Shown here piece after piece: positions 1-64,000 of a stretch of 64,000 nt of DNA. Position 1 is the first letter of the stretch. Every line of letters starts with the position of its first letter. The notes under the pieces are model-generated. The model had not been told where the DNA came from. It ran no database searches and saw nothing but the letters and a program-made list of their open reading frames with translations. Origin of the DNA: Psychroflexus halocasei (GTDB lineage Bacteria; Bacteroidota; Bacteroidia; Flavobacteriales; Flavobacteriaceae); assembly GCF_900107595.1 (NCBI RefSeq), contig NZ_FNQF01000004.1, positions 62,001 to 126,000 on the forward strand, in the 5' to 3' direction. The position numbers and the translations under genes were made by a program.

Positions 1-2780
1 AGCTCACCAATACTCATACTCAAATCATAATTATCTTCTTCATAGCCAAAACTTCCTGCCATACCACAACAACCTGATGATAAGATACTCACCTTAAAAT
101 TTTCAGGACAATTCAGCATATCAAAAGTAAATTTTGATTGAGATAATGCTTTCTGATGGCAATGTGCATGAATTTTAATCTGTTTTTCTTCCTTCGAAAA
201 TTGATCAGCATTAATATTTCCTAACTTGATTTCATTTGCGATAAACTCTTCAATAAGATAAGTGTTTTGAGACAATTTTTCAACAGCTCTTTTGTTATCT
301 GCTAAACGCAAATAATCATCTCTAAAGCTCAATATAGCAGAAGGTTCGATACCTATAAGTGGCGTTTCAACTGAAATTAAATCTTTATATAATTCAATAT
401 TTTTGTTTGCTAGTCGCTTAGCCTGTTTCAAAAATCCTTTAGAAATTAAAGCGCGACCACTAGCTTTATTTTTGATAATTTGAACATCATAGTTTAATGC
501 CGTTAACAGATCATAAGAATCTAATCCAACTTGAACATCATTGTAATTCGAAAATTCATCTATGAATAAATAAAGTTTTTTTATAAATGATTTTTTAGAG
601 GAATTATTTTTCTGTTTTAGCTTTATGCCATCATAAAGTGTTTGTTGAGACAAAACAGGTAAGTCTCTATTTTTGTGAACTTTAAATATTTTAGTGAAAA
701 TATTTTTAGTGAATTTATTTGTCAAAGTAAAATTAAATAAACTTGGAAAAATAGAACCAATCTGATTGATTTTGTGATTATAACCAAACACGTAATCTGA
801 AATATGTCTTGAATTTGAACGGTAATATTGGTATAAAAATTCAGCTTTATAACTTGCCACATCAACATTACTTGGACATTCTTTTTTACAAGCTTTACAA
901 GAAATACAAAGCTCAAAAACTTCTTTTAACTCTTGATGGTCAAAAGGATTCTGTTGTGTTGAATTTGTCAAATATTCTCTTAAAACATTTGCTCGACCTC
1001 TGGTGCTATCTTTTTCATTTTTTGTGGCTTGATAACTCGGACACATTGTGCCGCCAGATTTCTCTGTTTTACGACAATCTCCGCTTCCATTACAATTTTC
1101 GACTGCGTTCAAAATTCCATTTTCTTTAGAGAAATCAAATACAGTCTCTAGTTCTGCTATTTTTTGATCAGGTTGATATCTCAAATTTTCAGTCATCGGT
1201 AAAGGATTGATGATCTTACCAGGATTAAAAATTGAAGAAGGATCAAAGATATTTTTGATTTCAGTTAAGGCTTGATAACAGTCATCTCCGACTAGCATCT
1301 TAATAAAATTAGATCTTACAATACCGTCGCCATGTTCACCGCTCAATGATCCATTATATTTTTTCACGAGTTTTGCAACACCTCTCGTCATATTCTCAAA
1401 ATCAGCAATATCCTTTGAATCTTTTAAATTTAGCAAAGGCCTTAAGTGCAACTCTCCTGCTCCTGCATGTGCGTAATAAATCGCTGATTGGTTAAATGTT
1501 TGCATCAAGTTTTCAAAATCTTGCATATAATCAGCAAAATCATCAAGTGAAACTGCTGTATCCTCAATACATGCGACTGCTTTTTTGCCTGTGTTTAAAC
1601 TTCCTAAAAGCCCTAAACCCGCTTTCCGAAGTTCTAATGCTTTGTGAATATCATCGGCTTCTAAAAGAGAGTTTGCATAAGATTTAGTTTGTGTCGTCAA
1701 CAAATGAATTAAATAATTTTTTTGATTTTCTAAATCTTCAATTGAATCAGAGTTGAGCTCCAATAACAAAACAGCCTGAGGATCATGCTGTATAAAAAAC
1801 CGATAAGGCGCATATTTCAAGCTTCCTTTCGTGCAGTCTAAAATTTGTTTATCCATCATTTCACAAGTGAACAAATCTGCTTGCATGATGGGTTTAACAG
1901 CATTCAAGCAATCAGAAATGCTATTAAAATGAGCGACAACCATCAATCGATGTTGAGGTGGTAAAGGGTCAAGTTTTAAAGTTGCTGAAGTGATGACTGC
2001 GAGAGTTCCTTCAGAACCAGCAATGAGTTGCGCAACATTTATAGGTTTTGAGCATGTAAGATCAAAAATTTCAGAATCTAATAAAGAATCGATTGCATAA
2101 CCTGTATTTCTGCGGTGGATGTCCTTTTTAGGAAAATGAGAATGAATTTCATTTTGAAGTTTTTCTTCTTTTAATAAAGCATATAATTTTCTATAGATTT
2201 CTCCTTCACCAGTTTCTAAATCTAATTTTTTGAAGAATTCACTTTTTGATAATTCGCCAAATTCAACCTCTTGACCATCAGATAAAATGCAATTTAATGA
2301 GATAATTTTATCACGGGTCACGCCATATTTTATAGAAGTTGTTCCACTAGAATTATTGCCAATCATTCCACCAATCATACACCTATTTGACGTCGAAGTG
2401 TTTGGCCCGAAAAATAAGTTATGCTTCTTAAGTTCTTGGTTTAGCTCATCTCGAATTACGCCAGGTTGAACTTTAACAGATTTGTTTTTGACATCAATGT
2501 TTAATATGTCTGTAAAATATCGACTGATATCGACAACTATTCCATCAGTCACACATTGTCCAGCTAAAGATGTGCCTGCAGCCCTAAAGGTTAAAGAAAT
2601 TTTGTGTTTGTCAGCAAAACCAATTAACTTTTTAACATCACTTATATGTCGAGGTATAGCGACTGCTAAGGGAATTTTCCTATACACAGAAGCATCAGTT
2701 GCATATAATTTTTGATGCAATTCATCGGTAAGAAATTCACCTTCAAAAGTTTGTGTAAAATCTTTAAATAGAGTTTTCAA
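1..2780 (-). CDS. FAD-linked oxidase with C-terminal Fe-S domain (GlcD-GlcF fusion, YdiJ-like), 3' end outside window
   Basis: Predicted flavin dehydrogenase for a D-2-hydroxyacid (lactate, glycolate or 2-hydroxyglutarate type) passing electrons to Fe-S clusters; substrate not determinable. About 926 codons lie in the window. The N-terminal part has the FAD_binding_4 signature TFRAAGTSLAGQ followed by IGGMIGNNSSG. The C-terminal part has CNGSGDCR near 1080-1100, a 4Fe-4S motif CxxCxxCxxxCP near 870-908, and a CCG-type SGCCGMAGSFGYE near 45-80. Three widely spaced checkpoints are in the same frame, so I see no frameshift. An in-frame TAA lies just upstream and the first ATG is deep inside the FAD domain, so the start must be a TTG: 2780 is my choice, a second TTG lies 21 bases further upstream. 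No clear promoter was seen. The protein continues past the left edge. Confidence 0.9.
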   Translation of the reverse strand, partial: MKTLFKDFTQTFEGEFLTDELHQKLYATDASVYRKIPLAVAIPRHISDVKKLIGFADKHKISLTFRAAGTSLAGQCVTDGIVVDISRYFTDILNIDVKNKSVKVQPGVIRDELNQELKKHNLFFGPNTSTSNRCMIGGMIGNNSSGTTSIKYGVTRDKIISLNCILSDGQEVEFGELSKSEFFKKLDLETGEGEIYRKLYALLKEEKLQNEIHSHFPKKDIHRRNTGYAIDSLLDSEIFDLTCSKPINVAQLIAGSEGTLAVITSATLKLDPLPPQHRLMVVAHFNSISDCLNAVKPIMQADLFTCEMMDKQILDCTKGSLKYAPYRFFIQHDPQAVLLLELNSDSIEDLENQKNYLIHLLTTQTKSYANSLLEADDIHKALELRKAGLGLLGSLNTGKKAVACIEDTAVSLDDFADYMQDFENLMQTFNQSAIYYAHAGAGELHLRPLLNLKDSKDIADFENMTRGVAKLVKKYNGSLSGEHGDGIVRSNFIKMLVGDDCYQALTEIKNIFDPSSIFNPGKIINPLPMTENLRYQPDQKIAELETVFDFSKENGILNAVENCNGSGDCRKTEKSGGTMCPSYQATKNEKDSTRGRANVLREYLTNSTQQNPFDHQELKEVFELCISCKACKKECPSNVDVASYKAEFLYQYYRSNSRHISDYVFGYNHKINQIGSIFPSLFNFTLTNKFTKNIFTKIFKVHKNRDLPVLSQQTLYDGIKLKQKNNSSKKSFIKKLYLFIDEFSNYNDVQVGLDSYDLLTALNYDVQIIKNKASGRALISKGFLKQAKRLANKNIELYKDLISVETPLIGIEPSAILSFRDDYLRLADNKRAVEKLSQNTYLIEEFIANEIKLGNINADQFSKEEKQIKIHAHCHQKALSQSKFTFDMLNCPENFKVSILSSGCCGMAGSFGYEEDNYDLSMSIGE

Positions 2781-2918
2781 TTTTAAGCTATTTTTAACCA
2801 AATATATCCATTCATAAGGGCTTTATCTACATTTATATTGTATATTTAGCATATTGAATAAAGGCTTTTTGAAATAGAATTAATGACAAATATCATTATT
2901 TTTAAACAAGCTTTTTTA

Positions 2919-2926
2919 TAAATTTG
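2919..2926 (+). promoter_or_regulatory. putative -7 element for hpf
   Basis: TAAATTTG fits the Bacteroidota consensus TAnnTTTG. It lies 31 bases before the hpf ATG. No TTG was seen at the usual -33 distance, so this is a moderate match. Confidence 0.45.
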
Positions 2927-2957
2927 AATAAATTGTTTAACAGAAAAACCATATATT

Positions 2958-3260
2958 ATGGATGTAAATTTTAATTATGTGCACGTCTCTGCAAGCGAAA
3001 GGCTTGAAGCATTAACTAACAAAAATTTAGAGAAATTAAAAAATAGATACGATTGGATCGTAAGAGCTGAAGTTTTCTTTAAAAAAGAAAATACAACAGA
3101 TCCTGAAAAAGGAATGATTTGTGAATTTAAAGTAAGTGCGCCTGGTCAAAATTTATTTTCATCATCAAATCACAAAAATTTTGATGCCGCAATTAGTGAA
3201 GCAACTGAAGATATGAGAAAACAACTTCAGAAAAAGAAAGAAAAAATGTCAGTACATTAA
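2958..3260 (+). CDS. hpf: ribosome hibernation-promoting factor, short form (HPF/RaiA family)
   Basis: A 100-residue protein covering the whole S30AE/sigma-54-modulation fold and nothing more, so it is the short HPF type rather than the long dimerising type. The family binds the 30S decoding centre in stationary phase and promotes inactive ribosome dimers (known for the family). Visible family features are the VHVSASERLEALTNKNLEKL opening and a charged C-terminus (MRKQLQKKKEKM). It stands alone between the divergently transcribed FAD dehydrogenase and a convergent SDR gene and ends in a strong terminator. Confidence 0.92.
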   Translation: MDVNFNYVHVSASERLEALTNKNLEKLKNRYDWIVRAEVFFKKENTTDPEKGMICEFKVSAPGQNLFSSSNHKNFDAAISEATEDMRKQLQKKKEKMSVH

Positions 3261-3282
3261 TCACAACTGACTAGAAATATTA

Positions 3283-3315
3283 AAAGGCTGTTTGAAATTC
3301 AAACAGCCTTTTTTA
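3283..3315 (+). terminator. rho-independent terminator after hpf (likely bidirectional)
   Basis: AAAGGCTGTTTGA and its complement flank a 3-4 base loop, followed by a T-run; the A-run on the other side would also serve the convergent SDR gene. Confidence 0.85.
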
Positions 3316-3354
3316 GTTTCAATTTATCCTTATTTCGAAATAAGTGATTAAAAT

Positions 3355-4074
3355 TTATTTTTTTGAAGGTTGAGATGGACGCATTTCAACTTTACTTGGA
3401 AGAGTTCGCGGATTCATTTTAAACAAATCAACTGTCATTTCTCCAATATCTTCTGGTTGAATTTTCCAATCATCTTTTGGGCCAGGATTGTTTCCGTTAA
3501 AATGAGAAGCAACTGAACCTGGCATAATTGTAGAAACCTTCACGCCTAAATCTCTAACATCTAGCATTAAAGCCTGTGTAAAGCCAGTTACACCAAATTT
3601 ACTCGCGTTGTAAGCAGAACCATTTGCAAAGAAATTTGTTCCTGCTAAGCTTGAGATGCTAATGAAATAACCTTTCGTTTTCTTTAAAGCATCTAGTGTT
3701 GTTTTTGCGGTATTAAATACGCCTGTTAAGTTAGTGTCGATTGTTTCAGACCATTGTTCTGGCGTTAAATCTTGGATGTTTGCATAATGACCCAATCCGG
3801 CATTTGCTATTACAAAATCAAGTTGACCAAATTTGTCAATAGTTTGTTCAACAGCTTTGGTTAAATCATCATAATGACGGACATCAGCCTTAACGCCTAA
3901 AGCTAAATCTTGACCAATTTCCTTATTCAACTTTATTGCGGCTTCACCAGCACTTTCAAGACTTCGGCTCGTGATGGCTACTTTGACTCCTTCTTTTGCA
4001 AGAGATTTTGCAATACCGTAACCAATTCCTTTACTCCCGCCTGTTACAAAGGCAACTTTATCTTTTAATTCCAT
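3355..4074 (-). CDS. SDR family NAD(P)-dependent oxidoreductase
   Basis: A 239-residue classical short-chain dehydrogenase. It has the TGGSKGIGYG cofactor-binding glycine motif at residues about 11-20, NAG in ANAGLGHYA, the catalytic serine in SISSLAG and the YNASK catalytic Tyr/Lys pair. The substrate cannot be read from the sequence; such proteins are often annotated as 3-ketoacyl-ACP reductase-like or sepiapterin reductase-like. It is monocistronic, convergent with hpf and divergent from the penicillin-binding protein gene. Confidence 0.88.
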   Translation of the reverse strand: MELKDKVAFVTGGSKGIGYGIAKSLAKEGVKVAITSRSLESAGEAAIKLNKEIGQDLALGVKADVRHYDDLTKAVEQTIDKFGQLDFVIANAGLGHYANIQDLTPEQWSETIDTNLTGVFNTAKTTLDALKKTKGYFISISSLAGTNFFANGSAYNASKFGVTGFTQALMLDVRDLGVKVSTIMPGSVASHFNGNNPGPKDDWKIQPEDIGEMTVDLFKMNPRTLPSKVEMRPSQPSKK

Positions 4075-4087
4075 AATACTTTTTAAT

Positions 4088-4116
4088 CAAAAATATAATT
4101 CATGTAAGACTTTCAA
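4088..4116 (-). promoter_or_regulatory. putative promoter of the SDR gene
   Basis: On the minus strand TATTTTTG (4095-4088) is preceded by TTG (4116-4114) with an 18-base spacer, a good Bacteroidota promoter match 14 bases before the ATG. Confidence 0.6.
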
Positions 4117-4159
4117 TTTAATTTTTAAAAGATTTAACGTGAAATCATTAGATTTAAAA

Positions 4160-4167
4160 TATTTTTG
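4160..4167 (+). promoter_or_regulatory. putative -7 element of the PBP1 gene
   Basis: TATTTTTG lies 21 bases before the ATG at 4189. Transcription starting about 7 bases downstream would exclude the upstream TTG at 4165, which decides the start codon. No -33 TTG is obvious. Confidence 0.55.
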
Positions 4168-4188
4168 CAAATTAAATTCTTGAATAAA

Positions 4189-6468
4189 ATGTCTAAAAAT
4201 AAAACGAAAATCAAATACTTAAAAATTGCTTTAAGGTTTATCCTTTTAATAGCTATTGTATTTATTGGCTTTTTCGCATCTATATATTTAGGTTTATTCG
4301 GGAAGCTCGCTTCAGAAAAAGAATTAGCAGATTTTAATCAAGTCCAAGCTTCAAAATTTATTGATAGAAATGATCAAACTTTTGCGAAAATATACGAGCT
4401 AAATCGAGAATCCATTTCGATTGACGCATTGCCTCAACATTTATTAGATGCTTTGATAGCAACTGAAGACGCACGTTTTTACGAACATTCAGGAATTGAC
4501 ACTCGAAGCTTAATGCGCGTTTTATTTAAAACAATTTTGGCTGGAGATGAATCCTCAGGTGGCGGAAGTACCATCACTTTGCAATTAGCAAAGAATCTAT
4601 TTGGTCGAAAAGATTATGCATTTTTAAGTTTACCTATCAACAAAACAAAAGAAGCAATTGTCGCTCAGCGTATTGAAGATGCTTATACAAAGCGAGAAAT
4701 TTTAGAACTATATCTTAACACTGTTCCTTTTAGCGGAAATACTTATGGCATTGAAAGTGCTTCTCAAAAATTTTTTAATAAATCTGCTGCTGATTTACAA
4801 CTTCCTGAGGCTGCTATTTTGGTGGGAACATTAAAGGCAAATCATTCTTATAATCCACGTTTATTTCCAGAAAGAAGTCAATTGAGGCGTGATGTCGTCA
4901 TCACTCAAATGCTAAAGTATGAAATGATTTCTAAACAAGAAGCAGATGCCGTCATGGTTGAAAGTTTGGAAATTGATTACTCTAAAAATACTTCAAAAAA
5001 CTCATATTATCTTAAAGAATATTTAGTTGATCAAACACAGGAAATACTCGATTCAATCAATGCGAAAGATGATGAAGATTTTCAGCTTAAGAAAGATGGT
5101 TTGATTGTCAAAACAACTATTGATGCAGGAATTCAAGACATATTAGAATCAAATTTAAAAGAACATTTAAAGAAGATACAAAGTCAATTTGAAAGTCAGT
5201 ATGCTTCCAATAAACCTTGGGAAAATCCTGCGATTTGGAAACCTGAATTACGTAGATCAAAAGCCTATCAAAAACTGATCAAGAATAAATCTGAAGATGA
5301 AGTTTTAAAAGAATTAAGCAAAAAAAGAAAAACAGAGTTTTACGATGGTGAGCAATATCAAGTTGTTACTGCTTCAACAATCGATAGCATTCAACATCAT
5401 CTTAAATTTTTAAACGCTGCCAGTCTTTCAATTGATCCACACTCTGGTGATATCTTAGCGTATGTTGGTGGTTTAGATCAGAATCTATCTCAATATGATT
5501 TTATTAGATATGCCAAAAGACAAGTTGGGTCAACTTTTAAACCAATTGTTTACGCATCAGCTTTAAATCAAGGTTTAGAACCATGTGATTATTTATCAGC
5601 TAAAGAAATTAGTTATAAAAATTACGATAATTGGAAACCCAAAAATGCATCTAAAAAAGATGAGATTGATCCGCATTTAAATTATAGTTTAAAAAGCGCT
5701 TTAACGCAATCATTAAATGTTGTTTCTGTCAAAGTTTTAGAAGAAGCTGGTATCCAGAACACAATTAATTTTGCAAAGAAATTAAAAATAAAATCTGTGA
5801 TTAAACCTGAACCATCAATGGCTTTAGGTGCTGTTAACATGAATATTAAAGAGCTTGCCCTCGCCTATTCTGGCTTTGTTGCTGACGAAATACCTAACAG
5901 ATTAAATTTGATTAAAAGCATATCCACGATTGATGGCAAAGTGATTTATGAGGCACCAAAAACTCACCACTCAGAAAATCCTTTAGACGAATTTAAAAGA
6001 TTACAGATGCTTGCAATGCTTCAAAACGTTGTAAAGGCTGGAACAGGAAGAGCTATCACCTATACATACGGATTAAGGCAAGCTATTGCTGGAAAAACAG
6101 GAACAACACAGGACAATAAAGATGGCTGGTTTGTTGGCGTCACTCCGCATTACATCAACGTAAACTGGGTTGGTCACAACAATCAAAAAATCGGTTTTAA
6201 AACAACGCGTTTAGGTCAAGGTGCTGTCAGTGCCTTGCCGATATTTGCAAAATCTTATGCAGAGATGATTAACAACAGCGAATATAATGCTATGACGAGA
6301 GCTAAATTTAAAGGTTTAAATCAAAATATCTTAAAAAGTTTAGCATGTGAAGACACCAAAAGAGACGGTTTTTTCAAGCGTTTGTTTTCAAATAAAAAAG
6401 ATGAAAAAGAGTTTGAAAGCAAAAAAGAGGAAGAAAAGAAAAAGAAGAAGTTTTTAGGTATTTTCTAA
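4189..6468 (+). CDS. class A penicillin-binding protein (bifunctional transglycosylase/transpeptidase)
   Basis: Builds peptidoglycan: GT51 glycosyltransferase polymerises lipid II and the penicillin-binding domain cross-links it. One N-terminal transmembrane helix (about residues 15-38) is followed by GT51 motifs EDARFYEHSG (about 93) and GGSTITLQLAKNLF (about 125), then the transpeptidase with SxxK in GSTFKP (Ser about 448), SLN in TQSLNVV, and KTGTT (about 636). The C-terminus is a lysine/glutamate-rich tail. Length of about 759 residues is usual for PBP1A-type enzymes. The ATG at 4189 is chosen because the TATTTTTG promoter element overlaps the earlier TTG. Confidence 0.93.
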   Translation: MSKNKTKIKYLKIALRFILLIAIVFIGFFASIYLGLFGKLASEKELADFNQVQASKFIDRNDQTFAKIYELNRESISIDALPQHLLDALIATEDARFYEHSGIDTRSLMRVLFKTILAGDESSGGGSTITLQLAKNLFGRKDYAFLSLPINKTKEAIVAQRIEDAYTKREILELYLNTVPFSGNTYGIESASQKFFNKSAADLQLPEAAILVGTLKANHSYNPRLFPERSQLRRDVVITQMLKYEMISKQEADAVMVESLEIDYSKNTSKNSYYLKEYLVDQTQEILDSINAKDDEDFQLKKDGLIVKTTIDAGIQDILESNLKEHLKKIQSQFESQYASNKPWENPAIWKPELRRSKAYQKLIKNKSEDEVLKELSKKRKTEFYDGEQYQVVTASTIDSIQHHLKFLNAASLSIDPHSGDILAYVGGLDQNLSQYDFIRYAKRQVGSTFKPIVYASALNQGLEPCDYLSAKEISYKNYDNWKPKNASKKDEIDPHLNYSLKSALTQSLNVVSVKVLEEAGIQNTINFAKKLKIKSVIKPEPSMALGAVNMNIKELALAYSGFVADEIPNRLNLIKSISTIDGKVIYEAPKTHHSENPLDEFKRLQMLAMLQNVVKAGTGRAITYTYGLRQAIAGKTGTTQDNKDGWFVGVTPHYINVNWVGHNNQKIGFKTTRLGQGAVSALPIFAKSYAEMINNSEYNAMTRAKFKGLNQNILKSLACEDTKRDGFFKRLFSNKKDEKEFESKKEEEKKKKKFLGIF

Positions 6469-6487
6469 ATTATATAAATCCAATTTT

Positions 6488-7366
6488 TTATTTCTTTTGC
6501 TTGTTTTCTTTAATTTCAATCAATTGAATATTCTGTGGTTCATTCTTGTCTTCTTCATTTGAAATAAAAACTCTTCCTTCTCCATCAAAAGTAAGTCCTT
6601 CTGGTTGGGGAAATAGCGTACTATCGAGATAAATAAGTGTTTTTGTAGATTTATCTGGATTTAGAATCAAAAGCTTAGGTGTTCGACCTTCCAAAATATA
6701 ATATTCTTCAGTAATCGGGTGCTGTGCTATTTCTGAAAGATAAAAATAACGAGAAGGGTGCGAATTCGGTATTTCTGCAAATACTTTATCATCCATTGAA
6801 ATATTGATCAAAGGCTCTTTATCCAGCTCCATAGTGTTAATATCAAGAGAATAGACCAAAATAGATTCAGGATTCTCTTCTTTTTTATGCTCTTTTATTC
6901 CCATTAACAACTGACGATCGTTCACCAGAAACAACCCTTCAAAGTCTAACTTTTTATTATTAAAAATTTGATGAGATTTAATTTTAAAATTCTCATTTCT
7001 AAAATTCTCAATCACAGTAATTTCACCATTACTTTTCAAGATGTAGGCTATTTCTTTATTGATTGCAATACCTTCATAGTCACCTTTTTCACCAAATTTG
7101 ATCTTATCAGTAACTTTTTCAGAAGCTAAATTATAAATGTAAATAATACCATCTTCATCCTGAATACAGGCAATTTCTTGATCTCCCAAATGATAAATAC
7201 CTGAAATCTCTTTAAGTTCATCAGGTAAAAACCAAGTTTGAACTATATTGATCTTAAAAGGTGATTTATATTCAAAAATAAACTTATTCCTTAACAATAG
7301 TATGATAACACCTATCGTTAAAGTGATAAGACCTATAGTCAAAAAAAGACCATTCTTATAATTCAT
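6488..7366 (-). CDS. SdiA-regulated / YjiK-type beta-propeller protein, membrane-anchored
   Basis: A 292-residue protein with one N-terminal membrane helix (residues about 8-26) and a periplasmic region that resembles the SdiA-regulated (YjiK) family: repeated phrases of the type EISGI, GDYEGIAI, LDFEGLFL and PEGLTFDGEGRVFISNE, each marking a propeller blade. Molecular function is not known for the family. It is convergent with the PBP gene and divergent from the mechanosensitive channel gene. The family call rests on the EG/GL blade pattern. Confidence 0.75.
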   Translation of the reverse strand: MNYKNGLFLTIGLITLTIGVIILLLRNKFIFEYKSPFKINIVQTWFLPDELKEISGIYHLGDQEIACIQDEDGIIYIYNLASEKVTDKIKFGEKGDYEGIAINKEIAYILKSNGEITVIENFRNENFKIKSHQIFNNKKLDFEGLFLVNDRQLLMGIKEHKKEENPESILVYSLDINTMELDKEPLINISMDDKVFAEIPNSHPSRYFYLSEIAQHPITEEYYILEGRTPKLLILNPDKSTKTLIYLDSTLFPQPEGLTFDGEGRVFISNEEDKNEPQNIQLIEIKENKQKK

Positions 7367-7379
7367 AATACTTTTCTGT

Positions 7380-7387
7380 TAACTTTG
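7380..7387 (+). promoter_or_regulatory. putative -7 element of the mechanosensitive channel gene
   Basis: TAACTTTG is an exact TAnnTTTG match. It overlaps the TTG at 7385, so the ATG at 7418 is the likely start, giving a leader of about 25 bases. Confidence 0.6.
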
Positions 7388-7417
7388 CAGTTTGTAAAAT
7401 TGCGTAAAATTAATTTA

Positions 7418-8698
7418 ATGAACAAAGCAAATTCAGACCGTATAGTCTATAATTTCTTAGTTGATAACTTTCATCTCAACGATTTAATGGCTAAGTATTT
7501 AAATGTCGCCATTAGTTTCATTTTTTTATTGCTTTTTGGCTTTATCTTATTTAAAACTTTAAGATATATCGCCAAGAAAACATTACATCAAATTGCTGTG
7601 CGCTCCAAAACACAATTTGATGATTACCTTATTAAAAACAAAACATTCCTTAACCTTTCAAACCTGATTACCCTAAATGTAATTTCGGTTTTATTGCCGA
7701 TGATATTTGTGGATTTCCCTCAATATTTAGGTTTTTCCCAAGGATTGTTTGATATCCTTATCATTATTTTAGTAGTGATGGTGATTAGAAGTGTTTTGTT
7801 GACTATCAAAGACTTTTTAATGACATTGAATGCTTTTAAAGATAAACCGATACAAAGCTACATTCAGGTGTTTATGATTGTTATTTGGCTCATTAGCGGA
7901 ACCATTATTTTCTCAATTATTACAGGGAAACCTTTATTAGAATTTTTAACAGCTTTAGGTGCATTTTCTGCTGTTCTTTTATTGGTTTTTAAAGATACAA
8001 TACTTGGATTTGTTGCTAGCATTCAAGTTTCTGTCAATGATACTGTTCGTATTGGTGATTGGATTACTATGGACAAATACGGTGCAGATGGTGATGTTTT
8101 TGAAATCAACCTTTCCTCTGTTAAAGTCAGGAATTTTGATAAAACAATCACGACAATACCTACTTATTATCTCATTTCTGACTCTTTTAAAAACTGGCGA
8201 GGTATGAGTTCGTCTGGAGGTCGAAGAATCAAACGCTCTCTTATTATTAAATCAAATAGTGTCAAACTTTTAACTGATAATGACATTGAGGAATTAAAAA
8301 AGATTGATTTGATTTCAGACTATATCACTGAAAGACAAAGTGAAATAAAATTATACAATAAAGAAAATCAAATTGATAAGTCAATTTTATTAAATGGTAG
8401 AAATCTTACGAACTTTGGTGTATTTAGAATTTATGTCGATAACTATTTAAGTCAAAACCCTGATATCAATAAAGAGATGACAACAATGACGCGACAGCTT
8501 GCGCCAACTTCTGAAGGAATTCCTCTGGAAATTTACGCTTTTAGTCAAGATAAAGTTTGGGCCAATTATGAACGCATCATCGCAGATATTTTTGATCATC
8601 TTTTAGCGGCGACTTCATATTTTGATTTAGAAATTTTTGAAAAACCAAGTGGATCAGATCTTAGTCGTTTGTTAAATCAAACAGATGAACCTGCCTAA
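7418..8698 (+). CDS. mechanosensitive ion channel, MscS family (YbdG-like)
   Basis: Releases solutes through the inner membrane on osmotic downshock (family role). About five transmembrane segments occupy the first 200 residues. The pore-lining helix is the small-residue-rich FLTALGAFSAVLLLVFKDTI, followed by the conserved MscS beta-domain VNDTVRIGDWI...GDVFEINLSSVKVRNFD...TIPTYYLISDSFKNW. The DxxRIGDWI and SFKNWRGMSSSGGRRIKR stretches resemble YbdG more than MscS. The start at 7418 is favoured over TTG 7385 because of the promoter element there. Confidence 0.9.
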   Translation: MNKANSDRIVYNFLVDNFHLNDLMAKYLNVAISFIFLLLFGFILFKTLRYIAKKTLHQIAVRSKTQFDDYLIKNKTFLNLSNLITLNVISVLLPMIFVDFPQYLGFSQGLFDILIIILVVMVIRSVLLTIKDFLMTLNAFKDKPIQSYIQVFMIVIWLISGTIIFSIITGKPLLEFLTALGAFSAVLLLVFKDTILGFVASIQVSVNDTVRIGDWITMDKYGADGDVFEINLSSVKVRNFDKTITTIPTYYLISDSFKNWRGMSSSGGRRIKRSLIIKSNSVKLLTDNDIEELKKIDLISDYITERQSEIKLYNKENQIDKSILLNGRNLTNFGVFRIYVDNYLSQNPDINKEMTTMTRQLAPTSEGIPLEIYAFSQDKVWANYERIIADIFDHLLAATSYFDLEIFEKPSGSDLSRLLNQTDEPA

Positions 8699-8743
8699 AA
8701 TGCTTAATATTATTAATAAAAAATTAAAAAAAGCAGAACTATT

Positions 8744-8772
8744 TTGACATCAATTTGAAAAGTTTACTTTTG
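8744..8772 (+). promoter_or_regulatory. putative promoter of the DedA-type gene
   Basis: TTG (8744-8746), an 18-base spacer and TACTTTTG (8765-8772) form a full Bacteroidota promoter ending 8 bases before the ATG, implying a nearly leaderless mRNA. Confidence 0.65.
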
Positions 8773-8780
8773 TTACTTTT

Positions 8781-9398
8781 ATGAAAAATTCTCAGAAAAA
8801 TAGAAAGAAACCCAGATGGCGTTTATTACACCAATACTATAGCTATACTGGTTTTTATAGTTTTTTAGGACGTAGTTTGCTCAAAGCCACGCCTCCAATA
8901 CTCATTTTTATTGCAGCTTTATTGGCAGTACATTTTTTTGTGATGGACATCTACACAATGTTGGATTACGTCACTGAAAACTTCCCTGATTACGCTGTTT
9001 TTGCTGTGTTTTTCGCATCAGAATCTATTTTAGGACTCATACCACCAGAAATATTTATCGCGTGGTCAGGTCAGTCTATGTCACCTTGGCTCTATCTAAG
9101 TTTTTTAGCCATTTTATCCTATGCTGGTGGCGTTTTATCGTATTTTTTTGGTCGTGGTGTCGCTAGTATTCCTTCTGTATTTGTTTATTTGGAAGTTAAA
9201 ATGGCTAAACATATTAAAAACATGAGAAAATGGGGAGGTTTGCTCATCATTGTTGGTGCACTTCTACCCTTGCCTTTTGCGATTTCCAGTATTGCAGCAG
9301 GAATCATCAAATTCCCATTTGGAAGTTATCTCCTATTTGGATTATTAAGGTTAGTCAGATTTGGAATTTATGGCTTTATGATTTTTGAAGCTTTATAA
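8781..9398 (+). CDS. DedA/VTT-domain membrane protein (YqaA-like)
   Basis: A 205-residue integral membrane protein with a basic N-terminus and about four hydrophobic segments. The SNARE-associated/VTT signature is seen as ESILGLIPPEIFIAWSGQ, then YAGGVLSYFFGRGVA and GALLPLPFAISSIAAGIIKFPFGSYL. DedA proteins are membrane-lipid transport or scrambling factors needed for envelope homeostasis; the specific substrate here is unknown. It has its own promoter and shares a bidirectional terminator with the convergent helicase gene. Confidence 0.83.
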   Translation: MKNSQKNRKKPRWRLLHQYYSYTGFYSFLGRSLLKATPPILIFIAALLAVHFFVMDIYTMLDYVTENFPDYAVFAVFFASESILGLIPPEIFIAWSGQSMSPWLYLSFLAILSYAGGVLSYFFGRGVASIPSVFVYLEVKMAKHIKNMRKWGGLLIIVGALLPLPFAISSIAAGIIKFPFGSYLLFGLLRLVRFGIYGFMIFEAL

Positions 9399-9421
9399 TA
9401 AATATCAATTTATCCATATAC

Positions 9422-9454
9422 AAAAAAAGCTATCTGCGAAAAGATAGCTTTTTT
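9422..9454. terminator. bidirectional rho-independent terminator
   Basis: AGCTATCT and AGATAGCT flank a 6-base loop with A-run and T-run on either side, serving both the DedA-type gene and the convergent helicase gene. Confidence 0.85.
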
Positions 9455-9475
9455 GATTTTTATTAAAATTGTTTC

Positions 9476-10975
9476 CTATGTCATAAACATTTCGTTGATT
9501 TTGACACGCAATTTACGCGTGTAATCTTCATATAACCAATCTCTGTAGTTCTTAGTATTGTTGATAATGCAACGTGAATATTTCTTGATTCGATCTTTGA
9601 TATCGCCCTTTAATTCTCTTGCCAAAATTCTTGCATCAAAAACATCTTCAGAGTTTTCAATACACATTTGAGCATGTTGAGCAATCGATTCTTCTAAAAC
9701 CAATTTTGATTTTTGACCATTATTAACTGCTTCGTGATATTTTGTATGAACATCAAATGAAATATCCTCAGAGTTTTTAAACATTTCTCTGACATCATCT
9801 GGCATCTGATATGTAAAACTACTTTCGATTTCTTCATCAGAAATCATATTTTCTAAGAAGTAATCAGGGTTTTCAAAAATCAATTGCCAATCGACAGGTG
9901 AATCCCAAGGGCCAAAACGCGCAATATTGTTACCTAAATCAATAACGTTAAAGTAATCTTTATTAGGCAGTTTTCTTGAGCCTCTACCAATCATCTGATA
10001 GTAAAGAGTCAATGATTTTGTTGCACGATTTAGAATAATATTTTCAACAGTTGGTTCGTCAAAACCAGTCGTTAAAATACTTACCGACGTTAATATCGCA
10101 TCTGGTTTTTCTTTAAACCATTTTAATATTTCTCTTCTTTCTCTCTTATTGTGTGTGTTATCAAGGTGTTTTACCTCATAACCTGCATCTTTAAAAGTTT
10201 GGTAAACGTACCAAGATGTGTTGATTCCATTATTAAAAATCAAAGTCTTTTTCCCTTTACATCTCTCCTCGTAAGCTTGCAATAATTTTTCCTGCATGTC
10301 CAGGTTAGTATAGAGATCTTCAGAGGATTTTACGGTATAATCACCCGTCATTCCAACTTGTAAAGTTCCTAAACCTACATCATAAGCAAACATATTTGCC
10401 TTTGCTAAAAAACCTTTATCAATCAATGATGTAATTGAATTACCAACGATTAATTCACGATAATTACGATGCATTGGCAGTTTAATATTCGAACTCAAAG
10501 GAGTCGCAGTCACACCAAGAATAAATGCCTTTTCAAGATATTTAAAAAGCTTTGTAAATGAGTTATAATGCGCTTCATCAATAATGGCTAAACCAATATT
10601 TTTCATGTTCACCTTGTCCTCGTTGATACGATTATTCAAGGTTTCAACCATGGCAACAAAACACATATATTCGTTATCATCAGAGATTTCTTTAACCTTA
10701 CTATTGATGATTTTGTTTCGTACACCAAAACCATTCAGCATATTTGAAGTTTGTTTACACAACTCAATTCTGTGCGTAAGAACAACCACCTTTTTGCCAG
10801 TTTTTTCTATGTATCGTCTTACGATTTCAGAAAAAACAACAGTTTTACCTCCACCAGTTGGAAGTTGGTAAAGTAAATTATAGTTATCAGGAGCATTTTC
10901 AAACTTATCAAAGATTTTCTTTAAATCTGCTTCTTGGTAATCATAGAGTTCTTTTTCAGCAATTTTATCAGCCAT
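9476..10975 (-). CDS. DEAD/DEAH-box superfamily 2 helicase
   Basis: A 499-residue ATP-dependent nucleic-acid translocase. Visible motifs are Walker A LPTGGGKT (38-45), motif II DEAH (133-136), motif III-like GVTATP (about 155), and motif VI QMIGRGSR (about 330). It consists of two RecA-like domains and a short C-terminal extension with no nuclease, methylase or recognition domain, so it is not a restriction subunit as it stands. Such stand-alone ResIII-type helicases are common in Flavobacteriia; role unknown. An 18-base perfect palindrome sits at the -33 region of its promoter. Confidence 0.88.
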   Translation of the reverse strand: MADKIAEKELYDYQEADLKKIFDKFENAPDNYNLLYQLPTGGGKTVVFSEIVRRYIEKTGKKVVVLTHRIELCKQTSNMLNGFGVRNKIINSKVKEISDDNEYMCFVAMVETLNNRINEDKVNMKNIGLAIIDEAHYNSFTKLFKYLEKAFILGVTATPLSSNIKLPMHRNYRELIVGNSITSLIDKGFLAKANMFAYDVGLGTLQVGMTGDYTVKSSEDLYTNLDMQEKLLQAYEERCKGKKTLIFNNGINTSWYVYQTFKDAGYEVKHLDNTHNKRERREILKWFKEKPDAILTSVSILTTGFDEPTVENIILNRATKSLTLYYQMIGRGSRKLPNKDYFNVIDLGNNIARFGPWDSPVDWQLIFENPDYFLENMISDEEIESSFTYQMPDDVREMFKNSEDISFDVHTKYHEAVNNGQKSKLVLEESIAQHAQMCIENSEDVFDARILARELKGDIKDRIKKYSRCIINNTKNYRDWLYEDYTRKLRVKINEMFMT

Positions 10976-11016
10976 ATTATTTGCGAAATGTATTAATTTT
11001 TAAGTTTTAAGATTTG

Positions 11017-11024
11017 CAAAAATA
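11017..11024 (-). promoter_or_regulatory. putative -7 element of the helicase gene
   Basis: TATTTTTG on the minus strand, 42 bases before the helicase ATG. No TTG at -33; that position is occupied by the palindrome at 11041-11058. Confidence 0.5.
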
Positions 11025-11040
11025 AGCAGAAATAAAGCTA

Positions 11041-11058
11041 ACCTAAAATGTTTTAGGT
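11041..11058. promoter_or_regulatory. operator-like perfect palindrome
   Basis: ACCTAAAATGTTTTAGGT: two perfect 8-base arms around TG. Its near edge is 17 bases upstream of the helicase -7 element, so it covers the -33 region. Likely a binding site for a dimeric regulator; the regulator is unknown. Confidence 0.5.
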
Positions 11059-11244
11059 GTTAATCCCTGAAAAAGCCCATAATTAACATCCTTTCAATAA
11101 TTCATTTTTAATAATTCATAAAATGATTTAAATTTTTGAGTATTCTACACCACTTCATTCGAGACCTGTATCTTGAAATATTTAATTCATGTAAAAAAAA
11201 TCAAAAATCTTTGTTCGAAAGCTTCAACTTGTCAGTCTAAAATT

Positions 11245-11252
11245 TATTTTTG
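11245..11252 (+). promoter_or_regulatory. putative -7 element of the 11280-12380 operon
   Basis: TATTTTTG lies 27 bases before the TTG start at 11280. The nearest upstream TTG is only 13 bases away, so the -33 element is weak or absent. Confidence 0.45.
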
Positions 11253-11279
11253 TAAAAAAATCAGACTAAATACATAACA

Positions 11280-11657
11280 TTGGAAAATAAAAAAGCATTA
11301 AAACTCATTGATCAGATCATAAAGGAAACTCAAGAAGCTAATATCATTACTGATACGACAATCGACCAACTTAAAGAGTTGAGACCTTTTGCTGTTGATG
11401 AAAAGCTTCCTGTCGTTGCAAAGTCTATCCGCTTAGCATATGAACATATAGAAGAATATGAGGTTTTCATTATTCCTATTCCACAAGACGAACCTTTAGA
11501 AACAGAAGAAGATGCTGATGAAACTGAAGAAGATGATGCAATCACAGGTGTTGAAAGCTTTGTTTACTTTATGAATTTGATTAAAAATCAACATAAAAAA
11601 GTCAACGAAGACGAATTGAGAGAATATAACGAAAAATTTGAGGCTTTCGCCGAATAA
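11280..11657 (+). CDS. conserved acidic hypothetical protein upstream of yebC
   Basis: A 125-residue protein of unknown function. It is helical and acidic, with a run of Glu/Asp at about residues 72-88 (ETEEDADETEEDD). No signal peptide or membrane segment. The start is a TTG because the only in-frame ATG is near the C-terminus. It ends 6 bases before yebC and shares its promoter, so the two are co-transcribed. I do not recognise a domain. Confidence 0.7.
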   Translation: MENKKALKLIDQIIKETQEANIITDTTIDQLKELRPFAVDEKLPVVAKSIRLAYEHIEEYEVFIIPIPQDEPLETEEDADETEEDDAITGVESFVYFMNLIKNQHKKVNEDELREYNEKFEAFAE

Positions 11658-11663
11658 CAGATT

Positions 11664-12380
11664 ATGGGGAGAGCATTTGAGTTTAGAAAAGAGAGAAAAA
11701 TGAAGCGCTGGTCTGCTATGGCCAAAACTTTTACGCGCTTAGGAAAAGATATTGTCATGGCTGTTAAAGATGGCGGTCCTGATCCTGAAGCAAACTCTAA
11801 ACTGCGTGCTGTCATACAAAACTGTAAGACTGCCAATATGCCCAAAGACAATATCGAAAGAGCGATTAAACGCGCTTCTGATAAAAGTCTGGGTGACTAC
11901 AAAAATGTTCTTTTTGAAGGCTATGCACCGCATGGTATCGCTGTTTTGGTTGAAACTGCGACCGATAACAATAATCGAACTGTAGCAAATGTACGCTCTT
12001 ATTTTAATAAATGTGATGGTAATTTAGGTACATCTGGTTCTGTTGAGTTTATGTTTGACCATATCTGTAATTTCATTATCAAAAATGAAAATATAGACAA
12101 GGATGAGTTAGAATTAGAACTCATCGATTTTGGTGCTGAAGAATTATTTGAAGATGAAGATGGCATTCACATCGACGCTCCTTTTGAAAGTTTTGGAAGT
12201 TTACAAAAAGAACTCGAAAGCAGAAACTACGAAATTTCATCTTCTGGTTTTGAGAGAGTGCCGCAAGTCACTAAAAAATTAACAGAAGAACAAGAAGTTG
12301 AAGTTCAAAAACTTTTGGATTTGCTTGACGATGATGATGATGTTCAAAATGTATATCACACCTTGGATAGTTCTAATTAA
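11664..12380 (+). CDS. YebC/PmpR family protein (ribosome-rescue/translation factor or transcription regulator)
   Basis: A 238-residue full-length member of the YebC/TACO1 family. It opens with MGRAFEFRKERKMKRWSAMA, a diverged form of the usual AGHSKWANIKHRK opening, and carries the family phrases GGPDPEANSKLRAVI, NMPKDNIERAIKRA, EGYAPHGIAVLVE and NNRTVANVRSYFNKCDGNLG. The family has been described both as DNA-binding regulators and, more recently, as translation factors relieving stalling at prolines; the sequence does not decide between them. The C-terminus ends in LLDLLDDDDDVQNVYH as in the family, with a slightly longer Asp run. Confidence 0.93.
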   Translation: MGRAFEFRKERKMKRWSAMAKTFTRLGKDIVMAVKDGGPDPEANSKLRAVIQNCKTANMPKDNIERAIKRASDKSLGDYKNVLFEGYAPHGIAVLVETATDNNNRTVANVRSYFNKCDGNLGTSGSVEFMFDHICNFIIKNENIDKDELELELIDFGAEELFEDEDGIHIDAPFESFGSLQKELESRNYEISSSGFERVPQVTKKLTEEQEVEVQKLLDLLDDDDDVQNVYHTLDSSN

Positions 12381-12407
12381 TTAGACCAAAACTAAGCTTA
12401 AAAACAC

Positions 12408-12444
12408 AAAAAAGCTTGTTAGCAATGACTAACAAGCTTTTTTT
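12408..12444. terminator. bidirectional rho-independent terminator
   Basis: AAAAAAGCTTGTTAG and its exact complement flank a 6-base loop between yebC and the convergent Lrp/AsnC gene. Confidence 0.9.
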
Positions 12445-12468
12445 ATATTAAAATCTAAAACTTAAAGT

Positions 12469-12948
12469 TTACATTTCTTCAAAAATAGATTTCATTAATC
12501 TCGTTTTGTCATTTAAGCTTTCTTCTAAAGAAATCATCGTCTCAGTTCGGCTCACACCATCGATATCATCAATTTTAAAAATGACATTTTTAGCATGTTC
12601 AGTGTTTTTTGCTCTAATTTTCACAAAAAGGTTAAACTTGCCAGTTGTCACGTGAGCAACAGTAATATTTGGAATATCCTCTAACCTATTTAACACGAAC
12701 TGGGTTTGTGATGTTTTTTCTAAAAAAATACCAACGTAAGCGATGAAATTGTAACCCAATGAGTTATAATTTAATGTCAATGAAGAACCTTGAATGATCT
12801 TAGCTTCTTCCATTTTCCTAACTCTAACGTGAACAGTTCCAGCCGAAATGTTTAATTTCTTAGCGATGTCAGTAAATGGTGTTCTCGTGTTTTCGATTAA
12901 CATATTGAGTATCTGATGATCAATATCGTCTAATTTGAATTTTGCCAT
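12469..12948 (-). CDS. Lrp/AsnC family transcriptional regulator
   Basis: A 159-residue protein with an N-terminal winged helix-turn-helix (LDDIDHQILNMLIENTRTPF, then ISAGTVHVRVRKMEEAKII) and a C-terminal RAM/AsnC ligand-binding domain (YVGIFLEK..., HVTTGKFNLFVKIRAKN...). Members sense amino acids and control their metabolism. The target and ligand are unknown; serA/serC, ald and the his operon lie in the same window but at a distance. Monocistronic. Confidence 0.92.
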   Translation of the reverse strand: MAKFKLDDIDHQILNMLIENTRTPFTDIAKKLNISAGTVHVRVRKMEEAKIIQGSSLTLNYNSLGYNFIAYVGIFLEKTSQTQFVLNRLEDIPNITVAHVTTGKFNLFVKIRAKNTEHAKNVIFKIDDIDGVSRTETMISLEESLNDKTRLMKSIFEEM

Positions 12949-12989
12949 TTATAAATTGTATTATATTTATTTTTAAAAAGAATTGACTG

Positions 12990-12997
12990 CAAAATTA
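12990..12997 (-). promoter_or_regulatory. putative -7 element of the Lrp/AsnC gene
   Basis: TAATTTTG on the minus strand 41 bases before the ATG. Confidence 0.5.
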
Positions 12998-13031
12998 ATT
13001 ATTAAAAGCAAATTATACGTTAAAAAAATCA

Positions 13032-14204
13032 TTAAATTTCAAATTTCACTACGAAAACGTTTGCGTTAATTGTTAAGGATTTCACAATTGCTTGTAACTC
13101 AATTTTTTCTGAATTTATCTGAATATCTTCTAATTCAGCATCCATAGTTTGATGTCCAAAAATATGATCTAGGTTTCCTATTTGATCGATATAAGGCTCA
13201 AATATAAGAGTCGATTTTTCTGATAGAATCTCGCGATATCTAATAGATATGTCTAAAGTTTCTGTTTCTGACACCGAATAATTTTTAATCAATAAATCAG
13301 TGTAGTTTTTTGAGTTTTCAGGAATTGAATGATAGTATATGTCTGAATTTTCTGATGTTTGAAAATCCTTCAACTCAATCAATGCGCGAATTAAACCAAT
13401 AAAACACAACTTTCGCGTTTTTTCTCTTGCATAATCATTCCCTGTATGACCTGCTTCAACTAAAACAGTTGGTAAAGCTCTGGCATGCAGGTTGTCACCA
13501 AAGCAATTGATATTAAAAGCGTCATCATACCTTCCAATTTGTTCTGGAATAAATTTTTGCAGTACTTGATGCATAGAATTAATCACATGCATTGATTTTA
13601 AACGCGTTTCATTAAGTGATCTATCTTTACGATAAGAAGCTGATAGAAAAGAAAGTTGTGCAGCTTGAGATTCTTCAGCTTCAAAAATACTACGCTGATC
13701 ATGCATATTAAAGCAAAAATCTGGTTTAAAATCGTCGATAATGCGCATTAATAATTTTGTTTCTGGCTGGCTTTGATCTTTTGCATCTCTGTTTAAATCA
13801 ACTTGATTTGCATTTGTTCGTGTCCATGCAAAACTACCATCAGGATTAAGAACTGGAATAATTTTAATCCTTAAATGATTTAAAAGATCAGCTTCATCAG
13901 AATTTTTAAATTTTGAACTCAAAAAATAGTAGATCAAATCATAAACAGCTTTTGTTGTTGTCGATTCGTTACCATGCATTTGTGACCATATCAAAATTTT
14001 GAATGAACCTTGACCAAATTCAAAAGAAGAAATAACACGATCTAAAACAGAATTACCTTCATTAACAATTTGATGCTGATGTGAAATCTGATGATTTAAT
14101 TTATTGATTAATGGTTCAGATAAATATCTCACAGCTCCAATTGGAGATTTAATATCTGAATAATCTTTGTAAAGTTCTTGATATAAATTAAGCTCTTCTT
14201 CCAT
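13032..14204 (-). CDS. M14 family zinc carboxypeptidase
   Basis: About 390 residues. Zinc-site motif HGNES (His and Glu ligands, in WSQMHGNESTTTKAV) and the later His ligand in FNMHDQRSIFE are present, with NPDGSFAWTRTNANQVDLNRD between them as in M14 enzymes, and LVEAGHTGND after. No signal peptide is visible, suggesting a cytoplasmic enzyme of the M14 group common in Bacteroidota. The ATG at 14204 is chosen over the TTG at 14246 because a TACATTTG element ends 5 bases before it. Confidence 0.88.
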   Translation of the reverse strand: MEEELNLYQELYKDYSDIKSPIGAVRYLSEPLINKLNHQISHQHQIVNEGNSVLDRVISSFEFGQGSFKILIWSQMHGNESTTTKAVYDLIYYFLSSKFKNSDEADLLNHLRIKIIPVLNPDGSFAWTRTNANQVDLNRDAKDQSQPETKLLMRIIDDFKPDFCFNMHDQRSIFEAEESQAAQLSFLSASYRKDRSLNETRLKSMHVINSMHQVLQKFIPEQIGRYDDAFNINCFGDNLHARALPTVLVEAGHTGNDYAREKTRKLCFIGLIRALIELKDFQTSENSDIYYHSIPENSKNYTDLLIKNYSVSETETLDISIRYREILSEKSTLIFEPYIDQIGNLDHIFGHQTMDAELEDIQINSEKIELQAIVKSLTINANVFVVKFEI

Positions 14205-14209
14205 GTTTA

Positions 14210-14236
14210 CAAATGTAAAAAAGTATTTGTTTACAA
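14210..14236 (-). promoter_or_regulatory. putative promoter giving an almost leaderless M14 peptidase mRNA
   Basis: TACATTTG (14217-14210, minus strand) with TTG at 14236-14234, spacer 16. The -7 element is only 5 bases from the ATG, so the transcript would begin at or next to the start codon. Confidence 0.5.
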
Positions 14237-14428
14237 CTTTAAACAAGAAAAGACACTCAACTTTTTACAATTGTAACCGCTTTTCATTAGCAAACCTCAA
14301 GTAAAGTTACATTTGCAACCTTCAGGAATCATGATTTATATAAATTATATTATTTGCTTAACTATCAATAAGTTAACTCACACTATATAAACTTTAAGTT
14401 TAAACAAAATAAGCTCTTGAAAGCCGTT

Positions 14429-14458
14429 TTGATGATAGGTTTTAATTGTTTACTTTTG
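14429..14458 (+). promoter_or_regulatory. putative promoter of the XRE regulator gene
   Basis: TTG (14429-14431), 19-base spacer, TACTTTTG (14451-14458): a full Bacteroidota promoter. It places transcription start after the earlier in-frame start codons and so supports ATG 14492. Confidence 0.65.
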
Positions 14459-14491
14459 TGTGGTTACAATATTATACAAACATATTTTACA

Positions 14492-14893
14492 ATGATAAAC
14501 AGTGAAGCCTTTGCTAAACGTCTAGAAGAAATTTTGAAATATTACGATTTATCAGCTTCTTCTTTCGCTGAAAAAATTGATGTTGGTCGTGCTTCTATTT
14601 CTCATATCCTATCAGGTCGAAATAAACCTAGCCTAGATTTTGTTATGAAGATTGTAAAGGAATTTTCTGAAGTAGAATTGTATTGGTTGATCAACGGAAA
14701 AGGTCAATTTCCTAAAAATAACGAAACTACGCCTCCATCAAAAAAAACTCAACCAGAAAAAAAATCAAATCAAAATTATAAGATTTCTAATGATCAAAAT
14801 CTTCAATCTGAAAAGCAGTTATCATCTGAAGTTTCTAAAGTTATTGTTTTTTATAAAGATGGTCGTTTTGAAGTATTTGATGAACAAATTTGA
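14492..14893 (+). CDS. XRE-family helix-turn-helix protein
   Basis: About 133 residues. The N-terminal HTH_3 domain reads FAKRLEEILKYYDLSASSFA, then IDVGRASISHILSGRNKPSLD, a classic Cro/CI-type fold. A polar Lys/Gln/Ser-rich linker follows (KKTQPEKKSNQN), then a short beta-like tail VSKVIVFYKDGRFEVFDEQ. This architecture is common in Flavobacteriia as a stand-alone regulator; target unknown. TTACAA-type repeats lie in its upstream region and leader. Confidence 0.88.
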   Translation: MINSEAFAKRLEEILKYYDLSASSFAEKIDVGRASISHILSGRNKPSLDFVMKIVKEFSEVELYWLINGKGQFPKNNETTPPSKKTQPEKKSNQNYKISNDQNLQSEKQLSSEVSKVIVFYKDGRFEVFDEQI

Positions 14894-14901
14894 TATTTTT
14901 G
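14894..14901 (+). promoter_or_regulatory. putative -7 element of the small lipoprotein gene
   Basis: TATTTTTG overlapping the end of the XRE gene, 17 bases before the ATG at 14918; a TTG 23 bases upstream could be the -33. Confidence 0.45.
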
Positions 14902-14917
14902 CAGAAAATAAAAATTG

Positions 14918-15292
14918 ATGAGAATTCTTAAATTTCTTTTATTGCCACTTCTTTTTAGCGCTTGCTATTCTTCAGAAAGAGATTGTGAAAAGTTCAGAAC
15001 AGGAACTTTTGAATTTGATGCCTTAATCAATGGTGAAGTCGTGACAACAACTTTTGTCAGAAACGATTCTATTGAAATAGAAACTTACAATGGCAAAACT
15101 GACACAGCATCGATCAGATGGATCAATGATTGCCAGTACATCTTGAAGTCTTTAAATCCTGAAAGTATGGCTGAGAAAAAGCCTATTGAGATGCGTATTC
15201 TCTACTCTGACGGAAATACTTATACATTTCAGTACAATATCGTGGGAGACACCAATACTCAACAAGGTACGGCAACCAAGATTAGTGATTAA
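14918..15292 (+). CDS. small putative lipoprotein next to parC
   Basis: A 124-residue exported protein. Signal peptide MRILKFLLLPLLFSAC with a lipobox-like cysteine (FSAC), followed by a beta-rich domain containing two cysteines besides the anchor (RDCEKF and NDCQYI), possibly disulphide-bonded. Homologues next to topoisomerase genes are, in my recollection, sometimes labelled as DNA topoisomerase IV by position only; nothing in this sequence supports an enzymatic role. Its stop codon overlaps that of the convergent parC. Confidence 0.75.
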   Translation: MRILKFLLLPLLFSACYSSERDCEKFRTGTFEFDALINGEVVTTTFVRNDSIEIETYNGKTDTASIRWINDCQYILKSLNPESMAEKKPIEMRILYSDGNTYTFQYNIVGDTNTQQGTATKISD

Positions 15293-17856
15293 AACAAACT
15301 TGCTTGCGTCTCGTCTGAGTCTGGCTTTTCTTCAATAATCTCCTCCTCAGCTTCCTCATATTCGGGAGCTGGTAAAGATTCAATTAAATCGATTTGTTTG
15401 ACTTTGTCTGTGGTTAATTGATTGCCCTGAGCTTTGATACCTTTCACTGATATGAACTCCTCTAAACTCTCAATTTGATTTGGCTTTCTCTCCTTTCCTT
15501 TAGCTTTAACAAACTCAATTTCTATCTGAGGTTTATAATCCGTACTGACTATCTCTAATTGTGAATCTTGATGTTCTGTAATGATCAATTCATCTTTATC
15601 AGGCTGTTCAATTAAAAAGCGTTTAACATAAAAACGTTCTTTTTCACCTTCCCAATAAACGATTGAGATTGGCTTTTTAGGATTCCATTTTTCTAAAACA
15701 ACAATATCGTTTTCAAAGCGTGTTGTCAATTCAGGAATAATAACTTTTGCAAAACCATTTTGACGAATCACTAATAGTCGATCTTCACCTTTAAAAGCAC
15801 CCAGTAATTCTCCTCTTTCATCAGTATTCAATCTTCTCACAGTATCATCAAACCAAATTTTACGTGGTTTAAGCGTCGAAACGCCTTCTTCTTTGAGTTC
15901 AACTTTTTTAACAGGAAGTTTTGTGACTAAATTACCTTTAACGCCACGTCCTTTAATCGCTAATTCAGAAAAATCAATATCAAACTTTAAGCGTTTAAGA
16001 CCTTTTTTATGTCGCAAGTGAACACTTACAATTTCGGCTTCACCATTTGGATTACATGAAAAATATGAAATTCTCGAACCTGATTTACCACGTGTCATAT
16101 CGTAGGCTTTATCGCGCGTAACGGAAGTAACCGCAAATCGCTTCATAAAACTATGACCGTTTTTGCCATCATTGTAAATCAAGTTATAAATCGTTCTTTT
16201 GTCCTTTCTTTTAAAGATACCAACGTGAATAATGTTTTTACCAATAAAAGTTTTCGTGTCAACCTTTGTCACCATCATTGTTCCACTTTCCGTAAAACAG
16301 ATAATGTCATCAATATCGCTACAATCTGTGACGTATTCGTCTTTTTTCAAGGCAGTTCCTATAAAACCTTCTTTTCTATTGACGTATAATTTTGTATTTC
16401 GAATAACAACTTTTGAAGCTTCAATATCTTCAAAAATGCTAATTTCAGATTGACGTTCTTTTCCTTTTCCGTATTTCTTTTTTAGAGATTTGAAATAATC
16501 AATTGAAAAATCAATAAGATTGTCAAGATTGTTTTTGACTTCTTCAACTTCATCTTCTAAAGCTTCAATTTTTTGTTGGGCTTTATCAAGATCAAATTTC
16601 GAGATTCTCTTGATCTTAATCTCTGTCAGCCTAACGATATCCTCTTCAGTGACTTCTCTTTTAAGATGACCAGTATAAGGCTTCAAGCCTCTGTCAATCG
16701 CCTGAATTACGCCTTTCCATGTTTCTTCTTCTTCAATATCACGATAAATTCTGTTCTCGATAAATATTTTTTCTAGAGAAGAATAGTGCCATTGCGCTTC
16801 TAACTCACCTAATTTGATTTCTAATTCAAGCTTAAGCAAACTTACAGTTCTATCTGTACTAATTCTAAGAAGTTCACTGACACCTAAAAATTGTGGTTTA
16901 TCATCAACAATAACGCAACTCAAAGGAGAAATTGACATTTCGCAATTTGTAAAAGCGTAAAGTGCATCAATTGTTTTATCAGGAGAAATCGACGTTGGGA
17001 TATGAACTAAAATTTCAACTTGAGAAGAAGTATTGTCTTCTATCTTCTTTATTTTAATTTTTCCTTTATCGTTTGCCTTTAGAATGGAATCAATTAAACT
17101 TGATGTATTTGTTCCGTAAGGAATCTCAGAAATGACAAGCGTATTTTTGTCTCGTGCTGAAATTTTTGCACGAACACGAACTTTCCCGCCTCTTAAACCA
17201 TCATTATAGTTTGTCACATCAATGATTCCAGCAGTCGGAAAATCAGGAAATATTTTAAATCTTTTTCCTTTTAAATGCTTAATTGAAGCATCGATCAATT
17301 CATTGAAGTTGTGAGGTAAAATTTTAGTACTTAAACCAACAGCAATACCTTCTGCACCTTGTGCGAGAACCATCGGAAACTTAACAGGTAAATTAATCGG
17401 TTCTTCTTTTCGTCCATCGTAAGATAATTGCCAATCAGTCGTTTTTGGATTAAAAACAACCTCTAGAGCAAATTTTGTTAAACGTGCTTCAATATATCTA
17501 GGTGCTGCAGCACTATCGCCTGTTAGTATATTTCCCCAGTTTCCTTGTGTATCAATCAGCAAATCTTTTTGTCCAATTTGCACCATTGCGTCTGCTATAC
17601 TCGCATCACCATGTGGATGATATTGCATGGTATGACCGACAATATTAGCCACTTTGTTGTATCTGCCATCATCTAAATCCTTCATCGAATGCATGATACG
17701 GCGGTGTACTGGCTTAAAACCATCAACAATAGATGGTACGGCGCGTTCTAAAATAACATAAGAAGCATAATCAAGAAACCAATCTTGATACATGCTATTA
17801 ATTTTTACTGAAACGTCTTTATCATCGTTTTCAGGTATATCCGGAAATTCACTCAT
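15289..17856 (-). CDS. parC: DNA topoisomerase IV subunit A
   Basis: An 855-residue type IIA topoisomerase A subunit that breaks and rejoins DNA to decatenate chromosomes. The active-site tyrosine lies in AAAPRYIEARL, and the winged-helix region is recognisable as FKPVHRRIMHSMKDL and YHPHGDASIADAMV. The C-terminal domain is a degenerate beta-pinwheel lacking an obvious GyrA box, which together with the neighbouring parE favours topoisomerase IV over gyrase. The C-terminal tail is acidic (EYEEAEEEIIEEKPDSDE). It lies 3 bases after a small membrane protein gene. Confidence 0.93.
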   Translation of the reverse strand: MSEFPDIPENDDKDVSVKINSMYQDWFLDYASYVILERAVPSIVDGFKPVHRRIMHSMKDLDDGRYNKVANIVGHTMQYHPHGDASIADAMVQIGQKDLLIDTQGNWGNILTGDSAAAPRYIEARLTKFALEVVFNPKTTDWQLSYDGRKEEPINLPVKFPMVLAQGAEGIAVGLSTKILPHNFNELIDASIKHLKGKRFKIFPDFPTAGIIDVTNYNDGLRGGKVRVRAKISARDKNTLVISEIPYGTNTSSLIDSILKANDKGKIKIKKIEDNTSSQVEILVHIPTSISPDKTIDALYAFTNCEMSISPLSCVIVDDKPQFLGVSELLRISTDRTVSLLKLELEIKLGELEAQWHYSSLEKIFIENRIYRDIEEEETWKGVIQAIDRGLKPYTGHLKREVTEEDIVRLTEIKIKRISKFDLDKAQQKIEALEDEVEEVKNNLDNLIDFSIDYFKSLKKKYGKGKERQSEISIFEDIEASKVVIRNTKLYVNRKEGFIGTALKKDEYVTDCSDIDDIICFTESGTMMVTKVDTKTFIGKNIIHVGIFKRKDKRTIYNLIYNDGKNGHSFMKRFAVTSVTRDKAYDMTRGKSGSRISYFSCNPNGEAEIVSVHLRHKKGLKRLKFDIDFSELAIKGRGVKGNLVTKLPVKKVELKEEGVSTLKPRKIWFDDTVRRLNTDERGELLGAFKGEDRLLVIRQNGFAKVIIPELTTRFENDIVVLEKWNPKKPISIVYWEGEKERFYVKRFLIEQPDKDELIITEHQDSQLEIVSTDYKPQIEIEFVKAKGKERKPNQIESLEEFISVKGIKAQGNQLTTDKVKQIDLIESLPAPEYEEAEEEIIEEKPDSDETQASLF

Positions 17857-17859
17857 AGA

Positions 17860-18345
17860 TTAAGAAGCCGTTTGAAGATGTTGATTTTGTTGTAATAATT
17901 TGCTTAATGATTTTTTAAGATATCTTACTTTTCGAGGACTTAAAAGCGTTACATTAATGCTGATTTTTTTAGTTTTATCATTTTTCTTATAATGAATAAC
18001 CAATTTTTTAAAAAACAAAAAATTAATCACTTTACAATCAGTTATACTATCTTTTTTGACTTCATACCTTTTGTCGCGATAATTTGTGATTTGCGAAAGA
18101 ATAATTCCTCTTGTATAAATACTTAAAAGCGTTCCTTCACTGTCATATTCAAAATATCGTCCTGCATAATATGTGTAAAAAATTGAAAGAACAATCAAAG
18201 CTTCTATTGCGTAGAAAAGTTTATTTGATCTGATGAATTGAGCACCTAAAACTTGGTTTAGAAAAATAAACAAAAAGAAAAGCACCACTAGAAAATAGTA
18301 GATTCCAGGAATCATTTTTGTCGCACGATAGTTAGTTAATCTCAT
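17860..18345 (-). CDS. small membrane protein between parE and parC
   Basis: A 161-residue protein of unknown function. Two hydrophobic segments (about residues 12-32 and 43-60) precede a C-terminal basic beta-rich part ([41 protein letters not shown]) that looks like a PH-like fold. Its start lies 14 bases inside parE and its stop is 3 bases before parC, so it is translationally coupled to both. Nothing visible ties it to DNA topology beyond position. Confidence 0.75.
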
Positions 18346-20194
18346 CTTGTAATTCTTCAGCTAAATCAACTTCAACTTTTAGGTTATCAATAATAAAATC
18401 TTGTCTTTGTGGCGTATTTTTTCCCATATAAAACTTCAATAACTCTTCAATACTTTGATCGCGATCAAGCATCACTGGATCTAAACGAATATCTTCACCA
18501 ATAAAATTAACAAATTCATCTGGTGAAATTTCACCTAAACCTTTAAACCTGGTAATTTCTGGTTTGCCCTTTATCTTTTTTAAAGCATCCTTTCTTTCTT
18601 GTTCAGAATAACAATAAAAAGTTTGTTTTTTATCTCTCACTCTAAAAAGTGGTGTTTGCAATATATACAAATGACCACGTTTAATAAGTTCAGGAAAAAA
18701 TTGCAAGAAGAAAGTGATAATCAATAAACGAATGTGCATACCATCAACATCGGCATCCGTCGCAATCACAATATTGTTATACCTTAAATCTTCTAAAGTA
18801 TCTTCAATATCCAGAGCAGCTTGAAGTAAGTTAAATTCTTCATTTTCATAAACAATTTTCTTACTTAAACCGTAAGAATTCAAAGGTTTACCTCTTAAAC
18901 TGAAAACAGCTTGCGTATTGACATTTCTAGACTTTGTGATACTTCCACTCGCCGAGTCTCCCTCGGTAATGAATAATGTAGAGTCTAAATAATTTTCTTT
19001 TTTAGTGTCGGTCAAGTGAACTCGACAGTCACGAAGTTTTTTATTGTGTAAACTCGCTTTTTTAGCGCGTTCTTTAGCTAATTTTCTAATACCAGATAAA
19101 TCTTTTCGCTCTTTTTCAGCCTGAAGAATTTTTCTGTGTATGTTATCAGCAACATCAGTATTTCTGTGAAGGTAATTATCAAGTTTTGTTTTTACAAAGT
19201 CAACAACATAAGTTCGTACTGTTGGAAATTTACCTCCCATTTCAGTTGAACCCAATTTTGTTTTTGTCTGACTTTCAAAAATCGGTTCCATCACTTTGAT
19301 GCTAATCGCCGAAACAATAGATTTTCTGACATCACTTGGCTCAAAATTTTTACCGTAAAACTCTCTTATCGTTTTAACAATCGCTTCTCTAAAAGCTGAT
19401 TGATGCGTTCCGCCTTGCGTCGTATGTTGTCCATTAACAAATGAATGATACTCCTCGCTATACTGAGCTTTACTGAATGTTAGCGCAACTTCAATATCTT
19501 CTCCTTTTAAATGAATAATCGGGAAAAGTTGATCTTTTTCTGCAATACGATCGCCTAATAAATCTTTTAAGCCATCTTCAGAGTAAAATTTTTCTCCGTT
19601 AAAAATTATCGTTAATCCCGGGTTGAGATAAACATAATTTTTAAGCATTTTTTCAATGTACTCTTTACGGTAATTGAATTTTTTAAAAATTTCTGGATCA
19701 GGTGTGAAAGTGACTTTAGTTCCTCGGCGCCTTGAAGTATCATCTAAAGATTCTGTATCTTTTAATTCACCTTGTTCAAATTCAGCAGAAACGGATTTAT
19801 TATCTCTAGTCGATTCAACTCTAAAAAAACTTGATAAAGCATTGACGGCTTTTGTACCAACACCATTTAAACCAACAGATTTTTTAAAAGCCTTGGTATC
19901 ATATTTTCCACCAGTGTTCATTTTAGAAACAACATCTACAACTTTCCCAAGCGGAATACCACGACCGTAGTCGCGGACAATAACGCGTGAATTGTGAACA
20001 GAAACTTCAATTGTTCGGCCAGAACCCATCACAAACTCATCAATGGAATTATCTAAAACTTCTTTTAGTAGAATATAAATTCCATCATCGGCGCTCGAGC
20101 CATCACCTAGTTTACCAATGTACATGCCTGGTCGCATACGGATATGCGCTTTCCAGTCTAATGATTTAATATTGTCTTCTGTATATGATGTCAT
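18332..20194 (-). CDS. parE: DNA topoisomerase IV subunit B (ATPase)
   Basis: A 620-residue GHKL ATPase subunit. ATP-site motifs: [22 protein letters not shown] and [14 protein letters not shown]. The TOPRIM region shows [18 protein letters not shown] and [15 protein letters not shown], and the end has [11 protein letters not shown], all diagnostic for GyrB/ParE. Partner of the ParC encoded downstream. Promoter-like TAAATTTG lies about 41 bases upstream and a real Shine-Dalgarno sequence precedes the ATG. Confidence 0.95.
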
Positions 20195-20201
20195 GTTTTG
20201 G

Positions 20202-20206
20202 CTCCT
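20202..20206 (-). promoter_or_regulatory. Shine-Dalgarno sequence of parE
   Basis: AGGAG on the minus strand, 7 bases before the parE ATG. Strong purine-rich sites like this are uncommon elsewhere in the window. Confidence 0.6.
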
Positions 20207-20234
20207 AACTTTGGTGTGCGTAATTTATCGCTTT

Positions 20235-20242
20235 CAAATTTA
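20235..20242 (-). promoter_or_regulatory. putative -7 element of the parE operon
   Basis: TAAATTTG on the minus strand, 40 bases before parE; no well-spaced TTG. Confidence 0.45.
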
Positions 20243-20420
20243 TTAAAATCAACCGAATAATAAGGCTTTTTTATTGAAAATACAATCAATCATGACAATA
20301 AAAAGCTTGTTCTTATTGAAGAACATTCATCGTTGAAAAGCTATTCTACCTCATCATGAAAATTAAATCTAATTATTAAATTTCGAATCATTTAACAAAT
20401 ACCTTCAACTCATCGGATTT

Positions 20421-20795
20421 TTAAAAATCTATAGCGTTAATCGCACTATGTGAAGCATGTGAAACAACCAATTCGTTATCAAGAATAATCAATTGTGGCG
20501 ATTGATGAATGACTTGAAATTCATGCATCAAAGCATCTGAAACATCTCGGTGAGCTAAAATATCAACGTAAAAATAAAGAACATCTTCTCTATCTTCAAC
20601 TTTAGATTGAAATTGTCGCCACACCATTCCGCTAATACCGCAGCGTGTTGAATGTTTGAAAATGATAATTTTTTTATCTTTCGATAAATCCTTGATGACA
20701 TTAATTTGATCAGTAGATGTCAATTTCTTCCACAAACTCGGATTTTGTGATTCTTCAGTTTCCTTTTTGCCAAATATTTTATCGATCAATCCCAT
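20421..20795 (-). CDS. ytxJ: bacillithiol system redox-active protein YtxJ
   Basis: A 124-residue thioredoxin-fold protein. The single active-site cysteine is in FKHSTRCGIS (Cys about 52) and the cis-proline region is HQSPQLIIL, both diagnostic of YtxJ. It is thought to act as a monothiol bacilliredoxin, removing bacillithiol from proteins after oxidative stress (family inference). Its presence implies that the organism makes bacillithiol. It is the last gene of a three-gene unit with the PASTA protein and RluA-family gene, 11 bases after the latter. Confidence 0.88.
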   Translation of the reverse strand: MGLIDKIFGKKETEESQNPSLWKKLTSTDQINVIKDLSKDKKIIIFKHSTRCGISGMVWRQFQSKVEDREDVLYFYVDILAHRDVSDALMHEFQVIHQSPQLIILDNELVVSHASHSAINAIDF

Positions 20796-20806
20796 TATAA
20801 AAAAGC

Positions 20807-21844
20807 TTATTGTTCCTTAATACTATTGACAGCATAATTTCGCCATTTCTCAATACAATTCTGAATATCACTTGGTATTTCAGAATTAAAACTCATCCAT
20901 TCACCTGTTGTCGGGTGCTCAAAGCCTAAGGTTTTAGCATGTAAAGCTTGACGAGGTAATATTTTAAAACAATTATCAACAAATTGTTTATATTTTGTAA
21001 AAGTTGTTCCTTTCAGAATTTTATCACCACCATAGCGCTCATCATTAAATAAGGTATGTCCTAAATATTTCATATGAACGCGTATTTGATGCGTCCGACC
21101 AGTTTCTAAGCGACAAGTCACCAAAGTGACATATCCTAAACGTTCCAAGACTTTATAATGTGTGATGGCTTCTTTCCCAAACTCATTATCATCTTCATAA
21201 ACCATATATTGCAGTCGGTTTTTAGGATTTCTACCGATATTTCCTTCGATAACACCTTCATCTTCTTTTACATTTCCCCAAACCATCGCCACGTATTCAC
21301 GTTGACTTGTTTTATGAAAAAATTGACGTGAAAGATGCGTCATCGCTTCTTCGGTTTTGGCAACAACCAAAAGTCCGCTTGTATCTTTATCAATTCTGTG
21401 AACCAGACCTGGCCTGTCGCTAGAATTATTAGGCAAATTATCAAAATGAAAGACCAATGCATTGATTAATGTCCCTGAATAATTACCGTGACCAGGATGT
21501 ACAACCATTCCCGCTTCTTTATTAACAACTAATAAAGCATCATCTTCATAAACAATATCAAGAGGAATATCTTCAGCCGTTAAAAGGTTTTCATAAGGTG
21601 GATACTCTAATAAAACCTTGACTTCATCATGTGCTTTGACCTTATAATTTTGCTTAACTGCAACTCCATTGACAAATATGTTTCCATCTTTTGCTGCTGC
21701 TTGAATTTTATTTCGTGTAGCATTCTCAATGAAATTCATTAAAAACTTGTCAACACGTAAAGGAACTTGTCCTGAAGACGCCTTAAAACTATGGTGCTCG
21801 TATAACTCGTCATTATCTTGTTCTGATCTTTTTTGATCACTCAT
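20807..21844 (-). CDS. RluA-family pseudouridine synthase (RluD-like)
   Basis: A 345-residue rRNA pseudouridine synthase. An N-terminal S4 RNA-binding domain (LRVDKFLMNFIENATRNKIQ) is followed by the catalytic RluA domain with the active-site Asp in HRIDKDTSGLLVVAKT, then ETGRTHQIRVHMKYLGHTLF. Architecture and length fit RluD, which modifies helix 69 of 23S rRNA, but the exact target is inferred. It overlaps the upstream PASTA gene by 8 bases, indicating coupled translation. Confidence 0.92.
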   Translation of the reverse strand: MSDQKRSEQDNDELYEHHSFKASSGQVPLRVDKFLMNFIENATRNKIQAAAKDGNIFVNGVAVKQNYKVKAHDEVKVLLEYPPYENLLTAEDIPLDIVYEDDALLVVNKEAGMVVHPGHGNYSGTLINALVFHFDNLPNNSSDRPGLVHRIDKDTSGLLVVAKTEEAMTHLSRQFFHKTSQREYVAMVWGNVKEDEGVIEGNIGRNPKNRLQYMVYEDDNEFGKEAITHYKVLERLGYVTLVTCRLETGRTHQIRVHMKYLGHTLFNDERYGGDKILKGTTFTKYKQFVDNCFKILPRQALHAKTLGFEHPTTGEWMSFNSEIPSDIQNCIEKWRNYAVNSIKEQ

Positions 21845-22454
21845 TGGTTTCTATTTTTAGAGAATCTGATTCTATTTCTTCACTAAACTCTTCATTATAT
21901 CTAAGACTTCCATCACTAATAACAATAATGATTTCACTATTTTTTTTGAGCATTTCCCCAGCTTCTAAAGTTGCATCGTCGTGTTTCAATTCAAGTACTG
22001 AACCTTTTGCCCATCCTGGCTTTTCAACAACTTCAACAATTTTAAAACCCATCGCTTCAAGAGTTGGCTGAACCTGTCTTAAGGTTCTTGAAATTAAGTT
22101 TTCAGGAATTTCAACATCGATATAATCAGAAGGATTAACTGTTAAGTAAATTTTTCTATTATCTTTTACCATTGCTCCTGCTTTCGGGTTTTGTTCAATA
22201 ACAGAGAAAGCTGGATAATCAGGATTGTAATTTGCTGAATCTAGTACTTCAAAGCGCATATTCACTTCATCCAATTTTTTATCAACAATATCTAATGAGA
22301 GTTTTGATAAATCAGGAACTTTAATTGTCTCACCGTGGTTTGTTGTAGCTGAGAGCCATTGTGTCGCACCAAAGATGAGAACAACAATTAAAAGAATAGC
22401 AATGATGATTTGCTTCAAAAAAGCTTTGCTAGATAAAAACTTAAATAATGACAT
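21837..22454 (-). CDS. PASTA domain-containing membrane protein
   Basis: A 205-residue protein with one N-terminal membrane helix (about residues 15-33) followed by three PASTA-like repeats, each starting with a hydrophobic-x-V-P-D/N-L pattern (KVPDLSKLSLDIVDKKL, then VEIPENLISRTLRQVQ) and containing GxxVxxN phrases. PASTA repeats bind peptidoglycan or muropeptides. There is no kinase or PBP domain. In Bacteroidota this small PASTA protein commonly sits with an rluD-type gene. Likely periplasmic, function unknown. Confidence 0.85.
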   Translation of the reverse strand: MSLFKFLSSKAFLKQIIIAILLIVVLIFGATQWLSATTNHGETIKVPDLSKLSLDIVDKKLDEVNMRFEVLDSANYNPDYPAFSVIEQNPKAGAMVKDNRKIYLTVNPSDYIDVEIPENLISRTLRQVQPTLEAMGFKIVEVVEKPGWAKGSVLELKHDDATLEAGEMLKKNSEIIIVISDGSLRYNEEFSEEIESDSLKIETNE

Positions 22455-22471
22455 TTGAAAATGAATTTCTG

Positions 22472-22479
22472 CAAATATA
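22472..22479 (-). promoter_or_regulatory. putative -7 element of the PASTA-rluA-ytxJ unit
   Basis: TATATTTG on the minus strand, 17 bases before the PASTA gene ATG. Confidence 0.5.
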
Positions 22480-22543
22480 CATATTGTAAGCTTTACTATA
22501 TTTCTGAGATCAAAAGTTTTATGTTTAAACTTTAATCAAAAAA

Positions 22544-22571
22544 AAAATCGAACCTCATGAGATTCGATTTT
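22544..22571 (-). terminator. terminator after the ferredoxin gene
   Basis: AAAATCGAA and TTCGATTTT flank an inner palindrome; on the minus strand a long T-run follows. It separates the ferredoxin from the PASTA unit. Confidence 0.8.
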
Positions 22572-22594
22572 CATTTTTAAGCTTATTTAGACAT

Positions 22595-22957
<363 letters not shown>

Positions 22958-22962
22958 TTACG

Positions 22963-22970
22963 TAAGTTTG
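22963..22970 (+). promoter_or_regulatory. putative -7 element of the acyl-CoA reductase/ser operon
   Basis: TAAGTTTG, 38 bases before the ATG at 23009; no clear -33 TTG. It lies 2 bases from the opposing ferredoxin -7 element. Confidence 0.5.
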
Positions 22971-22972
22971 CT

Positions 22973-23003
22973 CAAAATTACTCACTATCGACCTGAAAAA
23001 CAA
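22973..23003 (-). promoter_or_regulatory. putative promoter of the ferredoxin gene
   Basis: TAATTTTG (22980-22973, minus strand), 20-base spacer, TTG (23003-23001): a full Bacteroidota promoter. Confidence 0.65.
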
Positions 23004-23008
23004 ATTCT

Positions 23009-24046
23009 ATGTCATTAGAAGCTAAAAAAAAAGGATTAAAGCAATTACAAAGTTTTCTTAATAGTTATTTATCAGCATTTCAAAACGATAATTTACATGA
23101 CGGCTATCAAGAATTTAATGATATTGTTGTCAAATCAAAACAACACAATGCATGGTTTAGCGTTCAAAATATTCATAAAGCAATTGGTTCGTGGGTAGAG
23201 GCTTTGTCTGAAGAAAATATCAATACTTGGCTCAAGCCTTATGATTTAAATAATATCAACAAAAAGAAAGTGGCAATCATATCTGCAGGAAATGTTCCGC
23301 TTGTTGGTTTTCATGATTGTCTTTCTGTATTTTTAACTGGACACGATCTTGTTTTAAAATATTCTTCTAAAGACAAATTCCTAACTCCTTACCTTCTAAA
23401 ATTTTTACAAAACACCGGTAATTTTGATTCAAAACTAGAAGTAACAGACGGACAGCTTTCAGATTTTGATGCTGTAATCGCTACTGGAAGCAACAATACT
23501 TCTCGTTATTTTGAATATTATTTCAAAAATAAACCCAATATTATTCGTAAAAACAGAAACTCTGTTGCCGTTTTATCTGGGAATGAAACCGATGACGAAT
23601 TAAAAAACCTGGGAAATGATATTTTTCAATATTTTGGTTTAGGATGCAGAAATGTCTCAAAAGTCTTTGTCCCTAAAGGTTATGATTTTTCAAAATTCTT
23701 TGAAGCCATTTATGGTTTTGGCGACTTGATTCATCATCATAAATACGCAAACAATTACGATTATAACAAAGCAGTTTATTTGATGAGTGAAATCAAATTG
23801 TTTGATAATAACTTTTTAGTTCTTAAAGAAGATCAATCATACAGCTCTCCTATCGCTTGCTTGTTTTATGAACACTATGAAGATTTAAATCAAATAGAAA
23901 AGAAACTCAATATCGATAGAGATTTGTTGCAGTGCAAAGTTGGGCATCTTGATTTTACTGAAATCGGTTTTGGCGAAACGCAATCTCCACAGCTATGGGA
24001 TTATGCAGATGATGTTGATACAATTCTTTTCCTTAAAGATTTATAA
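23009..24046 (+). CDS. acyl-CoA reductase, LuxC family
   Basis: A 345-residue member of the LuxC/acyl-CoA reductase family, which reduces acyl-CoA or activated fatty acid to aldehyde with NADPH. Visible family elements are VAIISAGNVPLVGFHDCLSV (cofactor-side loop), ATGSNNTSRYFEYYF, IRKNRNSVAVLSG, and the catalytic-cysteine region FGLGCRNVSKVFVP. No luciferase genes are nearby, so a role in luminescence is not implied; in Flavobacteriia this gene regularly precedes serC. It ends 2 bases before serC. Confidence 0.85.
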   Translation: MSLEAKKKGLKQLQSFLNSYLSAFQNDNLHDGYQEFNDIVVKSKQHNAWFSVQNIHKAIGSWVEALSEENINTWLKPYDLNNINKKKVAIISAGNVPLVGFHDCLSVFLTGHDLVLKYSSKDKFLTPYLLKFLQNTGNFDSKLEVTDGQLSDFDAVIATGSNNTSRYFEYYFKNKPNIIRKNRNSVAVLSGNETDDELKNLGNDIFQYFGLGCRNVSKVFVPKGYDFSKFFEAIYGFGDLIHHHKYANNYDYNKAVYLMSEIKLFDNNFLVLKEDQSYSSPIACLFYEHYEDLNQIEKKLNIDRDLLQCKVGHLDFTEIGFGETQSPQLWDYADDVDTILFLKDL

Positions 24047-24048
24047 GT

Positions 24049-25125
24049 ATGCAAAGGTTACACAATTTTAGCGCCGGACCTTGCACATTGCCAGATGAAA
24101 TTTTTGAAAAAGCCTCACAAGCTGTGATAAATTTTGATGGCTCAGGACTCTCAATTCTTGAAACTTCTCATAGAAGCGAAGCATTTACTGAAGTTATTCA
24201 GAAGGCACAAAGTTTAGCTTTAGAGCTGTCAGGATTGAAAAACAAAAACTATTACGCTTTATTTCTTCATGGTGGCGCGAGCTTTCAGTTTATGATGACA
24301 GCCTATAATTTACTTGTAAATAAAGCTGCATTTATAGAGACAGGTAGATGGTCAGAAAATGCAATTGCTGAAGCTCAATATTTCGGTAAAACAGAAATTA
24401 TAGCTTCTTCAAAAGATAAAAATCACACCTATATTCCAAAAAAAATCCAGTGTCCAAGCGATGTTGATTACTTGCATTTCACGAGCAACAATACCATCTA
24501 TGGAACACAGTTCAAAAGCTTTCCTCAAACTGAAGTTCCTTTAGTTTGCGACATGAGTAGTGATATTTTTTCAAGACAGATAGATTTTTCACAGTTTGAT
24601 TTAATCTATGCAGGTGCTCAAAAAAATATTGGTCCTGCTGGTGCAACTCTTGTTTTAGTGAAAGAAGATATTTTAGGAAAAGTTACTCGGAAAATACCTT
24701 CAATTTTAGATTATCAAAAGCAAATTAAAGCGAAAAGTGTTTACAATACGTCTCCTGTTTTTTCAATATATGTCTCAATGTTAAATCTAGAATGGTTAGT
24801 GAGACAAGGCGGTTTAAAAGTTATTGAAAAAAGGAATCAAGAAAAAGCTGAAATGCTTTATCACGAAATAGACAGAAACTCTCTTTTTAAAGCTTATGCT
24901 AAAAAGCAAGATCGATCAATGATGAATGCCGTTTTCACTTCAGTAGATTCGAAATTTGATGAAAAATTTCTGAATTTTGCAAATCAGCATCAAATAAGCG
25001 GAATAAAAGGTCATCGAAGTCTTGGTGGATTTCGTGCATCAATGTATAATGCATTAGGAATTGAAAGCTTAGAAAAGCTTGTGAACTGCATGAAAGAATT
25101 TGAAAAAAACACAAATACTATTTAA
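24049..25125 (+). CDS. serC: 3-phosphoserine/phosphohydroxythreonine aminotransferase
   Basis: A 358-residue PLP enzyme of serine and pyridoxal phosphate synthesis, converting 3-phosphohydroxypyruvate to phosphoserine. Motifs: FSAGPCTLPDEIFEKA at the N-terminus, HGGASFQF (PLP phosphate site), CDMSSDIFSR, and the PLP lysine in YAGAQKNIGPAG (about residue 194). GHRSLGGFRASMYNA near the end is typical. Key residues are intact. The stop codon overlaps the start of the next gene (TAATG). Confidence 0.95.
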   Translation: MQRLHNFSAGPCTLPDEIFEKASQAVINFDGSGLSILETSHRSEAFTEVIQKAQSLALELSGLKNKNYYALFLHGGASFQFMMTAYNLLVNKAAFIETGRWSENAIAEAQYFGKTEIIASSKDKNHTYIPKKIQCPSDVDYLHFTSNNTIYGTQFKSFPQTEVPLVCDMSSDIFSRQIDFSQFDLIYAGAQKNIGPAGATLVLVKEDILGKVTRKIPSILDYQKQIKAKSVYNTSPVFSIYVSMLNLEWLVRQGGLKVIEKRNQEKAEMLYHEIDRNSLFKAYAKKQDRSMMNAVFTSVDSKFDEKFLNFANQHQISGIKGHRSLGGFRASMYNALGIESLEKLVNCMKEFEKNTNTI

Positions 25126-26078
25126 TGAATATATTAATCAACGACGGGCTTTCAGCTTCGGCTGTTAAGCTTTTAGAAGACCAAGACCATAAACTTTATC
25201 CTATTAAAGTTGCTCAATCACAGCTTGTTAACTATATCAATAAGCATCATATTGAAGCAATTATAATTGGAAATGACACTAAAATAAACAGCCAGATTAT
25301 TGATGCTTGTACTGATTTAAAAATCATTGCAAAAACAGGAAGTGAACTCAACAACATTGATTTTGTTTACGCTAAAACCCGAGGCTTAAAAGTTTTCAAC
25401 TCTCCTGATCAATCATCAGAAAGCGTTGCAGAACTTGTGATTGCTCACGCTCTAAGTTGTATGAGGCATCTGAAAAACACAAATAGAGATATGCCTCTAG
25501 AAGGTGATCAAAGATTTACTGAAATCCAGAAAGCAGCAGCTAAAGGTCAAGAACTTAAAGGCAAAACAATAGGAATCATTGGTTTTGAAAAATTAGGGCA
25601 AACTCTAGCTCAAAAAGCAATTGCACTTGGTATGAAGATTTTGGCATACGATCCTAAAGTGAATGAAGCTCAAGTCAATCTTGAGTTTTTTGATCAACAA
25701 AAATTGAGTTTTAAAATTGAAACAACAGATTTAGAAACTTTATTAACCGAATCGGACATCATTTCATTACATACGCCGAGGTTGAAAAAACCGATTTTAT
25801 CAGCTAAAGAATTTCAAAAAATGAAACCAACAGCTGGCGTTATCAACACCTCTTTTGGCGGAGTTTTAGATGAAGTTGAGCTCGTTAATGCGCTTCATAA
25901 CAACACGATAGCTTTTGCGGCTTTAGATGTTTTTGAAAATGAGCCACACCCAGAAATTCAAATTTTAATGCAAGATAAAATTTCTTTAAGTCCTCATATT
26001 TCAGGCTCAACATTAGAATCTCAAGAACGCATCGGACTTCATATTGCACAACAAATTATTAACTTTGATAAAAATTAA
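25125..26078 (+). CDS. serA: D-3-phosphoglycerate dehydrogenase homologue with lost active-site residues
   Basis: A 317-residue D-2-hydroxyacid dehydrogenase in the serA position. Overall colinear with short-form SerA, but several conserved residues differ: the catalytic Arg in NxxRGG is Phe244 (NTSFGG), the second glycine of the GxGxxG nucleotide motif is Glu155 (GFEKLG), the substrate loop usually RSATxV reads GNDTKIN (49-55), and the usual GGVGxDNID reads KTGSELNNID (70-79). The ENEP Glu and SPH His are kept. Either it is a non-catalytic or altered paralogue or serine synthesis relies on another SerA elsewhere. Fused translationally to serC by TAATG. Confidence 0.8.
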   Translation: MNILINDGLSASAVKLLEDQDHKLYPIKVAQSQLVNYINKHHIEAIIIGNDTKINSQIIDACTDLKIIAKTGSELNNIDFVYAKTRGLKVFNSPDQSSESVAELVIAHALSCMRHLKNTNRDMPLEGDQRFTEIQKAAAKGQELKGKTIGIIGFEKLGQTLAQKAIALGMKILAYDPKVNEAQVNLEFFDQQKLSFKIETTDLETLLTESDIISLHTPRLKKPILSAKEFQKMKPTAGVINTSFGGVLDEVELVNALHNNTIAFAALDVFENEPHPEIQILMQDKISLSPHISGSTLESQERIGLHIAQQIINFDKN

Positions 26079-26083
26079 TTTTG

Positions 26084-26839
26084 ATGAAAAATTTTAGTTT
26101 CGCGTTAATCATGCTTTTTTCAATGAGCATATTTGCACAGACGCAAACAGGAAAAGCTTCTTTTTATGCTAATAAATTTGAAGGAAGACAAACTGCTAGT
26201 GGTGAAATTTACAGTCATCATAAAATGACAGCAGCGCACAGAAAACTCCCTTTTGGCACAAAAGTAAAAGTCACAAACCTAACAAATAACAAGTCAGTTA
26301 TTGTTGAAATTAATGACCGTGGCCCTTTTATTCGAGGTCGAATTATAGATTTATCGAGATCTGCTGCAAAAAAACTTGACTTTATAGGGCTTGGTGTCGC
26401 TGATGTAACAATGCAAGTCTTAGATAGTTCTGCAATTGTTTCTGATGACCATATTGACGACGCTGATGTAGAAGCTCCTCAAACTCCTCCTCAAGACAAA
26501 AACTCGCCAATCAGCTCCTCATCTAGCGATGAAGCTAAAGCTGATAAGTTTGAAGGTAAAGAATTTTATAAACTGACCGTTGAAAAATTAAGTCCTGATT
26601 TTTTTGGAGTTCAGATTGGAAGTTTTCAAGAATTAGCTAATTTAATTCGTTTAGCAGATAACTTAAAATTGAGCTATAACAAAGAAGTCACAGTACAAGT
26701 CAAAGCATTTAACGAAGTTAAAGTTTATACATTAATCCTTGGAGAATTTAAAAACAGATTGGCCGCCGAAAGATTTAGAGATAAAATTGATAAAAAATAT
26801 CCTGATGCATTTATCGTTGATATGACGGAAAATGATTAA
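26084..26839 (+). CDS. RlpA-like septal ring lytic transglycosylase with SPOR domain
   Basis: A 251-residue exported protein. Signal peptide of about 19 residues (ending FAQ). The double-psi beta-barrel RlpA domain covers about residues 20-112: GKASFYANKFEGRQTASGE, MTAAHRKLPFGTKVKVTN and EINDRGPFIRGRIIDLSRSAA, including the conserved Asp. After an acidic Ser/Pro-rich linker a C-terminal SPOR domain (FGVQIGSFQELANLIRLAD to the end) should bind denuded septal glycan. ATG 26084 is used although a TTG lies immediately upstream. Part of the ser operon cluster. Confidence 0.9.
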   Translation: MKNFSFALIMLFSMSIFAQTQTGKASFYANKFEGRQTASGEIYSHHKMTAAHRKLPFGTKVKVTNLTNNKSVIVEINDRGPFIRGRIIDLSRSAAKKLDFIGLGVADVTMQVLDSSAIVSDDHIDDADVEAPQTPPQDKNSPISSSSSDEAKADKFEGKEFYKLTVEKLSPDFFGVQIGSFQELANLIRLADNLKLSYNKEVTVQVKAFNEVKVYTLILGEFKNRLAAERFRDKIDKKYPDAFIVDMTEND

Positions 26840-26859
26840 ATTGAGGTAAACATTCTGTT

Positions 26860-27264
26860 ATGAGAATTTTTGTAATCATATTTTTATTCATGATTTTAGG
26901 CGTTGCAAGTTGTAGCACCTCCAAAACTGTTAATAATCAATCCAGTCAATCAGATACTCAAATTAATGGTGACACAATTAGGATTGCTAATGACAGTCTT
27001 GAATATGAGGTTATTGTATTTGAACCAGGCTTCGAAAGTTGGTTACAAACTCAAAAGCCTCGCGGCTATTATTCTAAAAGTTATCTAGAACAACGCAATC
27101 AATATAATGTCATTATTTATAATAGTCGGGTTTATTCAAGACCGCGTTTATATCCTCAAGAAATTGACTACCAACCACATATTGATTATGGTTATGAGGT
27201 TAACTATATGCTTTATCATTATTTCTTATTTTTTGAACAGAAATACAATCAAAAATTGCGTTGA
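26860..27264 (+). CDS. DUF6146-type lipoprotein
   Basis: A 134-residue lipoprotein: signal peptide with lipobox VASC (Cys about 18), polar linker, then a Tyr-rich conserved part (YEVIVFEPGFESWLQTQKPRGYYS, VNYMLYHYFLFFEQ). This matches, as I recall it, the DUF6146 family of Flavobacteriia; function unknown. It follows rlpA by 20 bases and precedes the DUF6787-type gene. Confidence 0.72.
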   Translation: MRIFVIIFLFMILGVASCSTSKTVNNQSSQSDTQINGDTIRIANDSLEYEVIVFEPGFESWLQTQKPRGYYSKSYLEQRNQYNVIIYNSRVYSRPRLYPQEIDYQPHIDYGYEVNYMLYHYFLFFEQKYNQKLR

Positions 27265-27270
27265 ACATTG

Positions 27271-27278
27271 TAGTTTTG
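27271..27278 (+). promoter_or_regulatory. putative -7 element of the DUF6787-type gene
   Basis: TAGTTTTG only 4 bases before the ATG at 27283, implying a nearly leaderless transcript; no well-spaced -33 TTG. Confidence 0.4.
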
Positions 27279-27282
27279 CAGC

Positions 27283-27600
27283 ATGAAAAAATTAAAAGAA
27301 CGCTGGAATGTTGAGTCTAACTTTCAGCTCATTATCATCTTTATTGTCTTTTCTTTGACAGGATCAACATCTTTGTTTGTTGCTGGACCTGTCCTTAATT
27401 TTTTTAGTATCAATAGAGAGGCTTTTCCTGAAGCTTTTTATGGTGCCATATTCTATTACACGTTGAGGATATTGATTATTTTCCCTATCTATCAAGTCTT
27501 ATTAGTGATTACTGGTGCAGTTTTTGGCCAATTTAAATTTTTCTGGAGTTTTGAAAAGAAAATGTTATGCCGTTTAGGTTTTAAAAACCTTTGTGAATAG
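27283..27600 (+). CDS. DUF6787-type small membrane protein
   Basis: A 105-residue membrane protein: MKKLKERWNVESNFQL, two to three hydrophobic segments (residues about 15-40 and 55-80), then a conserved basic/aromatic tail FGQFKFFWSFEKKMLCRLGF. It resembles the Flavobacteriia family DUF6787; the function is unknown. It follows the DUF6146 lipoprotein by 18 bases. Confidence 0.72.
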   Translation: MKKLKERWNVESNFQLIIIFIVFSLTGSTSLFVAGPVLNFFSINREAFPEAFYGAIFYYTLRILIIFPIYQVLLVITGAVFGQFKFFWSFEKKMLCRLGFKNLCE

Positions 27601-27640
27601 TTTTAAAAATATTATTTATAAATGTTACATATCGTAAAAT

Positions 27641-29077
27641 ATGCTATTTAACTCCATTGACTTTGCCATATTTTTACCAATAGTCTTTGCTCTTTATTGG
27701 TTTGTAACTCAAAAGCATCTCAAGCTTCAAAACTTATTAATTGTTGCTGCTAGTTATCTTTTTTATGGTTGGTGGGATTGGCGTTTCCTGTCCTTAATCG
27801 CCTTTAGTACAATTGTTGATTATACTATTGGTGTTACTCTTTCAAAACAAAAAAACCATTCAAAAAGAAAATTACTTTTATGGATCAGTATTCTCGTCAA
27901 TTTAGGTTTTCTTGGATTTTTTAAATATTATAATTTTTTTCTTGAAAACTTCATTTCTGCTTTTTCATTTTTTGGAACAGAAATCAATGCGAACTCACTC
28001 AACATTATTCTGCCTGTTGGTATTAGCTTTTACACCTTTCAAACTTTAAGCTACACCATTGATATTTACAGGAAAAAACTTGAGCCCACAAAAGATATTG
28101 TTGCTTTCTCGGCCTTTGTCAGCTTTTTTCCACAGTTAGTTGCGGGGCCTATTGAAAGAGCGACAAACCTGCTTCCTCAGTTTTACAAAAAACGACAATT
28201 TATTTACGCAAACGCTATTGATGGTATGCGCCAAATACTTTGGGGAATGTTTAAAAAGGTTGTAATTGCGGATAATTGTGCACGTTATGCGAATGATATT
28301 TTTAATCACTCTGATGATTATTCCGGGAGTACACTCGTTCTTGGTGCTATTTTTTTTACATTTCAGATTTACGGAGATTTTTCAGGTTACTCAGATATCG
28401 CCATAGGAACTTCTCGCCTATTTGGATTTAATTTAAAACAAAACTTCGCCTTTCCATATTTTTCAAGAGATATCGCTGAGTTTTGGAGACGTTGGCATAT
28501 TTCGCTTTCAACTTGGTTTAGAGATTATCTTTATATTCCTTTAGGCGGTAGTCGCGGCGGCACTTCAATGAAGATTCGTAACATATTTATCATCTTTGTT
28601 GTGAGTGGTTTCTGGCACGGCGCCAATTGGACATTTATTGTTTGGGGAGCTTTAAATGCAGTTTATTTTCTGCCACTTTTATTGACCAAAAGCAATAGAA
28701 ATAATCTCGAAATTGTAGCTTACAATAGAAGCTTACCGAAATTAAGTGAGTTTTTATCAATATTACTCACGTTTAGTTTGACTGTCATCGCATGGATATT
28801 TTTTAGAGCAGAAAACATTAGTCATGCATTTTCTATTATTTCAGAAATATTTTCAAACTCAATATTTAGCTCACTTGAAGTTTTACCAATAAAAATCATT
28901 ATTTTGATCTCTTTTATGTTGATTATTGAGTGGTTTGGCCGTAAAAATAAGCATGCATTATCAAATGCTTTACAATTAAAAAAGCGCTACATGAGGTGGA
29001 GTTTATATATCTTTATCTGTATATTAATCTTTGTTTTTAAAGGTCATTTACAAGAATTCATCTATTTTCAGTTTTAA
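27641..29077 (+). CDS. MBOAT family O-acyltransferase (AlgI-like)
   Basis: A 478-residue polytopic membrane O-acyltransferase, predicted to move an acyl (often acetyl) group from the cytoplasm onto an extracytoplasmic polymer. Signature regions: FFPQLVAGPIERATNLLPQF, FEIYGDFSGYSDIAIG-type (FQIYGDFSGYSDIAIG), FWRRWHISLSTWFRDYLYIP with one conserved His, and VVSGFWHGANWTFIVWG with the catalytic His. It is 6 bases ahead of an SGNH-like partner gene. No polysaccharide genes are nearby, so the acceptor is unknown. Confidence 0.92.
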   Translation: MLFNSIDFAIFLPIVFALYWFVTQKHLKLQNLLIVAASYLFYGWWDWRFLSLIAFSTIVDYTIGVTLSKQKNHSKRKLLLWISILVNLGFLGFFKYYNFFLENFISAFSFFGTEINANSLNIILPVGISFYTFQTLSYTIDIYRKKLEPTKDIVAFSAFVSFFPQLVAGPIERATNLLPQFYKKRQFIYANAIDGMRQILWGMFKKVVIADNCARYANDIFNHSDDYSGSTLVLGAIFFTFQIYGDFSGYSDIAIGTSRLFGFNLKQNFAFPYFSRDIAEFWRRWHISLSTWFRDYLYIPLGGSRGGTSMKIRNIFIIFVVSGFWHGANWTFIVWGALNAVYFLPLLLTKSNRNNLEIVAYNRSLPKLSEFLSILLTFSLTVIAWIFFRAENISHAFSIISEIFSNSIFSSLEVLPIKIIILISFMLIIEWFGRKNKHALSNALQLKKRYMRWSLYIFICILIFVFKGHLQEFIYFQF

Positions 29078-29083
29078 TCAGTT

Positions 29084-30025
29084 ATGAAAAGATTTATTAA
29101 ATCCATATTATACTTCATACCTATACTCGGAATTGCTGTTGTCGCCTTAATTTGTATAACAACTTTTATCGATTATAAAAATGCTGATTTTAGTTTTAAA
29201 AGTCACCCGAAATACATTATTACTGGTCACTCTCAACCAGAATCTGCTTATAATGATACTATAATTTCAGATTTCAAAAATATTTCATTTACAGCTGAAT
29301 CCTACTTTTATAATTTTATTAAAATCAAAAAGGTTTTAGAGGATAATAACTCAATAGAAGTTGTGTTCATAGAGTTCACAAATAATCAAATCAATAAAGA
29401 AAAAGATCAATGGATTTGGGGTAAAGATTATATGCTCAGAGGCTTTGAAAAATACGCCAGCTTTATGAGTTTTGATGAAAAATTAATGTTGATTAAGAAA
29501 AATCCAGTTAATTTTATAAATGCATTGTCTCTATCTGAAAACAATAAAATAACTAGAATTTTAAGTCACAATCATAATTATGAAAAGGCTTTAGGAGGCT
29601 TCAGGTATTTGAAACGTTATGAATTAGACTCTCTCATTAAAGTGACTCCTGATGTAAAGTATTTAAGCACTGAAGAAATTGAAGTTTCAGAAAAGAACTT
29701 ATCTTATTTAGATGATATGATTGAATTCTGTCAAGCTAAAAACAAAAGAGTTATTTTTGTTAGAAGTCCGATTCATGAAAAATATCCTGAATTAAAAAAT
29801 GATGAAAAGTTTCTTGAAATTTTAAACACACGTTATGCCGACATTGAGTTTTTAGACTTTTTAAAATTTCCCTTATCAACTTCAGAACGCGGTGATTTTC
29901 ATCATATCAACCATAAAGGTGCAAAAGTTTATTCTGAATGGTTTGCAAATTTATTAAAGGATGGACTATTAGATAAAGAGAATAAACAAGAGTTTATAAA
30001 CAATAGAATCAAAAGATTTAAATAA
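29084..30025 (+). CDS. membrane-anchored SGNH-like protein paired with MBOAT
   Basis: A 313-residue protein with one N-terminal membrane helix (about residues 8-28) and a periplasmic domain. Weak SGNH hydrolase features: a block I-like TGHSQPESAYND (Ser in GHS) and a C-terminal DFHHINHKGAKVYSEW box with D-x-x-H. Its position directly after an AlgI-type MBOAT suggests it delivers the acyl group to the acceptor as AlgJ/AlgX-type partners do. The block I match is degenerate, so the hydrolase fold is an inference. Confidence 0.65.
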   Translation: MKRFIKSILYFIPILGIAVVALICITTFIDYKNADFSFKSHPKYIITGHSQPESAYNDTIISDFKNISFTAESYFYNFIKIKKVLEDNNSIEVVFIEFTNNQINKEKDQWIWGKDYMLRGFEKYASFMSFDEKLMLIKKNPVNFINALSLSENNKITRILSHNHNYEKALGGFRYLKRYELDSLIKVTPDVKYLSTEEIEVSEKNLSYLDDMIEFCQAKNKRVIFVRSPIHEKYPELKNDEKFLEILNTRYADIEFLDFLKFPLSTSERGDFHHINHKGAKVYSEWFANLLKDGLLDKENKQEFINNRIKRFK

Positions 30026-30042
30026 TTGATTTTAAATTATTT

Positions 30043-30087
30043 AAAAAAATCCACCTCAAGCTTAAGTCTAAGTAGCTTAAAGTGGAT
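30043..30087 (-). terminator. terminator after the aldehyde dehydrogenase gene
   Basis: ATCCAC...GTGGAT stem with an inner AAGCT/AGCTT stem; a T-run follows on the minus strand (30049-30043). It lies between convergent genes. Confidence 0.65.
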
Positions 30088-30099
30088 AAATTTCAATAA

Positions 30100-31452
30100 T
30101 TACTTGATATAAACCGTTTTTTTATTGATAAATTCCATGATACCATCGTCTGAAAGTTCACGGCCATAACCTGAAGTTTTAGTTCCGCCAAACGGAATTC
30201 TCGGATCACTTTTTACAAGTTCGTTGATAAAAACTGCACCATCTTCCAGGTTTACAATCACATCTTCAGCTGCTTTTATATCAGATGAAAATAATGAAAC
30301 ACCAAGACCAAAATTTGATTGATTGACTAAATCAATAGCTTCTTTTTCGTCTTTAAAAGTTGTTACAGCGAGAAGTGGTCCAAAAGTTTCTTCTTCAAAA
30401 ACTGGCATTCCTGGTTTAACATCATCCAAAATTGTTGGTTCGAAATAAGCTTGATCTCGCTTCCCACCTATTCTGATTTTTGCACCTTGATCAACAGATT
30501 TTTGCATTTGCTTTTCGAGTTCTTCTGCTAAATCTTCTCTTGCCATGACGCTGATAAAAGTATTTTCATCATTAGGATCACCTGATTTTAAATCTTTTAC
30601 TTTGGTAATGAGTTTATCAACAAATTCTTCATGTAAACTTTCATGAATTAATAATCTTTTCCCTGCAATACAGCTTTGTCCTGTATTCTGAAATCTTGCC
30701 TGAACGCAAGTTTCTAAAGTTTGATCAATATTTGCATCTTTAAAAACGACTAAAGCATTACTTCCGCCGAGTTCTAAAACAGATTTTTTAATGTGCTTTG
30801 CTGCTTCACTTGCCACTGCTTTTCCTGCTTTTTCACTACCTGTTAAAGTAACAGCCTTTACCTTAGGATGCTGTATCACTTTATTGACTTGATCACTTTT
30901 AATGGGTAGATTGATAAAAACATCTTTCGGAAAACCTGCTTTTTCAACAAGTTCTTGTATTTTTTTTGCAGAAAGCATCACATTACTCGCATGTTTGAGA
31001 AGTCCGACATTTCCAGCCATTAATTGTGGAGCCAAAAACCTGAAGACTTGCCAATAAGGATAATTCCATGGCATTACTGCGAGCACAACGCCTATTGGTT
31101 CGTAACTGACGTAAGATTTTTGAGCGTCTGTTTCTATTATTTTATCAGCTAATTGAGATTCAGCATTTTCTGTATAATATTCACAAACCCAAGCACATTT
31201 TTCAATTTCTGAAATCGCCTGAGATAAAGGTTTCCCCATTTCTTGAGTGATGGTTTTAGCAAGCTTCTTTTTATCGGACTCTAATGTTTCAGCTAAGTTT
31301 AGCATCAATTTCTGACGTTCAGAAAATTTAGTTTTTTTCCAACTTTTAAAGGCTTGATCTGCATCTTCAATAGATTGATTAATTTCCTTTTCGTTGAGTT
31401 CTTCAATGTTATAAAGTTCTTCTTGTGTGTAAGGATTATTACTTTTTATCAT
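30100..31452 (-). CDS. NAD(P)-dependent aldehyde dehydrogenase, succinate-semialdehyde dehydrogenase type
   Basis: A 450-residue aldehyde dehydrogenase oxidising an aldehyde to its acid. Motifs: PWNYPYWQVFRFLAPQLMAGN, the LTGSEKAGKAVA cofactor loop, the general base Glu in VLELGGSNALVV, the nucleophile Cys in QNTGQSCIAGKR, and EETFGPLLAV. The substrate assignment (succinate semialdehyde, GabD/Sad type) follows the family it most resembles and is not proven. Monocistronic. Confidence 0.88.
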   Translation of the reverse strand: MIKSNNPYTQEELYNIEELNEKEINQSIEDADQAFKSWKKTKFSERQKLMLNLAETLESDKKKLAKTITQEMGKPLSQAISEIEKCAWVCEYYTENAESQLADKIIETDAQKSYVSYEPIGVVLAVMPWNYPYWQVFRFLAPQLMAGNVGLLKHASNVMLSAKKIQELVEKAGFPKDVFINLPIKSDQVNKVIQHPKVKAVTLTGSEKAGKAVASEAAKHIKKSVLELGGSNALVVFKDANIDQTLETCVQARFQNTGQSCIAGKRLLIHESLHEEFVDKLITKVKDLKSGDPNDENTFISVMAREDLAEELEKQMQKSVDQGAKIRIGGKRDQAYFEPTILDDVKPGMPVFEEETFGPLLAVTTFKDEKEAIDLVNQSNFGLGVSLFSSDIKAAEDVIVNLEDGAVFINELVKSDPRIPFGGTKTSGYGRELSDDGIMEFINKKTVYIK

Positions 31453-31541
31453 TTTTTATTTTAAATTTAAAGGTTTGAAAAGAGAAAGCTTTTTAATTTG
31501 CACAAACTTTAAGAAATAATGTTTATCAAAAACTAAGTCAT

Positions 31542-32642
31542 TTGAAAAGAAAAACTAAATCACGTCTCCATCCTTTATCGTCGTTAAAACTAAAATCAAA
31601 AAAACAGTTCAAAAACGAAATGCCTGGTCAAATTACTTATGTGGGCGATCGATCACAAGAAAATACTGAAATCGACGTCGTAAGTTATGATACAGAAAAT
31701 TACAATAGGTCTAAAAACATCAGCATTGACGAAACTTTTAAAATGGTGAAAGATCATCCAGATCAAGTACATTGGATTACTTATACTGGTTTAACTGATG
31801 TTGATCAACTTCAAAAAATCGGTCAACTTTTCTCTGTACATCCATTAGTTTTGGAAGATATTGCAAATACAAAACAAAGGCCTAGATATGATGAGTTTTC
31901 AGAATATATTTTTCTCACTTTAAAAATGATTTATGCTTCAGATAAATTCATTAAAGAACATTATGCATTAATTTTAGGTGAAAATTTCGTTATTTCCTTT
32001 CAAGAAAACAAAGAAGATGATATTCTTGATTTTTTACATAAACGTATAGAAACTAAGAAAGGTCGTATTCGAAACTCTGATTCTGATTATCTTTTTTACG
32101 CTATTACAGATGCCATTATTGATAATTATTACAATATTTCTGAAGCAATTGAACAAAAGACAGAGCAACTTGAAGATAAAATTTTGAGTGCTCCAGATCA
32201 TGCTTCTCCTGAGGAAATACAAGTTTTAAAAAGACAAATATTGAGTGTCAGAAAATCTGTTGCACCAACTAAAGAGATCATCAATAGATTACATCTTTCA
32301 AAACATCAATTATTTAGTTCAAAAACAAAAAGGTTTTTAGCCGATTTATACGATCATATTCTTCAAGTCAATGAAAATATTGGTATTTATAGAGAGATTG
32401 TTTGGGGCTTGATGGATATGTATATGAGTAGCATCAGCAATAAAATGAATGAGGTGATGAAAGTTCTCACCATCATGTCAACCATATTTATTCCTTTAAC
32501 TTTTATCGTTGGGGTTTATGGTATGAACTTCCAAAACATGCCTGAACTTGGCTATCACAACGCATATTATTATGTGTTAGGCGTTATGTTTATTATTTCT
32601 GTTTTATTAATTATTTACTTTAAGAAAAAAAATTGGTTTTAA
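31542..32642 (+). CDS. corA: magnesium/cobalt transporter CorA
   Basis: A 366-residue divalent-cation channel. A long cytoplasmic helical domain precedes two C-terminal transmembrane helices; the first ends in the diagnostic YGMNF motif (about residues 328-332), followed by MPEL and a final helix with a basic tail. The start is TTG 31542, giving a basic N-terminus MKRKTKSRLH as usual in the flavobacterial family; the first ATG (about residue 27) would remove it. The end overlaps the convergent TruA-like gene by 4 bases. Confidence 0.93.
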   Translation: MKRKTKSRLHPLSSLKLKSKKQFKNEMPGQITYVGDRSQENTEIDVVSYDTENYNRSKNISIDETFKMVKDHPDQVHWITYTGLTDVDQLQKIGQLFSVHPLVLEDIANTKQRPRYDEFSEYIFLTLKMIYASDKFIKEHYALILGENFVISFQENKEDDILDFLHKRIETKKGRIRNSDSDYLFYAITDAIIDNYYNISEAIEQKTEQLEDKILSAPDHASPEEIQVLKRQILSVRKSVAPTKEIINRLHLSKHQLFSSKTKRFLADLYDHILQVNENIGIYREIVWGLMDMYMSSISNKMNEVMKVLTIMSTIFIPLTFIVGVYGMNFQNMPELGYHNAYYYVLGVMFIISVLLIIYFKKKNWF

Positions 32643-33421
32643 TCTAAATCAACTTTGTGCAAAATCAAACCTGATGCTGGTGCAACATGTGTTAATTTGA
32701 TTCGATTTTTGCCATCTATATATTTGATAAACTCTTCTAAGCAAATTTTATGTTGTCCTAAATCAAGTAAGGCGCCCATCATTAAACGGATTTGTTGACG
32801 TTTAAAACCTTTGCCAATCACTTTTAAATAATAAGATTTTTCAGGAAAGAAATTTGCCTGAATCACGTCATTTTCTAGAATTTCACAGCTTAAAATATGC
32901 CCATCAAAATTCGTTGTTGGTGTTGGTCTAAATGTAAATGAATAAAAATCATGTTCTCCCTCAAAGTATTTAGCAGCTATTTGCATCAATTCAAGATCTA
33001 GATTTTCTCTGACGTTCAACATAAACGGGGCTGCGAAAGGATGCATTTTTTGACCGTAACAGAAATAATAATGGTATTCTTTTAATTTCGCATGTTGTAT
33101 GATATTAAATTTAGCATCAGTTTCTTGAATTTGTAAAGCACGAATATCCTGAGGTAAATTCTCATTTAAATACGGTAAAAAAGCTTCTAAATCTAAAGCT
33201 TCATCATACATAAAAAGCTCAATAAATGTTTGATTTACAGAAACTTTCGCATCAGTTCTTCCTGCTGCCATCACTTTAAATTTCTGACCTTCCAAAACGT
33301 AATTTAATGTTTTGTCTAACATTTTTTCAACAGTAATCACATCAGGCTGTTTTTGCCAACCATGATAACGAAAACCCAAATATTGTAACTTAATGATGTA
33401 ATAAAATCGTTTCCTTTTCAT
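32639..33421 (-). CDS. TruA-family tRNA pseudouridine synthase, last gene of the his operon
   Basis: A 260-residue TruA homologue. The N-terminal YLGFRYHGWQKQPDVITVEKML and the catalytic Asp57 in AAGRTDAKVSV are recognisable; canonical TruA has GRTDAGVHA, so the residues after the Asp differ and this may be a divergent paralogue. Canonical TruA makes pseudouridine at tRNA positions 38-40. The ATG is 8 bases after the hisIE stop, with no promoter or terminator between, so it is read as part of the his operon. Its tail overlaps corA by 4 bases. Confidence 0.85.
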   Translation of the reverse strand: MKRKRFYYIIKLQYLGFRYHGWQKQPDVITVEKMLDKTLNYVLEGQKFKVMAAGRTDAKVSVNQTFIELFMYDEALDLEAFLPYLNENLPQDIRALQIQETDAKFNIIQHAKLKEYHYYFCYGQKMHPFAAPFMLNVRENLDLELMQIAAKYFEGEHDFYSFTFRPTPTTNFDGHILSCEILENDVIQANFFPEKSYYLKVIGKGFKRQQIRLMMGALLDLGQHKICLEEFIKYIDGKNRIKLTHVAPASGLILHKVDLD

Positions 33422-33429
33422 GTTTGCAA

Positions 33430-34035
33430 TTAAGCCTTTTTACGGGATTTAAGCAAGTTCACAACATCATTAAGTTCATAGCCTTTTGCATTTAATAATA
33501 TCAAATAATGAAAAAGTAAATCAGCAGATTCATTTAAAAATAAATCATCATTATCGTCCTTAGCTTCAATCACAACTTCTACGGCCTCCTCTCCTACTTT
33601 TTGTGCTATTTTATTGATGCCGCTATGAAAAAGAGATTTGACATAGGAATCTGTATTTTCTGAATTTCTTCTATTAGAAATAGTTTCTTCAAGATCAGTT
33701 ATAAATCCAAATTCTTGCTTGTTTGCATTTCCCCAACAAGTGTCAGTTCCTTTGTGGCAAACTGGTCCAGAAGGATTTACATTCATTAAAATAGCGTCCT
33801 GATCGCAATCAATTTGATGATTTATATATGCTAAAAAGTTACCACTTTCTTCACCTTTTGTCCATAATCTTTGTTTTGAACGGCTATAAAAAGTAACTTT
33901 TTTTGAGGTTAATGTTTCCTGAAATGCTTCATTATTCATATAACCTAACATCAAAACATTTTTAGTATTAGAATCTTGAATTATCGCCGGCAACAAGCCA
34001 TCTTTGTTTTTAGAAAAATTGGGTTTTTTAATCAT
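33430..34035 (-). CDS. hisIE: bifunctional phosphoribosyl-AMP cyclohydrolase / phosphoribosyl-ATP pyrophosphatase
   Basis: A 201-residue fusion catalysing steps 2 and 3 of histidine synthesis. The HisI part carries metal ligands in DCDQDAIL and the Cys pair in [12 protein letters not shown]; the HisE part (from about residue 110) carries [16 protein letters not shown] and [14 protein letters not shown]. It overlaps hisF by 4 bases. Confidence 0.95.
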
Positions 34036-34790
34036 TGTAATCGCATTAAAATATTATTATTAAGAAGGTATTTTTTGAGATCGATGATATCAATTTCTTT
34101 GTAATGAAAAACACTTGCTGCAAGCGCGGCATCAGCTTTTCCAATATTAAAAGTCTCTTTAAAATGTGACATTTTTCCTGCACCACCTGATGCGATGATG
34201 GGTATCGATAATTCATCAGATAACTTTGCCAAAGCCTCGTTTGCAAAACCGTTTTTTGTCCCATCGTGATCCATAGATGTAAAAAGTATTTCACCTGCAC
34301 CTAAACTTTCAACTTTTTTAGCCCATTCAAATAAATCTGCATCTGTACTTTTCTGACCGCCAACCAAATGCACTTTCCATTCACCTTCAATTACTCGAGC
34401 ATCAATAGCAACAACGCAACATTGTGAACCATAACGTTTTGAAATAGCTGTAATTAACTCTGGATTTAAGTAAGCTGATGTGTTGATTGAAACTTTATCA
34501 GCGCCTGACTTGAGCAAAACATCAACATCTTCTATTGAATTAATTCCGCCGCCAACTGTAAAAGGAATATTAATGCGTGAAGCAATTTGTTTAACTAAAC
34601 TTGCAAGAGTTTTACGCTTTTCTTCAGTTGCGGATATGTCAAGAAAAACAAGTTCATCTGCGCCATTTTTTGCATAAAATTCAGCTAATTCTAGAGGATC
34701 GCCAGCGTCTTTGATATCAACAAAATTGACGCCTTTCACTGTTCTGCCATTTTTAATATCCAAACAAGGGATTATTCTTTTTGTTAGCAT
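34032..34790 (-). CDS. hisF: imidazole glycerol phosphate synthase, cyclase subunit
   Basis: A 252-residue TIM barrel. Begins [20 protein letters not shown] with the catalytic Asp (about residue 11), has VGGGINS and [13 protein letters not shown] phosphate-binding loops and the second catalytic Asp in [12 protein letters not shown]. Works with HisH encoded two genes upstream to form IGP and AICAR. Two bases after hisA. Confidence 0.96.
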
Positions 34791-34792
34791 CT

Positions 34793-35518
34793 TTAATTAT
34801 TTAAAATGAAATTTTCTAAATCTTTTAAACTGATTTTATTTTCATAAATCGCTTTTCCGATAATCACAGCTTCACAGCCTATTTGCATGACATTTTCTAA
34901 GTCAGAAAGTTGAGAAACACCGCCAGAAGCAATGACTTTTAGCTCTGGATTAATGTCAAGTATTTGCTTGTAAAGTTGTAATGAAGGGCCTTGTAACATT
35001 CCATCTTTTGAAATATCTGTTGAAATAACATATTTAATCCCTTCTTCGGAAAAGTTTTTAATAAAATTCTCAATTTCAATATCAGAAGTTTCTGTCCAGC
35101 CTGAAGTTGCTATTTTTCCTTTTATGACATCAGCTCCTAAAATGATTTTATTTGAGCCATATTTATCTAGCCATTCCAAAAACAAATCTTGATTATTGAC
35201 AGCAATACTCCCACCTGTAATTTGCTTTGCACCAGAATTAAAAGCTATTTCAAGATCTTCATTTGTTTTTAAACCGCCACCAAAATCAATATTGAGGTTA
35301 GTTTTTGTGGCAATACGTTCTAGAACTTTATAATTGATAATCTTCTGAGCTTTCGCGCCATCTAAATCGACAAGATGTAAATTCTCTATGCCATGATCTT
35401 CAAAAGCCATGGCGATTTCAAGTGGATCTTCACTATATATTTTTTTGGTTGAATAATCACCTTTCGTCAATCTGACACATTTTCCTTCGATAATATCTAT
35501 TGCTGGGATAAGACGCAT
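34793..35518 (-). CDS. hisA: phosphoribosylformimino-5-aminoimidazole carboxamide ribotide isomerase
   Basis: A 241-residue TIM-barrel isomerase homologous to HisF. Opening [20 protein letters not shown] with catalytic Asp8; [12 protein letters not shown] and [13 protein letters not shown] phosphate loops, and [12 protein letters not shown] with the second Asp. Confidence 0.96.
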
Positions 35519-35520
35519 AA

Positions 35521-36114
35521 TTAATTTTTTAAATTCATAAAATTGAGTAATAATTGTTCACCTTGTACTGAACTTTTCTCTGGATGAAATTGTACTCCAC
35601 AAAAGTTGTTTTTCTGAAAAGCAACACAATAATTCACACCATAATCAGATGAGGCTATAGAATTTTCATTTTGCTCTACATAGTATGAATGAACTAAATA
35701 CATAAATGATTTTTCTGAAATATTTTGAAACAAGTCTGTCCTTAAATCAGCAATTTGATTCCAGCCAACTTGCGGAATTTTAAGATTTTTGGATGAAAAC
35801 TTAACAACATCAAGATCAAAAATCCCTAGTCCGTTCGTGTTTCCTTCCTCTGAAAAACGACACATGAGTTGCATGCCTAAACAGATTCCTAAAACTGGCT
35901 GTTTTAAATTTTTGATCACTTTATCCAAGCCTTTTGCCTCTAAAGTTTTCATTGCTGAATCAGCTGCACCAACACCAGGAAAAATAACACGATCAGCAGA
36001 TTGAATTTCAGAAATATCATCTGTTAAGATTGATGAATATCCTAATCTCAATATTGCAAATTCTAAACTTTTCACATTACCAACACCGTAATCTATTATT
36101 ACTGTTTTGAGCAT
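35521..36114 (-). CDS. hisH: imidazole glycerol phosphate synthase, glutamine amidotransferase subunit
   Basis: A 197-residue class I glutamine amidotransferase that supplies ammonia to HisF. The nucleophile Cys78 is in GICLGMQL, and the His/Glu pair in VQFHPEKSS near the end. [12 protein letters not shown] is the HisH N-terminal signature. Start overlaps the hisB stop by one base. Confidence 0.96.
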
Positions 36115-37247
36115 TAGAGTTTTCCTTTTGTTGTTGGTAAAATCATTTTTGAAGTATCTCTTTTTACAGCCATTTTGATCGCTTTTGCGAAAGCTTTAAA
36201 AATCGCCTCTATTTTGTGATGCTCATTGATGCCTTCAGCCTTAATATTCAAGTTAGCTTGTGCTCCATCAGAAAAAGATTTGAAGAAATGCATAAACATT
36301 TCTGTTGGCATTTTACCAATCATTTCTCTTTTAAAATCGGCTTGCCATTCCAACCAATTTCTTCCGCCAAAATCAATAGCAACTTGAGCTAAAGCATCGT
36401 CCATAGGCAAGCAAAATCCATATCTCTCAATCCCTAACTTATCAGCTAAAGCTTCTTTAAAAGCTTCACCTAAAGCAATTGCTGTATCTTCAATCGTATG
36501 ATGTTCATCAACCTCCAAGTCACCTTCAACCGATAGTTGAATATCAATTTGGCCGTGTTTTGCGATTTGATCTAACATGTGATCAAAGAAAGAAATCCCT
36601 GTTGAAATTTCAGATTCACCTGTTCCATCCAAATTAATCATCAACTCAATATTGGTTTCTTTCGTTTTTCTATTAATTTTTGCATGACGTTGGCCATATT
36701 TAAGAAATTCGTAAATTTCATCCCAAGAATTTGTTTTGAGGTCGATAGTTTCTTGAAGATCTTGAATTTCGTTTTTGACTTCTTTTTCACCTAAATTTTG
36801 ACCATCATAAATATAAATTGCTTTTGAGTTTAAGTTTTGAGCTAATTTCATATCAGTCATCCTATCACCTATTACATAAGAGTTTTCGAGATCATAATCA
36901 CCTTCAATATATGTTTTTAGCAAACCGGTTTCAGGTTTTCTGTTGGGTGATTTTTCTTTTGCAAAACTTTTATCAATCAGAATCTCTTTGAATATAACAT
37001 CTTCATTTTCAAAGATTTTCAACATCAAATTATGAACAGGCCAAAAAGTATTTTCAGGAAAAGCTTTTGTGCCTAATCCATCTTGATTTGTAAGCATAAT
37101 CAACTCATAATCAAGTTCAGCTTCTATTTTTCGAAGTGCTGAAATGACTTGAGGTAAAAATTCAAGCTTAGCGTAATCGTCAATCTGTTGATCTTTTGGC
37201 TCTTTTATTAAAGTGCCATCTCTATCTATAATCAGTAATTTTTTCAT
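36114..37247 (-). CDS. hisB: bifunctional histidinol-phosphatase / imidazoleglycerol-phosphate dehydratase
   Basis: A 377-residue fusion. The N-terminal HAD phosphatase (about 1-165) shows IDRDGTLI with both catalytic Asp and VIGDRMTDMKLA; the C-terminal dehydratase shows FFDHMLDQIAKHG, DEHHTIEDTAIALGEA and EHHKIEAIFKAFAKAI with the metal-binding histidines. Same fused arrangement as enterobacteria. Overlaps hisC by 4 bases. Confidence 0.96.
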   Translation of the reverse strand: MKKLLIIDRDGTLIKEPKDQQIDDYAKLEFLPQVISALRKIEAELDYELIMLTNQDGLGTKAFPENTFWPVHNLMLKIFENEDVIFKEILIDKSFAKEKSPNRKPETGLLKTYIEGDYDLENSYVIGDRMTDMKLAQNLNSKAIYIYDGQNLGEKEVKNEIQDLQETIDLKTNSWDEIYEFLKYGQRHAKINRKTKETNIELMINLDGTGESEISTGISFFDHMLDQIAKHGQIDIQLSVEGDLEVDEHHTIEDTAIALGEAFKEALADKLGIERYGFCLPMDDALAQVAIDFGGRNWLEWQADFKREMIGKMPTEMFMHFFKSFSDGAQANLNIKAEGINEHHKIEAIFKAFAKAIKMAVKRDTSKMILPTTKGKL

Positions 37248-38284
37248 CGGTCAATTTCTTTTAAAACGTAAATTAATTTTTGATTTTCTTGTGGATTTCC
37301 AACACTGATGCGCAAACAATTTTCACACATTTCTACATTGGTTCTGTTACGAACGACAATACCAAAATTCAATAATTCTTGATAGCGTTTATTGGCATCG
37401 TCAACTTTGACTAAGATAAAATTAGCATCGCTAGGATAAACTTTTTCAACATAATTTAAAGATTCTAAAACCTTAAATAAAACTGACCTTTCAGACTTTA
37501 TAATCTCTATCTGGGATTTCATTTTGTCAATATTTTTAAGAAATTGAATCGCTTTTTGTTGCGTTAAAGTATTAACATTATACGGTAATTTAATTTTATT
37601 GATCGCTTTACAAATAGCTTGAGAAGCATAGCAAACGCCAAGTCTGATTCCTGCAAGACCAGCCGCTTTTGAAAATGTTTGTGTGATGATTAAATTTTCA
37701 TAATGTGCTAACTCGTTGATGAAAGAACTGTTTGCAGAAAAATCTATATAAGCTTCATCAATCACAACAATTCCTTTAAAATCATCTAGTACTTTCTTGA
37801 TTGAAGCCACTTGAAGCAAGGCTCCACTTGGATTATTAGGTGAACACAGTATAATCATTTTTGTATTTTTTGACACTTCATTTAAAAGTGCTTTGACATC
37901 AAGTTGGAATTTTGAGTTTAAACGGCATGTTTTGTAAGTCACATTATTAATTTGAGCCAGAACTTCATACATTCCGTAACTTGGAGAAAGACTTAAAATT
38001 TCATCTTTTTGAGGTTCACAAAAAACACGAATAATCATATCTAAAATTTCATCACTTCCATTCCCTAAAACAATATTTTCATGACTGATCATTTTGAGAT
38101 CAGCTAATTTCTTTTTTAAACTTTTTTGATAAGGATCAGGATACCGATTATATTCGGTATCAAAAGGATTTTCATTTGCATCCATAAACTGAAAATCATC
38201 TTTTTTATCTGAAAATTCATCTCGCGCCGAACTGTATTTTTTTAGATTTAAAACAGATGGACGTATTAATTTATTGATATTCAT
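37244..38284 (-). CDS. hisC: histidinol-phosphate aminotransferase
   Basis: A 346-residue fold type I PLP enzyme. Motifs: MDANENPFD at the N-terminus, LGNGSDEILDMI, CSPNNPSGALL, DEAYIDF and the PLP lysine in TQTFSKAAGLAGIRLG. Shares a base with hisD upstream. Confidence 0.95.
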   Translation of the reverse strand: MNINKLIRPSVLNLKKYSSARDEFSDKKDDFQFMDANENPFDTEYNRYPDPYQKSLKKKLADLKMISHENIVLGNGSDEILDMIIRVFCEPQKDEILSLSPSYGMYEVLAQINNVTYKTCRLNSKFQLDVKALLNEVSKNTKMIILCSPNNPSGALLQVASIKKVLDDFKGIVVIDEAYIDFSANSSFINELAHYENLIITQTFSKAAGLAGIRLGVCYASQAICKAINKIKLPYNVNTLTQQKAIQFLKNIDKMKSQIEIIKSERSVLFKVLESLNYVEKVYPSDANFILVKVDDANKRYQELLNFGIVVRNRTNVEMCENCLRISVGNPQENQKLIYVLKEIDR

Positions 38285-39579
38285 TAGATTAATTTTAGGG
38301 CATTTAAACGTAAGCGCATCGCATTTTTGTGAGCAGTTAAACCTTCCACTTCAGCCATCACTTCAACAGTTTCACCAATTGATTTAACGCCATTTTCGTC
38401 AAGTTTTTGGTAAGTCAATGTTTTCATAAAAGCGTCTAAATTAACGCCGCTATATTGTTTCGCAAAAGCATTCGTAGGCAGTGTGTGATTAGTCCCAGAA
38501 GCATAATCACCAGCGCTTTCGGGTGTCAAATTACCAAGAAAAACAGAGCCAGCATTTATCACTTTCTCTGAGAACTCATCAGCTTGATCTGTTGCAATAA
38601 TCAAATGCTCTGGTGCATAAAAATTAATAAGTTCAAAAGCAGAATCTAGATTTTTCATCAAAATAAATTTAGAATTTGCTATCGCTTTTCTTGCAATTTC
38701 TTTTCTGGGAAGTGAATTTATTTGAAGATTTAGTTCAGCTTTTACCTGATTGATTGTCTCTAAATTATCAGCAACAAGAATCACTTGCGAATCTTCACCA
38801 TGTTCCGCCTGACTTAATAAATCCGCAGCAACAAACTCAGGCACACAAGTTTGATCAGCATAAACTAATAGTTCTGAGGGTCCCGCTGGCATATCGATTG
38901 CAACATCATAAGTTGTTGCGATTTGCTTGGCTATTGTCACATATTGGTTGCCAGGGCCAAAGATTTTATAAACTTTAGGAATACTTTCTGTTCCAAATGT
39001 CATTCCTGCAATAGCTTGAATACCTCCAACTTTGAAAATCTGAGTCACGCCACAGAGTTGTGCTGTATATAAAATAGCAGGATCAATTTCACCATCTTTA
39101 GAAGGTGGTGTACACAAAACAATATCTTCACAACCCGCAATTTGGGCTGGAATCGCTAACATGAGAACAGTTGAAAACAATGGCGCACTTCCACCAGGAA
39201 TGTAAAGTCCAACTTTTTGAATTGCTTTCTTTTTCTGCCAGCAAAAAACTCCTTTTTTAGTTTCTACAATTGGTAAATCTGGTTGTAATTGCGCTTTATG
39301 AAATTTATAAATGGCTTCATAAGCATTTTGTATTGCAGATTTTAAGTCTTCAGAAACATTTTTTTCTGATGCTTTAATTTCTTCTTGTAAAACAGTAAAA
39401 GGTTGATTATCAAACTTATCAAAAATTTTTGCATATTTTAAAATTGCTTTGTCACCATTATTCAAAACATCTTTAAAAATTTGTTTAGCCTGATTTTCTA
39501 AATCCTGAAAAGATTGGGTAGGTCTTTTTAAAATTGATAGCCAATCTGATGAAATTGGATTTTTTATTGTGCTGATCAT
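38284..39579 (-). CDS. hisD: histidinol dehydrogenase
   Basis: A 431-residue zinc enzyme doing the last two oxidations to histidine. Family phrases: VGLYIPGGSAPLFSTVLML, KVGGIQAIAGMTFGTESIPKV, PGNQYVTIAK, DMPAGPSELLVYAD, and the zinc/catalytic regions LSQAEHGEDSQ and YAPEHLI. Overlaps hisG by 4 bases. Confidence 0.96.
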   Translation of the reverse strand: MISTIKNPISSDWLSILKRPTQSFQDLENQAKQIFKDVLNNGDKAILKYAKIFDKFDNQPFTVLQEEIKASEKNVSEDLKSAIQNAYEAIYKFHKAQLQPDLPIVETKKGVFCWQKKKAIQKVGLYIPGGSAPLFSTVLMLAIPAQIAGCEDIVLCTPPSKDGEIDPAILYTAQLCGVTQIFKVGGIQAIAGMTFGTESIPKVYKIFGPGNQYVTIAKQIATTYDVAIDMPAGPSELLVYADQTCVPEFVAADLLSQAEHGEDSQVILVADNLETINQVKAELNLQINSLPRKEIARKAIANSKFILMKNLDSAFELINFYAPEHLIIATDQADEFSEKVINAGSVFLGNLTPESAGDYASGTNHTLPTNAFAKQYSGVNLDAFMKTLTYQKLDENGVKSIGETVEVMAEVEGLTAHKNAMRLRLNALKLI

Positions 39580-40433
39580 AATATCATTTTGTCTATAGAG
39601 TTTATAAGAATACTTTCTGCGCCTGCAGTTTTGAGCTCGTCAATGATTTCCCAAAACTGATCTTGATGAATCACAGTATGTACTGAACTCCAATTTTTAT
39701 CAGCTAAAGGCATAATTGTGGGACTTTTCATACCTGGAAGGATTTTAATAATGTCGTCCAACTTATTATTAGGTGCATTTAATAAGACATATTTTGAATT
39801 TTCAGCTCTTAAGACAGAAGAAATTCTGAAGCTCAATTGATCTAATAAAGATTGTTTTTCTTTATTTAATTGTGGTGAGCTCACTAAAACTGCTTCGCTT
39901 TCAAGAATGGTTTCAACTTCCTTTAAATTATTTTTAAACAAAGTACTTCCGCTAGAAACAATATCACAAATGGCTTGCGAAAGGCCAATATTTGGTGCTA
40001 TTTCAACAGAACCATTAATTAAATGAATATCGGCCTTAATGTTTTTTTGATTTAAAAATCTTTTTAAGGTGTTTGGATAAGATGTGGCAATTTCTTTTCC
40101 ATCTAAATCTTTGATATTTTGATAATCCATAGTCTTTGGAACCGCGATAGAAACACGACATTTCGAAAAACCAAGTTTCTGGACAATTGGTAAATCCTCT
40201 CCTTTTTCAATGCAAAGGTTTTCGCCGATAATAGCTAAATCAACAACGCCATCTCTTAAATATTTAGGGATATCTCCATTTCTGAGATAGAATATTTCAA
40301 GGGGAAAGTTTGAGGCTTTAGCTTTGAGTTGACCTTTACCATTATTGATCGAAATTCCGCAATCTTTAAGAATTTTAAGTGATTCACCATGCAGTCGACC
40401 CGATTTTTGAATTGCAATTTTAAGTGTATTCAT
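39576..40433 (-). CDS. hisG: ATP phosphoribosyltransferase, long form
   Basis: A 285-residue first and committed enzyme of histidine synthesis. Long HisG form with the C-terminal regulatory (HisG_C) domain expected to bind histidine, so no HisZ is needed. Motifs: AIQKSGRLHGESLKIL, DLAIIGENL, and the PRPP-binding ICDIVSSGSTLFKNNLKEV. First structural gene of the operon, 81 bases after the leader-peptide stop, with the attenuator terminator between. Confidence 0.95.
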   Translation of the reverse strand: MNTLKIAIQKSGRLHGESLKILKDCGISINNGKGQLKAKASNFPLEIFYLRNGDIPKYLRDGVVDLAIIGENLCIEKGEDLPIVQKLGFSKCRVSIAVPKTMDYQNIKDLDGKEIATSYPNTLKRFLNQKNIKADIHLINGSVEIAPNIGLSQAICDIVSSGSTLFKNNLKEVETILESEAVLVSSPQLNKEKQSLLDQLSFRISSVLRAENSKYVLLNAPNNKLDDIIKILPGMKSPTIMPLADKNWSSVHTVIHQDQFWEIIDELKTAGAESILINSIDKMIL

Positions 40434-40449
40434 TTTTATAATTTTTAAA

Positions 40450-40488
40450 TAAAAAAGCCCGTTTAAACAATTTTGCTTAAACGGGCTT
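40450..40488 (-). terminator. attenuator terminator of the his operon
   Basis: On the minus strand a 12-base perfect stem (AAGCCCGTTTAA with TTAAACGGGCTT, arms 40488-40477 and 40466-40455) with a 10-base loop and a T-run, placed between the leader peptide and hisG. The loop-side part of its first arm (40483-40475) can pair instead with 40542-40534. Confidence 0.9.
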
Positions 40489-40507
40489 CAATAGCTGATT
40501 ATCTTTA

Positions 40508-40567
40508 ATTTACATCAAAACAGGTATTGATCGCGCTTAAGCGATGTCAATAAATGATGATGTAAAT
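40508..40567 (-). promoter_or_regulatory. competing RNA segments of the his attenuator
   Basis: In the transcript, a segment across the His codons (AUUUACAUCA, 40567-40558) is perfectly complementary over 10 bases to one at the leader stop codon (UGAUGUAAAU, 40517-40508). GCUUAAGCG (40542-40534), inside the leader reading frame, can pair over 9 positions (one G-U) with CGUUUAAGC (40483-40475) in the terminator. A ribosome stalled at His codons would free GCUUAAGCG to form the antiterminator. Confidence 0.75.
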
Positions 40568-40580
40568 GTATGTTTCTCAT
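40515..40580 (-). CDS. hisL: his operon leader peptide
   Basis: A 21-residue open frame, ATG at 40580, stop TGA overlapping the second competing segment. It begins MRNIHLHHHLL and has four His codons among residues 5-9 (all CAT), then TSLKRDQYLF. It sits between a full promoter and an attenuator terminator upstream of hisG, which is exactly the layout of histidine transcription attenuation. Too short to be found by length; recognised from codon content and context. The -7 element is 7 bases from the ATG, so the mRNA is almost leaderless. Confidence 0.88.
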   Translation of the reverse strand: MRNIHLHHHLLTSLKRDQYLF

Positions 40581-40587
40581 AGTGATG

Positions 40588-40618
40588 CAAACATAAATAT
40601 TGTATTTACTTCTCGCAA
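40588..40618 (-). promoter_or_regulatory. promoter of the his operon
   Basis: TATGTTTG (40595-40588, minus strand), 20-base spacer, TTG (40618-40616): a full Bacteroidota promoter directly before the leader peptide. Confidence 0.75.
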
Positions 40619-40673
40619 TTAATTTTATAAAATTATGAGAAATTTAAAATATATTCAAGATTATTTTCTTGGT

Positions 40674-41285
40674 TTATTTGTCAAAATATATTCTCCAAAT
40701 CCCTCTCACTTCGTTCTCTTGATAACCAATAGCTTTGTCTGCAGGATAAAGCTCAAGGACTTTATCGTAATCTGATTTAGAAATATCCTTACCAACTTCT
40801 CCGTGACATTTTAAACACATTGAGTTAGTAACTAAAGGAAAATAAAAAGCAACTTGAGATTCTTGCTCATCAATAATAGGTTCAGGTTTTTCGCCTTTCG
40901 CAATCACTTCAGAAAACTCTTTAATAATATCTATTTCTTTTTCTGATGCTGCGTTAGCTGAATTACGATTTTTATTGGAAACTCTTTTAATATCAGCATT
41001 ATATTTCCTTGACATAGAGTCGGTTATCGGCATCGCTTGAACATTACAAAATTCTAACGCATGAATAGGCCCGTCCTCTTTCATTTTGGTCATTAAATTT
41101 TTACCAAGCTCTGCTTTGGTTCCTATCGCATATTCTAAACCTATGCTTTTGTAATCTTTCTGCTCTTTGTTTTCAACTTGAACAGACTCATCTTTCTTTT
41201 GATCTGTTTGATCTTGAGATTTATTGTTCTGGCAGCTCGATAAAGTTAAAGCTAAAACGAAAATTGAGATTAATATTTTTTTCAT
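40674..41285 (-). CDS. DUF3365 heme-binding lipoprotein
   Basis: A 203-residue lipoprotein (signal peptide with lipobox LSSC, Cys about 18). A charged linker is followed by a DUF3365 (Tll0287-like) domain: ALEFCNVQAMPITDSMSRKYNADIKRVSNKNRN, where N- and C-terminal helices frame the heme pocket, and a single c-type heme motif CLKCH near residue 160. The domain is found alone or as the sensor of histidine kinases; here it is free and outer- or inner-membrane anchored in the periplasm. Likely a redox or gas-sensing cytochrome. A GTAAC-N4-GTTAC palindrome lies upstream. Confidence 0.88.
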   Translation of the reverse strand: MKKILISIFVLALTLSSCQNNKSQDQTDQKKDESVQVENKEQKDYKSIGLEYAIGTKAELGKNLMTKMKEDGPIHALEFCNVQAMPITDSMSRKYNADIKRVSNKNRNSANAASEKEIDIIKEFSEVIAKGEKPEPIIDEQESQVAFYFPLVTNSMCLKCHGEVGKDISKSDYDKVLELYPADKAIGYQENEVRGIWRIYFDK

Positions 41286-41299
41286 GAAAATTATTTTAT

Positions 41300-41307
41300 C
41301 AAAAATA
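41300..41307 (-). promoter_or_regulatory. putative -7 element of the DUF3365 gene
   Basis: TATTTTTG on the minus strand, 14 bases before the ATG; no -33 TTG, which would suit an activator-dependent promoter. Confidence 0.5.
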
Positions 41308-41329
41308 ATTAAGAAAATGATACTGGTTT

Positions 41330-41343
41330 GTAACTCTTGTTAC
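41330..41343. promoter_or_regulatory. FNR/CRP-superfamily-like palindrome
   Basis: GTAACTCTTGTTAC: two perfect 5-base arms around TCTT. Its centre is about 43 bases upstream of the predicted start of the DUF3365 transcript, the usual class II activator position. Confidence 0.45.
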
Positions 41344-41504
41344 TTATAAAGTTAATTTACAGAACAAAAAATGATGCTTTATAAATTCAAAAAAATAAAA
41401 ACCATATCCATTGACAAATATTTAATAAATTTTAATATTTTCGGCTTTTCATCAACAACTCACTGATTTTTAAAAAAATCAAAACAAATTCATATTTACT
41501 TTCT

Positions 41505-42728
41505 ATGAAAAAGCAATTACTCTCTCTTTTACTCTTTATTATTGGCCTCAATTCGTATGCTCAAATCACCTTTGAAGAAGGTTACTTTATTAATAATTCA
41601 GGACAGAAAATAACTTGTCTTATCAAAAATGTTGATTGGAAAAATACACCGACACAAATTGAGTATAAACTTCAAGAAAACGACGAAGCACAACTCAAAT
41701 CAATAGAGACGCTTAATGAGTTTGGAATAAATGGGATTTCTAAATACATCAAAGCCAAGGTTGAAATTGATAGATCTAGTAAAAATATCAATCGCTTAAG
41801 TCAAAACAGAAATCCGATTTTCAGCGAGGAGAATTTATTTTTAAAAGTACTTGTTGAAGGCCAAGCAAATTTATATGAATATAATGATGGTAATTTATTA
41901 CGTTATTTTTACAGTTTAAAAGATTCAGAAATCAAACAGTTAATTTATAAAAAATATAAAACTGTTAATGGAGATGTTAGCGAAAACAACAGATACAGAC
42001 AACAACTGTGGAGTGACTTATCTTGTGATGGTTTTGACCAACAAAAACTTGAATATATCAATTACAGCAAAAGAGATTTGGTTAAGCAATTCACTAAATT
42101 TAATGATTGTGTTGAGAGTGATTACATAAATTTTAATGCAAAAGACAAAAGAGATTTCTTTCATTTAACCATTAAGCCACGCCTTAATATCTCTTCTTTA
42201 ACATTTGGCAATTCTCTGTCAGACATTGACCCTATTGAGTTTGATGATGAAACTGGCTTTGGAATTGGCATTGACTTGGAGTTTGTCTTACCTTTTAATA
42301 AAAATAAATGGGCGATTACATTAGAGCCTGCTTACCAGAGTTTCAAATCTGAATCATCTTCACCGACTGACAACATAGTGGGTGGCGAACGCGTTGCCAT
42401 TGTCGATTATAGTTCTATTGAAATTCCGATTGGATTGAGACATTATTTTTACATTAATAAAAAATCAGCTATATATCTAAATGCAGCTTACGTCATGGAT
42501 TTTAGCATGAGTTCGTCAGTAGAGTTCACAAGAAAAGATGGTTCTAATTTAAATACAATAGAGGTTAAAAAAGGGAATAATATCGCTTTTGGAGCTGGTT
42601 ATCAATACAACAAAAAGTTTAGTTTAGAATTCAGATATCAAACGAATAGGGATATTTTAGATAGTTATGAATATTGGTCTTCAGATTACAGCAGCATGTC
42701 ATTCATATTAGGATATCAGCTATTTTAA
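41505..42728 (+). CDS. outer-membrane beta-barrel protein of unknown function
   Basis: A 407-residue exported protein: signal peptide of about 20 residues (ends SYAQ), then EGYFINNSGQKITCLIKNVDWKN, a beta-rich domain, and in the second half (from about residue 220) a run of alternating amphipathic strands (FHLTIKPRLNIS, IGIDLEFVLPF, WAITLEPAYQSF, IEIPIGLRHYFYI, SAIYLNAAYVMDF, IAFGAGYQY, FSLEFRYQTN, MSFILGYQLF) ending in a C-terminal aromatic residue, as in small barrels. The family is common in Flavobacteriaceae; function unknown. Confidence 0.8.
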   Translation: MKKQLLSLLLFIIGLNSYAQITFEEGYFINNSGQKITCLIKNVDWKNTPTQIEYKLQENDEAQLKSIETLNEFGINGISKYIKAKVEIDRSSKNINRLSQNRNPIFSEENLFLKVLVEGQANLYEYNDGNLLRYFYSLKDSEIKQLIYKKYKTVNGDVSENNRYRQQLWSDLSCDGFDQQKLEYINYSKRDLVKQFTKFNDCVESDYINFNAKDKRDFFHLTIKPRLNISSLTFGNSLSDIDPIEFDDETGFGIGIDLEFVLPFNKNKWAITLEPAYQSFKSESSSPTDNIVGGERVAIVDYSSIEIPIGLRHYFYINKKSAIYLNAAYVMDFSMSSSVEFTRKDGSNLNTIEVKKGNNIAFGAGYQYNKKFSLEFRYQTNRDILDSYEYWSSDYSSMSFILGYQLF

Positions 42729-42825
42729 TTTTTTATGGAAGCTACTTTTTAAACTTTAGTAAAAAATGATATCCTTTCAATAAATTTATAGCTTATTTTG
42801 TACTTTATAAAAGCATAAATTTACA

Positions 42826-43953
42826 ATGATAATGATCTCATCTCGTTTTCTTATTGATAAAAACAAGATCTTTTTATTTTTAATATTCGTACTCACCACA
42901 TTTAACTTTGTTCATGCTCAAGAAAATAAAGTTGATACTTTAAAGACGAAAATTCTTAAAATTGGTGTTGCTGGCAATGAACCTTTTGTCTTTACAACTG
43001 ATGGTGATGTTTCTGGTGGTATCGCTATTGAGATATGGGAAGATATTGCTTTAGAAGAAAATTGGGATTATGAATACCAAATATTTGATAGCGCTGATAA
43101 AGCTCTGAGAAAACTTGGCAGAAATGATTTAGATATTGTTGTCGGTCCTTTAAGCATTACGTCTAATCGCTTAGAAAGAATGCAGTTCTCTCAACCTTTC
43201 TACAATTCAAGTTTAGCTATTGTTTCTCGCGAAGATGATTTTAGTTTATGGAATGCTATTAAACCGCTTTTTAGCATTAAGCTAATATTAGCTGTTGCTG
43301 TTTTTCTTTTTATTCTTGCTATTGTAGGAACACTTCTATGGCTGGCTGAACGAAATAAATCTCCTGATCAATTCCCGCATGATCCAATTAACGGAATTGC
43401 AACAGGCATGTGGCTTGCCATTGTCACCATGAGTACAACGGGCTATGGAGACAAAGCTCCGATTACAGTTTCTGGACGCATAATTGCTGGTGCTTGGATG
43501 GTTATTTCCATTATTTCTGCAACTTCTATGGTAGCTGGTATTGCCAGTACTTTAACTTTGTCATCTTTAGGGACGACAACAATCACAAATATTGAACAAC
43601 TTTCTGATCGAAAGGCAGCTACAGTTCAAGGGTCGCCATCTGAAAATTTTCTTCGTGAAAACAAGGTTAAAGTCAGTAATGTTGCTAGCCTTGATGATGC
43701 ATTTGATCAATTAAAAAGTAATGATGTGGATGCAGTTGTTTACGATAGACCACAATTGCTTTATCATCTAAAAAATGAAACTGAAAATCAATTACACTTG
43801 GCCAAAGCTGAATATTACAAACAGGGTTATGGTTTTGCCTTTCCGAAAAATGATAACAGATTTATTTATAGAGTCAATCGCGCTTTATTGGAGCATGCCG
43901 AAAAACAAGAAACTGTGCGCATTATTGATTATTACTTAGATAAAGATGAGTAA
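42826..43953 (+). CDS. GluR0-like ligand-gated potassium channel
   Basis: A 375-residue prokaryotic ionotropic glutamate receptor homologue. Signal peptide, then periplasmic binding lobe S1 (IGVAGNEPFVFTTDGDVSGG, DIVVGPLSITSNRLERMQFSQPFY), transmembrane helix 1 (about 150-171), a pore loop with the selectivity filter TTGYGD (204-209), transmembrane helix 2 (about 215-240), and binding lobe S2 (TVQGSPSENFL, DAVVYDRPQLLYHL, YGFAFPKND). The filter is the K+-selective type. The ligand, probably an amino acid, is unknown. Monocistronic. Confidence 0.88.
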   Translation: MIMISSRFLIDKNKIFLFLIFVLTTFNFVHAQENKVDTLKTKILKIGVAGNEPFVFTTDGDVSGGIAIEIWEDIALEENWDYEYQIFDSADKALRKLGRNDLDIVVGPLSITSNRLERMQFSQPFYNSSLAIVSREDDFSLWNAIKPLFSIKLILAVAVFLFILAIVGTLLWLAERNKSPDQFPHDPINGIATGMWLAIVTMSTTGYGDKAPITVSGRIIAGAWMVISIISATSMVAGIASTLTLSSLGTTTITNIEQLSDRKAATVQGSPSENFLRENKVKVSNVASLDDAFDQLKSNDVDAVVYDRPQLLYHLKNETENQLHLAKAEYYKQGYGFAFPKNDNRFIYRVNRALLEHAEKQETVRIIDYYLDKDE

Positions 43954-44008
43954 ATTTTATATTTCTATCTTATAATTTAAATTAAAGACATATTGATATT
44001 GCAAACTT

Positions 44009-44764
44009 ATGTTTAAGCATCAAGGAAAGAGTAGAACATATAGACACAACCTTAAAATTGCAAGTATACTTTCTTTAGTTGCAGGAATTGTTAATGTCAC
44101 TGGCTTTTTAGCTATTTTACAGTTAACGACTCATGTCACGGGGCATTTTGCATTAATGATGTACGATGTCCATAATTTTGAATTTGAAAAAGCAGCTGTA
44201 TTTTTATTTTATATCAATTCATTTTTGTTAGGTTCATTTACCTCTGGCCTCTTAATTCAATTTTTTAAAGAAAACAAGAGACTTAATGTTTATGTGATCC
44301 CTATTATGATTGAAGCACTTATCTTAATTGGAGTTGCCATGGTAGGTGATTTCTTAAAGATCGACTATCCAGATGTAATTGCATGTGTTCTATTGTTTTC
44401 AATGGGTTTACAAAACTCATATGTTACAAAAATTTCAGATGCAATTGTCAGAACAACACATTTAACTGGTTTGTTTACTGATCTTGGAATTGAACTCTCA
44501 CAATTATTTTTTCCAAAATCACATCCTCATATTTCAGAAATAAGATCAAGGATTAAAATGAGAATTTATATCATTACTTTTTTCTTTATTGGAGGAGTTA
44601 TAGGAAACATTTTTTACTCCAATTTTGAATTGAAATTGAAAACCTTAAGCATTGCAGCAGCTATATTAATCGTCAGTTTATTTTATGATGATATGTTGTT
44701 TAAAATTAGAAAAGCACGTCGAAAAATCAAGAAGTTTAGAAAAAAAGCTTTGCGATCTATCTAA
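44009..44764 (+). CDS. YoaK-type DUF1275 membrane protein
   Basis: A 251-residue inner-membrane protein with about six hydrophobic segments. The DUF1275 signature is seen in SLVAGIVNVTGFLAI, THVTGHFALMMYD, FLLGSFTSGLLIQF, MGLQNSYVTKISDAIVRTTH and LTGLFTDLGIELSQL. The function is unknown for the family. Basic tail (KARRKIKKFRKKA). No neighbour gives a hint of function. Confidence 0.85.
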   Translation: MFKHQGKSRTYRHNLKIASILSLVAGIVNVTGFLAILQLTTHVTGHFALMMYDVHNFEFEKAAVFLFYINSFLLGSFTSGLLIQFFKENKRLNVYVIPIMIEALILIGVAMVGDFLKIDYPDVIACVLLFSMGLQNSYVTKISDAIVRTTHLTGLFTDLGIELSQLFFPKSHPHISEIRSRIKMRIYIITFFFIGGVIGNIFYSNFELKLKTLSIAAAILIVSLFYDDMLFKIRKARRKIKKFRKKALRSI

Positions 44765-44799
44765 ACTAAACGAGTCTACAGTTTTTATAATAAAAAATC

Positions 44800-44837
44800 A
44801 CCTGCTGAATAACACAACAGATGATTTAATTTTTTAT
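44800..44837. terminator. weak hairpin between convergent genes
   Basis: AAATCA...TGATTT with an inner CTG/CAG pairing and A-/T-rich flanks lies between the DUF1275 and baeRF-like genes. A poor stem; low confidence. Confidence 0.35.
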
Positions 44838-44853
44838 TTAAAGTCAGGTTTTT

Positions 44854-46014
44854 TTAACTAAACCTATACAATGCATTTACTTTAGAGCTTGTATCTGGCA
44901 TTTGCGCTTTTGGAGTTAAGAAAACGTGGCCACCTTGTGACAAAACTTCCTTTGCAGCCCAATTCATCAAAGAATAATTATCAGCTTGTTGCTTGTCGTG
45001 CAAGATAGTTTTCATGTTATTTTTGTTGTAGTGTCCCCAAATATCGTTTTGGTTCTCTAAAAATAATGTATCAACCTTCCCTTGCTGAATTGCAGGAAGA
45101 ATATCTGTAATTGACGTACCTGTTTTCTCAGTTTTGTTATGTTTATTGAAAGCTTCAGCTTTATCATTTCTCTTTTTTCTTAATAATGGCTCAATGAGTC
45201 TCAAAGCTTTTTCATGTAAATCAAATAAATCTCCCTCAGAAGGATTTCCTGGCAAAACTTCTTCATAGAGGTTATTATAATTATTGGCATCTTTATAAAG
45301 TGGAAATAGATAATCTTGAGTTGCCACAATAAGAGGTGCTTTATCTCCAGTCAAAACGCTTTCTAAGCCTTTGTCTATCGCTCTAAAATATCTTGTTATT
45401 TCATCCTTTCTTTCATCACCGCCTCCACCACCGTGGCCATGGAAAATTGTTTTTTCTCCACCTGAATTCTGTGATCTAAAGCTCAAATGCTTCTCTTTAT
45501 AATCAAAACCAACACGTTCTTCAAGTCTTGATGGGATTAAATCTTCAACTTCAACCTCTCCAATTGTATATCGTGTTGCTTCATATAAAGTAACCTCTTG
45601 CAATTGAAGAGCGAGTATATAGAACCGTTCATCATCATTTAGCATTGGAACCAGTGGCTTGATATAGAATTCATTTGAAACATAGTGATAAGCTTCAAAA
45701 TTAACTGGAAGTGTAAATATTTTAAAGAAATTTTCTGAGGCAAAAACTGCTAATCCATCACTTTGATGTCGCCAAAAATTTGTGTCATCAATCAATTTCT
45801 GAATAGGGTCACTTATTTTACTAATCACATCTTTTGAAGCTTTCTGATTGACTAAGCCTTTCTCAACTTCCTTCAATTGAGATTTTAGATGAAGTTTATT
45901 TTTTTCATTTAAGACATTTTGACCAGCACGTTCTGTGGGTATAAAAATAGAAACACATGGCTCACCATGAATACTCAGCAGATTTTTAATATCACTTTTG
46001 TTTAACAAACTCAT
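44854..46014 (-). CDS. baeRF-type (bacterial archaeo-eukaryotic release factor-like) protein
   Basis: A 386-residue protein resembling the bacterial aeRF1 families: N-terminal CVSIFIPTERAG and KLHLKSQLKEVEKGL, a middle HLSFRSQNSGGEKTIFHG followed by a glycine run (GGGGGDER) where eukaryotic eRF1 carries GGQ, then ITRYFRAIDKGLESVL, APLIVATQDYLFPLY and, at the C-terminus, GGHVFLTPKAQMP. Predicted to act on ribosomes or tRNA; not experimentally assigned to my knowledge. ATG 46014 is used; an upstream start is less likely, as the added residues are not conserved-looking. Confidence 0.72.
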   Translation of the reverse strand: MSLLNKSDIKNLLSIHGEPCVSIFIPTERAGQNVLNEKNKLHLKSQLKEVEKGLVNQKASKDVISKISDPIQKLIDDTNFWRHQSDGLAVFASENFFKIFTLPVNFEAYHYVSNEFYIKPLVPMLNDDERFYILALQLQEVTLYEATRYTIGEVEVEDLIPSRLEERVGFDYKEKHLSFRSQNSGGEKTIFHGHGGGGGDERKDEITRYFRAIDKGLESVLTGDKAPLIVATQDYLFPLYKDANNYNNLYEEVLPGNPSEGDLFDLHEKALRLIEPLLRKKRNDKAEAFNKHNKTEKTGTSITDILPAIQQGKVDTLFLENQNDIWGHYNKNNMKTILHDKQQADNYSLMNWAAKEVLSQGGHVFLTPKAQMPDTSSKVNALYRFS

Positions 46015-46207
46015 AATTTCAATTTTTAAAGTTAATACCTTGAAGATAAAAGCTTTTAATGTAGAACTAAAATTCTTTAGCAATGCTTTAACGATAATCA
46101 CATAATTGTTGCTTCATATTTTATGAGTTATTAGATAGATACATTTTAATTTATTGTTAAACAAGGCACATATTCGCCATGTTACTAATAAATTGAAAGT
46201 AAAAAAC

Positions 46208-48196
46208 ATGAAACAACTTAACGTTACACAGAAACTCATCAAAGAACATTTAATTGAAGGTGAAATGGTTCCTGGTCAAGAAATTGGGATAAAAATAGAT
46301 CAGGCATTATTGCAAGACGCAACAGGAACATTGGTTCAATTAGAACTGGAAGCCATGGGTTTAGAAAAAGCTCAAACTGAAGTCGCCGTGCAATATGTTG
46401 ATCATAATCTTTTACAAACCGATTACAAAAATGCTGATGATCATCTTTTCTTACTATCAGCAGCTCAAAAATTTGGTTTATGGTACAGCCGCCCAGGAAA
46501 TGGTGTAAGTCATCCCGTACACATGGAAAGATTTGGCAAGCCTGGCAAAACGATGGTTGGTTCTGACAGCCACACACCAGCTGCAGGATCTTTAGGAATG
46601 CTAGCAATAGGAACTGGTGGTCTTGATGTTGCTGCTGCGATTGCTGGGCAACCTTACTATGTTAAAATGCCTGAGGTTTGGGGTGTTAAACTCACAGGTA
46701 AATTGCCAGATTGGGTTAGTGCAAAAGACGTTATTTTAGAAATGTTACGTCGCCATGACGTTAAAGGTGGTGTTGATAAAATTATTGAATACTATGGTGA
46801 TGGACTTCAACATCTCAGCGCAATGGACAGACATGTTATTGCCAATATGGGAGCTGAGCTTGGTGCAACGACAACAGTTTTCCCGAGTGACCATGAAACT
46901 AAAAGATTTTTAAAATCACAAAAAAGAGAAGATGATTGGAAGGAATTAAAAGCAGATGATGATGCAAAATATGATCTTCACGAAGAAATAATTCTTGATG
47001 ATTTAGTTCCTTTAATCGCGTTGCCTACAAGCCCAGGAAACGTTGTTCCTGTTAGTGAAGTCGCAGGCAAAGAAATCAGTCAAGTTGTTATTGGTTCATC
47101 TGCCAATCCAGGTTTAAGAGATTTCTGGATTGCAAGTGCAATTGTTGAAGATAAAGCAGTACATAACGATGTTTCATTTGATGTTAATCCTACTTCAAGA
47201 CAAATCATACAAAATATGATTGATAACAAAGCTTTCGGAAACCTCATAAAAGCTGGGGCTCGCTTTCATCAATCAGGTTGTATGGGTTGTATTGGTATGG
47301 GTCAAGCACCTGCTTCTGGTACGATAAGCTTAAGAACGATGCCTAGAAACTTCCCTGACAGGTCTGGAACTAAAGACGATCAAGTTCATCTTTGTAGTCC
47401 TGAAACTGCAGCTGCGTCAGCTTTAACAGGTAAAATTACAGACCCTAGAGATTTAGAAGATTTATATGGAATGACATATCCGAAATTTAAATATCCCGAA
47501 TTTCATATTATAAAGGACGACATGTTGGTTGCTCCTCCTGAAGATGGTTCGGACATTAAGTTAGAAAAAGGACCAAACATTAGTTCATTACCACATATCG
47601 ATCCTTTAAAAGATGCTTGTCAAGTTCCTGTTTTACTTAAAATGGGAGATAATATTTCTACCGATGAAATTTTAAAAGCTGGTGCTGATGTCCTTCCATT
47701 TAGAAGTAACCTCCCTGAAATAAGCAAGTTCTCATACACAGTGATCGATGATACTTTTTATGATCGCGCCATGAAAACGAAAGAAAGTCATGGTGGTCAT
47801 GTCGTTGTTGCAAAAGATAATTACGCACAAGGATCAAGCCGTGAGCATGCAGCTTTAGCTCCTAAATATCTTGGCCAAGTTGCTGTTATTGCAAATAGTT
47901 ATGCCAGAATTGCTTGGCAAAATTTAATCAATTTTGGTATTCTTCCACTTGAATTTTTAAATGTAGAAGATTACGATAAAATCGATCAAGGTGACGAAAT
48001 CATTTTGAAGAATTTACGTGAAAACGTTGAAAACAGAAATACAATTGAAGTCACTCTTAAAAAATCTGATGGATCTAAAGTCAGATTCCCAACGAAACAC
48101 AGTTTAAGCGACAGACAGATTCATATCCTGGTGAAAGGTGGAATTATCAATGATTTTAAAGAAAGAATTGAAGAAAATGATTTAGGTGAATCTTAA
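46208..48196 (+). CDS. aconitate hydratase, short (Aquifex-type) form
   Basis: About 662 residues, catalysing citrate-isocitrate interconversion in the TCA cycle with a 4Fe-4S cluster. The N-terminal SDSHTPAAGSLGMLAIGTGGLDVAAA, the cluster cysteines in SGCMGCIGMGQ and HLCSPETAAA, and the C-terminal swivel domain DNISTDEI, YAQGSSREHAAL and SYARIAWQNLINFGILPL are all intact. Shorter than the mitochondrial-type enzyme of about 750 residues. ATG 46208 is preferred over the ATG at 46154, whose added 18 residues look non-conserved. Confidence 0.92.
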   Translation: MKQLNVTQKLIKEHLIEGEMVPGQEIGIKIDQALLQDATGTLVQLELEAMGLEKAQTEVAVQYVDHNLLQTDYKNADDHLFLLSAAQKFGLWYSRPGNGVSHPVHMERFGKPGKTMVGSDSHTPAAGSLGMLAIGTGGLDVAAAIAGQPYYVKMPEVWGVKLTGKLPDWVSAKDVILEMLRRHDVKGGVDKIIEYYGDGLQHLSAMDRHVIANMGAELGATTTVFPSDHETKRFLKSQKREDDWKELKADDDAKYDLHEEIILDDLVPLIALPTSPGNVVPVSEVAGKEISQVVIGSSANPGLRDFWIASAIVEDKAVHNDVSFDVNPTSRQIIQNMIDNKAFGNLIKAGARFHQSGCMGCIGMGQAPASGTISLRTMPRNFPDRSGTKDDQVHLCSPETAAASALTGKITDPRDLEDLYGMTYPKFKYPEFHIIKDDMLVAPPEDGSDIKLEKGPNISSLPHIDPLKDACQVPVLLKMGDNISTDEILKAGADVLPFRSNLPEISKFSYTVIDDTFYDRAMKTKESHGGHVVVAKDNYAQGSSREHAALAPKYLGQVAVIANSYARIAWQNLINFGILPLEFLNVEDYDKIDQGDEIILKNLRENVENRNTIEVTLKKSDGSKVRFPTKHSLSDRQIHILVKGGIINDFKERIEENDLGES

Positions 48197-48226
48197 TTTA
48201 AAATAATTCAGTTTAGTTAAAACAAA

Positions 48227-48262
48227 AAAATGGCTTTAGAAATTAAACTCTAAAGCCATTTT
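48227..48262. terminator. bidirectional rho-independent terminator
   Basis: AAAATGGCTTTAGA and its exact complement with an 8-base loop between aconitase and the convergent prohibitin gene. Confidence 0.9.
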
Positions 48263-48284
48263 AGTTTGATTTTGAAACCTTAAA

Positions 48285-49103
48285 TTAATTGTTACCACCA
48301 AGAATTAATGGCATTCCATCATCTCCTGATCCAATAACAATCACTTTACTATTTGTAGATGTTGATAATTCAATAGTCGCTTGAATTCCTTTTTCTCTCA
48401 AAATTTTATCTGTCAATGAAGCACTCAAAATTTCGTTTGCACGTGCTTTACCTTCAGCTTCAATACGCTGTCTTTCTTTTTCTTTTTCAGCTTTTTCTAG
48501 ACGGTATTGATACTCTAAAGACTCTTGCTCTTGCTTCAGTTTACGCTCAATCGCTTGCTTAATTGTTGGCGGTAAAGAAACGTCTCTTACTAAGATACGG
48601 TTAACTTGAACAAACTGATCTTTCAACATTTGCTCAGACTCAACGTACATTTCTTCTTGAATTGATTCTCTTTTTTGTGCATATAATTCTTCAGGCTTAT
48701 AGCGTCCAACAACAGTTCTAGTTGCAGAACGAACCGCTGGGAGAATTAAACGTCTCAAGTAATCTTCACCTCTTTCTTTGTGTAATAAACCTAAACGATC
48801 ATAATCTGGCTCATACCAAATAGTCACATCAAGTTTGATGTCAAGACCATTTGATGATAAAACAACCATTTTCTCATCGATAGATTGCTGTCTTACTTCA
48901 TAAACAAAAACATCATTCCAGGGTGCAACTAAGTGAAAACCCTCTCCTAAAGCTGGTTCGTCAGTCACAACTCCGCCTCCAAAACGTTTAAATAAAACGC
49001 CAGCTTCACCTGAGTTGATGTTAACTGTTGAATTTGAAATAAAAATAATGACAATAATAATCGCAATAACAATGGGAATGATTGACTTGGGTAATTTTTC
49101 CAT
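48285..49103 (-). CDS. prohibitin/SPFH family membrane protein
   Basis: A 272-residue SPFH protein. One N-terminal membrane helix (about 8-25) followed by the SPFH domain (STVNINSGEAGVLFKRFGGGVV, GEGFHLVAPWNDVFVYEVRQQS) and a long charged coiled coil (about 175-235, EKEKERQRIEAEGKARANEI), ending in a glycine-rich tail. Forms large membrane rings that scaffold proteases in other bacteria (family). 30 bases after the VWA gene; probably co-transcribed. Confidence 0.9.
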   Translation of the reverse strand: MEKLPKSIIPIVIAIIIVIIFISNSTVNINSGEAGVLFKRFGGGVVTDEPALGEGFHLVAPWNDVFVYEVRQQSIDEKMVVLSSNGLDIKLDVTIWYEPDYDRLGLLHKERGEDYLRRLILPAVRSATRTVVGRYKPEELYAQKRESIQEEMYVESEQMLKDQFVQVNRILVRDVSLPPTIKQAIERKLKQEQESLEYQYRLEKAEKEKERQRIEAEGKARANEILSASLTDKILREKGIQATIELSTSTNSKVIVIGSGDDGMPLILGGNN

Positions 49104-49133
49104 ACGTGGATTTTTAAAATTTAGTTTTGATTT

Positions 49134-51143
49134 TTAGATTAATCCGAGATATTTTCGGAAGAACCATTCTATTGATAATAAAAAGACTAATATAATTAAT
49201 AAATACTTAATTTCAATTAAGCTAACGGATTTTGTCTGCTGACTTTCCACATTATAAAATTGATCTGAATTTAATAAAGTTTGTATCAATTTTTCATGCT
49301 TATCAACAGGATAAAGATGAGCTTCATCAAATGCATTTTTCAATGAATTGATATCTGCATTTTTTGAAGTTTTTTCAGGATTATAAGCTAATATTTGAAA
49401 ACGAATTTCTTTTGAAAAACTACCAACAGTCAAATTAGCTTGATACTCTCCAGGTGCTAGTTGTGAAATATTCGATGTGTATTCTTGATTCTTAAGCAGC
49501 ATTTGGCTTGTAAAAACTTCATCTGTTTCACTGTTTTTAATTTGTAATTCTAAATCAGCATTAGAATCAAATTTAAAGTTTGCATCATAATATTTTGCTT
49601 TGATTTCATTTTCTAAACCTTGATTATAAAAGCTTTCACTCGTAAGTGATAAGCGCTCTTTAGGTTCATTTGATGCTAAAAATTGAATATGCTGATTGAT
49701 AAATGTATTGAATTTCTCAAAATCTGAATTATTCCGATATGATTTTGCCTTCCACTTCCAAATGTTTTCAGCACCAAAAACACTGCGCTTATACTCCCCT
49801 TTTTGAATAACAAAAAACAATGGAGAATCTGTTATAGTATTTTGAATTTTACTCATTAAAATATTTTCAGATTGGTCTGTCACTTGAAGATTGCTAAAGT
49901 CCGATTTTAAGGGTGGGAAACTTTCAAAATTTAAATCTTCAAATTGATACAAAGAAAAATCTGAATTAAGTTTGCCAAAATAATCTTCATCAACACCAGA
50001 AGCAGATTTTCTAAAGCCTAAATCTAAAGAGTTTATCAAACTATAGTCTGTTGATGTACCTAAAAACAACATAAAATTAGATTCATTTTGAATTACTTTC
50101 TTGAAAAGTGAATTTGCTCCAGCTTGAGGTTGATAAAAAATAAACAAATTAACATCTTCGAGCGAAGAAATTTCAGATGTTGATTTAATTTGAACTTCAT
50201 TTTGTTCATTAGACTCAATTGAGGATTTTAAGGCTCCGATATCAGGGTGAATAAAATCAGAAACAATCACGATTTTGTAACGATTATCAATGACATCAAT
50301 TCCAAACAGTCTTTGGTTATTTGATATATTATTTTCCTCAGATAGGCTTTCTATTTCAACTTTATAGCTTTGACTTCCAACTTGATTAGCATTTACATAA
50401 AAGGTATGAGAAAGAGCTGAATTGACTTTAAACTCTAAAACTTTAGATTTAATTCTCTTATCATTTTGATAGAGAATCAGTTTTTTGCTAACGGATTGAT
50501 CTCCTTTATAATTGACAAAAACTTCAATCGGAAAATTGTTGTTCAAAAAGGCAAATTGATTAACATTCAACATTTCGATTGATAAATCAGGATGTTGTAC
50601 AGTATCACCCACAACCAAAGCGAAATTTTGTTTAGAATTAGATTTTTTTAATTGATAAGCATAATTAACACCAACAGTTTGACGACCATCTGAGAGTAAA
50701 ACAAAAGCTGTATTTTCTTGATCATCTGATTGATAAAAATCAATAACACTCGAGATATCTGTTTGTTGTCCTGTAAAAGTTAAACGATCTAGAATATCAA
50801 CTTCCTGGCTAAATTTGATCATATTCAAATCAAATTTATCATTGAGTTCTTTATGATTTTCAAAATTATTTAAAGCTGATTTCACCTGAGTTGTATCACC
50901 TAAATGAGCAATAGACTGCGAATCGTCAATCGCTAAAAGCAACTGAGGTTTTTCTGTAAAAACACTTTTATTTTCAGCCGTGAGATCAATTATGATAAGA
51001 CCTATAATAAAAAAAGACAAAAACCTAAAGATGGCAAGCATCCATTTGTTTTTGTCTTTTAAATATTTTTGATATAAAAAATAGCTTAGACCAACAGATA
51101 GTATGAAGTTAATAACAATCAATAAAATCGTTTGGCCAGACAT
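49134..51143 (-). CDS. VWA domain-containing membrane protein
   Basis: A 669-residue protein. Two N-terminal membrane helices (residues about 5-22 and 35-55), a von Willebrand A-like domain with an MIDAS-like DDSQSI near residue 73 and TDISSV and LLSDGRQT further on, a long beta-rich extracytoplasmic region, and a last membrane helix (about 645-662) before the C-terminus. Resembles the large BatA/aerotolerance-like VWA proteins of Bacteroidota. Function unknown. It starts 4 bases after fabG ends, so it belongs to the fabG transcript. Confidence 0.75.
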   Translation of the reverse strand: MSGQTILLIVINFILSVGLSYFLYQKYLKDKNKWMLAIFRFLSFFIIGLIIIDLTAENKSVFTEKPQLLLAIDDSQSIAHLGDTTQVKSALNNFENHKELNDKFDLNMIKFSQEVDILDRLTFTGQQTDISSVIDFYQSDDQENTAFVLLSDGRQTVGVNYAYQLKKSNSKQNFALVVGDTVQHPDLSIEMLNVNQFAFLNNNFPIEVFVNYKGDQSVSKKLILYQNDKRIKSKVLEFKVNSALSHTFYVNANQVGSQSYKVEIESLSEENNISNNQRLFGIDVIDNRYKIVIVSDFIHPDIGALKSSIESNEQNEVQIKSTSEISSLEDVNLFIFYQPQAGANSLFKKVIQNESNFMLFLGTSTDYSLINSLDLGFRKSASGVDEDYFGKLNSDFSLYQFEDLNFESFPPLKSDFSNLQVTDQSENILMSKIQNTITDSPLFFVIQKGEYKRSVFGAENIWKWKAKSYRNNSDFEKFNTFINQHIQFLASNEPKERLSLTSESFYNQGLENEIKAKYYDANFKFDSNADLELQIKNSETDEVFTSQMLLKNQEYTSNISQLAPGEYQANLTVGSFSKEIRFQILAYNPEKTSKNADINSLKNAFDEAHLYPVDKHEKLIQTLLNSDQFYNVESQQTKSVSLIEIKYLLIILVFLLSIEWFFRKYLGLI

Positions 51144-51147
51144 ATTT

Positions 51148-51894
51148 TTAAGTTAGCATTCCACCATCAACACTTAATGTTTGACCTGTAATATAAGCAC
51201 TCATATCACTTGCTAGAAAAACACAAGCATTTGCAATATCTTCAGGAGTTCCACCACGTTTTAAAGGAATACTATCTCTCCATCCTTGAACGGTATTTTC
51301 ATCAAGCTTTTCTGTCATTTCAGTTTCGATAAAGCCAGGAGCAATCACGTTAGAGCGAATATTTCTAGAACCTAACTCTAGAGCAACTGATTTAGAAAAA
51401 CCAATGATTCCTGCTTTAGAGGCAGAGTAGTTTGATTGTCCTGCATTTCCTTTAATCCCAACAACAGAACTCATGTTAATAATGCTTCCTTTACGTTGCT
51501 TTAGCATTGGACGTAAAACAGCTTTAGTTAGATTAAAAACGGAGTTAAGGTTAACTTTAATCACTTTATCAAAGTCTTCTTCACTCATTCTCATCAATAA
51601 ATTGTCTTTTGTGATTCCTGCATTATTGACCAAAGCATCAATTTGACCAAAATCTTCAAGAACAAGCTTTGCTAATTCTTGTGCTTTATCAAAATCGGCA
51701 GCATCTGATTGATAAGCTTTAGCTTTCACACCAAAACCCTCAAGTTCCTTAACCAATTCTTCTGCAGCTTGCGTTGAAGAATTATAAGTAAAGGCAACAT
51801 TTGCACCATGTTTAGCAAAGGTTGTCGCTATACCACGGCCTATACCTCTACTTCCTCCAGTAATAATAACATTTTGATCTTGTAACAATTTCAT
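51148..51894 (-). CDS. fabG: 3-oxoacyl-[ACP] reductase
   Basis: A 248-residue SDR, the ketoreduction step of fatty-acid elongation. Motifs: TGGSRGIGRGIATTFA, NNAGITKDNLLMRM, INMSSVVGIKGNAGQSNYSASKAG with the catalytic Ser/Tyr/Lys, and the FabG-typical ENTVQGWRDSIPLKRGGTPEDIA and SAYITGQTLSVDGGM ends. Separated from sucD upstream by a terminator. Confidence 0.94.
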   Translation of the reverse strand: MKLLQDQNVIITGGSRGIGRGIATTFAKHGANVAFTYNSSTQAAEELVKELEGFGVKAKAYQSDAADFDKAQELAKLVLEDFGQIDALVNNAGITKDNLLMRMSEEDFDKVIKVNLNSVFNLTKAVLRPMLKQRKGSIINMSSVVGIKGNAGQSNYSASKAGIIGFSKSVALELGSRNIRSNVIAPGFIETEMTEKLDENTVQGWRDSIPLKRGGTPEDIANACVFLASDMSAYITGQTLSVDGGMLT

Positions 51895-51906
51895 GAGATA
51901 ATATTT

Positions 51907-51951
51907 TTAAGTAAAAAAACAAACCTCTTTAAGGAATGCTCAAAGAGGTTT
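51907..51951 (-). terminator. terminator after sucD
   Basis: AAACCTCTTT and AAAGAGGTTT (51921-51930, 51942-51951) with an 11-base loop; on the minus strand a T-run follows. Lies between sucD and fabG. Confidence 0.85.
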
Positions 51952-51968
51952 AAATATTTTTGAGAAAA

Positions 51969-52841
51969 TTAGCCAATCACCTCAGCAACTTTCTTTCCTA
52001 TTTCAGCAGGAGAATCAACAACATGAATTCCACTGTCTTTTAAAATTTTCTTTTTAGCTTGTGCAGTATCTTCACTACCACCTACAATAGCTCCAGCATG
52101 ACCCATTGTACGTCCTGCTGGTGCAGTTTCACCAGCGATAAAGCCAACAACTGGTTTTTTGCTACCGCTTTCTTTATACCATTGAGCCGCTTCAGCTTCA
52201 AGTTGTCCACCGATTTCACCGATCATCACAACGCATTCAGTTTCTGGATCGTTAACAAGTAACTCAACAGCATCTTTAGTTGTTGTGCCAATAATTGGGT
52301 CACCGCCGATACCAATAGCAGTTGTAATTCCTAATCCTTGCTTAACAACCTGATCAGCAGCCTCATAAGTTAATGTTCCTGACTTAGAAACGATACCTAC
52401 TTTTCCTTTTTTGAAAACAAAGCCTGGCATGATACCAACTTTAGCTTCTTCTGGTGTAATCACACCTGGACAGTTAGGACCTATTAAACGGCAATCTCTA
52501 TTTTGAATATAGTTAGAAACTTTAATCATATCAGCAACAGGAATACCTTCCGTAATTGTGATAATGACTTTAATACCGGCATCTGCAGCTTCCATAATTG
52601 CATCACCAGCAAATGCAGGCGGTACAAAAATGATTGTTGTATCTGCTCCGGCTTTTTCAACAGCATCAGAGACGGTGTTGAAAACAGGTTTCCCTAAATG
52701 TTCGGTTCCTCCTTTCCCTGGTGTTACACCACCAACGATATTTGTGCCGTAGTCAATCATTTGCTCAGCATGGAAAGTTCCTTCACTTCCTGTGAAACCT
52801 TGTACAATAATTTTTGAATTTTTATCTACTAAAACGCTCAT
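51969..52841 (-). CDS. sucD: succinate--CoA ligase (ADP-forming) subunit alpha
   Basis: A 290-residue TCA-cycle enzyme subunit. N-terminal CoA-binding domain [19 protein letters not shown] and [15 protein letters not shown], and the phosphohistidine in [11 protein letters not shown] (about residue 246). No sucC lies in the window; the beta subunit must be elsewhere, as is common in Flavobacteriia. It has its own -7 element, and its transcript is bounded by a terminator. Confidence 0.96.
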
Positions 52842-52863
52842 AACGGTGTTATATTTTTATCAA

Positions 52864-52871
52864 CAAATGTA
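52864..52871 (-). promoter_or_regulatory. putative -7 element of sucD
   Basis: TACATTTG on the minus strand, 22 bases before the sucD ATG; no well-spaced -33 TTG. Confidence 0.5.
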
Positions 52872-52925
52872 ATTTATTCAATCGAAGATTAAAAGTTTTA
52901 TCAGCTTAAAATCCCAATGATTTTA

Positions 52926-53297
52926 TTAAGCATCATCAGCTGCAATGCTCATCATTTCAGCTTTGATGATTTGACTTGATTCAATTTCGAAGATCGCCAT
53001 AAAATGAGCGAGTTCTATTAAGTCTTCAGATTCAATAGTTTCTACAAAATAAGTGAAGTTTGTCACTACTTTTTCTTCAGCTTCTAAAAGCCGTGAAAAT
53101 TGAGCCGTCATGTTTAAAAAAGTTTTCCCCATTTCTAAAGTTATCTTTTTAAAACCTTCTCTATCAAGTTTAATTTGGCCTTCGTGGCTATGCCATTCAA
53201 TAATGGCGTTTTCATTAAAGTACTTATCAATGAGATCTAGATTTTTATAAAAATCTGATTCTAAAAATTCAGCAATAAGCTCCTTGTTCTTTGACAC
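52926..53297 (-). CDS. NTF2-like (SnoaL-type) protein
   Basis: A 123-residue protein with the NTF2-like cone fold pattern: helical start IAEFLESDFYKNLDLIDKYF, then NENAIIEWHSHEGQI and four beta strands (VTNFTYFVETI, IELAHFMAIFEIESSQIIKAEMMS). Possibly an enzyme or binding protein; no active-site residues can be assigned. Its start overlaps the stop of the second lpxD by one base, so it is translated from the same transcript. Confidence 0.8.
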   Translation of the reverse strand: MSKNKELIAEFLESDFYKNLDLIDKYFNENAIIEWHSHEGQIKLDREGFKKITLEMGKTFLNMTAQFSRLLEAEEKVVTNFTYFVETIESEDLIELAHFMAIFEIESSQIIKAEMMSIAADDA

Positions 53298-54226
53298 TAT
53301 TTTAATTTTTTATAGATTTCTGGTAATTTTGAGATGTACACCATCTCTTTATATTTTTTTCTTGCTTCTTCAGCAGGCGTTCCAAAATAAGTTTTCCCGC
53401 CTTCTAAATCTTTTGAAACTCCTGTTTGTGCTAATAAAATTGCTTTTTTTCCAATATGCAAACCACTGGCTAAACCAACTTGTCCCCAAATGGTAACTTC
53501 ATCTTCAATGACACAACAACCTGCGATACCAGCTTGAGATGCAATCAAACATTTTTTGCCGATAAAAGTATCGTGTGCAATTTGAACATGATTATCAATT
53601 TTGGTTCCTTCACTGATAAAAGTTTCACCAGAAACGCCTCTATCAATTGTAGCGGCAGCACCAATCTCAACATTGTTTTGGATAACAACTTTTCCGCCAG
53701 AGATGAGTTTATCAAAACCTTCAGGTCTGTTTTTATAGTAAAAAGCATCCGCTCCTATAACAGCTCCTGCATGGATTGTTACATTGTCTCCAATTTCAGT
53801 ATGGTCGTATATTGTGACGTTTGGATGAATCAAACAATTTTGACCAATTTTAACATGATTGCCAATAAAAACACCTGGTTGTAAAATTGTAGAATCATGT
53901 ATTTCTGCTGATTCAGAAATATTTTGAGTTGCTTTTTCGAAAGGTTTAAAAAAGTGTGTTAGTTTATTAAAATCTCGAAATGGATCGTCTGAAACTAAAA
54001 GCGCCTTCCCTTCTGGGCAATCTACTTTTTTATTGATTAAAATTACACTTGCCTTTGATCGCAAAGCTTTATCGTAATATTTAGGATGGTCAACAAAGAC
54101 TATATCACCCTTCTCGACAACATGAATTTCATTAGCGCCTAAAACTTCGTAGTTTTCATCACCAACAAAATCTGCGTCAATTAAATCTGCAATCGTTTTT
54201 AAAGCGTAAGGTTTAGGAAATTTCAT
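53297..54226 (-). CDS. second LpxD-like acyltransferase
   Basis: A 309-residue left-handed beta-helix protein, homologous to LpxD: N-terminal binding domain and hexapeptide repeats ([LIV]-G-x4), HAGAVIGADAF, AATIDRGVSG and the presumed catalytic His in IDNHVQIAHDTFIG. Residues after GAD differ from LpxD (AFYY instead of GFGF), so acceptor or acyl chain may differ. Sits 6 bases after efp in the lpx cluster; a second LpxD here is usual in Bacteroidota. Confidence 0.85.
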   Translation of the reverse strand: MKFPKPYALKTIADLIDADFVGDENYEVLGANEIHVVEKGDIVFVDHPKYYDKALRSKASVILINKKVDCPEGKALLVSDDPFRDFNKLTHFFKPFEKATQNISESAEIHDSTILQPGVFIGNHVKIGQNCLIHPNVTIYDHTEIGDNVTIHAGAVIGADAFYYKNRPEGFDKLISGGKVVIQNNVEIGAAATIDRGVSGETFISEGTKIDNHVQIAHDTFIGKKCLIASQAGIAGCCVIEDEVTIWGQVGLASGLHIGKKAILLAQTGVSKDLEGGKTYFGTPAEEARKKYKEMVYISKLPEIYKKLK

Positions 54227-54232
54227 AAAAAC

Positions 54233-54796
54233 TTACTTAACGCGTTCTTTGTAATGTCCTTTTTCTGTTTCTATCTTAATCATGTCACCTTCATTGACAA
54301 AAAGAGGAACATTGACGCTAGCTCCTGTTTCTACAGTTGCAGGTTTAGTTGCATTTGTTGCCGTATTTCCTTTAACACCTGGTTCAGTGTGAGTAACTTC
54401 CAGTTCAACATGTGGAGGCATTTCAACAGATAAAGGTGCATCATCTTCGGTATTAATCAAGATTGTCACAACCTCACCTTCTTTTAATAAACCTGGCATA
54501 TCCAATGCAGCTTCTACTAAACGAATCTGCGTATAATCATCAGTATGCATAAAGTGATAAAACTCACCTTCTTTATATAAAAATTGATATTTGTGAGTTT
54601 CAACTCTTACCTCATCAATTTTATGTCCTGCTGAAAAAGTATTATCAAGTGTCTTTCCTGTGGTTACACTTTTTAGTTTCGTTCTGACGAAAGCTGGACC
54701 TTTTCCTGGTTTTACGTGTAAAAATTCAACGACTTTATAAATGTCATGGTTGTATTTAATACATAAACCATTTCTGATATCACTTGTTGTAGCCAT
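54233..54796 (-). CDS. efp: elongation factor P
   Basis: A 187-residue translation factor that relieves stalling at polyproline. The KOW-like N-terminal domain has the modifiable loop VKPGKGPAF with Lys32 at the tip, then the two OB-like domains; GHYKERVK ends the protein. Lysine, rather than arginine, at the tip, without a nearby epmA/earP/ymfI-type modifier, leaves its modification open. Placed between lpxA and the second lpxD. Confidence 0.96.
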   Translation of the reverse strand: MATTSDIRNGLCIKYNHDIYKVVEFLHVKPGKGPAFVRTKLKSVTTGKTLDNTFSAGHKIDEVRVETHKYQFLYKEGEFYHFMHTDDYTQIRLVEAALDMPGLLKEGEVVTILINTEDDAPLSVEMPPHVELEVTHTEPGVKGNTATNATKPATVETGASVNVPLFVNEGDMIKIETEKGHYKERVK

Positions 54797-54805
54797 AATA
54801 TTGTA

Positions 54806-55588
54806 TTAATTTGAAAAATAGCCTTTCATAATTCCACGCTGCGAGTCTTTGACGAATTGAATGATTTCATCACGCTCAGAAGTTGCCTCCATTTCAGCTT
54901 CAAGAATTGAAAGTGCTTGAGAATTGTTATAATTTTTTTGATATAAGATTCTGTAAATATCTTGAATCTCTCTAATTTTTTGTGTGTCAAAACCTCTTCG
55001 TCTTAAGCCAACTGAATTTATACCGACATAAGATAAAGGTTCGCGCGCTGCTTTTACATAGGGAGGAACATCTTTTCTGACAAGAGAACCACCTGTGATA
55101 AATGCATGCCGCCCAATGCTACAAAATTGCTGTATCGCTGTCATGCCTGCTAAAACCGCATAGTCACCCACTGTAATATGTCCTGCCAATGTTGAATTGT
55201 TAGAGAACACACAGTTGTTACCTACTATACAATCGTGAGCAATATGGCAATAAGCCATAATCCAACAATTTTTACCAATTTTGGTTTTCATTTTATCGCT
55301 TGTGCCACGATTGATTGTGACGCATTCGCGTATTGTTGTGTTATCGCCTATTTCGGTAATTGTATCTTCGTCTTCAAACTTTTTATCTTGAGGAACAGCT
55401 GAAATAACTGCACCTGGAAAAATACTGACATTTTTACCAATGCGAGCACCTTCCATAATCGTCACATTAGATCCGATCCAAGACCCTTCGCCAATAACGA
55501 CATTGTTATGAATAGTCGTAAATGGTTCAATGACAACATTCTTAGCTATTTTTGCTCCAGGGTGGACGTATGCTAAAGGTTGATTCAT
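54806..55588 (-). CDS. lpxA: acyl-ACP--UDP-N-acetylglucosamine O-acyltransferase
   Basis: A 260-residue first enzyme of lipid A synthesis. Hexapeptide-repeat beta-helix (VIGEGSWIGSNVTIMEGARI...), catalytic His in AYCHIAHDCIVG, and a helical C-terminus (IQDIYRILYQKNYNN) typical of LpxA. 2 bases after lpxC/fabZ, 9 bases before efp. Confidence 0.95.
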   Translation of the reverse strand: MNQPLAYVHPGAKIAKNVVIEPFTTIHNNVVIGEGSWIGSNVTIMEGARIGKNVSIFPGAVISAVPQDKKFEDEDTITEIGDNTTIRECVTINRGTSDKMKTKIGKNCWIMAYCHIAHDCIVGNNCVFSNNSTLAGHITVGDYAVLAGMTAIQQFCSIGRHAFITGGSLVRKDVPPYVKAAREPLSYVGINSVGLRRRGFDTQKIREIQDIYRILYQKNYNNSQALSILEAEMEATSERDEIIQFVKDSQRGIMKGYFSN

Positions 55589-55590
55589 AA

Positions 55591-56994
55591 TTATTCTTTT
55601 GATTTTACTATTTGTGCCATTAACTCTGCTTCACATGCTAATTTTCCATTAGCGTAAGCATAGGCTTGCATTTGAATGATTCCTCTTCTTATAGGAGAAA
55701 TTAATTCCAATTTAAATATAAGTGTGTCACCTGGAACAACTTGCTGTTTAAACTTCACATTATTCATTTTCATGAAAAAGGTTAAGTAATTTTCTGGATC
55801 AGGAACAGTGCTCAAAGCTAAAATTCCGCCAGTTTGCGCCATCGCTTCAACTTGAAGAACACCAGGCATCACAGGTTTTCCAGGGAAATGTCCAACAAAG
55901 AAAGGTTCATTCATTGTGACATTTTTCGTTCCAACAACGGATGAGTCTGTTAACTCATATATTTTATCAACCAACAAAAACGGAGGTCGATGTGGTAGAC
56001 GATCCATAATTTCAGAAACATCATAAAGAGGCTTTGAATTCAGATCTATTTGTGGAACTTTATTTCGCTTTTCTGCTTTAATCACTTTTGCAAGTTTTTT
56101 AGCAAATTGCGTGTTTATTTTATGACCTGGTTTATTTGCGATAACTTTACCTCGTATATGTGTTCCCACAAGAGCTAAATCACCAATAACATCAAGCAAT
56201 TTATGCCTTGCTGCTTCATTTGGATGATGTAAAGTTAAGTTATCTAAAATACCATTAGGTTTTACTGAAATGTCTTTTTTATCAAAAGCAACTTCTAGTT
56301 TTTTCATTATTTCAGGAGACAACTCTTTATCGACGTAAACAATCGCATTATTCAGGTCTCCACCTTTGATTAAACCGTGTTCAAGAAGCGCTTCAAGTTC
56401 ATGTAAAAAACTGAAAGTCCTTGAATTTGCAATATGATCTTTAAATTCAGTAATAGATTTAATCGAAGCATTTTGTGTTCCTAAAACTTTGGTTTGAAAA
56501 TCAACCATTGTTGTGACTTGATACTCATTCGCTGGCATCACTAAGATTTCAGAGCCTGTTTCTTCATCAGAAAAAGAGATGACATCTTTCACGATAAACT
56601 CTTCACGTTCAGCATCTAATTCTATAACTTCTGCTTTTTCTAAGGCTTCTACAAAATATTTTGAAGAACCATCCATTATCGGAGGTTCAGAAGCATTGAG
56701 TTCAATGATCACATTGTCAATACCTAAACCAACACACGCAGCGAGGACATGCTCAGAGGTTTGAATCAAAACACCATTTTTTTCCAGTGTTGTACCTCTA
56801 TCAGTGCTTGTTACTAAGTTGGCATCAGCTGGAATCATCGGATGTCCTTCAAGATCCATTCGTCTAAAAATAAAACCAGTGCTTGCTTCTGCTGGTTTGA
56901 AGGTTAAGATCACATTTTGACCTGTATGAAGTCCGACACCTTCAAGTTTAATTTCCTTAGAAATTGTCGTTTGTTTTTTAGGACTATTACTCAT
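55591..56994 (-). CDS. lpxC/fabZ: bifunctional UDP-3-O-acyl-N-acetylglucosamine deacetylase / 3-hydroxyacyl-ACP dehydratase
   Basis: A 467-residue fusion. LpxC part (about 1-310): IKLEGVGLHTGQNV, SEHVLAACVGLGIDN with a zinc His, and LDVIGDLALVGTHIRG with zinc ligands. FabZ part: IMDRLPHRPPFLLVDKI with catalytic His, FVGHFPGKPVMPGVLQVEAMAQ with catalytic Glu. The fusion links lipid A and fatty-acid synthesis and is characteristic of Bacteroidota. Overlaps lpxD by 8 bases. Confidence 0.96.
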   Translation of the reverse strand: MSNSPKKQTTISKEIKLEGVGLHTGQNVILTFKPAEASTGFIFRRMDLEGHPMIPADANLVTSTDRGTTLEKNGVLIQTSEHVLAACVGLGIDNVIIELNASEPPIMDGSSKYFVEALEKAEVIELDAEREEFIVKDVISFSDEETGSEILVMPANEYQVTTMVDFQTKVLGTQNASIKSITEFKDHIANSRTFSFLHELEALLEHGLIKGGDLNNAIVYVDKELSPEIMKKLEVAFDKKDISVKPNGILDNLTLHHPNEAARHKLLDVIGDLALVGTHIRGKVIANKPGHKINTQFAKKLAKVIKAEKRNKVPQIDLNSKPLYDVSEIMDRLPHRPPFLLVDKIYELTDSSVVGTKNVTMNEPFFVGHFPGKPVMPGVLQVEAMAQTGGILALSTVPDPENYLTFFMKMNNVKFKQQVVPGDTLIFKLELISPIRRGIIQMQAYAYANGKLACEAELMAQIVKSKE

Positions 56995-58018
56995 CTTTAC
57001 TGATTTTTTTCTCTATAGAATTTAGCTGATTAACTATTTTTGGTAAGTTTCTAAAATGCACATAAGACTTGTTAAAGTCTGAATACCCAAGTGCTGGCGT
57101 TCCTTGTATGGCTTGACCATCTTTTACGTTTTTACCAACTCCTGTTTGTGCTTGAATTCGCACGTGATCGCCAATTTTAATATGACCGACAATACCAACT
57201 TGGCCGCCAATAATACAATGTTTTCCTATACGTGTTGATCCTGCTATTCCAGTTTGAGCAGCAATTGCAGTGTGTTCACCTATCTCAACATTATGTGCGA
57301 TTTGTATTTGATTATCAAGCTTCACTCCTTTTCGGATAATTGTTGATCCTAAAGTTGCGCGATCAATTGTAGTTCCTGCGCCGACATCAACATCATCTTC
57401 TATAATAACATTACCCGTTTGTGGAACTTTTGTAAAAACGCCTTTATCATTTGGCGTAAAACCAAAACCATCTGCACCTATGATAACACCTCCATGTAAA
57501 ACACAATTTTCACCAATAATACAGTCTGAAAAAACTTTACTACCTGGGTAAATAACAGTATTATCACCTATTTCAACATTATCACCAATATAAGAATTTG
57601 GATGTATTGAAACCTTATTTCCAATTTTGGCATTATTTCCGATGTATGAAAAAGCGCCGATATAAATATCCTCACCTAAACTTACATCTTCTCCCATAAA
57701 ATGTGGATCTTCTACACCAAGCTTTTTTGTTTTTTTGAATTCTTCGTAATAACCTAATAATTTAGAAAAAGCTTCATAAGAATCTTCAACTTTTATCAAG
57801 GTAACAGAAGTGTTTTCTTTAGGTTCAAAATCTTTATTAACAATGCAAACACTCGCATTTGTTGAGTGTACATAGTTTGTATATTTCGGATTAGACAGAA
57901 ATGTAAGTGAGCCTTCCTCACCCTCTTCAATTTTTGATAATTTAGAAACAACCGCTTCAGAATTACCAACAATTTCGCCGTTTAAAATTTCTGCTATTTG
58001 ATTCGCTGTAAATTTCAT
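56987..58018 (-). CDS. lpxD: UDP-3-O-(3-hydroxyacyl)glucosamine N-acyltransferase
   Basis: A 343-residue third enzyme of lipid A synthesis. N-terminal uridine-binding domain FTANQIAEILNGEIVG...LSNPKYTNYVH, hexapeptide repeats, VIIGADGFGFTPNDKG and the catalytic His in LDNQIQIAHNVEIG. Followed at once by lpxC/fabZ. A TATTTTTG element ends only 5 bases before the ATG. Confidence 0.95.
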   Translation of the reverse strand: MKFTANQIAEILNGEIVGNSEAVVSKLSKIEEGEEGSLTFLSNPKYTNYVHSTNASVCIVNKDFEPKENTSVTLIKVEDSYEAFSKLLGYYEEFKKTKKLGVEDPHFMGEDVSLGEDIYIGAFSYIGNNAKIGNKVSIHPNSYIGDNVEIGDNTVIYPGSKVFSDCIIGENCVLHGGVIIGADGFGFTPNDKGVFTKVPQTGNVIIEDDVDVGAGTTIDRATLGSTIIRKGVKLDNQIQIAHNVEIGEHTAIAAQTGIAGSTRIGKHCIIGGQVGIVGHIKIGDHVRIQAQTGVGKNVKDGQAIQGTPALGYSDFNKSYVHFRNLPKIVNQLNSIEKKISKDE

Positions 58019-58023
58019 TCTTG

Positions 58024-58031
58024 CAAAAATA
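58024..58031 (-). promoter_or_regulatory. putative -7 element of the lpx operon
   Basis: TATTTTTG on the minus strand, 5 bases before the lpxD ATG, implying a leaderless or nearly leaderless mRNA for the lpx operon; no -33 TTG. Confidence 0.45.
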
Positions 58032-58042
58032 GGAAAAAAGTG

Positions 58043-59272
58043 TTAATAATTGTTTTTTGGGTAACATAAGTAATATTTCGTCACAACTTTTGACAAAGCT
58101 TTCAGGTTAAATTGATCTGAAGCCTTAGAAACATCCTTGAGTTTTCCATTTTTATAAAGGATTTTAATCGGCTGATCACTCGTTGTATAAGCTAAATTAT
58201 TCGCTTCACCTGTGAAAACAAAATAATTTGCTTCTTCTGCTGTCATATCATGATCCTTCATAAAACTTTCAAGTTCAACATGATATTTAGCATTATTAAT
58301 CGGTTTATCTTTTAGCTTAATTTTAGGAAGCTGCCTATTGATCAGCATTCGAGATAAGTTTTTTAAGACAATATCATCAGCGTTCATCCACATTTTAATG
58401 GCGTAAATAACATCAAAATCATCAAGTTTTGCAAAAGTTTCAAGTTCTTTCTTGTTGAAATTATTTAACTCGATATCATTTTTAAGGAAAAATAAAAGCG
58501 CTTGACTTCCAAATATATCTTCTCCTTGTTGTACCAAATATTTTGCTCTTTTGATTGCTTTAATCAAAACTTGCTCTGCACATAAACCTGTTTTATGTAA
58601 ATAAACTTGCCAATACATTAAACGACGAGCAACAAGGAATTTTTCAACAGAATAAATCCCTTTTTCTTCAATAACAATTTCATCGTTTCTTACATTTAAC
58701 ATACTTATTAAACGCTCGCTATTGACATTTCCTTCTGCCACACCAGTATAAAAACTATCCCTTCTCAAATAATCTAACCTATCCATGTCCAGTTGACTAG
58801 AAAGCAATTGGCATAAAAACTTTTTAGGATATTGATCAGTGAAAATTTCAATGGCTAAACTGATTTTGCCATTAAATTCATCATTGAGTTGATGCATAAA
58901 TTTCAACGAAATTTCTTCATGATTAACACCACCAACCAAACTATGTTCCAAAGCATGAGAAAACGGTCCATGACCAATATCATGAAGCAAAATTGCAATT
59001 AACAAAGCCTCCTCTTCATCTTCGGAAATTTTTACACCTTTAAATCTTAAAACCTTAATGGCTTTATCCATCAAATGGATGCAACCCAAAGCATGATGAA
59101 ATCTTGTGTGATGCGCACCTGGATAAACCAAATATGACAGTCCCATTTGTGAAACTCTTCTCAGTCTTTGAAAAAACGGATGCTCGATAATATCGAAAAT
59201 TAATGGACTAGGAATGGTAATAAAACCATAAATCGGATCGTTAATAATCTTAAGTTTACTATTTTGTTTCAC
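58043..59272 (-). CDS. HD-domain phosphohydrolase (SAMHD1/dGTPase-like)
   Basis: A 409-residue metal-dependent phosphohydrolase. HD motif: FHHALGCIHLMDKAI (first His), ILLHDIGHGPFSHALEH (HD pair) and SSQLDMDRLDYLRRDSFY (distal Asp). This pattern belongs to the YdhJ/SAMHD1-like HD group that acts on nucleotides; substrate unproven. The start is GTG 59272. It directly precedes lpxD (24 bases) and is divergent from porX. Confidence 0.88.
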   Translation of the reverse strand: MKQNSKLKIINDPIYGFITIPSPLIFDIIEHPFFQRLRRVSQMGLSYLVYPGAHHTRFHHALGCIHLMDKAIKVLRFKGVKISEDEEEALLIAILLHDIGHGPFSHALEHSLVGGVNHEEISLKFMHQLNDEFNGKISLAIEIFTDQYPKKFLCQLLSSQLDMDRLDYLRRDSFYTGVAEGNVNSERLISMLNVRNDEIVIEEKGIYSVEKFLVARRLMYWQVYLHKTGLCAEQVLIKAIKRAKYLVQQGEDIFGSQALLFFLKNDIELNNFNKKELETFAKLDDFDVIYAIKMWMNADDIVLKNLSRMLINRQLPKIKLKDKPINNAKYHVELESFMKDHDMTAEEANYFVFTGEANNLAYTTSDQPIKILYKNGKLKDVSKASDQFNLKALSKVVTKYYLCYPKNNY

Positions 59273-59290
59273 AAACTATTTATTTAAAAA

Positions 59291-59298
59291 CAAAGATA
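59291..59298 (-). promoter_or_regulatory. putative -7 element of the HD gene
   Basis: TATCTTTG on the minus strand, 18 bases before the GTG start; no properly spaced -33 TTG. Confidence 0.45.
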
Positions 59299-59305
59299 CA
59301 TATAT

Positions 59306-60850
59306 ATGACAAAGCTGAAAGTTTTATGGGTTGATGATGAAATAGATTTATTGAAACCTCATGTTTTATTTCTTGAACAAAAGAATTATGAAGTGACAAC
59401 TTGCCAAAGTGGTCCTGAAGCCATTGAACTCATTCCTAATGAAAATTTCGACATCGTTTTATTGGATGAAAATATGCCTGGTCTGACAGGAATCGAAACT
59501 TTAGCTGAAATCAAAACCATTCAAGACAATCTTCCTGTTGTGATGATCACGAAAAGCGAAGAAGAATACATTATGGAAGAAGCCATTGGATCTAAAATTG
59601 CAGATTACCTCATCAAACCCGTCAATCCGAATCAAATTTTATTGAGCTTAAAAAAGAATCTTGATCATTCACGTTTAGTCACACAAAAAACAACATCAAA
59701 CTACCAGCAAGAGTTCAGAAAAATCACAATGGATTTAATGCAAACCAACACTTATGATGCCTGGGTAGAGCTTTACAAAAAATTGGTTTATTGGGAGTTA
59801 GAATTAGGAGACATAGATGACGGTGGCATGTTTGAAATATTAGAAACCCAGAAAAATGAAGCGAATATTGAGTTTGGTAAATTTATAGAAAAAAATTACG
59901 CGTCTTGGTTTGAAAAAAACACAAAAGCTCCAGAATTATCTCACACGCTTTTTAGAAATAAAATTTTACCTGAAATCTCTAAAGAGCAACCGACATTACT
60001 GGTTGTTATAGATAATTTAAGATATGATCAATATAAAGCATTTGAACCGACACTGAATAAATATCTTAAAAAGAAAAAAGAAGAAGCTTTTTTCAGCATT
60101 CTACCAACTGCAACGCAATATGCAAGAAATGCCATTTTCTCAGGCTTAACACCTGAAGATATGGAAAAAATATATCCAGAATATTGGAAAAATGACACAG
60201 ATGATGGTGGTAAAAATTTATTTGAAAAAGAGTTTTTAGAAGCGCAACTCAACCGCCTCGGAAAACCATTAGATTTCTCTTACCACAAGATTACCAATAT
60301 CAGTCAAGGTGAAAAACTTGTTGACAATTTCAAGCAAGAAAAACATAAAGACCTATCTGTTGTGGTATATAATTTTGTTGATATGCTTTCACACTCAAAA
60401 ACAGAGCTTGAAGTGATTAAAGAACTCGCATCAACTGATAAATCTTATAGATCATTGACTGAAAGTTGGTTTAAAAACTCACCTTTATTAAAAATTATTC
60501 AGCAAGCCAAAGCACTAGGCTTTAAAACAATTATCACTACAGATCACGGAACGATCAACGTTAAAAACCCTTCAAAAGTTATTGGTGATAAAAATACGAG
60601 TTTAAACCTTAGGTATAAAACTGGCCGAAGCTTGACTTACGAAGATAAAGATGTGATTGTTGCAAAAGATCCATCTAAATTCAAACTTCCAAAAATCAAT
60701 ATGTCAAGTTCTTATATTTTTGCAAAAAGCAACTATTTTTTAGCTTATCCAAACAACTACAATTACTATGTCAATTATTACAAAAACAGTTATCAACACG
60801 GCGGCGTCTCATTAGAAGAAATGATTATTCCGTTTGCTGTTTACGAGTAA
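59306..60850 (+). CDS. porX: PorX, type IX secretion response regulator with PglZ phosphatase domain
   Basis: A 514-residue orphan response regulator. Receiver domain (1-120) with the phosphoacceptor Asp54 in VLLDENMPGL and the Lys in DYLIKPVN; a helical linker; and a C-terminal alkaline-phosphatase-superfamily PglZ domain (about 200-514) with LLVVIDNLRYDQYK (metal/nucleophile region), PTATQYARNAIFSGL and TDHGTI metal ligands. PorX with the kinase PorY controls type IX secretion genes; its phosphatase domain cleaves phosphodiester or oligonucleotide substrates in studied cases. porY is not in this window. Confidence 0.93.
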   Translation: MTKLKVLWVDDEIDLLKPHVLFLEQKNYEVTTCQSGPEAIELIPNENFDIVLLDENMPGLTGIETLAEIKTIQDNLPVVMITKSEEEYIMEEAIGSKIADYLIKPVNPNQILLSLKKNLDHSRLVTQKTTSNYQQEFRKITMDLMQTNTYDAWVELYKKLVYWELELGDIDDGGMFEILETQKNEANIEFGKFIEKNYASWFEKNTKAPELSHTLFRNKILPEISKEQPTLLVVIDNLRYDQYKAFEPTLNKYLKKKKEEAFFSILPTATQYARNAIFSGLTPEDMEKIYPEYWKNDTDDGGKNLFEKEFLEAQLNRLGKPLDFSYHKITNISQGEKLVDNFKQEKHKDLSVVVYNFVDMLSHSKTELEVIKELASTDKSYRSLTESWFKNSPLLKIIQQAKALGFKTIITTDHGTINVKNPSKVIGDKNTSLNLRYKTGRSLTYEDKDVIVAKDPSKFKLPKINMSSSYIFAKSNYFLAYPNNYNYYVNYYKNSYQHGGVSLEEMIIPFAVYE

Positions 60851-60870
60851 AATTGACACTATATTGACAC

Positions 60871-60910
60871 AAAAAAGCACAAGCAAATTAAATTTGACTT
60901 GTGCTTTTTT
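60871..60910. terminator. bidirectional rho-independent terminator after porX
   Basis: AAAAAAGCACAAG and its complement, with an inner CAAATT/AATTTG pairing in the loop. Confidence 0.88.
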
Positions 60911-60931
60911 TAAAATAGTTCCTAAATAAAT

Positions 60932-61231
60932 TTACTTCTTCTCTTTTTTCTCTTCTTCCTTACCTTTGTCTAAAACATCTTTAAATTCTATTTCGCTATC
61001 TACACTTTCAGTAAAAGCGCTAATCCAAGCATTTTTAAAAATATTAGTTATTGTTGGCCAAACTTTCGAGTCAACTTTATTTAAATCACCTTCAATTGGA
61101 ACTTTTGTCGCTACGGTATCTGTCCCTTGATTTTTCAAAATAAATTTAAAGATACCGACAAAACCTTCCAAAGAGTTTTCAGGATATCACCATCTTTTCT
61201 TTTGATTATATTTCCTTTTACTTTTTGACAT
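60932..61231 (-). pseudogene. DUF748 (AsmA-like) remnant
   Basis: The minus strand encodes about 75 residues that match the C-terminal end of DUF748 proteins as I know them: LEGFVGIFKFILKNQ..ATKVPIEGDLNKVDS..WPTITNIFKNAW..SEIEFKDVL and a Lys/Glu tail. Upstream in the same frame an ATG at 61231 opens MSKSKRKYNQKKRW and hits a TGA, then YPENSLEGFVG runs on. The 300 or so N-terminal residues normally in this family are missing. Read as a deleted and stop-interrupted relic; alternatively the 79 residues from the TTG at 61171 might still be translated. Confidence 0.65.
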
Positions 61232-61397
61232 GGCTCATGTTTTTAGCTAAAATGACTCAAATATAAGTTATATTCAGTTAAAATATTAATAAATCATATT
61301 AGTGATCATAAAGATAATCTCTGATAATTTTGACAAATGATAAGAACTAATTAAGAAATATTATTAAATTTATGACCGTTTGAATTAAAACTTGTCA

Positions 61398-61805
61398 ATG
61401 ACAATTATAGATTACAATCTTGGCGATTTAGAAAGAATTTCAGAAAAAATACTGAATCACATTTCTTATCGAAAAATTATTTTTAAAGGTGATTTAGGTG
61501 CTGGCAAAACAACCTTAATCAAGGCTTTAGTAAAAAAATTAGGTTCAGATGAATTAGTCTCTAGTCCGACTTTTTCTTTAGTCAATGAATATGAATTAGA
61601 GAAGTCTAAAATCTTTCACTTTGATTTTTACAGAATTGAAAATGAAGAAGAAGCTTACGACATAGGGTTTGAGGATTATATTGATACAGAAGCTTGGGTT
61701 TTCATTGAATGGCCAGAGAAAATTCCAAACCTTTTAGATTTTGGTCATCACTGTATTCACATCAGTTTTAATGAAAAACTCGAACGCATACTCGAATTAA
61801 AATAA
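61398..61805 (+). CDS. tsaE: tRNA threonylcarbamoyladenosine biosynthesis ATPase TsaE
   Basis: A 135-residue P-loop ATPase that works with TsaB/TsaC/TsaD in making t6A37 in tRNAs. Walker A GDLGAGKTT (31-39), then SSPTFSLVNEYE and FDFYRIENEEEAYDIGFEDYI and WVFIEWPEKIP, all typical. ATG 61398 is preferred over the TTG six bases upstream. It is 26 bases before ald. Confidence 0.95.
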   Translation: MTIIDYNLGDLERISEKILNHISYRKIIFKGDLGAGKTTLIKALVKKLGSDELVSSPTFSLVNEYELEKSKIFHFDFYRIENEEEAYDIGFEDYIDTEAWVFIEWPEKIPNLLDFGHHCIHISFNEKLERILELK

Positions 61806-61831
61806 AGTTTAACCTAATTATCTTTGATATT

Positions 61832-63034
61832 ATGAGCCAAACATCATCATCTCCGTTCACTCAATCTGAATTACTTCCTCAAGAAGAAATGCTCGAATTA
61901 TCAAAAACAAAAGGACAGCTTTTTATAGGCATCCCAAAGGAAATTAGTTATCAAGAAAAACGTGTATGTTTAACACCTGATGCTGTGAGCGCTTTAACAG
62001 CAAATGGTCATCGCGTCTTGATTGAAAAAGGCGCTGGAAATTACGCCAAATTTTCTGATCAAGATTACAGTGAAGCTGGAGCAGAAATTACAAATGATAA
62101 AAACAAGATTTTCTCTTGTCCCATTATTTTAAAGGTGGCGCCTTTATGCGATGAAGAACTAGAAATCATACATCCGCAAACCACTTTAATTTCTGCATTA
62201 CAACTCAAAACGAGAAACAAAAAGTATTTTCAAAAACTTGCTGAAAAACGCATCACTGCTTTGGCTTTTGAGTTTATTAAAGATGAATTTGGCACATACC
62301 CAGCAGTTAGAACTTTAAGCGAGATTGCTGGATCAGCATCAATTTTAATCGCAGCCGAGCTTTTGGCTAAAGTCGATGAAGCCAATGGATTAATGCTTGG
62401 TAACATTAGTGGCGTCCCACCAACAGAAGTTGTGATTATTGGCGCAGGAACAGTTGGAGAATTTGCAGCAAAATCTGCTATTGGTTTAGGTGCATCCATT
62501 AAAGTTTTTGATAGTTCTATCACAAGACTTCGTCATTTAAGAGAAAACCTGAGTCATCATATTTTCACTTCAACAATTCAACCTAAAAGCTTAACAAAAG
62601 CGCTTCGTCGGGCTGATGTCGTGATTGGCGCTGTTGCTGGCAAAAACAGATCCCCAATAATTGTTTCTGAAAAAATGGTTCAGAAAATGAAAAAAGGAGC
62701 TGTTATTATCGATGTCAGCATTGACATGGGCGGCTGTGTTGAGACATCAGAAATCACCAACCACAACAAACCCACCAAAGTGATTTACGATGTAATTCAT
62801 TATTGCGTTCCTAATATTCCTTCTCGCTATCCTCGTACGTCCTCAATGTCAATTAGTAATATTTTCACACCCTACTTATTACATATTGCTGAAGAAGGCG
62901 GCATAGAAAATACGCTTCGATATGAGAAAGGTCTTCGCAATGGATTATATTTGTACCACGGAATATTAACAAACAAATCTGTTGCAAACTGGTTTGATAT
63001 GGATTATAAAGATCCAAATCTACTTATTTTTTAA
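61832..63034 (+). CDS. ald: alanine dehydrogenase
   Basis: A 400-residue NAD-dependent enzyme for the reversible conversion of alanine to pyruvate and ammonia. IGIPKEISYQEKRVCLTP with substrate-binding Arg/Lys, LKVAPL, the nucleotide-binding VVIIGAGTVGEFAAKSA (about residue 205), and VIDVSIDMGGCVETSE. It carries an N-terminal extension of about 28 residues relative to the classical enzyme (MSQTSSSPFTQSELLPQEE), as in flavobacterial members. tsaE-ald pairing is usual in this class. Confidence 0.92.
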   Translation: MSQTSSSPFTQSELLPQEEMLELSKTKGQLFIGIPKEISYQEKRVCLTPDAVSALTANGHRVLIEKGAGNYAKFSDQDYSEAGAEITNDKNKIFSCPIILKVAPLCDEELEIIHPQTTLISALQLKTRNKKYFQKLAEKRITALAFEFIKDEFGTYPAVRTLSEIAGSASILIAAELLAKVDEANGLMLGNISGVPPTEVVIIGAGTVGEFAAKSAIGLGASIKVFDSSITRLRHLRENLSHHIFTSTIQPKSLTKALRRADVVIGAVAGKNRSPIIVSEKMVQKMKKGAVIIDVSIDMGGCVETSEITNHNKPTKVIYDVIHYCVPNIPSRYPRTSSMSISNIFTPYLLHIAEEGGIENTLRYEKGLRNGLYLYHGILTNKSVANWFDMDYKDPNLLIF

Positions 63035-63036
63035 AT

Positions 63037-63408
63037 ATGAAATTTATTCAACGCTTAGGTTATTACTCCATTGGTTTAGTTATTGGAGTGATTATTCTTT
63101 TATTTTTTTTAGGAGGAAAAAAAACATCTTGTGATTATGGTCTAGATGCGAGAGTCATCAAAAACATTTCAACTAAAAAATCAAGTTACTCATCTGAGGC
63201 ACTACAAAGTTTTAGTCAATACCAGATTGATACAAGTCAATATAAAACCATTTTACAAGATGCTACTGTAAATTTTGGAGAAAGTCAAACTGATTTAGAT
63301 TCCTGTAAAATTTATATTTTAGAATCTCAATACGCATCACATAAATATAAACTTCAAATTGAAAATTGCGATTCAATTGCACGAGTTCAAAAGCTTGAAA
63401 AACAATAA
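63037..63408 (+). CDS. DUF4258-type membrane protein
   Basis: A 123-residue protein with one N-terminal membrane helix (about residues 9-27, GLVIGVIILLFFLGG), then ARVIKNISTKKSSYSSEA and a small alpha/beta domain (QYKTILQDATVNFGESQ, CKIYILESQ, KYKLQIENC) that resembles, as I recall, the flavobacterial DUF4258 family. Function unknown. It begins 2 bases after ald and ends before a strong terminator. Confidence 0.7.
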   Translation: MKFIQRLGYYSIGLVIGVIILLFFLGGKKTSCDYGLDARVIKNISTKKSSYSSEALQSFSQYQIDTSQYKTILQDATVNFGESQTDLDSCKIYILESQYASHKYKLQIENCDSIARVQKLEKQ

Positions 63409-63430
63409 TTAAGTTTGCGCTTAAAAACAA

Positions 63431-63460
63431 AAAAGGTCTTTCAAAACTGAAAGACCTTTT
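63431..63460. terminator. bidirectional rho-independent terminator
   Basis: AAAAGGTCTTTC and its exact complement with a 6-base loop between the DUF4258 gene and rho. Confidence 0.92.
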
Positions 63461-63500
63461 TTGTTGACTCGAATAACAACGAGACTATTTTAATATAGAA

Positions 63501-64000
63501 TTAATTATTCATTGAAACAATAAACTCTTCATTTGTTTTTGTCTTTTTAACGCGATCACTAATAAACTCCATCGCTTCAATAGGATTCATATCAGCTAAA
63601 TACTTACGCATCACCCACATTTTTTGAATCATATTTTCATCAAGAAGTAAATCATCACGTCTTGTACTTGACGCTGTTAAATCAATCGCTGGGAAGATAC
63701 GACGGTTTGCAATCTTGCGATCAAGCTGCAATTCCATATTACCAGTTCCTTTAAATTCTTCAAAGATAACTTCGTCCATTTTAGAACCAGTATCCGTTAA
63801 AGCAGTAGCAATAATTGATAAAGATCCGCCATTTTCAATATTACGTGCTGCACCGAAAAAACGCTTTGGTTTGTGTAATGCATTTGCATCAACACCACCA
63901 CTTAATACTTTACCACTAGCCGGCTGAACTGTGTTGTATGCTCTTGCTAAACGCGTGATTGAATCTAATAAAATCACGACATCGTGACCACATTCAACCA
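63501..64000 (-). CDS. rho: transcription termination factor Rho, C-terminal part (5' end outside window)
   Basis: About 166 C-terminal codons of Rho run off the right edge. Walker [18 protein letters not shown], the Q-loop [24 protein letters not shown], and [40 protein letters not shown] (R-loop and catalytic surfaces) are all intact. It terminates transcription of untranslated RNA. Bacteroidota Rho often has a long N-terminal insertion, which cannot be judged here. Confidence 0.97.

Follow-up and report, generated by a model that had tools for sequence, protein, structure and literature searches.

A putative ribosome-mediated transcription attenuator upstream of the histidine operon in Psychroflexus halocasei

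Within a 64,000-nucleotide stretch of the P. halocasei genome (hereafter the window), the sequence preceding hisG is best read as a ribosome-mediated transcription attenuator of the his operon, an interpretation based on sequence comparison to which we assign a probability of about 0.92. The locus combines a run of codons for the amino acid of the pathway, an intrinsic terminator evident from both sequence and fold, a predicted antiterminator exclusive with it, and a means of guarding the antiterminator strand. Such guarding can be provided by a protector hairpin or by the ribosome, and in the window the candidate is the protector and not ribosome covering. A preliminary description of the same DNA had proposed a His leader-peptide attenuator at this position, and its core is now strongly supported by conservation and covariation among relatives. 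The presence of a his attenuator in the family is already indicated in print; what we add from sequence comparison is covariation for three hairpins, a pairing that involves the stop codon, a lineage-specific correction of the ribosome geometry, and a parallel trp leader.

Anatomy of the region upstream of hisG

The features of the locus, all on the minus strand of the window, are as follows.

40588-40618 (-): putative promoter of the Bacteroidota sigma-A type, with TTG at 40618-40616 and TATGTTTG at 40595-40588
40515-40580 (-): leader peptide ORF of 21 codons, MRNIHLHHHLLTSLKRDQYLF followed by the stop UGA, with His codons 5, 7, 8 and 9
40558-40567 (-): protector 5' strand ATTTACATCA, lying over the His codons (complementarity, fold)
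40534-40542 (-): antiterminator strand GCTTAAGCG, within the leader ORF (covariation with the terminator 5' arm; minimum-energy fold without the His codons)
40508-40517 (-): protector 3' strand TGATGTAAAT, beginning at the stop codon (complementarity, fold)
40454-40489 (-): intrinsic terminator hairpin, 16 pairs and a loop of 4 (sequence, covariation, fold)
40483-40475 (-): segment CGTTTAAGC of the terminator 5' arm
40456-40451 (-): U-run of the terminator
33430-40433 (-): operon hisG-hisD-hisC-hisB-hisH-hisA-hisF-hisIE, putatively controlled (ORFs; an NCBIfam match above cut-off for each of the eight)

The ATG of hisG, assigned by its NCBIfam match, is at 40433, which places it 81 nt from the leader stop codon, with the terminator in between, and 20 nt from the terminator itself. 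As this 20-nt gap lacks a TAnnTTTG box, transcripts from the leader promoter would reach hisG only by reading through the terminator. The 21-codon frame with four His codons in residues 5-9 is present as first described, and so is the terminator, although its stem is longer than the 12 bp initially given, with 16 pairs counted. The leader RNA folds with an energy of -43.3 kcal/mol (z -8.65); for the leader part with its protector, the antiterminator form and the terminator, the predicted energies are -20.3, -20.2 and -22.5 kcal/mol, respectively. Elsewhere in the window, the plus-strand ORF at 42826-43953 carries a TGYGD motif, similar to a selectivity filter, between stretches reminiscent of a periplasmic binding domain, and we take it to be possibly an ionotropic glutamate-receptor-like channel.

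A promoter before the leader had also been proposed, and the motif fits this: a TTG is followed by TATGTTTG, which agrees with the TAnnTTTG box at six of six positions. A simple sigma-70 scan returned no minus-strand site for the leader; Bacteroidota promoters differ. In flavobacteria the G of this box (the -7 box) is placed at -5 (PMC6847099), and the box is given as spanning -12 to -5 (PMC9723704), so that transcription is predicted to start near 40583, 3 nt before the leader AUG.

Conservation of the His-rich leader

Relatives were drawn from ranked and hand-picked loci: the best 80 of 545 relatives (L002-L081), the top 29, not counting the own genome, among 167 matching genomes (L082-L110), the best 30 of 252 (L111-L140), and loci hand-picked from match lists (L141-L220). 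The locus from the same genome (L001) was omitted and the window used instead. A His-rich frame was defined as at least three His within six residues, with ATG, GTG, TTG and ATT accepted as starts. Comparing the hisG-upstream region across relatives, as the preliminary description had suggested, revealed covariation for the terminator, the antiterminator and a shifted protector (below) and such a frame in 130 of 134 family regions, 5/5 order-level, 27/32 class-level and 21/49 phylum-level regions, counts that, given the ranking and hand-picking, do not come from a random sample. A frame together with a detected terminator was found in 129/134, 5/5, 14/32 and 11/49, respectively, and in ten dinucleotide shuffles under the same rules the frame appeared in 0-4/134, 0-1/5, 0-2/32 and 1-5/49. 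Five family regions lack either a His-rich frame or a detected terminator: three have two-His-codon frames on reading by eye (L077, L206 and L209), one has its leader displaced upstream (L073), and in one the leader is present and the terminator was missed by the scan (L082).

The 134 of these frame counts, and of the residue counts below, are family regions only. The 134 of the antiterminator-duplex, geometry and promoter-box counts are 129 family plus 5 order-level leaders, the five family regions just named being skipped. Covariation was scored on alignment A1, which retains 66 of the 131 aligned leaders once near-duplicates are removed, with L026 and L089 trimmed to an inner ATG. The 65-leader sets, used for the His-codon/stop pairing, the promoter boxes and the ribosome-placement folds, are without L082, and the ribosome-placement folds, the covering geometry and the stop-codon/tree count are without L141-L144.

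An exact pattern (CATCATCAY, 45-75 nt, ACCCGTTT) matched 106 of 199 family genomes versus 3 genomes with the reversed control; some of these matches stand away from hisG, and the own genome has none because its arm reads GCCCGTTT. A plasmid search gave no match. At five phylum-level loci (L127, L132, L136, L179 and L194), long His-rich frames precede hisG, such as MKQTLLYISHLHLDVHHAHHGHHHIHVQ in L127; the terminator scan found none at these loci, and control there may differ. As judged from these comparisons, conservation of the putative His leader attenuator extends across the flavobacterial family, with similar arrangements in relatives farther away.

The spacing between promoter box and leader ATG clusters among relatives. 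A box of at least 5/6 predicting a 5' UTR of 3-4 nt was found in 68 of the 77 M[RK]N-type leaders (6/6 in 16 of those), and one predicting 13-15 nt in 34 of the 57 others (6/6 in 23 of those). The de-duplicated 65 leaders have 20 boxes at 3-4 nt and 27 at 13-15 nt, compared with 0-12 and 2-16, respectively, in intervals of equal width farther upstream. In flavobacteria only a small share of mRNAs is leaderless, with 5.5% given for Flavobacterium psychrophilum (PMC9723704).

These data bear on whether the hairpin might simply be an ordinary terminator for the upstream gene, preceded by a short frame that arose by chance. A same-strand gene does end upstream of the promoter, at 40674, but that gene and the terminator have a promoter box between them, the 20 nt before hisG are free of one, and the His-rich frame recurs in 130 of 134 family regions versus 0-4 after shuffling; we consider this explanation very improbable.

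The residue enriched in the frame matches the pathway. Before hisG, the 134 family regions yielded His-rich frames in 130, Trp-rich in 1, Leu-rich in 49, Gly-rich in 47 and Val-rich in 34; before trpE, a Trp-rich frame was found at 16 of 30 family loci and a His-rich frame at 0/30. We searched the window against Rfam and obtained no match of any family at gathering level, hence neither His_leader (presumably RF00514) nor T-box; at E<=10 there were 55 matches, all under gathering scores, which include Trp_leader at 21.8 bits and Thr_leader at 18.7 bits, with His_leader and T-box absent. A structured leader could bind a ligand, and control that dispenses with a leader ribosome might take the form of a T-box, another aptamer or a protein-dependent switch, of which DnaA-dependent attenuation of the his genes, as proposed for E. 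coli (PMC10989985), is an example. The lack of a gathering-level match in the window, and the fact that the conserved element is a run of pathway-matching codons, His before hisG and Trp before trpE, leave this form of control only a slight probability.

Alternative hairpins and the position of the ribosome

Covariation supports three predicted, mutually exclusive hairpins: a terminator, an antiterminator, and a protector that reaches over the stop codon. For the terminator, 98.9% of cells in the 66 leaders are paired and 7 of 11 pairs show two-sided changes, values reached in 0/500 shuffles on all measures. For the antiterminator, a stretch of eight positions late in the leader ORF (mostly CTCARGCG; CTTAAGCG in the window) pairs with the terminator 5' arm, with 93.6% of cells paired and two-sided changes in 4 of 8 pairs (11 cells). 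Shuffles matched this in 0/500 on four measures and in 13/500 on the number of pair types, and their mean of 91.8% paired reflects the good conservation of the columns. RNAalifold predicted only the terminator on alignment A1 and not the other hairpins, as expected for mutually exclusive structures.

In the window, GCTTAAGCG and CGTTTAAGC pair at nine positions, as previously noted, one of them G-U, and 4/200 synonymous-codon shuffles reach the same score. The window also carries a two-sided antiterminator change of its own, from C-G to U-A, at columns 59/122. Taken one leader at a time, the antiterminator beats synonymous-codon shuffles (<=10/200) in 52 of 134 leaders, and it is broken in the middle in the L040- and L075-type clades. 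Among the 29 order-, class- and phylum-level loci with leader and terminator, 19 have a leader segment that complements their own 5' arm (<=10/200 shuffles), which in 15 of these ends at most 8 nt from the stop codon.

This pairing also weighs on the idea that the leader peptide itself acts, for instance as a metal-binding or arrest peptide. QAR, QAS or QAK stands at or near the end of 101/129 family leaders, which favours this idea, but the RNA is retained where the peptide is not. The window has lost the QAR-type end yet keeps the RNA pairing, with its two-sided change; in five leaders the stop codon falls inside the antiterminator segment, whose RNA sequence is kept; and L006, L015, L042 and L095 carry a TAG stop where the common QAR end has its Gln codon, giving a shorter peptide with the antiterminator RNA intact. 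Class- and phylum-level leaders, moreover, have little in common except His richness. An active peptide is thus also a highly unlikely explanation.

The protector of the window is a 10-bp stem in the fold, formed by the His-codon segment and the stop region, that encloses the antiterminator strand. The perfect 10-base complementarity described at the outset was recovered: ATTTACATCA (40567-40558) matches TGATGTAAAT (40517-40508), and 0/200 shuffles score as high, in the window as in L002. Minimum-energy folds of six other leaders have a hairpin that likewise encloses the antiterminator region. Pairing of His codons with the stop as a family-wide rule was rejected, as it beats shuffles (<=10/200) in only 10/65 leaders. 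Of the three pairings that relatives had been expected to share, the terminator and antiterminator are supported by covariation, and the exact His-codon/stop form gives way to a protector that is shifted family-wide, in which codons at or after the end of the His run pair with the ORF end and stop codon. In this shifted form 78.4% of cells are paired, a share biased upward as the structure was read from the fold of L010; two-sided changes occur in 11 of 14 pairs (12/500 shuffles) and 51 cells (0/500), compared with 20-40 two-sided cells in slid controls.

Within this hairpin, one pair joins the initial base (C or U) of the codon seven places ahead of the stop to the middle base of the stop (G of UGA, A of UAA/UAG); the two match in 90 of the 112 leaders with the standard layout, a set that does not include the window, whose layout is non-standard. 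The remaining 22 comprise 2 U-G combinations and 20 without a standard pair. When stop-codon changes were placed on a 97-tip HisG tree, 6 of the 8 shared a branch with a change of the partner base, where 1.3 are expected (P 0.0003 under random placement), a result for one tree under simple parsimony; one of the six co-changes, in L051, does not yield a standard pair.

We next considered where the ribosome would stand, assuming a footprint whose 5' edge lies 12 nt upstream of the P codon. The best leader-arm duplex lies 3 nt from the stop codon in 100/134 leaders, so that a terminating ribosome would cover it, and under the assumed footprint it covers 80% or more of the duplex in 58/65 leaders. 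The distance from the last His codon to the duplex is 12-14 nt in 73/134 leaders, which would leave the duplex free while a ribosome waits at that codon; most of the rest carry a further His codon downstream or have a best duplex that is weaker. When a ribosome was placed on the first His codon of the run and the terminator 3' arm omitted, 65/65 folds paired the leader end with 6 nt or more of the 5' arm, compared with 13-26/65 in ten shuffles; moving the ribosome to the last His codon of that run gave the pairing in 64/65 folds.

The earlier proposal that completion of the peptide covers GCUUAAGCG fails in the window itself, where 16 nt separate this segment from the stop codon and none of it is covered under the assumed footprint; L002 is alike. 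The folds and distances suggest that in the window the last step is replaced by the protector re-forming after release, and that GCUUAAGCG is probably sequestered by this hairpin rather than by ribosome covering.

The proposed attenuator would work as follows. RNA polymerase would begin transcribing the leader approximately 3 nt before its AUG, and a ribosome would translate it. If charged His-tRNA is short, the ribosome would stall on the His codons and keep the protector 5' strand open, so that GCUUAAGCG would be available for pairing with the terminator 5' arm; the antiterminator would then form and the operon be transcribed. If His-tRNA is plentiful, the ribosome would finish and release at the UGA, the protector would re-form around GCUUAAGCG, and the terminator would form before hisG. 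The protector is predicted to form in the absence of translation too, which would make termination the default. Control of hisG at the level of translation, by reinitiation downstream of the leader, for which the order of leader ORF and hisG is suitable, has a near-negligible probability, as 81 nt and a terminator separate the stop from hisG, versus the peak of 11-14 bp given for Bacteroidetes in a proposal of reinitiation at short leader-gene distances (PMC4833913).

Beyond attenuation as such, a distinct flavobacterial his-leader architecture is conceivable, at a little under even odds in our estimate: a near-leaderless or short-UTR leader with no Shine-Dalgarno site, in which the choice of UGA over UAA/UAG is tied by pairing to the sense codon seven places earlier, which would let the protector directly read the passage of the ribosome, and in which the genus of the window moved its stop downstream and traded covering for a stronger protector. 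The link between stop and sense codon is an unusual prediction, and the architecture, if real, would imply tight coupling of transcription and translation in Bacteroidota, to our knowledge a phylum without Shine-Dalgarno sites. Since leader-peptide attenuation needs a ribosome close to RNA polymerase, the conserved leader would be a direct reporter of coupling in this phylum. The covariation further points to a regulatory RNA without an Rfam match that precedes the his operon in almost all of the Flavobacteriaceae examined and has counterparts in other Bacteroidota.

The trp leader and comparison with known systems

The own genome has a trpE leader as well (L221/L223; contig C26, trpE at G000:C26:34276). 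It encodes MFNNSINTWWWLHLRQTS followed by a stop, with three consecutive Trp codons; its box TATATTTG predicts a UTR of 1 nt, and a terminator with arms GGCTTGTC and GACAAGCC precedes trpE. The design is that of the window's his leader, with Trp codons, a promoter box, a short predicted UTR and a terminator, in another sequence. The leader end GTCGTGA complements TCACGAC of the terminator; unlike in the his leader, the complement, as judged by eye, lies in the terminator loop and 3' arm and not in the 5' arm. In the trpE leaders L238, L242, L243, L246, L251 and L252, TCGTGA is kept at the end, read in another frame and with a later stop, and its retention across reading frames points to a function in the RNA. 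L247, one of the 18 Trp leaders listed, looks spurious. The own genome (G000, rated 99.96% complete) was also searched for other operons that might be attenuated; the families of prephenate dehydratase, dihydroxy-acid dehydratase and homoserine dehydrogenase were unmatched, which suggests several amino-acid auxotrophies, with the His and Trp genes kept.

Enterobacterial hisL is the classical counterpart: its short leader ORF contains a run of His codons, its RNA has alternative hairpins, and hisG is preceded by an intrinsic terminator. All of these features recur in the window. The window differs from hisL in that it has no His_leader match, its antiterminator strand lies inside the leader frame, its promoter has a TAnnTTTG box, and its predicted 5' UTR is 3 nt. 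Attenuators in Bacteroidetes were reportedly predicted by Vitreschak in 2004 and by Lopatovskaya in 2010. In a report on Bacteroidota his genes, attenuation upstream of hisG is stated for S. enterica and E. coli (PMC8305728), and small ORFs resembling leader peptides are described in Bacteroides (PMC7366714).

The earlier statement that no characterised flavobacterial example was known holds in so far as we found, in the open-licence papers searched, no direct regulatory test or covariation analysis of a Bacteroidota his leader; the novelty is lower than it implied, as a transcriptome of F. psychrophilum gives clues to leader-peptide attenuation before amino-acid operons and reports a structured 5' element of hisG, conserved in other Flavobacteriaceae genera and without an Rfam hit (PMC9723704). 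The section on that element gives no sequence, pairing or covariation, and its identity with the element of the window is our inference. The two share the same gene, conservation across Flavobacteriaceae, and the lack of an Rfam hit (PMC9723704).
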